25,302 nt of DNA from a virus, in the IMG/VR virus record IMGVR_UViG_3300021197_000932, positions 1 to 25,302 of that record, one strand, 5' to 3'. This document shows, piece by piece, positions 1 through 25,302 of the stretch. Numbering within the stretch: position 1 is the first letter of the stretch; each line of letters opens with the position of its first letter. The position numbers were made by a program, and so were the translations under genes. The notes beneath the pieces are model-generated. The model was not told the origin of the DNA. It saw only the letters and a program-made list of their open reading frames with translations, and searched no databases.

Positions 1-2311
1 AACTCTTACCACTGCCTGGTCCACCTGCCAGGAACACTGCTTTAAAAATGTGCGGATCGTTTACGCCTTCTTCTAGGTCAACATCTTCGTCCATAGCCTT
101 TTCAATTGCTGCATAACTCTTTGGACCATCTGGATGCTTTGGATTTACACTTACAATTTCACCATTCATTAGTTCACTGATGTTGCTTGCTTTACCAATA
201 ACATCCAGCAGTTGGTGTAGTTCATCATTCTCATCATAGTCTATTTCATAGTTAGGATTGCCGCGTACTTCCGCACGTTCACCTGTGCGAGTATTTCTAA
301 TGTGTAGCACAAGCAGATCATCATCATTTTCTAGTCTCAGTTTATATGCTTCATTTATGTTATCAGTAAACCAACCTTTTACTTTGTCTAGTATACTCTT
401 ATCTTTTTTAGGAACAGGTTTGTACTTGGGCTTTTTTTCTTTTTTCTCATATCCAGGAAAGTTTATTTGACTGCCTAAACTGTCATCTTCATTTTTCTTT
501 TTACCCGCGCAGTGCGCACGTTGTGAAAAGCCTTTTGGATTACTGCAGTTAATACTACTCTTGTATTTCGCACTCCAGCCTTCTACAGGAAACTCTCTGT
601 TAGGAGTTTTAAAATCTTTTTTACGCATAACAGTTTTAGCAATTAAGTCTAGTTCATTGTTGTCTTTGTCATACTGTAGTGCAAATGGCAAGTTAATATC
701 TGTCTGCAAGTCTTTCATTACTGCTTCTTGTCCAGGACCCATTTGTGCAATAGGCTTTGCCCAACGCTTAAACTCTTGCTTAAACAACCTAGTAAGTTCA
801 GCCATGGTAATTGGTTTACGGTTTCTTTCATCATTTACACGATCTAAGAAATGGCGAGTAAACTCTACATCAATACCTACTTTGGCAAACAGTTTATCTG
901 CAAACGTTTCTAGTTGCTGCAGGTCTACAGTTGTAATAGTTTCGTCATAGCGCAGTTTACCTGGTGTACTCTTTTTAATCTTTAGTGGACGATGTGGAAA
1001 CAGCGACATTACAAGTCCACTAGCAAGTGGCACGCCGATACTTCCACGTTCATTATAGATGTCTTTGTAATATGTCTTTTCAAACTTGTTTACTAGATCA
1101 TATAGTTCATAAGCAGGCAAGTTAATACGGAAAACATTTAAGTCTGCGCCTGTGTTAATAGCAACAAGCCATCTATGATGCCCATCCATGATGTAATCAT
1201 CACTACTAGCAATTACTGCTTTTCTGTTTGGTCCTTGTTCAATGTTCTTCATCAACTGCTTTATAATGCCTTGGTCGCTGAACTCTTTTTGCATTGCTTT
1301 TAGGTCACGAGCAGGAATAGTTTCTTTGGTAAATTTAGCACCATTTGATTTTAAGTATTCTATAAACTCCGCATAGTCGTCGCTTTTAACCTGAGGCATA
1401 TCTTTACGCTGTACACCCAATGTATCTTTTGGATCTGGCTTTTCTATTTTTAGTTCATCTATTTGCACACTAAATGCAGAGCTAGGAATAATGCCTTTGT
1501 ATGCCAGTGTGCTATCATCGTCCATTACATTTGAATCATCTTCCAAGTTGTCCTGGTCTAGTTGACTAGCATTTATACTTAACACAACAATATCGTCAAT
1601 GTATTCGTCTGGCACTTCTTCGTTTGCTTCTGCATGACTGACAGCAACTTCTGGATTTTTAGCAAGGTATACATAACCCGGCTTACTATCTTCCCACTGT
1701 GTTTGTGCACCACTACCACCCAGTCCGTTTTTCATAATACTATTAAGAAACGGTTTGTATGTTGCATGGTACAACATTGGAGTTACCGCATTTTCAAACA
1801 AACTTGGATCTTTGCCAGCCCATTTGCGCATTATTACACCAGCAACAGCATTTGCTTGATTCTCATGCTTGCTTCCATCACTACCATCAATGTCTTGATT
1901 CTGTTCATCTTGTGCTAGATGCACAAGTTCATGGGCAAGTGTTCTCATAATGTCTGCCTCATGACGATCACTTGAACTTACAGTTAGTGTTTTTGTTTTG
2001 GTGTTGTAGTATCCAAATGTGCCATCTAATTTCTTTTTAGTAATAACAATCCTAGGTATACTTTTTAGTTCTAAACTTTGTATGCAAAATTTAACAAACG
2101 GTTTAAGAGATGATGCATCCACGCTTTCGGTGATACCTAAGTTAAACAGTGTGTTTGGATCACTGTTCTTAGTTGCTTTCTTATTGTGAAGTTTAGGCTT
2201 ACCAGATCCAAGACCCAATTTTTTGACATTACTATACTCACTACCTATAGGAGCATCCTTGGTAGCGTTTTGTTTAGTAATTTTGCCTACACCTAACTCA
2301 CCTAGTTTCAT
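1..2311 (-). CDS. Multidomain polyvalent-type phage protein (zincin, ART-like, ParB-like, RelE-like nuclease, P-loop); 3' end outside window
   Basis: An unbroken minus-strand frame of 770 codons runs from an ATG at 2311 off the window edge, so the C-terminus is missing. Regions in order: a zinc-protease motif HELVH (127-131) with a possible third ligand E150; an ADP-ribosyltransferase/Tpt1-like stretch (about 179-252) with MLYHAT, a GL turn, PGYVYLA and an acidic VLSINASQLD end; a ParB/sulfiredoxin-like motif DGHHRW (376-381); a probable barnase/EndoU/colicin/RelE-type nuclease region (about 483-570) with RHFLDRVNDERN and KTVMRKKDF; a short Cys motif NCSNPKGFSQRAHC (588-601); a charged linker; and a Walker A GGPGSGKS (763-770) at the edge. 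This mixture is typical of the polyvalent proteins described in phages and conjugative elements, some of which are thought to enter the cell with the DNA. The P-loop suggests a kinase domain beyond the edge. Domain calls are by eye; the zincin and P-loop are the firmest. Start and upstream stop overlap by one base. Confidence 0.85.
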   Translation of the reverse strand, partial: MKLGELGVGKITKQNATKDAPIGSEYSNVKKLGLGSGKPKLHNKKATKNSDPNTLFNLGITESVDASSLKPFVKFCIQSLELKSIPRIVITKKKLDGTFGYYNTKTKTLTVSSSDRHEADIMRTLAHELVHLAQDEQNQDIDGSDGSKHENQANAVAGVIMRKWAGKDPSLFENAVTPMLYHATYKPFLNSIMKNGLGGSGAQTQWEDSKPGYVYLAKNPEVAVSHAEANEEVPDEYIDDIVVLSINASQLDQDNLEDDSNVMDDDSTLAYKGIIPSSAFSVQIDELKIEKPDPKDTLGVQRKDMPQVKSDDYAEFIEYLKSNGAKFTKETIPARDLKAMQKEFSDQGIIKQLMKNIEQGPNRKAVIASSDDYIMDGHHRWLVAINTGADLNVFRINLPAYELYDLVNKFEKTYYKDIYNERGSIGVPLASGLVMSLFPHRPLKIKKSTPGKLRYDETITTVDLQQLETFADKLFAKVGIDVEFTRHFLDRVNDERNRKPITMAELTRLFKQEFKRWAKPIAQMGPGQEAVMKDLQTDINLPFALQYDKDNNELDLIAKTVMRKKDFKTPNREFPVEGWSAKYKSSINCSNPKGFSQRAHCAGKKKNEDDSLGSQINFPGYEKKEKKPKYKPVPKKDKSILDKVKGWFTDNINEAYKLRLENDDDLLVLHIRNTRTGERAEVRGNPNYEIDYDENDELHQLLDVIGKASNISELMNGEIVSVNPKHPDGPKSYAAIEKAMDEDVDLEEGVNDPHIFKAVFLAGGPGSGKS

Positions 2312-3996
2312 TAGGCTTTGCCTTTACCAAATAGTTTCTTGCGTTTCTTAAAATCACCTTTGACTTTATTCACTACGTCAGTAAATACGTTTTCTTCTAG
2401 TTCTAGTCCAATGTTTTTTCTACAGCCGTCAATCATTTGCATAACTTCAAAATGTTCTGGACTGCCTGGCTTACACTGCATTTCTTTATCATACAATTTC
2501 ATTAGCAACATACGCATTGGCTTATGATCATCTGCCATTGGATCACCACAGTGTTCACTAATGTCTTTGTCTATACCCTTACTTGCTGTGCCACCACGCT
2601 TGCGCTGTTGTGCTAGTTCACTGTATGCTTCTTGTATACCATCATTGTATACGTTTAGCAAACTCATGTAGCGATCAAAGTTATCCTGTATTCCTTTAGC
2701 ATGTTTTACTTTAGCAAGATTTGAAACATTTGCTGACATTTCACTTATCTCTTTCAGCGCACTGCTAATACTCATTGTACCAATACCGCGAATAGCAATA
2801 ACACTGTTCATTGGATCTTCTTTGTTAAAGTCTGTAATTTCTTCTTTAACTCCCTGTCCTCCAAATGCTTTGCCTTGCCATTCAGCACTCTCTTTTTCAG
2901 TTTTGATAGGACCACCTTTTGCCCAGGTGTGGCAACTTCTTGCACTGTGGCACTTGAAGTGATGCATCCAACAGTAGCCTAGTTCGCCGTCATCATCAAA
3001 TGTATCACCAGGCAAACAATCCTTCATACGCTCACTGATATCAAATGCTACACAGTTACCGCAGTTACTGGCCAGTGCTGCTTCTTCTGAGGTGTTCCAA
3101 TACTCGCCAATGTCTTTCCAGTAATCACCTGGCACATCAACATTTAGTGGACCATAGTTAAACTGCTTTATAGTTCTATCTCTGTTCTCTGTGTTGACTG
3201 CTAGGTCTTGTGTAGCAAGTGGACAAGCAAGTTCTGCTTCGTTTACAGGTAAACTATGTCCGCCTTCCATGATTGCTTGGTATAATGATTTTTTTCTCTG
3301 TTTCATGTTAAGGTTCTCTACAAGTGTGTCAACTCTAATACAGGCTTCTAAGATGTAACAATCATCTGCACCTAATTCAATAAGTTGATCTAATATTTGG
3401 TCTGCACGTTCTAGTTGTTCGTTAATCTTTTGTGCCATAGTGTTGTGCGTCTTTGGATCATACTGTCCAAATAAATCTGTAATCATAGCCTTTTGTGTTT
3501 CACTGTCTGCTTGTGCAAAGTTTGCTCTAAACTCACTAGCACTACGCATAGGCTTGCCCAGCACATTAAACTGCAATGTAGGCACGGTGATAATGTATCC
3601 ATGTTTATCAAAGCCCTGCATGTCTTTGCTTGCTGGCTGATAGTAACTTGGTTGTCCATCTTTACGAGGTTTGAATGAGAAGCGAGGATCTTCAGCCATG
3701 TCTTTGTCACTGACTGCAAACAACGCGATTGTGTTTTGGGGATCAAAGTTGTCTGTAATTTCAGTTGCTTGGTATGGATTTTTTACTTGAACGACACGGC
3801 TTGGATCGACACCTGTTAGTGCCATCATTGCTCGCTTCTCATCAAATGTGAATGGGGATTTTGGTGGATCTACCTTATTACTGGTAGCAATGTATACACT
3901 ATTCTTGCCAAAACGCTTTACAAGAGCATCGTAAACACTCTTGTGGCCTTTATGGAACGGATGAAAACGTCCCGGATAGATTACGACTGTATCCAT
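2311..3996 (-). CDS. HxGH nucleotidyltransferase fused to a Cys-rich domain
   Basis: A protein of 561 residues. The N-terminus has GRFHPFHKGH (9-18), the HxGH nucleotide-binding signature of the cytidylyltransferase/NMN adenylyltransferase fold, and PMRSASEFR (149-157) fits the later phosphate-binding motif. The substrate cannot be read from the sequence; NMN, a phosphosugar or a pantetheine precursor are all possible. About residues 310-360 is a Cys/His-rich module (C312, C315, C327, C342, C349, C355, with CWMHHFKCHSARSC) that probably binds zinc or an iron-sulfur cluster; similar modules occur in large phage proteins. The C-terminal 170 residues are helical and end in a basic tail. It is transcribed from a TATAAATA box 25 bases upstream, and its stop overlaps the start of the polyvalent protein gene by one base, so the two are probably co-expressed late. 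The domain fusion is longer than a free-standing nucleotidyltransferase (about 170-200 residues). Confidence 0.85.
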   Translation of the reverse strand: MDTVVIYPGRFHPFHKGHKSVYDALVKRFGKNSVYIATSNKVDPPKSPFTFDEKRAMMALTGVDPSRVVQVKNPYQATEITDNFDPQNTIALFAVSDKDMAEDPRFSFKPRKDGQPSYYQPASKDMQGFDKHGYIITVPTLQFNVLGKPMRSASEFRANFAQADSETQKAMITDLFGQYDPKTHNTMAQKINEQLERADQILDQLIELGADDCYILEACIRVDTLVENLNMKQRKKSLYQAIMEGGHSLPVNEAELACPLATQDLAVNTENRDRTIKQFNYGPLNVDVPGDYWKDIGEYWNTSEEAALASNCGNCVAFDISERMKDCLPGDTFDDDGELGYCWMHHFKCHSARSCHTWAKGGPIKTEKESAEWQGKAFGGQGVKEEITDFNKEDPMNSVIAIRGIGTMSISSALKEISEMSANVSNLAKVKHAKGIQDNFDRYMSLLNVYNDGIQEAYSELAQQRKRGGTASKGIDKDISEHCGDPMADDHKPMRMLLMKLYDKEMQCKPGSPEHFEVMQMIDGCRKNIGLELEENVFTDVVNKVKGDFKKRKKLFGKGKA

Positions 3997-4021
3997 AAAT
4001 TGGTATCCCTAAAACACAGTG

Positions 4022-4029
4022 TATTTATA
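4022..4029 (-). promoter_or_regulatory. T4-type late promoter box TATAAATA
   Basis: An exact TATAAATA on the minus strand, matching the T4 gp55-dependent late consensus, lies 25 bases before the ATG at 3996. An AGGGA ribosome site lies between them. The position predicts a 5' leader of about 20 bases for the nucleotidyltransferase/polyvalent protein pair. Confidence 0.7.
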
Positions 4030-4031
4030 CG

Positions 4032-4484
4032 TTATAAGTTTTCCAATAACCAAATGTAGATCGGAGTCGTAAAGTGTAGTGTTGTTTTGCCGTTCCAACT
4101 TAGTTTAGTCGCATCATATCCTGTTGTGCCTGCGCCTTCAGGATCAATAGCCTCATATTTAAATGTATCTGGGTCTGTCATTTGAAAAAAGTCTAGTTCA
4201 ATATCGTCAAAACTGATACTGTTTATTTCGACACGTTTGTCTTTACTAATTGCACCATCATGTCCTATTTGAACATCTTGTTTAGCATCTTTGTTCATAT
4301 ATTCGATGGTTAGGAAGTTTTGAGTGCCATCTTCAATTTCTACATCAATATCAACTACTGTATCCTGTTCACAGATTTCACCAAATTGAGGATACCCATT
4401 GAGGCTAATATTTACAAATGGATGTTCGCTTACAGCGTCATGTGTAACAATGCTTAAATCTACTTTAATGTTAACTGTTTCCAA
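4032..4484 (-). CDS. Conserved phage protein, probable beta-sandwich
   Basis: About 150 residues, acidic, rich in alternating hydrophobic and polar residues (for example VDIDVEIEDG and FLTIEYMNK), with no catalytic motif I recognise. The pattern fits a beta-sandwich such as the small carbohydrate-binding modules seen in phage virion proteins, but that is a weak resemblance. The longest frame starts with ATG at 4529, which would overlap the upstream glycosyltransferase by 59 bases and has no ribosome site. I prefer the TTG at 4484: it has GGAG nine bases upstream and cuts the overlap to 14 bases. It follows two glycosyltransferase genes, so a role in binding or displaying sugar is possible but not shown. 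Confidence 0.65.
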   Translation of the reverse strand: METVNIKVDLSIVTHDAVSEHPFVNISLNGYPQFGEICEQDTVVDIDVEIEDGTQNFLTIEYMNKDAKQDVQIGHDGAISKDKRVEINSISFDDIELDFFQMTDPDTFKYEAIDPEGAGTTGYDATKLSWNGKTTLHFTTPIYIWLLENL

Positions 4485-5139
4485 TTTTAATTGCTCCCAT
4501 GTCTGGTTGGAATCTATAGTATCCAACATGTGCTAGTGCTACTGTAGTGTCTGCCCAAATTGCACCGCCTAATTTGCGCCACGCACGACAGAAACTCCAG
4601 TCTTCTGTTAAGTAACGTCCGTTGCTGTCAATAGTGCAGTTAAAGAAATCATACTGATTGTTATTCTCAGCATTACTAAGTCCAATGTCATCACCATATG
4701 GTGTTGCACCTGCTGCAATCATTTGTTCAAACACTGTGCGCTTTACTAGCATAAAGCCTGTGCCCAGTGTGCCTACCTCAATCAAGTCGCCCTCTGTTCT
4801 AGCATTGTCCAGTGTATTAACAACCATCTTAGGAGGCAGTGTTTTTTGTGGATAAATGCCGCCTACAATGTCCTTGTCATGTCCTACAAGTTTAACAATG
4901 TCTGTGGCGTTGAACTGTATGTCAGCATCCACAAACATTAGGTGTGTTGCATCACCTGCTAGGAACTTTGCCGCACAACTGTTGCGGGCTCTGTTAACAT
5001 TGCTTTCATTGCTCAGTGTGTCAATCTGAAAGTCCAAGTTATTTTGCAGTGCAAGTATGGTCCATTGCAAGTAACTACTAAAACAAACTTCAGTTATTTG
5101 TCCGCCATAGCAAGGTGTCATAAAATGTATTTTAGGCAT
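4471..5139 (-). CDS. GT-A fold glycosyltransferase (family 2-like)
   Basis: A protein of 222 residues. The nucleotide-sugar/metal motif is visible as LMFVDADIQF with DAD at 71-73, preceded by NVNRARNSCAAKFL (48-60), a layout common to phage and bacterial GT-A transferases. A later acidic pair, EDWSFCRAW (about 179-187), fits the catalytic-base region. It has no membrane segment, so it acts in the cytoplasm, transferring a sugar to an unknown acceptor (virion protein, DNA base or host glycan). It overlaps the upstream glycosyltransferase gene by 8 bases and the downstream gene by about 14, indicating one transcript. Family is fairly sure; acceptor and donor are unknown. Confidence 0.8.
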   Translation of the reverse strand: MPKIHFMTPCYGGQITEVCFSSYLQWTILALQNNLDFQIDTLSNESNVNRARNSCAAKFLAGDATHLMFVDADIQFNATDIVKLVGHDKDIVGGIYPQKTLPPKMVVNTLDNARTEGDLIEVGTLGTGFMLVKRTVFEQMIAAGATPYGDDIGLSNAENNNQYDFFNCTIDSNGRYLTEDWSFCRAWRKLGGAIWADTTVALAHVGYYRFQPDMGAIKIGNS

Positions 5140-6343
5140 TGTATTCCAATCTGTTTAGCAAGTTGTTAATTCTATGTACTTTTGGCATTAGAAAATTCTT
5201 CTGATTATGTTCAATTATATCTGCAATTATAGTTTGTATTCGCCGATGATGTTTGTCACTTAGGTTACACAAATCAAAACTCATTTTTAACAACATACTC
5301 ATACGTTCTCTGTGATCCGTTTCAGTATCATATGTTTCCTTTATTACATCTTCAAATGTTTTATAGCCCAAACTTTTTAATAATTGTAAACTGCCAGGAT
5401 TGCCTATGATAATAAAAGGTTGCAAATTAAGTATAGGCTTAAATGTTTTTTCTGTTAGGAAGCATGTGTTGTTATCAAAGTGTGTTTCTACTACAAAGTT
5501 CCAGTATGCATTTTGATAAAAGTCAGAATTAATTAATTTGTGATTGTTGTGTTCGTGATCTAATAGTTCGTCACATTTAAATGGCATTTGCAATTCAAAA
5601 CTAAGTATGTCCTGTTGTAGCGTGTCATCATAATGTTCCCACATGCTGAAATCGTCTAAACCAACATGACTTGTTTCATATTTGTAGCCAGTGTAACTAA
5701 AGTAACCATATTTGGTGACATCCAGATTGTGTAGAAAACTTGCATATATTTTACGCCATGCTTTGTCTGCACGATTCAAGCAGGTAAACTTTTTATCTCG
5801 CGATTCTAGATTATGTTTCTTAACGTACTTTCCTTCAAGCAACTGCAAATATCTATAATAAACTTCGTCATCAGGAAAATATACAAATGGTTCTTGTTTG
5901 TTTAGTTTATAATTTGCAGTTACAAATCGTATACTATCTTGTGTAATGCCGTGTGTTGCATACATACGCTCTAGACTATTGTATATCTCCGGATCTGGAT
6001 TGTCTCCTTCACTGTAGTAAAATAACACTTTGAAATCGCCTTGCTTAAACCGTTCAAGACTTCGCTTATCCATGAGTGCAATATAGTCTATGTCTGGATC
6101 CCAAAAGTTAAGGTTAATAGGATAGTATGCACTTGCTGTGCCACTTATGTAATCACTTACCAGTGTGCATTGTTGTATTACACCATCCAGTTTACAGTAC
6201 TTTAAGAAACGAAACTCATACGAAAAAGGTGGGTTAATACATAAATCCCACCAAGCACTAGTATTAGGTTCTAGTGTTTCATCTTTTATTAAGTTCGGAA
6301 GGAAACCATGCTGGTTCCTTTTATCGAACAACCATAATATCAT
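5132..6343 (-). CDS. Phage glycosyltransferase, exostosin/fucosyltransferase-like
   Basis: A protein of 403 residues. The C-terminal half has FLTEKTFKPILNLQPFIIIG (295-314) followed by NPGSLQLLKSLGYKTF, a signature of exostosin- and GT10-like transferases found often in marine T4-like phages: the E-K pair and the following glycine/proline loop bind the nucleotide sugar. FTCLNRADKAWRKIYASFL (186-204) is the conserved N-R-x-R-like segment before it. Sugar and acceptor cannot be told. An AAGGA ribosome site precedes the ATG at 6343. It overlaps the second glycosyltransferase by 8 bases, so the pair probably acts on the same product. The family call is by motif, not by full alignment. Confidence 0.75.
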   Translation of the reverse strand: MILWLFDKRNQHGFLPNLIKDETLEPNTSAWWDLCINPPFSYEFRFLKYCKLDGVIQQCTLVSDYISGTASAYYPINLNFWDPDIDYIALMDKRSLERFKQGDFKVLFYYSEGDNPDPEIYNSLERMYATHGITQDSIRFVTANYKLNKQEPFVYFPDDEVYYRYLQLLEGKYVKKHNLESRDKKFTCLNRADKAWRKIYASFLHNLDVTKYGYFSYTGYKYETSHVGLDDFSMWEHYDDTLQQDILSFELQMPFKCDELLDHEHNNHKLINSDFYQNAYWNFVVETHFDNNTCFLTEKTFKPILNLQPFIIIGNPGSLQLLKSLGYKTFEDVIKETYDTETDHRERMSMLLKMSFDLCNLSDKHHRRIQTIIADIIEHNQKNFLMPKVHRINNLLNRLEYNA

Positions 6344-6355
6344 CGAATGTGGTCC

Positions 6356-6610
6356 TTATTGACCGGTTGCTTCTACTGTAAAATCTTCTATATGTGCTGC
6401 GAGCGATTCGATGATTGCTTCTACGACACGCTCGTCTAAATCTTCTGCTACACTAAACTCAATGCTTTCACCAAGCTCTGTACTGTAGTAAGTAGCATCT
6501 GCATCGTCATCTTCCAAGCATACAGTTTCACAGAACATGTCCACAGCGGCAGCAATAGTTTCCATTTGCTGTTCGCTTAAACTTGATGCTGTGAAACGAA
6601 TATAACTCAT
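6356..6610 (-). CDS. Small acidic protein of unknown function
   Basis: 84 residues, strongly acidic (LEDDDADAT and repeated E/D), with a helical start and end and no Cys pair or membrane segment. I do not recognise it. Its start overlaps the stop of the next gene upstream by one base (6610), so translation is probably coupled. It lies between virion-type proteins and glycosyltransferases. Confidence 0.6.
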   Translation of the reverse strand: MSYIRFTASSLSEQQMETIAAAVDMFCETVCLEDDDADATYYSTELGESIEFSVAEDLDERVVEAIIESLAAHIEDFTVEATGQ

Positions 6611-6984
6611 TAGTGTGCCATAAAGATGTTGTTGATGCTACCAGCAGTAAAATCACTTACTGCAATGCGTATCCAAACAAAGTTACCTGTAAAGTTATTA
6701 AAGTAACTCTCGGTAATTGCCGTACTGCCGTCACTGGTAACCACACTTGCAATGTCAACCCAGTCTGTACTAGCAGGATCTTTTACAAGTGTGCCTTGTA
6801 TTTTGACTGTGCCAACTAGTGCAGTAACACGAGTTTGTGTTGTATGTACTCCGTCACTGAACCCATAGTAACCATCACCCTTAACTTTGTCGCCGTTAAA
6901 CGCTGCACTGGAACCATCATAGTTACCTGCACTGGTACCGAAAGTTGTTGTTGGTAATAATGTTATACTAGTTGTTGCTGGCAT
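6610..6984 (-). CDS. Small virion-type structural protein
   Basis: 124 residues rich in Thr, Ser, Gly and aromatic residues, with the beta-strand texture of tail, neck or decoration proteins (TSAGNYDGSSAAFNGDKVKG, then VKIQGTLVKDPAS and FVWIRIAVSDFTAGSINNI). Similar short jelly-roll-like proteins occur in groups in marine T4-like phages. An AGGAA ribosome site lies upstream of the ATG. It is followed immediately by the small acidic gene and preceded by a 54-codon gene, all in one cluster. The specific virion position is unknown. Confidence 0.65.
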   Translation of the reverse strand: MPATTSITLLPTTTFGTSAGNYDGSSAAFNGDKVKGDGYYGFSDGVHTTQTRVTALVGTVKIQGTLVKDPASTDWVDIASVVTSDGSTAITESYFNNFTGNFVWIRIAVSDFTAGSINNIFMAH

Positions 6985-6986
6985 TG

Positions 6987-7151
6987 TTATTCCTGAATTA
7001 GTTCTACTACTTTGCCTGGTCCTGCAAGTTCACTAATCACTGCTTCTAGTTGACTAAGAACTTCTGGATCAAGTGGCGGAGTTGCTTCTTGATTGTCTTT
7101 AAGTAATTCACTTACTTTAATTACTAGCATTTGTTCGTTCAGTTTAGCCAT
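6987..7151 (-). CDS. 54-residue helical protein of unknown function
   Basis: A short frame starting MAKLNEQMLVIKVSELL and ending VVELIQE. It is acidic, with two amphipathic helices split by a proline-rich turn (ATPPLDP). Its ATG overlaps the stop codon of the upstream gene by one base (TAATG), and its stop ends two bases before the next start, so it fills the gap exactly. That packing is the main evidence that it is real. It may be a chaperone or scaffold for its virion-type neighbours, but nothing shows this. Confidence 0.55.
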   Translation of the reverse strand: MAKLNEQMLVIKVSELLKDNQEATPPLDPEVLSQLEAVISELAGPGKVVELIQE

Positions 7152-7567
7152 TAACTAGCACCTGTAAATGCCATTACACCTTCAGTTGATAGTGCGCCAA
7201 AACTACGGATTGGTAATACATCACTACCGCTAATGTCAATATCGTTAGGACCAATACTTGTTGTGCTTGCGCCACTGTCAACACCAATACGTCTAATACG
7301 AGTTTGCAACTCTGTGTGATCATCAATATTTTTGTCCATAATTAGTGCAACTGTGCCTGCACTACTGTTAGTAATAAAGTAAGCAAGTGGTGCAATTTCC
7401 ATAATGATTGCTTCAACTGCTTCATTTACTGCATCATCTTCTGCTCTTAGGTCAATTGCACTGTTAGATGCGTTTTGTACTGTTAACAGATAACAGTGAC
7501 ATCCTACTTCGTGTTGTACACCGACGGTCATGTGGCTAGTGCCGGTGGTTCTTGTTACTGTAGCCAT
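7151..7567 (-). CDS. Virion-type protein of unknown function
   Basis: 138 residues, beta-rich with many Thr, Ser and Gly, no signal peptide and no enzyme motif. It has an unusual CHCYLL stretch (about 23-28) near the N-terminus. A GGAG ribosome site sits close to the ATG and a CATAAATA late-type box lies 29 bases upstream, so it is likely the first gene of a late transcript running through the small genes below it. Role is inferred from composition and context only. Confidence 0.65.
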   Translation of the reverse strand: MATVTRTTGTSHMTVGVQHEVGCHCYLLTVQNASNSAIDLRAEDDAVNEAVEAIIMEIAPLAYFITNSSAGTVALIMDKNIDDHTELQTRIRRIGVDSGASTTSIGPNDIDISGSDVLPIRSFGALSTEGVMAFTGAS

Positions 7568-7596
7568 GGAATTAATCTCCTATATAATATATAGTA

Positions 7597-7604
7597 TATT
7601 TATG
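7597..7604 (-). promoter_or_regulatory. Late promoter box CATAAATA
   Basis: CATAAATA on the minus strand differs from the T4 late consensus only in the first base. It lies 29 bases before the ATG at 7567, with a GGAG ribosome site between. It overlaps the last codons of the upstream gene. Confidence 0.55.
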
Positions 7605-7875
7605 CTGGCTCTGTCTTAGGTTTACGTCCACGCTTCTTATGTTCTTTGAATGTTCCGTCAGGTTTGATGTTATATGCTTTAGCAAAACGCTCTGGAATCA
7701 TGCCTTCAATGTCATGAATAGCACCTGCTGGCATGCCTGGATACCAATACACATCCTTTTTAATAAAGATATCTTTACCGCCTAGGCCTTTACTTTTAAC
7801 ACCTGCATATACAATAGTTTCCTCTGTTACAAGTTTACGTTCTACAAGTGTTGCTAGAAGTGATTCGTTCATCAT
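7600..7875 (-). CDS. Small protein with basic AT-hook-like tail
   Basis: 91 residues. The body has no motif I know; the tail has KKRGRKPK, which resembles the R-G-R-P core of AT-hook DNA-binding peptides and could simply be a basic tail. Two tandem ATG codons start it, eight bases after an AGGG ribosome site located in the end of the upstream gene (stop and start almost touch). It probably is translated from the same message as the gene before it. Function unknown. Confidence 0.6.
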   Translation of the reverse strand: MMNESLLATLVERKLVTEETIVYAGVKSKGLGGKDIFIKKDVYWYPGMPAGAIHDIEGMIPERFAKAYNIKPDGTFKEHKKRGRKPKTEPA

Positions 7876-7876
7876 T

Positions 7877-8563
7877 TTATTCTATTTCCCTTAATTGAAA
7901 TTCAACAATTTTGTTTATGTGAGATCCAAGTTTAAATTGTACAAGTTGTAGCATCTTTTCATCGCTGATGTAGCCAATGCTTTCTCCACACCATGTTCCC
8001 CATCTACGAACAGTATCGCTATTGTTTACGCGGATAGTATCTGGGTATTGTGCTGCCCAGTTTGCCCAGTCTGTAAACTGTTCCAATTCCATTCTTTCAC
8101 CAAGTATCTGAAAGCGATACTTGCCATAGGGTAGCCGTTTTTTACGATAGCGTACATTTCGTTCCTGAATTGTACCAGGAAAATAACATACACTTCCTAG
8201 TTCCACCATCCTTTCAATTGGTGTGTCTTGTTTCGCTCCAAGTCTGTTTACATATGCAATAAGTTTTTCTATAGTAATGACATCATTGCAATAGTAGTTT
8301 AGAGTTCTATATTCTACCCTGACTCTATCTCCCTGTTTTTTAGCATATTTTCTAACTGTGCCAACAAAACTAGTGTGATGTTCTGTGTCAATTTTGAAAC
8401 CCCAGGAGTCAATAGTAGGCACACGCATTAGTTCAGGATATCTGTATTGGTATAGAATAACTTCTAATCTATAAAGATACTTACTGTAAAACAGTCTGTC
8501 GTTATGCTGTAACGGGAGGTTGTACTGATTGCTCAGAGCCTCCAGCTTCTGTAATGGTTCCAT
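7877..8563 (-). CDS. Conserved phage protein of unknown function
   Basis: 228 residues rich in Tyr, Arg and Trp, with no Walker, zinc or membrane motif. YRLEVILYQYRYPELMRVP (about 31-49) is the most distinctive stretch. The start lies inside the 3' end of the Clp gene, a 62-base overlap in another frame, with a weak AGG site upstream. No better start is visible inside. Its place directly after clp and dnaJ suggests co-expression with them, so it might be a substrate or adaptor, which is speculation. Confidence 0.65.
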   Translation of the reverse strand: MEPLQKLEALSNQYNLPLQHNDRLFYSKYLYRLEVILYQYRYPELMRVPTIDSWGFKIDTEHHTSFVGTVRKYAKKQGDRVRVEYRTLNYYCNDVITIEKLIAYVNRLGAKQDTPIERMVELGSVCYFPGTIQERNVRYRKKRLPYGKYRFQILGERMELEQFTDWANWAAQYPDTIRVNNSDTVRRWGTWCGESIGYISDEKMLQLVQFKLGSHINKIVEFQLREIE

Positions 8564-10778
8564 CTGTGTACCTAAATTTTATAACGAGCTTGTTATCTAC
8601 ATTTCTTATTTTAATTTTACAGCCATTCTTGTTATTGTCAACTGTTATTTGTTTAGCAATTGGCATACGCAACATAGTATCAATAGCACGAGACATTGGC
8701 CTTGCACCCATCTTATCGTCATATCCTTTTGCAAGAATAATGTCAATGCTTGATTCGTCAATGTGTAGAGCAAAGCCTTTTTCTTTAAGTTGCGTTTGTA
8801 GTTCCTTAATAAACTTCATACAAACTTTACGCTTTGCAACTTCAGGCAGTGGACCAAACTTACAAACTGCATCAATGCGGTTGCGGAACTCTGGAGCAAA
8901 GAACTTCTTGTATGCATCATCAACTGCTTCTGTGTGATGCTCTTGTTCGTTAAATCCAATTACACGTTTTTCTGATTCTGCAGCACCCAAATTAGTTGTG
9001 AGGATAACATAACTGTTACGAGCATCTACACGCTTACCGTTTGATCCTGTAACAAAACCTTCATCCATCAACTGTAGCAGCACATTACTAACATCTGGAT
9101 GCGCTTTTTCAATCTCATCAAATAGTATAACACTGTGCGGGTTACGTTCAATATCACGAATTAGCAAGCCGCCACTAAGATTGCTGTCTTCAAATCCAAC
9201 ATATCCAGGAGGTGCACCAATAAAACGTGCTACAGTATGACGCTCTTGATATTCACTCATATCATAGCGTAGTAGTTTCATTGCATTTGCTTCGGCAAGT
9301 TGTTTAGCAAGTTCTGTTTTACCTGTGCCTGTTGGACCAGTAAACACAAACACACCCAATGTCTTATCACGTTTGTTAAGTCCTGCTTTAGCAACCCAGA
9401 CCTTTTCAAGTACACCATCTACTGCACTGTCTTGTCCAAATACCTGTGACTTAATGCTTGCTTCAATGTCCTGAGGTTTGACTGTGTCTTCATTGTCCTC
9501 TAGTTGTGCAATAGGAATCTTTGCAAACTTTGAAATTTCTTCTAGGATGTTTTGACGGTCAATAACTGCGTCCTTTATACCAAGCCTACGTTGCTTTGCA
9601 CTAGCACTGTCAATCATATCAAATGCTTTATCTGGTAGTCTCTTGTCTGTGAGATAACGCACACTCAAATCAACTGCATCTTCAACTGCTTGCTTAGTAA
9701 TCTTGCAACTATGAAACTTCTCATAGTATTTCTTACTGCTCATAAGAATCTTTTTAGCAAGTGCGGGTGTAGGTTCTGTTACAGTAACGTGATAGAAGCG
9801 ACGCATCAGCGCACGATCTTTTTCAAAACTGCTATTATATTCTTCCCAGGTTGTGCTTGCTATTACTTTTAGTTTGCCTCTGCCCAAGTAAGGCTTGAGC
9901 ATGTTAGCAAAGTCTGTGCCACCGTTGCCTCCCGAACCTGCACCTTTAAGTGTGTGTGCTTCGTCAATAAACAGGATACACTTCTTCTTTTGTATAAGTG
10001 CGCCCAGCACTTCTTTTACACGTTCTTCAAACTGTCCACGATACTGTGTGCCTGCAAGCATATTGGCAACATCCAAGTTATACACCGTGTGATCTTGTAA
10101 ATATTCAGGTACCGCTTTATTAACAATTTTTACAGCAAGTCCTTCTGCAACTGCTGTTTTACCAACACCGGGATCACCTACCATAAGAACATTGCTTTTA
10201 TTGCGGCGTGCAAATGTTTGTGTTATATCATCAATGATGTCGTCTCTGCCTATGACAGGATCCAGTGTTTTCTCACTTGCTTGAGTGTTTAAATTTTCAC
10301 AATACTCATTGATAATACCATCTAGGTATTGCTCTTGTTGTTTATTCAACCCCAGTTGCCTACTGTTGTGCTTCACATGACGCATAAACTCTTCTTTTAC
10401 AACGTTATATTTCATCAAGAAGTAACTACTGTGACTATTGTTTTCACTCATAATACTAACAAAGATATCCAGTAGTGTTACTTTTTCTCTGCCACTAAAC
10501 AACACACTGGTAAGCGCACGATTAAAAACACGCTCCAGTGCTTGCGTTTTTACTTGGCTAATTTTATGAGAACTCTGAAATGCATCAGCAACATGACTTT
10601 CTAAATCAAGTTTTAATTCATCAAGTTGTACTCCAAACTCAATTATGAGCTGGGCAAAGTCTTTGTTTTGAAACATAGCAAGTAACATATGTTCAGTGCT
10701 AATATACATATGACCATACTTACCTGCAATCTTGCTTGCTGTGTCTAATGCTTTGTCTACTTCTCTAGCGGTTTTCAT
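8502..10778 (-). CDS. clpA: ClpA-like AAA+ unfoldase
   Basis: 758 residues, the length of ClpA, with two AAA+ modules and no ClpB-type coiled-coil arm between them. The Clp N-domain covers about 1-140. D1 has Walker A GDPGVGKT (201-208), pore loop AGTQYRGQFEERV and Walker B CILFIDEAH (267-275). D2 has GPTGTGKT (481-488), pore loop GAPPGYVGF, Walker B VILFDEIEKAH (550-560), and arginine-finger region FRNRID. Residues 607-609 are IGF, at the place where ClpA has its IGL loop that docks on ClpP, so the protein is likely able to pair with host ClpP; no phage ClpP is in the window. It unfolds protein substrates in the cytoplasm using ATP. Its ATG overlaps the dnaJ stop by four bases (ATGA), so the two are translationally coupled. 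Confidence 0.92.
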   Translation of the reverse strand: MKTAREVDKALDTASKIAGKYGHMYISTEHMLLAMFQNKDFAQLIIEFGVQLDELKLDLESHVADAFQSSHKISQVKTQALERVFNRALTSVLFSGREKVTLLDIFVSIMSENNSHSSYFLMKYNVVKEEFMRHVKHNSRQLGLNKQQEQYLDGIINEYCENLNTQASEKTLDPVIGRDDIIDDITQTFARRNKSNVLMVGDPGVGKTAVAEGLAVKIVNKAVPEYLQDHTVYNLDVANMLAGTQYRGQFEERVKEVLGALIQKKKCILFIDEAHTLKGAGSGGNGGTDFANMLKPYLGRGKLKVIASTTWEEYNSSFEKDRALMRRFYHVTVTEPTPALAKKILMSSKKYYEKFHSCKITKQAVEDAVDLSVRYLTDKRLPDKAFDMIDSASAKQRRLGIKDAVIDRQNILEEISKFAKIPIAQLEDNEDTVKPQDIEASIKSQVFGQDSAVDGVLEKVWVAKAGLNKRDKTLGVFVFTGPTGTGKTELAKQLAEANAMKLLRYDMSEYQERHTVARFIGAPPGYVGFEDSNLSGGLLIRDIERNPHSVILFDEIEKAHPDVSNVLLQLMDEGFVTGSNGKRVDARNSYVILTTNLGAAESEKRVIGFNEQEHHTEAVDDAYKKFFAPEFRNRIDAVCKFGPLPEVAKRKVCMKFIKELQTQLKEKGFALHIDESSIDIILAKGYDDKMGARPMSRAIDTMLRMPIAKQITVDNNKNGCKIKIRNVDNKLVIKFRYTDGTITEAGGSEQSVQPPVTA

Positions 10779-11602
10779 TCGTCATCCCGTAATTTTTTGC
10801 ATATATTTTTTTGTTGTTGTGTTAAGTTTTCTGGTATTTTTACCAGTACTTGTACAAGTAAATCGCCTCTTATGCCCTGCTTGTTATACATTCCATGTTT
10901 GGGTATTTTAAGAGTGGTACCATACTGTGTGCCCGAAGGTACATTAAGATTAATTGTTTTATTTTCAATAGTGTTAATTTGCACAACTGTACCTATTATA
11001 GCATCCCATGCGCCAAGTGTCAAGTGCATTTTTAAGTTATCACCTTCTCTAGCAAACACTTCATGTTCTACTATGTTTATTGTAACTGTTAGATCACCTG
11101 GAGGCAAATGAGCATGTGTTGTATCTCCTAGTGCTCCATATTTTATTTTAGTGCCATTATTAACACCCTGGGGGATTTTAAGATTAACTAAGTGTCTGCT
11201 TCCGTTAGTGTGTCTTATGCTCACTGTTTTTTCCTGGTACGCCAGTACTTCTTCCAGTGTACAGTCTATGCTTATGGCTAAATTTTTGTTTACTTTTGCA
11301 CGATGATATTCACGTTTACTAGGATGGAAACCTGCGCCACCAAACACTGTAAACATATCATCAAACACACTGTCCATGTTACCAGTGTTTATTTTAATGT
11401 TTTGTCTGCGACTGTTACGAACGTCAAACTCTGCACGTTTATGCGGATCTTTGAGAACTTCATACGCTTCAGCAACAGCATGAAACGTGTCAACATCACC
11501 GCCACTGTCAGGGTGATGCTGTTTTGCTTTGGTGCGATACGCTGATTGTATATCTTTAGGACTACATGTAGGTTCCAGTCCTAGTACATCATAATAGTTC
11601 AT
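10775..11602 (-). CDS. DnaJ/CbpA-like J-domain co-chaperone
   Basis: 275 residues. The J domain (about 1-62) has the catalytic HPD (30-32) that stimulates DnaK ATPase, and YEVLKDPHKRAEFD. A short Gly/Phe-type linker holds FDDMFTVFGGAGF, then two beta-sandwich client-binding domains (about 105-265; NLAISIDCTLEEVLAYQEKT, VNLKIPQGVNNGTKIKY). The CxxCxGxG zinc fingers of DnaJ proper are absent, so it is a class B protein like CbpA. It would recruit host DnaK to chosen proteins. The start has no ribosome site; a promoter-like TATAATTA lies five bases before the ATG, suggesting a leaderless message. It is followed by the ClpA-like gene with a four-base overlap. Confidence 0.9.
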   Translation of the reverse strand: MNYYDVLGLEPTCSPKDIQSAYRTKAKQHHPDSGGDVDTFHAVAEAYEVLKDPHKRAEFDVRNSRRQNIKINTGNMDSVFDDMFTVFGGAGFHPSKREYHRAKVNKNLAISIDCTLEEVLAYQEKTVSIRHTNGSRHLVNLKIPQGVNNGTKIKYGALGDTTHAHLPPGDLTVTINIVEHEVFAREGDNLKMHLTLGAWDAIIGTVVQINTIENKTINLNVPSGTQYGTTLKIPKHGMYNKQGIRGDLLVQVLVKIPENLTQQQKNICKKLRDDE

Positions 11603-11607
11603 AACTG

Positions 11608-11638
11608 TAATTATACTATACTAGGACTCCTATGTAAA
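11608..11638 (-). promoter_or_regulatory. Promoter before dnaJ: TTTACA-17-TATAAT, also TATAATTA late-like box
   Basis: On the minus strand TTTACA (11638-11633) and TATAAT (11615-11610) are 17 bases apart, a good sigma70 pair. The same -10 region read as TATAATTA (11615-11608) differs by one base from the late consensus and lies exactly five bases before the dnaJ ATG at 11602. Either reading places the transcript start at or next to the start codon. Confidence 0.5.
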
Positions 11639-11641
11639 CTT

Positions 11642-11998
11642 TTACTTTTTAGGTTTTGCACCCATTGCTTGTGCACCAAAGAATGCAGCAACAATAGCAG
11701 CAACAGAAACAAAGTATACTGCTGCCATATCCCCAAGAATTTTAGCCGCCTGGTCAACACCAACTAGCACCGCAACTAGAACAATTGCTGGATACAACAA
11801 CATACCCGACAGACTAAACCAAGCCATCTTACGCTGTGCATCACGCATTGCATCTGCATCTTCAAGTTCTTTACGCTTGAACTCTAGATACATTTGTTCT
11901 TCTTCTTTGCTTACATGTCCATCACCGTTACTATCTGCTGGATGGAAACCTGCAGCTGACTTTGCTGCAGCAATATCTTCTTTTGTTGGGCTTGCCAT
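11642..11998 (-). CDS. EF-hand membrane protein
   Basis: 118 residues. A complete EF-hand loop is present: DSNGDGHVSKEE (22-33) with ligands D22, N24, D26, S30 and E33, the standard calcium spacing. A charged helix follows, then two hydrophobic segments (about 60-80 and 91-112) and a basic end AKPKK. The loop therefore lies in an N-terminal soluble domain tied to the inner membrane. There is a single EF-hand, so pairing would need a dimer. It has its own exact TATAAATA box and a strong GAGGAG site, pointing to high late expression. A calcium-responsive membrane or lysis role (holin-like size and topology) is possible but unproven; a virion-associated role is the alternative. Confidence 0.8.
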   Translation of the reverse strand: MASPTKEDIAAAKSAAGFHPADSNGDGHVSKEEEQMYLEFKRKELEDADAMRDAQRKMAWFSLSGMLLYPAIVLVAVLVGVDQAAKILGDMAAVYFVSVAAIVAAFFGAQAMGAKPKK

Positions 11999-12021
11999 TG
12001 AAATTCTCCTCGTTATATCAA

Positions 12022-12029
12022 TATTTATA
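12022..12029 (-). promoter_or_regulatory. T4-type late promoter box TATAAATA
   Basis: An exact TATAAATA on the minus strand, 23 bases before the ATG at 11998, followed by a GAGGAG ribosome site. It predicts an 18-base leader for the EF-hand gene. It is divergent from the box at 12050 on the other strand. Confidence 0.75.
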
Positions 12030-12049
12030 AATTAAGAATCTTCTATCTC

Positions 12050-12057
12050 CATAAATA
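12050..12057 (+). promoter_or_regulatory. Late-type box CATAAATA, leaderless spacing
   Basis: CATAAATA on the plus strand ends five bases before the ATG at 12063. In T4 late promoters transcription begins about that far past the box, so the message would begin at the start codon. There is no ribosome site, which fits. Confidence 0.45.
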
Positions 12058-12062
12058 TCTAT

Positions 12063-12443
12063 ATGAATTACGGAATAATACACAAATATTTTACTGATCA
12101 AGATCTAGAAGACTTTCCAGAAGATGCTTTTATAAACAGACTAAGTGCAACATTTCACCTACCCTTGGAACTACAGATTTGGCACTACTGCACCAGTAGT
12201 GTTCCAGTAGGACCACACACAGACTTACACCACAATGGAGTAGAGAATTATATGCAGTTCCTAGTTCCTGACAGTGTTAATTTTGATCCTACATTGTGTG
12301 GTCTTACAAGCACAGTGATAGAAGGTCAAGACCTAAAGTGGGAAAGAGGAAGTTTACTGTGGTGGCACAGCAAGTGCAAACACTGGAGTGGTAGACAAAA
12401 TCGTAGTCGTCAATGTTGGGTTATTCAGACTCGAGTTTCTTAA
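12063..12443 (+). CDS. Small 2-oxoglutarate/Fe(II) oxygenase-like protein
   Basis: 126 residues, the only plus-strand gene within the long minus-strand block. It has an HxD pair (H52, D54 in PVGPHTD), a later histidine H107 (CKHWSG) 53 residues on, and arginines 7-9 residues after that (R114, R116): the spacing of the iron-binding HxD...H triad and the 2-oxoglutarate-binding arginine of this superfamily. The family is usually longer, so this is a minimal double-stranded beta-helix or a relative that has lost function. The substrate is unknown. Its 3' end overlaps a convergent gene by 23 bases. A late-type box lies five bases before the ATG and there is no ribosome site. The enzyme call is a motif-based inference. 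Confidence 0.6.
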   Translation: MNYGIIHKYFTDQDLEDFPEDAFINRLSATFHLPLELQIWHYCTSSVPVGPHTDLHHNGVENYMQFLVPDSVNFDPTLCGLTSTVIEGQDLKWERGSLLWWHSKCKHWSGRQNRSRQCWVIQTRVS

Positions 12444-12699
12444 TTCGTGCTTCTAACTCGTCAATTTTATCTGTAATCTTTGGATATTTTACACGCCAAG
12501 CATTTGGATCGTTTTGCAGCCAGGTCCATCCCCACTTAATAGCGAGGCATTCGAGACTTGCATCAAACTTGCTCACTGCCCATATAGCCATGCGTGTATC
12601 TTTAAACCAAAACAAAAATGCTGCACCAAAAAGTGATCCTGCTATTCCTGTATAGATCCATAAGCGATCACTCGCCATGTTTGAGATCATCTCCCACAT
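12421..12699 (-). CDS. Membrane protein with C-terminal coiled coil
   Basis: 92 residues. One hydrophobic segment (about 14-31, LWIYTGIAGSLFGAAFLFWF) near the N-terminus, a Trp-rich middle (AIKWGWTWL) and a heptad-like end IDELEARIKKLESE. A strong GGAGGAG site precedes the ATG at 12699. It overlaps the upstream FkbM gene by 32 bases. Small one-span proteins of this kind are common in marine T4-like phages; I do not know a function. A holin-related role can be considered since spanins and endolysin are close, but a single span plus coiled coil does not prove it. Confidence 0.65.
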   Translation of the reverse strand: MWEMISNMASDRLWIYTGIAGSLFGAAFLFWFKDTRMAIWAVSKFDASLECLAIKWGWTWLQNDPNAWRVKYPKITDKIDELEARIKKLESE

Positions 12700-13480
12700 T
12701 TTTATTTCTCCTCCAAACCATTCTTTCTACAGTGTCGTCTCTGTCAACAACTGCTTGTAATGTAGTATTTAACTTTTCTCTACTGCAAATCCAGTTAACA
12801 ACGCCATGCTGATTTCCAAACACATTGTCAGCGTTCTTTTTGTGGTTGTTTGTGTTATATGTTGCTACTGGCATCCAGTACATATAGTAGTTAAAACTGT
12901 TTAAGTAGTCATATATCTTACTATATGTTGTAGGATCCTGCATTTCAATTAGCAAGTCTGGCTTAAATCCTTGAAGGGTTGCTGGCATACCTTCTAGTAC
13001 TTCAATCTCCATGCCTTCTACGTCTATCTTCACAAAATCAACTTGAGGTAAACCTAGCATATCTAATCTAGCAGTTTTTACATCCGAGCCTGTAACAAGT
13101 GCAGTTTTTCCATAATCAAACTGTGTGCTTGTTTCTCCAAATTGATTACCCAAAGCCAGTCTTGTTGTAGTAACATTGTCACAACCACAGCCGCTACAAT
13201 TTTTTACTAGTACATCAAAGTTATCTAGATCAGGTTCAATTGCGATTACACGTTGTACATATGGACTAACGCCTACTGTGTGTACGCCTATGTTTGCACC
13301 AACGTCAACAAACCAACTAGTTGGGGTAACTAAACTTTTTATTGCATCTATTTCAATGTGACAATATTCACCATACAATTCTAATGCACGACCTATAGTA
13401 GGATCATCTTGTATATACAGCATATTACCGTAACGAGTGTTAGTCTGTACTAGTGTCTTTGTTGTCGTCTGATGACGCAT
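12668..13480 (-). CDS. FkbM family methyltransferase
   Basis: 270 residues. S-adenosylmethionine motif I is FVDVGANIGVHTVGV (57-71), followed by the acidic VIAIEPD (78-84) that binds the ribose; DFVKIDVEGMEIEVLEGM (about 148-165) is the FkbM signature. These enzymes O-methylate sugars or polyketides, and phage copies are usually near glycosyltransferases, so the likely target is a glycan. Cytoplasmic. The first ATG (13480) overlaps the outer-spanin gene by 41 bases and its ribosome site (GAGG) is 12 bases away; the true start could lie slightly downstream near residue 12. The tail also overlaps the next gene. Confidence 0.85.
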   Translation of the reverse strand: MRHQTTTKTLVQTNTRYGNMLYIQDDPTIGRALELYGEYCHIEIDAIKSLVTPTSWFVDVGANIGVHTVGVSPYVQRVIAIEPDLDNFDVLVKNCSGCGCDNVTTTRLALGNQFGETSTQFDYGKTALVTGSDVKTARLDMLGLPQVDFVKIDVEGMEIEVLEGMPATLQGFKPDLLIEMQDPTTYSKIYDYLNSFNYYMYWMPVATYNTNNHKKNADNVFGNQHGVVNWICSREKLNTTLQAVVDRDDTVERMVWRRNKNVGDDLKHGE

Positions 13481-13862
13481 CTGGCTTCATTGCCTCTTCG
13501 TAATAGATAATAATTTCTTTTTGTTGATTAATAAAGCGGCGTAGTTCTGCAACGTTGAGTGCTAAATTTTCGTAATCTTTAACGCTAAGTGCAACAAAAG
13601 CCAAGTCGCCATTCTCTGCCTTAAAGTCCTCAATAAACTTTTGTAGGTTTGCCTCGTTGACTACATATACTCTGGTGTCAACTAAATCAATTGGCTTTGG
13701 TCGTGTCGCTATCGGTACTGTTGTTTTCACCGTCTGCGTCACTACTTGGATCTCCGGCTCCGGTTGTAGGCGACTGCAACCACTTAGGAAGAGGACGGCT
13801 ACTGCCATCAGTGCTACCGGTCTCGCCCATGATTTCACGCCATAGTTTTGCTGTTGCGCCAT
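13440..13862 (-). CDS. Probable outer-membrane spanin lipoprotein (Rz1-like)
   Basis: 140 residues. A signal peptide ends in a lipobox LSGC (C29; FLSGCSRL), so the mature protein would be lipidated at C29 and sorted to the outer membrane. A proline-containing stretch (QPEPE, ATRPKPI) follows, then a helical part. Its start lies inside the inner-spanin gene in another frame, with AAGGA nine bases upstream; the two share 176 bases. This nested arrangement is the classical Rz/Rz1 layout. It is longer than lambda Rz1 (60 residues). Role: joins the inner spanin to fuse inner and outer membranes at the last step of lysis. A plain lipoprotein of other function is possible, but the context argues for a spanin. 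Confidence 0.75.
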   Translation of the reverse strand: MAQQQNYGVKSWARPVALMAVAVLFLSGCSRLQPEPEIQVVTQTVKTTVPIATRPKPIDLVDTRVYVVNEANLQKFIEDFKAENGDLAFVALSVKDYENLALNVAELRRFINQQKEIIIYYEEAMKPDASSDDNKDTSTD

Positions 13863-14187
13863 TCATACGTCCTTCTAGATTTGCTGCATCTCGTAATGCA
13901 TCTCCAAGCAAGTCTAACTGACGAAGTTTTTTGCGTAGGTTATCTCCATACGCTTCTGCTTCCTGTAACTGTGCTTGTAAGTTTTGTTGTAGTTTTGCGT
14001 TATTCGCTGCTTCTGCTCTTAGTGTGTCTATGCTTGCTTCACTGGTTTCAATCGCAACTTCTAGTTTAGCATTGTTGTCTCGTAACGTTGCTATCTCTGC
14101 TTGCGTTGTGTCGTAATAATACTTGGCACCATATCCAGCGATGCCAAGAACGCCTATAAGCGCAATAAGTGCATAGACTTTAAACAT
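13687..14187 (-). CDS. Probable inner-membrane spanin (Rz-like)
   Basis: 166 residues. One N-terminal membrane anchor (about 4-22, VYALIALIGVLGIAGYGAK), then a long alanine/leucine/glutamate coiled coil (about 28-115, with TLRDNNAKLEVAIETSEA) reaching into the periplasm, and a low-complexity Ser/Asp/Gly tail. This is the plan of Rz-type i-spanins. The Rz1-like lipoprotein gene starts within its 3' half. Its ATG directly follows the stop of the small membrane gene (TAGATG), so it is coupled. It lies between that gene and the outer spanin in a lysis region that includes the endolysin. Assigned by architecture and position; no direct sequence match claimed. Confidence 0.72.
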   Translation of the reverse strand: MFKVYALIALIGVLGIAGYGAKYYYDTTQAEIATLRDNNAKLEVAIETSEASIDTLRAEAANNAKLQQNLQAQLQEAEAYGDNLRKKLRQLDLLGDALRDAANLEGRMNGATAKLWREIMGETGSTDGSSRPLPKWLQSPTTGAGDPSSDADGENNSTDSDTTKAN

Positions 14188-14352
14188 CTATTCGCTCTTG
14201 TAAATTGTCCAAGCACCATAAGCAATAGCAATATATGCTGCTAGTTTAGCAAATGGCCCTGCAATAAGAATGACTAGCCCAACACCAATTAGCATTGCGC
14301 CGTCCCACGAAGTACGTTCCTCAATTCTACTGTTTATCCATTTTTTAACCAT
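14188..14352 (-). CDS. Small membrane protein, holin candidate
   Basis: 54 residues. A basic N-terminus with MVKKWINSRIEERTSWDG and then a largely hydrophobic region (about 20-50, with a break at GPFAK), fitting one long or two short spans. A longer frame upstream exists, but the ATG at 14352 has an AAAGGA site seven bases before it and overlaps the upstream stop by eight bases, so it is preferred. Directly followed by the two spanins and only about 450 bases from the endolysin, it is a reasonable holin candidate; small phage membrane proteins of other function cannot be excluded. Confidence 0.55.
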   Translation of the reverse strand: MVKKWINSRIEERTSWDGAMLIGVGLVILIAGPFAKLAAYIAIAYGAWTIYKSE

Positions 14353-14518
14353 CTTGATATCCTTTCTTGCTACACATCTTACAACGACATGCATCACACA
14401 CTTTAATAATGTTAAAGCCGCCATCGTAATCGCGTTCTTCACGCCAGTTTTGCGTTCCGCAATGACTGTTATCACCGCAGTTTTGACATTTAGTTGGTGT
14501 GTATTTTACTTGAGTCAA
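14345..14518 (-). CDS. Small zinc-ribbon protein
   Basis: About 57 residues with four cysteine pairs or near-pairs: CQNCGDNSHC near the start and CDACRCKMC near the end. Two zinc-binding knuckles are likely. No helix-turn-helix or enzyme motif is visible. The longest frame begins with GTG at 14551 and overlaps the upstream gene by 32 bases; a TTG at 14518 lies just after that gene's stop with GGA six bases upstream and I prefer it. The end overlaps the next start by eight bases. Possible nucleic-acid binding or protein-binding adaptor; undetermined. Confidence 0.6.
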   Translation of the reverse strand: MTQVKYTPTKCQNCGDNSHCGTQNWREERDYDGGFNIIKVCDACRCKMCSKKGYQDG

Positions 14519-14519
14519 A

Positions 14520-14768
14520 TTATGTCCAACTTTTGTTAATTTCAGGTCCACTAATTGTTAAAAAATATTTGTTACCTGCATCATTTACACCATGCTTGAT
14601 GCTATGTCCTGCAGGAATCCTAGAACTAATATCACGCATAATATATCCATGTGCATCATCCCATCCATGTTCAACTGTACGATCTTTACTACTCCACCAT
14701 GTGTCAATATCACTTTGTGACATTGCTTCACTGTATGGATTTACTGGGTTTTCAAAACCAAATCCCAT
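14520..14768 (-). CDS. Small Trp-rich protein of unknown function
   Basis: 82 residues, rich in His, Trp, Ser and Asp, no membrane segment. The AGGAG site upstream of ATG at 14768 is strong and a late-type box AATAAATA sits 31 bases before it, so it is likely the first gene of a late transcript that continues into the zinc-ribbon, membrane and spanin genes. I do not recognise the family. Confidence 0.6.
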   Translation of the reverse strand: MGFGFENPVNPYSEAMSQSDIDTWWSSKDRTVEHGWDDAHGYIMRDISSRIPAGHSIKHGVNDAGNKYFLTISGPEINKSWT

Positions 14769-14799
14769 TGTTAGCTCTCCTAAAATACAACATTAGCAG

Positions 14800-14807
14800 T
14801 ATTTATT
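14800..14807 (-). promoter_or_regulatory. Late-type promoter box AATAAATA
   Basis: AATAAATA on the minus strand, one base from the late consensus (first position), 31 bases before the ATG at 14768 with AGGAG between. It overlaps the stop of the endolysin gene. It would drive the region holding the holin candidate and spanins. Confidence 0.45.
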
Positions 14808-15249
14808 AGGCAAGAGCTCTCATACGTTGGACAAGGCGTTCTGCTCTATTAGTTACCTGACGGTACCATCCACTGTCAACCATTTCATCTGCAGCATCAT
14901 TCCAGTCACGATTGTCTACGCCACGCTTCATACCCTTGAACTTGCTAAGTCTAGGACGGCCCATATTAAACATCATGTTAGCAACAATTAGTTGCACTTC
15001 TTCTGGCAAGTCATCAAAATCTGGATAGAGGATTTGGCAATCCGCTAATACTATTTCACAGTCTTTTTGGAAAAGTTCTGTAACACGTTCTTCTGTTACT
15101 GGAGTACCGACATCAGCACCATACTCGGGGTCACTCTCAAGGATAAGATGCCCAATGCCAACAGTAGGCAAACCCAGATGATCCAGGTATACTTCATATA
15201 CTACGCCTTCGTCAGTCGCGAGATCTTCTTGTAAACGCTCTAAATTCAT
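14806..15249 (-). CDS. T4-type endolysin (lysozyme, GH24)
   Basis: 147 residues, close to T4 lysozyme (164). E14, D23 and T29 reproduce the T4 catalytic E11, D20, T26 spacing (DEGVVYEVYLDHLGLPTVGIGH, read in two parts), followed by GIGH. Near the end WYRQVTNRAERLVQRMR matches the WYNQTPNRAKR region that lines the T4 active site. It cleaves the beta-1,4 bond of peptidoglycan during lysis. No signal sequence, so release requires a holin. GGAG precedes ATG at 15249. It is the first gene of the lysis block, followed by small membrane and spanin genes. The start lies inside the 3' end of the upstream gene by 38 bases. Confidence 0.93.
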   Translation of the reverse strand: MNLERLQEDLATDEGVVYEVYLDHLGLPTVGIGHLILESDPEYGADVGTPVTEERVTELFQKDCEIVLADCQILYPDFDDLPEEVQLIVANMMFNMGRPRLSKFKGMKRGVDNRDWNDAADEMVDSGWYRQVTNRAERLVQRMRALA

Positions 15250-15745
15250 TGATATCTCCTTTTGTGCGAGGTACTCTCGCTATGTTTAGTATGCTTTCGA
15301 TTGCTACTGCGGCTGTCTGCGCATTCCTGTAGCGTTTAGGACTTAGTGGAACACTGTTAGCAAGTGTTTCTTGTGACAGAGGTTGTACAGCGTTCTTTTT
15401 GGCGTCTGGCTTTGCAAAATAAACCATTGTCCAATCTTCTACATCTGTGAGATTGTTCAAATCGCTTATCAAGCTCATAAACTTTTGCGGGTATGTACTA
15501 CGGCGTTCTGCTTCTACAAATACTATGTAACGACCTTCACTGATTTCGCCAGCACTAGTTTCTGCATCAATTACCCAGTCATACCCCATTTCAATAAAGT
15601 TCTCTAGATCCATTGCAGGCTGCTTACCAAACACTTTAAATGTAGCAACAATCACTGCATCATCTTTGCCCATCTTAGGCTTGTACTCATCAAAGTGTAC
15701 GGTGCTTTCAATGCGACCTTCTAGGTCTTGTGGATCAAGCGCCAT
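15212..15745 (-). CDS. Conserved phage protein of unknown function
   Basis: 177 residues, alternating strands and helices, no membrane segment. MGYDWVIDAETSAGEISEG (about 53-71) and WTMVYFAKPDAKK are conspicuous stretches; the tail has LSPKRYRNAQTAAVAIESI. I do not recognise it. A GAGGAA ribosome site precedes the ATG; it overlaps its upstream neighbour by 11 bases and the endolysin by 38, so it is part of the same transcript. Position before the lysozyme does not reveal a role. Confidence 0.65.
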   Translation of the reverse strand: MALDPQDLEGRIESTVHFDEYKPKMGKDDAVIVATFKVFGKQPAMDLENFIEMGYDWVIDAETSAGEISEGRYIVFVEAERRSTYPQKFMSLISDLNNLTDVEDWTMVYFAKPDAKKNAVQPLSQETLANSVPLSPKRYRNAQTAAVAIESILNIARVPRTKGDINEFRAFTRRSRD

Positions 15746-16262
15746 CCTGCTGTTCCTCGTCTGTCTTTGTGTTCATTAGTTCGCTTTGGTCTAGTCCTTC
15801 AGCATAAGCATCATCAATCTCTTGTAGATCAACTTCGCTGCCTTCAATTTCCATATAACCATCTTTAAATTCTTTAATAAGTTCAACAGGAAGTTTAACT
15901 TTTACTAACCAAACTGGATCTTCACGCAGTTTGGCCTTTTTAGTGCCAGGACGGAAGTCATCATAACTTTCAACTTTTACAGGTGTACTAAGTTTGCCAC
16001 TTTCATATGTTACTACAGCATTGTAGCCCAGTAGTCTCTTTGCTCCATCTGGATCAGGCATTGCCTTCTTGGGCCACATAAATGTTGCTTCTACCCAATG
16101 CTTTTTGCGAATAGGGCCTTCTACTAATTCGCCCTTTTTCCAATTTTTAAAAGCATACAAATCTAAACTATCCATGACACGCTCAATATCCATCATGGTT
16201 TCGAGGCTACTTTCGCTCATATAGATTGTTTTTGTATTTTTAATGATGTCAACAATATCCAT
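15735..16262 (-). CDS. Conserved phage protein of unknown function
   Basis: 175 residues. It begins with a helical segment MDIVDIIKNTKTIYMSESSL, then a mixed basic/acidic body with FMWPKKAMPDPDGAKRLLGY (about 62-81), and an acidic tail ending DEEQQDGA. No catalytic motif is visible. A GATAAATA box is 22 bases upstream of its ATG, which suggests it starts a late transcript running into the gene above and the endolysin. Function unknown. Confidence 0.65.
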   Translation of the reverse strand: MDIVDIIKNTKTIYMSESSLETMMDIERVMDSLDLYAFKNWKKGELVEGPIRKKHWVEATFMWPKKAMPDPDGAKRLLGYNAVVTYESGKLSTPVKVESYDDFRPGTKKAKLREDPVWLVKVKLPVELIKEFKDGYMEIEGSEVDLQEIDDAYAEGLDQSELMNTKTDEEQQDGA

Positions 16263-16993
16263 TACATTATCCTATCGTATAACATATTTATCCATTCTAC
16301 ATGTGCAGACTCATGAGGATGAGTTGTGTAAAACTGCTGTTTTGTACGCTTTGCCCAGTTATACATGCCTTCATCCATGACAAACTTGGTCATATCTATA
16401 TCTGATCTTAATGTAGTAAGTGTACCGTCCATTGCATCATTATATTCAAATAGACTGTTGTCAACCTGTGTAAAGATATAAGGTATGTTGTGTTTGATAA
16501 GATAGTTTTGCAGCATCACTATCTCACACCAACTGTTGTATATTTCCCAATACTCAGTTTGTGCTACATTTTGTACATAACTTTTAGAAAACGCAGTCAT
16601 GCCTTTTGCTTCTGCATTGGCTCTGTTTGCTTGCTGTGCTGCTAGTACATCATCATCTTTGGTAAAGAAGTGTTCTTCAAAGTTTTCTTCATTGTGTGTC
16701 CAAGGGTTGACGCTATACCATGGACTATCTAAGTGTCCAGTATCGTATGCAAACCTAAACTCATAACGATTAGGAAAACTCCACATGACAGCGACAAACA
16801 AGTCTAACTCTCTGTACTTGTGTACAGCGTTCATTACATTGCGACGGATTGCACTATTACTTGCTGCTGGTCGTGCAGTGTTGCAAATGTTCCACCCTTT
16901 GCGAGTTGCAAGTAAATTAGCCCAGGCATGTTCTTGACTGGGCAACTCACTTCCATATGTAAAACTATCACCACCGGCAATTAGTACTGTCAT
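16262..16993 (-). CDS. SGNH/GDSL-like hydrolase
   Basis: 243 residues. The block I motif GGDSFTYGSEL (7-17) gives nucleophile S10; the conserved asparagine region is probably ARPAASNSAIRR; the C-terminal HPHESAHVEW supplies the catalytic histidine (about H231), although the usual aspartate three residues before it is a glutamate. SGNH enzymes remove or add acetyl or acyl groups on sugars and lipids. No signal peptide, so it acts in the cytoplasm or on virions. Its start overlaps the stop of the membrane gene above by four bases. A second SGNH-like protein lies 5 kb away in the same cluster. Confidence 0.75.
   Translation of the reverse strand: MTVLIAGGDSFTYGSELPSQEHAWANLLATRKGWNICNTARPAASNSAIRRNVMNAVHKYRELDLFVAVMWSFPNRYEFRFAYDTGHLDSPWYSVNPWTHNEENFEEHFFTKDDDVLAAQQANRANAEAKGMTAFSKSYVQNVAQTEYWEIYNSWCEIVMLQNYLIKHNIPYIFTQVDNSLFEYNDAMDGTLTTLRSDIDMTKFVMDEGMYNWAKRTKQQFYTTHPHESAHVEWINMLYDRIM
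16285..16292 (-). promoter_or_regulatory. Late-type promoter box GATAAATA
   Basis: GATAAATA on the minus strand, 22 bases before the ATG at 16262 with an AGGA site close to the start. It lies inside the 3' end of the SGNH hydrolase gene. The first base differs from the late consensus. Confidence 0.4.
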
Positions 16994-17214
16994 ATAAAAT
17001 ACATTCCTATTAGCATTGGTATTATTATAGCAAACTGAGGAAGAAAGTTCAATATAATTGCTTTTTCATTCCATCTATATCCAACATAGATCCAGCCTGC
17101 TGCACCCAGCATTTGTGCAAAACTATTCCATGGAGTTATACCAGCAACGTGCAGGACCATCGCTATGAGGATAGTCACTGCACTTGCGTATTTTATTACT
17201 GTTATATGGTTCAT
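16990..17214 (-). CDS. Small integral membrane protein
   Basis: 74 residues made of two to three hydrophobic segments (about 9-25, 32-45 and 53-73) with short polar turns (RWNEKA). It overlaps both neighbours by four bases (ATGA), and neither start has a clear ribosome site, so it is translated by coupling. It is too small to be the missing TctB (about 150 residues, four spans). Such proteins are common in marine phages; function unknown. Confidence 0.65.
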   Translation of the reverse strand: MNHITVIKYASAVTILIAMVLHVAGITPWNSFAQMLGAAGWIYVGYRWNEKAIILNFLPQFAIIIPMLIGMYFI

Positions 17215-17876
17215 ACTGATATTACATTGTTGTAAGTGCTGAATAGTTTAAGTGTAGCATCACTTGCTACACCTGTCACTAAAAGTGTACAGCGTGGACC
17301 ATGTCCTGCATTTGCTGTACAGTGTGGTACATTGTACCAATCAAAACTGTATATTTCTCCAGCTCTATAGCCTGTGTGTACAAAGTTACCGTAACTTATA
17401 AAGTGTCCAGGTTCCCAATCGTTAAGCATAACCATGAAACGATAAACACTATGAGGATCTTGTTTGTTCCATTTTTCAAGTTTGTCTATGTGCAGATTCC
17501 ATACTTGTCCTGGATGCTGTACATGTATACGACTTTGTATTGATTCTTTATCTCCGCCTGTCAGTGCAAGCGCATCTGTCATACGTTGAAACACAGGTGC
17601 TATATTATATTCTAAATTTGTTAATGGCATGTCAGCATCAGCACCACTGCGAACTAGATCATATTCTTCGCTTTCAATGTCTTTGCTTGTACCATCTATT
17701 GGGTTACGATTGCGCCAAGTAATTTCATTGCTTGTTGCTACTGCATCCAAAAGTTCTTTACTCCAGTCACCTTCAAAACGCCCAGCATAGCGCATTGCGT
17801 CATATGCTGGGTCATTCTTGAAAGGATTAAAATGATAACTAGTTCTAGGTTTTAAGCGATCCCAGTTACTTTCCAT
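17211..17876 (-). CDS. 2-oxoglutarate/Fe(II) oxygenase-like (aspartyl hydroxylase-type)
   Basis: 221 residues. The metal triad is H129 and D131 (NLHIDK) and H185 (NVPHCTANAG), with R195 ten residues after the last histidine (HGPRCTLLVTG): this is the HxD...H...R pattern of the superfamily. The region between, VMLNDWEPGHFISYG, fits the cofactor side of the barrel. It would hydroxylate a protein, glycan or small molecule in the cytoplasm. It sits between the transporter genes and a membrane protein; start codon adjoins the TctC stop (TAAATG) without a ribosome site, so it depends on coupling. It shares its motif layout with the small plus-strand gene at 12063. The substrate is unknown. Confidence 0.72.
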   Translation of the reverse strand: MESNWDRLKPRTSYHFNPFKNDPAYDAMRYAGRFEGDWSKELLDAVATSNEITWRNRNPIDGTSKDIESEEYDLVRSGADADMPLTNLEYNIAPVFQRMTDALALTGGDKESIQSRIHVQHPGQVWNLHIDKLEKWNKQDPHSVYRFMVMLNDWEPGHFISYGNFVHTGYRAGEIYSFDWYNVPHCTANAGHGPRCTLLVTGVASDATLKLFSTYNNVISV

Positions 17877-18929
17877 TTACTTAACCAAGTCTGCTTTGTA
17901 GATACTCTTTAGTCCTAGTGCTTCTTTGTTAAACTTGACTAGATTCTTAAGTGCATCTTCAGTAACAAATGTCATAAGTGTGTCACGCATTTGATCGCCA
18001 TCATCGCCAATGAACCACTCATACTTGCCGTTCTTTGCTTCAATAGCAGCCATTGAGTCTGCATCATTCTTCATAGCATACATTGCTGAAATCATACGCT
18101 TGCGTAGTTTTTCATTGCCTTTGTTAACCCAGATAGCCTTTTGTAGTCCATCGCGGAAACTTTTAACAAGTTTGTATGCATCATAAAACTCACCACTTGG
18201 TGCTACACCCCAACGTGCTTCAAAGATTTGTTCAACTTGATAACCTGCAGGATAGTTAGTGTCATCAACATGATTGCCTGTTGTTGGATCCAACAGTCCA
18301 TGATGGAACCAAAGTTCTGCATTAGCGTCTGGCTCAACATGCTTTTGATATGTTGCTGGATTCTCACGAGTGCCGTTTAGATCACCACGCTTAAATGCAA
18401 GACGTCTTTCACTACCACTCATACCTTTTACCCATACTACATTTTCTTTAAAACATGCAATGTATTCATCCACACTCTTGTCTGGACCACACAACATAAG
18501 TGTCATAGCAAATGCTTCTGGCACCATGCCTGAACCTGCTGGGAAACGCGGCTTACTCATGTCATCACCAATACGCTTGCCCGCAATGATGTTTAGGTTC
18601 ATAAGTCCTACACTGTCATATTCAGCATAGTTGTAGTCAACTTGCTCTTGCAAGAAACTTACACCATTACCACCGTGTGTAACAACAATTGTGTTTTCGT
18701 CAAAGCGTAGGTCATTATGCCAAGCATTGATGCCAGGAATATCTCTTGCACCAGGAATCAAACGCAGTGTAATCTTTTCGCCAAGATGTTTTTCAAGTTC
18801 TTTTTTTACAATGTCTGCCCATACTGTTGTGCCCTGTCCAGGCTTTTGTGGAACAACCATTGTTACTTCTGCCATTGCTGAAGTAAACATAAACAAGGAT
18901 GCTACGATCCCCAATACTAGATTTTTCAT
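17877..18929 (-). CDS. TctC-like periplasmic solute-binding protein
   Basis: 350 residues. A classical signal peptide (MKNLVLGIVASLFMFTSAMA, cleavage after residue 20, no lipobox) sends it to the periplasm. The mature start VTMVVPQKPGQGTTVWADI has the loop of TctC/BUG proteins that follows strand one. TctC binds a carboxylate (citrate, glutamate or other acids) and hands it to the TctA permease; the ligand here cannot be read. It is somewhat longer than the typical 300 residues and distant in sequence. GGAG lies before the ATG, and the gene is nine bases after the TctA stop, so the two are one unit. Host-derived transport gene in a phage. Confidence 0.82.
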   Translation of the reverse strand: MKNLVLGIVASLFMFTSAMAEVTMVVPQKPGQGTTVWADIVKKELEKHLGEKITLRLIPGARDIPGINAWHNDLRFDENTIVVTHGGNGVSFLQEQVDYNYAEYDSVGLMNLNIIAGKRIGDDMSKPRFPAGSGMVPEAFAMTLMLCGPDKSVDEYIACFKENVVWVKGMSGSERRLAFKRGDLNGTRENPATYQKHVEPDANAELWFHHGLLDPTTGNHVDDTNYPAGYQVEQIFEARWGVAPSGEFYDAYKLVKSFRDGLQKAIWVNKGNEKLRKRMISAMYAMKNDADSMAAIEAKNGKYEWFIGDDGDQMRDTLMTFVTEDALKNLVKFNKEALGLKSIYKADLVK

Positions 18930-18938
18930 TTATATCTC

Positions 18939-20390
18939 CTATACAAAATCTATTCTTGCTTTATTAAAAAATATTCCCCATATTGCAGCACTAACTGCTA
19001 GTGTGAGGAATATTAGTGGAAGTGGTTCAAGTAGCAAGTTTCTCCAACCATAACCAAATGTGTCAAACTGAACCCAACTGGCTTCTAGTCTGGCACTTAA
19101 AATATAACCGATTAGAAAACTAACACGGCTAAACTTAGTAAACTTTAGTACCATGCCTGCACAGCAACATATTGCCAGCATGGCATAATCATTAAACATA
19201 CCTGTGTACTGTGTACTTGCCCAAATTAAACTAGCAAGTATGGGCCAGAAGTAATAGCGGAAAGGTATGTTTGTTATATAAACTGCATACTTAATGAATC
19301 CATAACTGATAGGCAGTATTATCAACAAACTCCAAAGGTAACTACTAAGCAGTGTATCAAAAAACTTAGTGTCAGCAAGCACACTTGGTGTGCCTAGTTC
19401 AAGACCAACATACATCAACAGTCCCATCACAATAACTTCAAATGGTGCACCGGGTATACCAAACAACACTGTGGGAACATATGAGGTTGCTTTTTGTGCA
19501 TTGTTAGCACCTTCACATCCAATGACACCACGCACATGTCCTTGTCCAACATTTTCACCATCACGTTTTCCTAGTGCAACTGTTTGACTGTATGCAAACC
19601 AATCTGCAATAGCGCCACCAATGCCTGGAATCAATCCAATGAATCCGCCTATAAAGCCTCCGCGCAGTCCATCCCATCTATAACGCCAAGTGTCTTTTAC
19701 ACCTTGTATCAACTGTGACACAATAACACCATTTGTTAGTTTGATCTTTTCTGCTTTCATCCAGTATGCGCTCAACAGTTCTGGAAATGCCAGTACACCT
19801 GCCATGATAGGAATAATCTGCACACCATCGCCTAGGTATTCCCATCCCATTGTCCAGCGTGGACTTGCAGTGTTCGGATCCATACCAATGTGTCCTACAG
19901 CAACGCCTAGTATTAATGCAAGTGCACCACGGAACCAATACTTACTGCTAACAAATATAACACAGGTCATAGCAAATATTAAGAAACTAAACATTTCTAC
20001 AGTACCAAAGTACAGCACAATATTAGTATACCAAGGTAAAAACAAAAACACCAACAGTCCCCAGATTAAACCATTTATCCAACTTGTGCTTATAGCAGCA
20101 CTAAGGGCACGGGCGGCTTCACCACGTCTGGACATCGGAAAACCATCTACCATGGTTGCAGCCGCGCCGCCAGCTCCTGGGATGTTCATAACAACACCGC
20201 AGAAACTATCCCCTATGCTACTGGTTACAACAACTGCAGTGGTAAACACAACAAGCATATAGGGATCCTCAAAGTAACCTACAAAACTGTAGATTGCAAT
20301 AAGTCCTGTGGTAGCGCCTGCTACTGGTATTAGTCCTACAAAGAAGCCATAAAAGACTCCTAGCAGTAATACAATGATATATGTATCCAT
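18939..20390 (-). CDS. TctA-family permease of the tripartite tricarboxylate transporter
   Basis: 483 residues with about 11-12 hydrophobic segments, the length of TctA (about 500). Two repeats carry the Gly/Pro motifs of the family: the N-terminal half has VMNIPGAGGAAATMVDGFPM, the second GLIPGIGGAIADWFAYSQ and then VLFGIPGAPFEVIVMG. It is the large inner-membrane subunit that moves carboxylates with a cation gradient. The partner TctC gene follows; the small TctB subunit (about 150 residues, four spans) is absent from the window. The ATG at 20390 has no ribosome site in front, and no other in-frame start lies before the upstream stop, which is unusual for a large membrane protein. It is probably taken from a bacterial host. 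Confidence 0.88.
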   Translation of the reverse strand: MDTYIIVLLLGVFYGFFVGLIPVAGATTGLIAIYSFVGYFEDPYMLVVFTTAVVVTSSIGDSFCGVVMNIPGAGGAAATMVDGFPMSRRGEAARALSAAISTSWINGLIWGLLVFLFLPWYTNIVLYFGTVEMFSFLIFAMTCVIFVSSKYWFRGALALILGVAVGHIGMDPNTASPRWTMGWEYLGDGVQIIPIMAGVLAFPELLSAYWMKAEKIKLTNGVIVSQLIQGVKDTWRYRWDGLRGGFIGGFIGLIPGIGGAIADWFAYSQTVALGKRDGENVGQGHVRGVIGCEGANNAQKATSYVPTVLFGIPGAPFEVIVMGLLMYVGLELGTPSVLADTKFFDTLLSSYLWSLLIILPISYGFIKYAVYITNIPFRYYFWPILASLIWASTQYTGMFNDYAMLAICCCAGMVLKFTKFSRVSFLIGYILSARLEASWVQFDTFGYGWRNLLLEPLPLIFLTLAVSAAIWGIFFNKARIDFV

Positions 20391-20499
20391 AGAGAAATCA
20401 CAGCGGTGCTAACACCTACTGTGCCTTTTTAATTTATTGGGGGGTTTACAACTGAACAGCTCATTGCATTCCGCATTAGAGTGTTAGTTGTATATGTGT
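20391..20499 (-). promoter_or_regulatory. Leader region before tctA
   Basis: 109 bases between the methyltransferase stop and the TctA start, the largest gap on this transcript. It contains a run of six C on the minus strand, an AATAAATT element (20438-20431) resembling a late box with a changed last base, 40 bases from the ATG, a short GGTG/CACC hairpin, and a possible 15-codon frame (20476-20429). No ribosome site is seen for TctA. Any control role is a guess. Confidence 0.35.
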
Positions 20500-21177
20500 T
20501 TATTTAGTCCGCCACACGAAGTATAACCGATTTTTGTGGCTGTCGGTTCTAATGTCTAGTATTTCTACGCCAAGTTGTTCTGCACAGTTAACAATAAAGT
20601 TGCTGTCCCAGGGATAAAAGTAAATCCAATTTGATTCTGATTTGTCATGTGGTAGTCCGGGATTTGCTCTAAAGAACATTACTGCACCCGGATTACACAA
20701 ACTTACAGCATGTTCCAGTTCTGCATAAATTTTATCTGTGCTGCCAAAGTTGATACTGCCAAGTGCTATTGTAGCATCATACTTTTCATCTGGATGATGA
20801 TCTAGTAGTTTTACATGCAAATCTGCTGCATCATTATAAGGATCAATTCCTACAATGTTATCAATCTTGCCTTTGAATTCGTGATAGCCACAGCCAATGT
20901 CTAAGACCTTACGCGGCTTTAGACCGTTAATTTCGTCAATAAGTGCAAGTCCACTGTACTTGTACTTTTTCATTTCGCCTTGCCATACATTGCGAAAGTA
21001 GTTGTCCAGCACTTTATCGTCAATGCGATCAACAAGTTCACCAATATGTGTATATTCAACATCAATTTCAACATCAAATGTACCTTGTATAGCCTGTTGT
21101 AGTGTGCGTGAGTTACGCAACAACTGTGGACTGGTGTGGATCATTTGTTCAAGTTTGTGTAGGATTTTATGATTCAC
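20500..21177 (-). CDS. Class I SAM-dependent methyltransferase
   Basis: 225 residues. Motif I is VLDIGCGYHEF (91-101) and NIVGIDPYND supplies the acidic ribose-binding residue; YDATIALGSINF is the usual motif IV position. The Rossmann fold begins after an N-terminal helical part of about 85 residues. The target could be a sugar, nucleotide or small molecule. The start is GTG at 21177, four bases overlapping the upstream stop, with AGGA 11 bases before. It lies between the transporter and a P-loop-like protein. No substrate-specific motif seen. Confidence 0.78.
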   Translation of the reverse strand: MNHKILHKLEQMIHTSPQLLRNSRTLQQAIQGTFDVEIDVEYTHIGELVDRIDDKVLDNYFRNVWQGEMKKYKYSGLALIDEINGLKPRKVLDIGCGYHEFKGKIDNIVGIDPYNDAADLHVKLLDHHPDEKYDATIALGSINFGSTDKIYAELEHAVSLCNPGAVMFFRANPGLPHDKSESNWIYFYPWDSNFIVNCAEQLGVEILDIRTDSHKNRLYFVWRTK

Positions 21178-21704
21178 GGTTTATAAGTTCCTATAAAAAT
21201 ATCACTGTGTTTATGATGTTGTAACCATTGTACACTGTGTTTGCGCCCAAAGTCAAGTATTAATTGATTCTGTTCTTCAATGCGTTTGGTCATCCAGTAG
21301 TCCGTTTCATACCAATCATAGTTGGGATAAGTAATATCAAAACCGCCTGCTTGTTTCCACCATAGAAAACTTACCCAATCTGGTCTGTATATTAACTGTA
21401 TCCAAGCAAGTGGGTATGCATCTTGTATCTCTTCAAAGTAGTAGGGCCATTCGTGACTCATAAGCAGTTTGGATCCTTCATTGCTAGTGTAAGGTGCGTC
21501 CAAGTTTGTGCGGTCTAAACTGCAATCAAACTCCATACCTGTGCCAAAATAACTATCCATGTGCCCACTAAAGTCACCATGTTTGTATACACGATGTTCA
21601 GCACGATCTGTTGTGTTGTAGCCAGGCTGACTTTTAATTTCCTGTGCAATGCCACTCCAGCGACTGCCAGGAACGCCTGTAAAAAAGATGTATTCAGGTA
21701 GCAT
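21174..21704 (-). CDS. P-loop protein, possible sulfotransferase-like
   Basis: 176 residues. The N-terminus FFTGVPGSRWSGIAQEI (7-23) looks like the phosphate-binding loop of sulfotransferases and related P-loop enzymes (glycine, proline, then R-W-S instead of the kinase GKS). The rest is rich in Trp and Tyr (YPLAWIQLIYRPDW; FLWWKQAGGFD) and lacks a clear Walker B. A GGAG site lies before the ATG and it overlaps the SGNH gene by 11 bases. If it is a sulfotransferase it would use PAPS to sulfate a glycan or small molecule. Confidence in the fold is moderate, in the reaction low. Confidence 0.6.
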   Translation of the reverse strand: MLPEYIFFTGVPGSRWSGIAQEIKSQPGYNTTDRAEHRVYKHGDFSGHMDSYFGTGMEFDCSLDRTNLDAPYTSNEGSKLLMSHEWPYYFEEIQDAYPLAWIQLIYRPDWVSFLWWKQAGGFDITYPNYDWYETDYWMTKRIEEQNQLILDFGRKHSVQWLQHHKHSDIFIGTYKP

Positions 21705-22524
21705 TATATTGACTCCATAAAAAATCTGCTATAAATTGATTTGTAATTTGGTTACAATGATGTCCGTCTCTATTAACATAGGGATAGGATAATATTTGAT
21801 TATATAGTTCATCAGATTGCATTACCTCATTTGCTTTGCCTGTAGTGACGTAGTCTTCCCAGGAAACCCAGTCTTCTCCGCTTACACTATTGTAGAAAGT
21901 TTTGTCTATTTTTTGATATACCATTTCTAAATCTAAACACAATAAGTCATAAACATTATTTTTATGGTTACTGTGTATGTACTCAAGTTCATCATTTGTC
22001 CAGTTCCATACTGGCAGGAATGTATAGTGTGCCCCAGTAATAATATTACTGTTAAAATAATCTATGTTGCTATCCAAGTTTAATTCTTCTGCATTAAAGG
22101 TATTATTTTTTATTCGGCGATGAAAGTAACTATACATTACAAAAGTATTCTGCACGTCAAATATTTCACATGCTCTGTTATACACTAACTTTATAGCATC
22201 ATTGCCCGCACCATCCATACCCAGGTTAAGAGTTGGAATATCAAAGTTCCTAGACAATATGCTACACCAACTATGTTCAACTGGTCCTCCCAAGTTTACA
22301 GTAAAACTATCGCCTAAACATATGTTTACAGGGCTTCCCACGAATACGGAATATTCTGGTCCTCTGAATCCCCAACTATTATACTTGTAATCAAAGTCCT
22401 GTACAGGATAGTCATACCACCAATCCCTGCCTTTGACACATGATTCTGGATTATCTAACCCATTAGTACGATTTTTATAGTTGGCTGATGCATTGAAATA
22501 GTCCTGGAAATCTTCAATAAGCAT
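21694..22524 (-). CDS. SGNH/GDSL-type hydrolase
   Basis: 276 residues. Block I NICLGDSFTVNLGG (67-80) with nucleophile S73, block II LGMDGAGND (101-109) and block V DGHH near the end (a D-x-x-H pair) give a full set of catalytic residues. The N-terminal 65 residues are extra, with many aromatic residues. Likely removes acyl groups from glycans; the same cluster holds a P-loop/sulfotransferase-like protein and a methyltransferase. No signal peptide. A GATAAATA late-type box ends five bases before its ATG and no ribosome site is present, so the message may be leaderless. It is the first gene of the long minus-strand block, divergent from phoH. Confidence 0.8.
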   Translation of the reverse strand: MLIEDFQDYFNASANYKNRTNGLDNPESCVKGRDWWYDYPVQDFDYKYNSWGFRGPEYSVFVGSPVNICLGDSFTVNLGGPVEHSWCSILSRNFDIPTLNLGMDGAGNDAIKLVYNRACEIFDVQNTFVMYSYFHRRIKNNTFNAEELNLDSNIDYFNSNIITGAHYTFLPVWNWTNDELEYIHSNHKNNVYDLLCLDLEMVYQKIDKTFYNSVSGEDWVSWEDYVTTGKANEVMQSDELYNQILSYPYVNRDGHHCNQITNQFIADFLWSQYNAT

Positions 22525-22529
22525 ACAAT

Positions 22530-22537
22530 TATTTATC
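22530..22537 (-). promoter_or_regulatory. Late-type box GATAAATA, leaderless spacing
   Basis: GATAAATA on the minus strand, exactly five bases from the ATG at 22524. The same spacing occurs before the gene at 12063 and in the TATAATTA before dnaJ. Transcription would begin at or near the start codon. Confidence 0.45.
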
Positions 22538-22617
22538 CATTATATGCGCACTTAACTCAAATAACTTACTATAACTCCTGCGTATGGCTCGTAAGTAATA
22601 TTAGAAAGGGAGGCATA

Positions 22618-22674
22618 TTGGTCTTCATGAATTCGAGTTACATTCCTATGCTTCTCTATAACCCAAGGAGATAG
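22618..22674 (+). CDS. Possible leader peptide before phoH
   Basis: An 18-codon frame (TTG at 22618, or an in-frame ATG at 22627) follows a strong AAAGGGAGG site at 22605-22613. Its stop TAG overlaps the AAGGAG site of phoH. Ribosomes ending here would be placed at the phoH ribosome site, which might couple or limit PhoH translation. The short length makes chance likely. Confidence 0.25.
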   Translation: MVFMNSSYIPMLLYNPRR

Positions 22675-22682
22675 CATATAAC

Positions 22683-23429
22683 ATGGCTAGAAAACAACGC
22701 AAAGCGAAAGCTCACAAGCGTCAAACACACGCTGAATACGTCGAATCTAACGTACACTACCTACCTCAAGCACAAAAGCAAAAACAAGTTCATATACATG
22801 GACGCAATCCAAACCAAAAAGAGTATATTGAAAAACTCTTAGATCCACAACAAACTATTATTTTCGCAACAGGACCTGCAGGCACTGGCAAAACCATGCT
22901 GGCTGTACTAGCGGCTGTGAAAGCACTCAAGGATCAAACGATTGACAGAATTATTGTGACGAGACCAGCAGTGGGCGTTGACGATGAGCGTCATGGTTTT
23001 CTACCAGGAAGTTTAGAGGAAAAGATGGAGCCGTGGACCAAGCCTATATTTGATGTTGTTCGCGAATACTACAATGCAAAGCAAATACAAACCATGATTG
23101 CTGAGGGTGTGATTGAAATATCTCCACTTGCTTTCATGCGGGGTCGAACTTTTAAAAACGCCTTTGTCATTGCAGATGAAATGCAGAACGCTACACCAGG
23201 TCAAATGAAAATGTTGCTTACACGCATAGGCGATGATAGTCGCATGGCTATTACAGGAGATATTGCACAAACAGATCGCAAAGAACATGAAAACGGATTA
23301 ATGGATTTTCAGAAGTTGTACGCACGTTATAGTGCGAGCAAATACATTAGTGTATGTGCATTTGATCATTTTGACATCGAAAGACATCCTGCAGTAGCAG
23401 AAGTCTTAGACATCTACGGCGATAAATAA
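22683..23429 (+). CDS. phoH: PhoH-like ATPase
   Basis: 248 residues. Walker A is FATGPAGTGKTMLAVLAA (61-78), followed by the PhoH signature IIVTRPAVGVDDERHGFLPG, Walker B FVIADEMQN and ITGDIAQTD (sensor I). A basic start (MARKQRKAKAHKRQTHA) precedes it. PhoH proteins are widespread in marine phages, where they are used as a diversity marker; the cellular role is unsettled, with RNA- or phosphate-linked functions proposed. AAGGAG lies 12 bases before the ATG. It is the first gene of a short plus-strand unit that ends at the terminator at 24024 and is divergent from the SGNH gene. Confidence 0.93.
   Translation: MARKQRKAKAHKRQTHAEYVESNVHYLPQAQKQKQVHIHGRNPNQKEYIEKLLDPQQTIIFATGPAGTGKTMLAVLAAVKALKDQTIDRIIVTRPAVGVDDERHGFLPGSLEEKMEPWTKPIFDVVREYYNAKQIQTMIAEGVIEISPLAFMRGRTFKNAFVIADEMQNATPGQMKMLLTRIGDDSRMAITGDIAQTDRKEHENGLMDFQKLYARYSASKYISVCAFDHFDIERHPAVAEVLDIYGDK
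23421..23428 (+). promoter_or_regulatory. Late-type promoter box GATAAATA
   Basis: GATAAATA on the plus strand at the end of phoH, 30 bases before the ATG at 23459 with GGAG between. Spacing fits the other leader-bearing late boxes of the window. It would let the structural gene be transcribed late, independently of phoH. Confidence 0.45.
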
Positions 23430-23458
23430 ACGTGTTATAACAAACCCGGAGAAATTAA

Positions 23459-24007
23459 ATGGATTATAGATTCGCAATTCGTTGCTGGCAAGATCAGGCA
23501 GGTAGTGAAAATGCAAAAGCAAATGTTTTTGTTGGAAGTACCAAAGTTGCTGATGAAGTTGAAATTACTGCCACAAGTGCAGATAGCCCAGGTGTTATTT
23601 CTTGGGAAAGCACAGGCCTAACAGCACCTGCTAGTGATACTAGTTTTGATATCAAGGTAGTGCTTGTAAATGAATACTATGTTGATGCAAGCACAGACAG
23701 AAATATTCACATAAATGGCATTGGGTACCTTTGCAAAGACACAGACAATGCGTACAAACACGCAAATACTGACTTAGTAGATGGTTCTGTTGTTGATAGC
23801 GTTGCCACAACTACAGTTACAGATTTTTCAGATTTTACTAATCATGTTTCCCTTGTACCAAGTGCAGTGACAGGTGATCAAATTGCAAGTGATTGGTGGA
23901 GTGGTAGAGGCAACACAGACTTTGAAATTGTTCCAGTTTGGGGCGGTGATAGTTCTGGTGTTACTATGACAATTGACATTGAAGGTTTAACCTACCCAGT
24001 GGCATAA
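23459..24007 (+). CDS. Beta-sandwich protein, virion or carbohydrate-binding type
   Basis: 182 residues, acidic, rich in Thr, Ser, Val and Asp, with regular strand-like stretches (ANVFVGSTKVADEVEITATS; DIKVVLVNEYYVD) and no cysteine pair network or enzyme motif. It resembles small carbohydrate-binding-module-like or virion decoration proteins of marine phages; the exact fold needs a structure prediction. A GGAG site precedes ATG at 23459, and a late-type box lies 30 bases upstream. It is the last plus-strand gene before the terminator. The pattern has some likeness to the minus-strand gene at 4032. Confidence 0.6.
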   Translation: MDYRFAIRCWQDQAGSENAKANVFVGSTKVADEVEITATSADSPGVISWESTGLTAPASDTSFDIKVVLVNEYYVDASTDRNIHINGIGYLCKDTDNAYKHANTDLVDGSVVDSVATTTVTDFSDFTNHVSLVPSAVTGDQIASDWWSGRGNTDFEIVPVWGGDSSGVTMTIDIEGLTYPVA

Positions 24008-24023
24008 ATTAAAATTAAAGTAC

Positions 24024-24050
24024 AAAAAGAGCCCTAGAGGCTCTTTTTTT
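24024..24050 (+). terminator. Two-way intrinsic terminator
   Basis: A perfect ten-base stem (AAAAAGAGCC at 24024-24033 paired with GGCTCTTTTT at 24039-24048) with the five-base loop CTAGA, followed by T's on both strands. It can end the plus-strand phoH unit and the minus-strand tRNA unit, which meet here. Confidence 0.9.
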
Positions 24051-24062
24051 ATGACGTAAATT

Positions 24063-24136
24063 TGGCAGAGGATGTAGGAGTCGAACCCACGCTTACAGGG
24101 TTGGAGCCTGTCGTGCTACCGTAACACTTATCCCCT
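24063..24136 (-). tRNA. tRNA-Trp (anticodon CCA)
   Basis: The 74-base cloverleaf is complete: acceptor AGGGGAT pairs with ATCCTCT (one G-U), D arm GTGT/GCAC, anticodon stem ACAGG/CCTGT with loop CTCCAAC giving CCA, T arm GTGGG/CCTAC, discriminator G and an encoded CCA. It reads UGG. It is two bases after the tRNA-Arg and is followed by the terminator. Confidence 0.93.
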
Positions 24137-24138
24137 AT

Positions 24139-24215
<77 letters not shown>

Positions 24216-24362
24216 TTAAACTGTTGTGTTGCGTTTGCCTAGTTTGCGAAGTTTGCGTAATCTATTAAACTTCCGCTCTAGACAATCACAAACTATGTCT
24301 TTGAGTTTGCGGCGCTTTGATCTTGCTGCATCACTCTTTGCAATACGCTTTGCTTTATTCAT
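24216..24362 (-). CDS. Small, highly basic protein
   Basis: 48 residues, very rich in Lys and Arg (MNKAKRIAKSDAARSKRRK; KLRKLGKRN), with a CDC pair in the middle. It looks like a nucleic-acid-binding peptide but has no defined domain. A longer frame exists upstream; I prefer the ATG at 24362, which has GGAG three bases before it and overlaps the upstream stop by eight bases. Its stop codon touches the first base of tRNA-Arg, so RNase P processing of the tRNA would cut the message right after the stop. Confidence 0.55.
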   Translation of the reverse strand: MNKAKRIAKSDAARSKRRKLKDIVCDCLERKFNRLRKLRKLGKRNTTV

Positions 24363-24855
24363 GTTCTCCACCTGGATCATTTGGATCAAGCATAACTTTC
24401 TTACCATTGATCCACATATGTCCTCTTGTGCGACTTACACTGTGATAGCCAGGGCGCAAGTTAAAAAGTGATGGATTGTTTTTTGCTACAGCAAATGTTC
24501 CAACTGTGATTGCGATTGCTGCCAGCACAATAACGTGTGCAATAGCAGTAATGCCAAACATCCACATACTACCAAAGTAACTACTAAACACAATACACCA
24601 CATCCAGGCTAGTACCTGCATAACCATGTGTCGTGTATTCAAATCTGGAATGTTGCGTAGTGGATTCAAATTATGATCCATCACTGCATTCCAACCATTT
24701 ACAATAAATGTTCTCACCGGATAAACTCCTTTTTCATATGTAACTTTAAGTGGATAGTGAGCATCCACTATGTCTTTAAACTCTATGGCATCATACTGGT
24801 CAGTAAAGTATCTGACAACTTTATGGTCTTTGAAATATCCACTAACCCTGTACAA
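24355..24855 (-). CDS. Membrane protein of unknown function
   Basis: About 166 residues. A soluble N-terminal part (with FKDHKVVRYFTDQYDAIEFK) is followed by two hydrophobic segments (in about the region VMQVLAWMWCIVFSSYFG and MFGITAIAHVIVLAAIAITV), and a polar end (SVSRTRGHMWINGKK). The longest frame starts at ATG 24918 and overlaps the HAD gene by 77 bases without a good ribosome site; a TTG at 24855 shortens the overlap to 14 bases and is my preferred, uncertain choice. Lies between a HAD-type phosphatase and a basic protein in the tRNA unit. Function unknown. Confidence 0.6.
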   Translation of the reverse strand: MYRVSGYFKDHKVVRYFTDQYDAIEFKDIVDAHYPLKVTYEKGVYPVRTFIVNGWNAVMDHNLNPLRNIPDLNTRHMVMQVLAWMWCIVFSSYFGSMWMFGITAIAHVIVLAAIAITVGTFAVAKNNPSLFNLRPGYHSVSRTRGHMWINGKKVMLDPNDPGGEHE

Positions 24856-25302
24856 TTTCGTATATCTCTTTCCAGTTCTTAGCAAGCGGAAAGTCCTTGT
24901 TGTCCATGTTAAATCCATGTTCTACCAGGATAGGCTTTAGTCCCTGCTTTTGCCCAGCAAGTGCGTTTTCAGGCTTATCTTCTACCCAGTACATGTCGCT
25001 TCCTGCATACTTTGCAAGTGCATCATCTTTGTCTGCACCTGTTGCTAAACATGTTACAGTTTCAAACGTGCCTTCACCAAACAATTTGTCCAAGTTCCGT
25101 TTCCGCAACTTTTGTGCATACTTGTTTGTGCTAAGGCTTGTAATTGCAATAAATGTCCAACCTTCATCTGCCATCTTTGTTACATACTGTACAGCATCAC
25201 GCAGTGGAGGAAGGTAACCAATTGCAGCACTTTCGTTGAAAATCTTTACTAGTTTTTTAACCTGTGGCTTGTCAATACCATAACGCAGTGCCATATCATA
25301 CA
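24842..25302 (-). CDS. HAD-superfamily phosphatase-like protein; 5' end outside window
   Basis: At least 150 residues; the frame is still open at the right edge, so the real start and the DxD nucleophile motif are probably beyond it. The visible part has motif II FIAITSLST (48-56), motif III lysine K89 (ATGADKDDAL) and motif IV acidic pair E105-D106 (WVEDKPENALAG), in the order of HAD phosphatases. The cap helices resemble 5'(3')-nucleotidase-type phage enzymes, which may trim nucleotides during phage DNA synthesis. Substrate unknown. It is the first visible gene of the minus-strand tRNA unit. Confidence 0.75.
   Translation of the reverse strand, partial: YDMALRYGIDKPQVKKLVKIFNESAAIGYLPPLRDAVQYVTKMADEGWTFIAITSLSTNKYAQKLRKRNLDKLFGEGTFETVTCLATGADKDDALAKYAGSDMYWVEDKPENALAGQKQGLKPILVEHGFNMDNKDFPLAKNWKEIYEIVQG

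What the first reader, a model, noticed from the sequence alone, without database searches (positions are those of the whole stretch)
1..2311. One phage protein combines zincin, ADP-ribosyltransferase-like, ParB-like, RelE/barnase-like nuclease and P-loop regions
The motifs HELVH, YHAT...GL...PGYVYLA, DGHHRW, RHFLDRVNDERN...KTVMRKKDF and GGPGSGKS all occur in one frame of at least 770 residues. The zincin and P-loop motifs are plain. The ART, ParB and nuclease readings are pattern-based. Such mixtures are known from polyvalent proteins that phages are thought to inject to disarm hosts or rivals. This order, with a late promoter ahead of the operon, suggests a virion-packed multi-effector.
Basis: partly seen in the sequence, partly recalled or inferred. 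Interest (0 to 1): 0.78.

Follow-up and report, generated by a model that had tools for sequence, protein, structure and literature searches.

The report
Phage cargo polyprotein with protease-site linkers
A marine T4-like phage strings several different enzymes into one long protein whose joints look like cutting sites of the phage's own head-assembly protease, which suggests a kit made as one chain, packed in the virus head, cut into separate enzymes and injected into the host with the DNA.

Summary
ORF 2-2311 (-) is a 770-residue frame cut by the contig end. What was missed is the architecture. The same modules occur in relatives as separate small genes, often opening with a T4 internal-protein capsid-targeting sequence that ends in hydrophobic-x-Glu, the gp21 prohead-protease motif. 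When fused, each module still begins just behind such a site: 49 of 57 non-redundant internal junctions, against 27.1±3.3 after composition-preserving shuffling, while other spacings stay at chance. In cyanophage S-CREM2 five of seven ORFs with such an N-terminus are mass-spectrometry-detected virion proteins, including a nucleotidyltransferase of the same broad class as the gene just upstream of the window ORF. Best explanation: a virion-cargo polyprotein, packed in the prohead, cut at module joints by the prohead protease and injected as separate enzymes. Packaging and cutting are inferred, not shown; the window ORF has only half a targeting sequence. New variant of T4 internal proteins and polyvalent proteins.

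The parts
2..2311 (-). polyprotein ORF, 770 residues, 3' end missing (contig end)
   Evidence: relatives L002, L003, L004, L021, L300
2126..2311 (-). residues 1-62: N-terminal unit (GVGKITKQN...), partial targeting-like start MKLGEL, ends in GITE|S
   Evidence: site list; L004 and L300 lack the zincin and go straight from GISE|D to the ART module
1793..2125 (-). residues 63-173: zincin (HELVH...HENQ), ends in LFE|N
   Evidence: Pfam M78 E 1e-4; standalone relatives with MKVKELLTE|-type N-termini
1454..1792 (-). residues 174-286: KptA/Tpt1-like ADP-ribosyltransferase fold, ends in IDE|L
   Evidence: AlphaFold pLDDT 78; Foldseek E 5e-5, prob 1.00; VIA Z 11.7, rmsd 2.2-2.3, 87 aligned
944..1453 (-). 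residues 287-456: ParB/Srx-like region with DGHHRW
   Evidence: phrog_8071 ParB-like E 4e-5, phrog_2859 E 2e-26; weak profile match to free serine kinase SerK
587..943 (-). residues 457-575: RelE-like fold module (RHFLDR...KTVMRK)
   Evidence: AlphaFold pLDDT 94; best structural matches RelE/ParE/HigB, Z 6.5
494..586 (-). residues 576-606: small Cys motif GWSAKYKxSINCSNPKGFSQRAHCAGKKK
   Evidence: same motif in cyanophage proteins and inside L005, L007, L300 proteins
68..349 (-). residues 655-748: small module opened by INE|A and closed by LEE|G
   Evidence: also in L021, L297, L300
2..67 (-). residues 749-770: start of P-loop kinase (GVNDPHIFKAVFLAGGPGSGKS)
   Evidence: complete in L002-L004: AAA_33 E 2e-13, Zeta_toxin E 5e-12; separate genes in Melnitz and HTVC008M
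2311..3996 (-). upstream gene: HxGH nucleotidyltransferase (NMNAT/cytidyltransferase-like), overlaps the polyprotein start as TAATG
   Evidence: Pfam CTP_transf_like E 6e-7, phrog_395, sequence
4022..4029 (-). T4 late-type promoter TATAAATA ahead of the two-gene unit
   Evidence: ATAAATA kept in L002, L003, L004

Best explanation
It is a precursor polyprotein of virion cargo in a T4-like marine phage. The late-expressed chain is packed into the prohead core. The gp21-type prohead protease cuts it behind hydrophobic-x-Glu sites that lie at the module joints, releasing zincin, KptA-like ART, ParB/Srx-like, RelE-like and P-loop-kinase proteins that are ejected into the host with the DNA. The kit most likely repairs or rewires RNA and nucleotide metabolism in the first minutes of infection and counters host defences. 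Shown here: the modules, their separate-gene relatives, the capsid-targeting-like N-termini of many of these, and the site at the joints. Inferred: packaging, cutting and injection of this protein, and the function of the kit.
For: Joints: 69/79 internal module starts (49/57 non-redundant) have [LIVMF]xE in a 19-residue window; random windows in the same proteins give 13.7±3.2 (10.2±2.9). Composition-preserving shuffles give 27.1±3.3 of 57, none of 2000 reaching 49; the control patterns PhiE, PhixxE, PhixxxE, ExPhi, PhixD/K/Q do not exceed their shuffles (PhixxE borderline, p 0.06). Kinase module: the residue before GxxDPxIF is E in 80/80, with hydrophobic P3 in 53/53 separate and 9/9 internal copies. 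Loss of modules follows these sites: L004 and L300 lack the zincin, with one ISE|D where the window has ITE|S...LFE|N. Separate genes start with T4-type targeting sequences, e.g. MKSFKTFLDE|G, MKTFVEFLTE|S, MKKFKSYVAE|L; the strict pattern is in 43/151 module proteins against 79/1768 other ORFs. In T4, residues 4 and 7 target, 8 and 10 are needed for processing, and gp21 cuts after L/I-x-E (PMC9026906). S-CREM2: 5 of 7 ORFs with such N-termini are virion proteins by mass spectrometry, Fisher p 0.008 (PMC10665884); S-SCSM1 NMNAT, also a virion protein, starts MKSFLQFLKE|A. Large relatives with such polyproteins encode gp21 (S77), gp23 and T4 portal.
Against: No mass-spectrometry data for this protein or a close relative. 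Its own N-terminus (MKLGELGVGK) keeps only the spacing of the targeting half and no site at the expected place. The ParB/RelE-like and RelE-like/Cys joints have YDE and PVE instead of a hydrophobic P3. Of 49 proteins that open with the RelE-like module, only 27 have a PhixE there. No gp21 or gp23 lies in the window or in the contigs of the closest relatives, which are fragments. Sites could be relics of gene fusion. The S-CREM2 authors warn that some virion detections may be contaminants.
Confidence: 0.68

Rival explanations
1. A classical polyvalent protein that is injected whole or cut by its own zincin, as proposed for P1 DdrB and others; the PhixE sites are not used by gp21.
For: The domain set (zincin, ART, ParB, BECR/RelE-like) is the core of the published polyvalent network, whose authors propose release by embedded zincins (PMC5512222).
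Against: Several fused relatives have the same joints but no recognised zincin (L004, L300, L021, L118, L297). The joint motif has the spacing of prohead-protease sites and is shared with the N-termini of separate genes that have no zincin.
Confidence: 0.14
2. The PhixE at the joints is only a relic: neighbouring genes with capsid-targeting N-termini fused by losing stop codons, and the fusion works uncut, inside the head or in the cytoplasm.
For: Melnitz and HTVC008M carry the same modules as separate genes; P-TIM68 gp111 has an internal MKNFTSFMEA.
Against: In internal copies the targeting half (M..F..F) is largely gone while the PhixE remains (10/10 kinase joints; 9/9), which points to selection on the site itself.
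Confidence: 0.12
3. An early or middle cytoplasmic multi-enzyme (RNA repair or nucleotide metabolism) that is not in the virion.
For: In T4-like relatives some of the genes lie between helicase and primase genes; RNA-repair enzymes of T4 itself act from the cytoplasm (general knowledge).
Against: Late-type promoter at the head of the unit, targeting-type N-termini of separate modules, virion detection of genes around the NMNAT-like gene in S-CREM2 and S-SCSM1.
Confidence: 0.06

Closest known systems
T4 internal proteins IPI-III and Alt (capsid-targeting sequence, gp21 processing)
   Same: N-terminal targeting peptide with hydrophobic residues at fixed spacing and an L/I-x-E cut site in the separate-gene relatives; Alt is also an ART; gp21 and gp23 are present in large relatives
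   Different: In T4 each internal protein is its own gene with a propeptide; here several modules stand in one chain with sites at the joints; the window's own N-terminus lacks the processing site
Polyvalent proteins (Iyer et al. 2017, PMC5512222), e.g. P1 DdrB, N4-type vRNAP fusions
   Same: Same mix of zincin, ART, ParB, BECR/RelE-like, SpoT-like, lysozyme-like domains in shuffled order; predicted injection
   Different: Release there is ascribed to embedded zincins; that paper places the Alt-type ARTs of T4-like phages outside genuine polyvalent proteins; here joints carry prohead-protease-type sites
phiKZ/SPN3US head proteins cut by gp175/gp245
   Same: Head proteins processed C-terminal to Glu at S/A-x-E or A-x-E (PMC5694885, PMC9026906)
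   Different: There mostly propeptides are removed; no chain of unrelated enzymes cut apart is described in the papers read
KptA/Tpt1 RNA 2'-phosphotransferases
   Same: ART module superposes on the C-terminal NAD-binding lobe, Z 11.7, 22-29% identity
   Different: The N-terminal lobe of KptA has no counterpart in the ~110-residue module
RelE/ParE/HigB toxins (BECR fold)
   Same: Topology of the 457-575 module, most top structural rows
   Different: Z only 6.5, extra N-terminal helix, own set of conserved residues, no sequence match

Membership tests
T4 internal proteins with capsid-targeting sequence | N-terminal 10-20 aa peptide, hydrophobic at 4 and 7, processing residues at 8 and 10 (PhixE) | tested here: inconclusive
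   Window N-terminus MKLGELGVGK has hydrophobic 3 and 6 only, no PhixE at the expected place; separate-gene relatives meet it
T4 internal proteins with capsid-targeting sequence | Cut by gp21-type protease and present in virions | not testable with these tools
   Sites at joints found; virion data exist only for relatives' proteins
Phage polyvalent proteins | Several unrelated enzymatic domains in one chain, shuffled among relatives | tested here: met
Phage polyvalent proteins | Hub zincin with HEXXH and downstream Glu | tested here: met
   HELVH 127-131, HENQ 149-152; Pfam M78
Phage polyvalent proteins | Delivered into the host with the DNA | not testable with these tools
   indirect only
KptA/Tpt1 | ART fold of the C-terminal lobe | tested here: met
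KptA/Tpt1 | Two-lobe architecture with N-terminal lobe | tested here: not met
   Only chain residues about 89-181 are matched; the module has ~110 residues and is bounded by other modules
RelE/BECR endoribonucleases | RelE-like fold | tested here: inconclusive
   Z 6.5, rmsd 3.1, 77 aligned; Foldseek E 0.35 at best for HigB2; no Pfam match for the window module
ParB/Srx superfamily | DGHHR-type motif in a ParB-like profile | tested here: met
   phrog_8071 E 4e-5; SerK profile match is weak, E 0.2-0.5
P-loop kinases (AAA_33, zeta/PNK-like) | Walker A and kinase profile | tested here: met
   complete in L002-L004; truncated in the window

The most novel reading that the evidence does not exclude
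Marine T4-like phages encode injected enzymes as true polyproteins: one targeting segment, many gp21 sites, released as separate proteins inside the prohead. Module shuffling at these sites lets a phage swap its injected RNA/NAD-repair and counter-defence kit.
Probability: 0.55. Interest if true: 0.85.

Novelty: new variant of a known kind. Interest (0 to 1): 0.74.

Why it matters
It gives a sequence rule for telling which phage proteins ride in the head. The rule matches published but unexplained virion detections in cyanophage S-CREM2 (SAM hydrolase, APH-like kinase, nucleotidyltransferase). It offers a mechanism, the prohead protease, for releasing the parts of multi-domain phage cargo, as an alternative to the embedded zincins proposed so far. 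It is testable by re-searching existing virion mass-spectrometry files for semi-tryptic peptides. Several modules are common in marine viral contigs.

Tried and rejected
Pfam at E up to 10 found nothing for the ART module and nothing convincing for the RelE-like one. PDB sequence searches were uninformative for the RelE-like module and weak for ParB. Foldseek alone gave no significant match for the RelE-like module. The simple 'targeting half' pattern alone is too loose to be evidence: 713 of 1768 background ORFs have it, so only the strict pattern is used. The TATAAATA count in the window is at chance; only its conserved place is used. A Phage_sheath_1 search of relatives was nearly empty, as most contigs are fragments. 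The window's own N-terminus as a full capsid-targeting sequence was considered and not accepted. The second ART rows in L117/L118 (beyond residue 500) lie in a repetitive stretch and were left out.

Full report
What is there. The window is a 25.3-kb IMG/VR fragment. ORF 2-2311 on the minus strand is 770 residues and is cut by the contig end. Every motif in the finding is in this frame. It starts at TAATG, overlapping the stop of a 561-residue gene whose N-terminus is an HxGH nucleotidyltransferase. A TATAAATA late-type promoter lies 33 nt before that gene's start; the count in the window is at chance, but ATAAATA is kept at the same place in three relatives.

Complete relatives. L002 (1029 aa), L003 (at least 1223) and L004 (1096) give the missing C-terminus: a P-loop kinase of the AAA_33/zeta/PNK type. 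Related loci show other sets: ParB + SpoT-like HD + CCA-adding enzyme + 5'-nucleotidase (L005-L007), RelE-like + ART (L118), and a zincin-ParB protein (L215). L004 also carries a family-B-type phage DNA polymerase downstream. Large relatives G009 (165 kb) and G011 (343 kb) have the T4-type prohead protease, major capsid protein and portal.

Domains. Zincin: Pfam M78. ART: an AlphaFold model of the 111-residue module (pLDDT 78, 11 sequences) matches KptA/Tpt1 at Foldseek E 5e-5 and VIA Z 11.7; only the C-terminal lobe of KptA is present. ParB: phrog_8071 and the DGHHRW motif. RelE-like: a confident model (pLDDT 94, 48 sequences); RelE-superfamily chains fill the first nine structural rows at Z 5.0-6.5, which is suggestive and not proof.

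Modules as separate genes. In Methylophilales phage Melnitz, Pelagibacter phage HTVC008M and Synechococcus phages S-SRM01 and B23 (all Kyanoviridae) the kinase, RelE-like and zincin modules are genes of their own. HTVC008M places the kinase next to its cytidyltransferase, and S-SRM01 its zincin just before it. Many such proteins open with MKTFxELQE|G, MKSFKTFLDE|G, MKTFVEFLTE|S, MKKFKSYVAE|L. This is the layout of the T4 capsid-targeting sequence: residues 4 and 7 for targeting, 8 and 10 for processing, gp21 cutting after L/I-x-E (PMC9026906). The strict pattern occurs in 43 of 151 distinct N-termini of proteins that open with a module and in 79 of 1768 other ORFs of the same contigs.

Joints. 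Inside the fused proteins each module begins shortly behind a hydrophobic-x-Glu. In 79 internal module starts from five module families, 69 have the motif in a 19-residue window, against 13.7±3.2 for random windows of the same proteins; after removing near-duplicates 49 of 57 against 10.2±2.9. Linkers are Glu-rich, so the harder control is shuffling each window: 27.1±3.3, and none of 2000 shuffles reached 49, while the other spacings and charges tested did not exceed their shuffles (PhixxE borderline, p 0.06). Module loss also follows these sites: the window has ITE|S-zincin-LFE|N-ART, and L004 and L300 have ISE|D-ART. In the kinase the Glu is present in 80 of 80 copies that match the anchor, internal copies included. 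In the window ORF the sites fall behind residues 62, 173, 286, 654, 742 and 748, all at or near joints; three further ones lie at residue 5 and inside modules (318, 505, and one at 713), the one at 505 in a helix of the RelE-like model.

Virion evidence from relatives. S-CREM2 virions contain 52 proteins by mass spectrometry (PMC10665884). Of 218 ORFs examined seven match the targeting pattern, and five of them are virion proteins: SAM hydrolase, a small ORF, an APH-like kinase, gp136 and the cytidylyltransferase MKNFSSFLTE|A (Fisher p 0.008). The virion-detected Cas9-like gp12 has a similar stretch, RFASFMAE|A, near its annotated start. S-SCSM1 NMNAT, a virion protein too, starts MKSFLQFLKE|A and lies among other virion proteins. 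The authors of both papers leave open whether such proteins are true cargo.

Mechanism and function. I infer late synthesis, packing into the core, cutting by the prohead protease and injection. A full targeting sequence is not present on the window ORF: MKLGELGVGK has hydrophobic residues at the right distance and no processing site, so how it is targeted is open. The enzyme set (KptA-like ART, PNK-like kinase, CCA enzyme in relatives, RelE-like fold, NMNAT-like neighbour) overlaps with known viral RNA-repair and NAD pathways (PMC9503650, PMC7824862), so an injected repair and counter-defence kit is the most economical reading; this is inference.

Known or new. Composition is that of polyvalent proteins (PMC5512222), for which embedded peptidases are the proposed release mechanism. 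In the library searched, capsid-targeting sequences and cyanophages occur together only in one review, the cyanophage mention being a cited title, and no paper found describes a multi-enzyme chain with prohead-protease sites at its joints. Most subscription papers are not held, so this is no proof of novelty.

Noticed in passing
window 17877-20390 (-): Gene pair: a TctA-family tripartite tricarboxylate transporter membrane subunit (Pfam E 3e-84) and an adjacent protein with a signal-peptide-like start that could be a TctC-like binding protein; unusual in a phage.
   Followed up: no
window 8502-11602 (-): ClpA/ClpB-like double AAA+ protein next to a DnaJ protein; phage homologs of the Clp protein occur in jumbo phages.
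   Followed up: partly
window 13440-14187 (-): Overlapping Rz-like spanin (13687-14187) and a lipobox-bearing ORF (13440-13862) in another frame, like a classical Rz/Rz1 pair.
   Followed up: no
L017 22343-23236 (S-CREM2 gp160): A virion protein whose N-terminal region (ATGFTGAAAPEGPVAGYDPLM) mimics the segment just behind the likely cut site of its own major capsid protein (ADGFTGAAAPGGPNAGFDPVM).
   Followed up: no
L303 7704-10313 (S-CREM2 gp12, Cas9-like): Virion-detected Cas9-like protein with a targeting-like stretch RFASFMAE|A shortly after the annotated start; the true start may be later.
   Followed up: partly
L118 5962-9663: Fused protein with a long stretch of Ala/Asp-rich repeats (KASDxxLIAL...) between its ART module and a later module.
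   Followed up: no
window 494-586 and 2126-2311 (-): Very short mobile units (SINCSNPKGFSQ Cys motif; GVGxITxQN unit found N-terminally here and as GVGRVVPGINTT C-terminally in L005-L007) recur in proteins of these phages; role unknown.
   Followed up: partly
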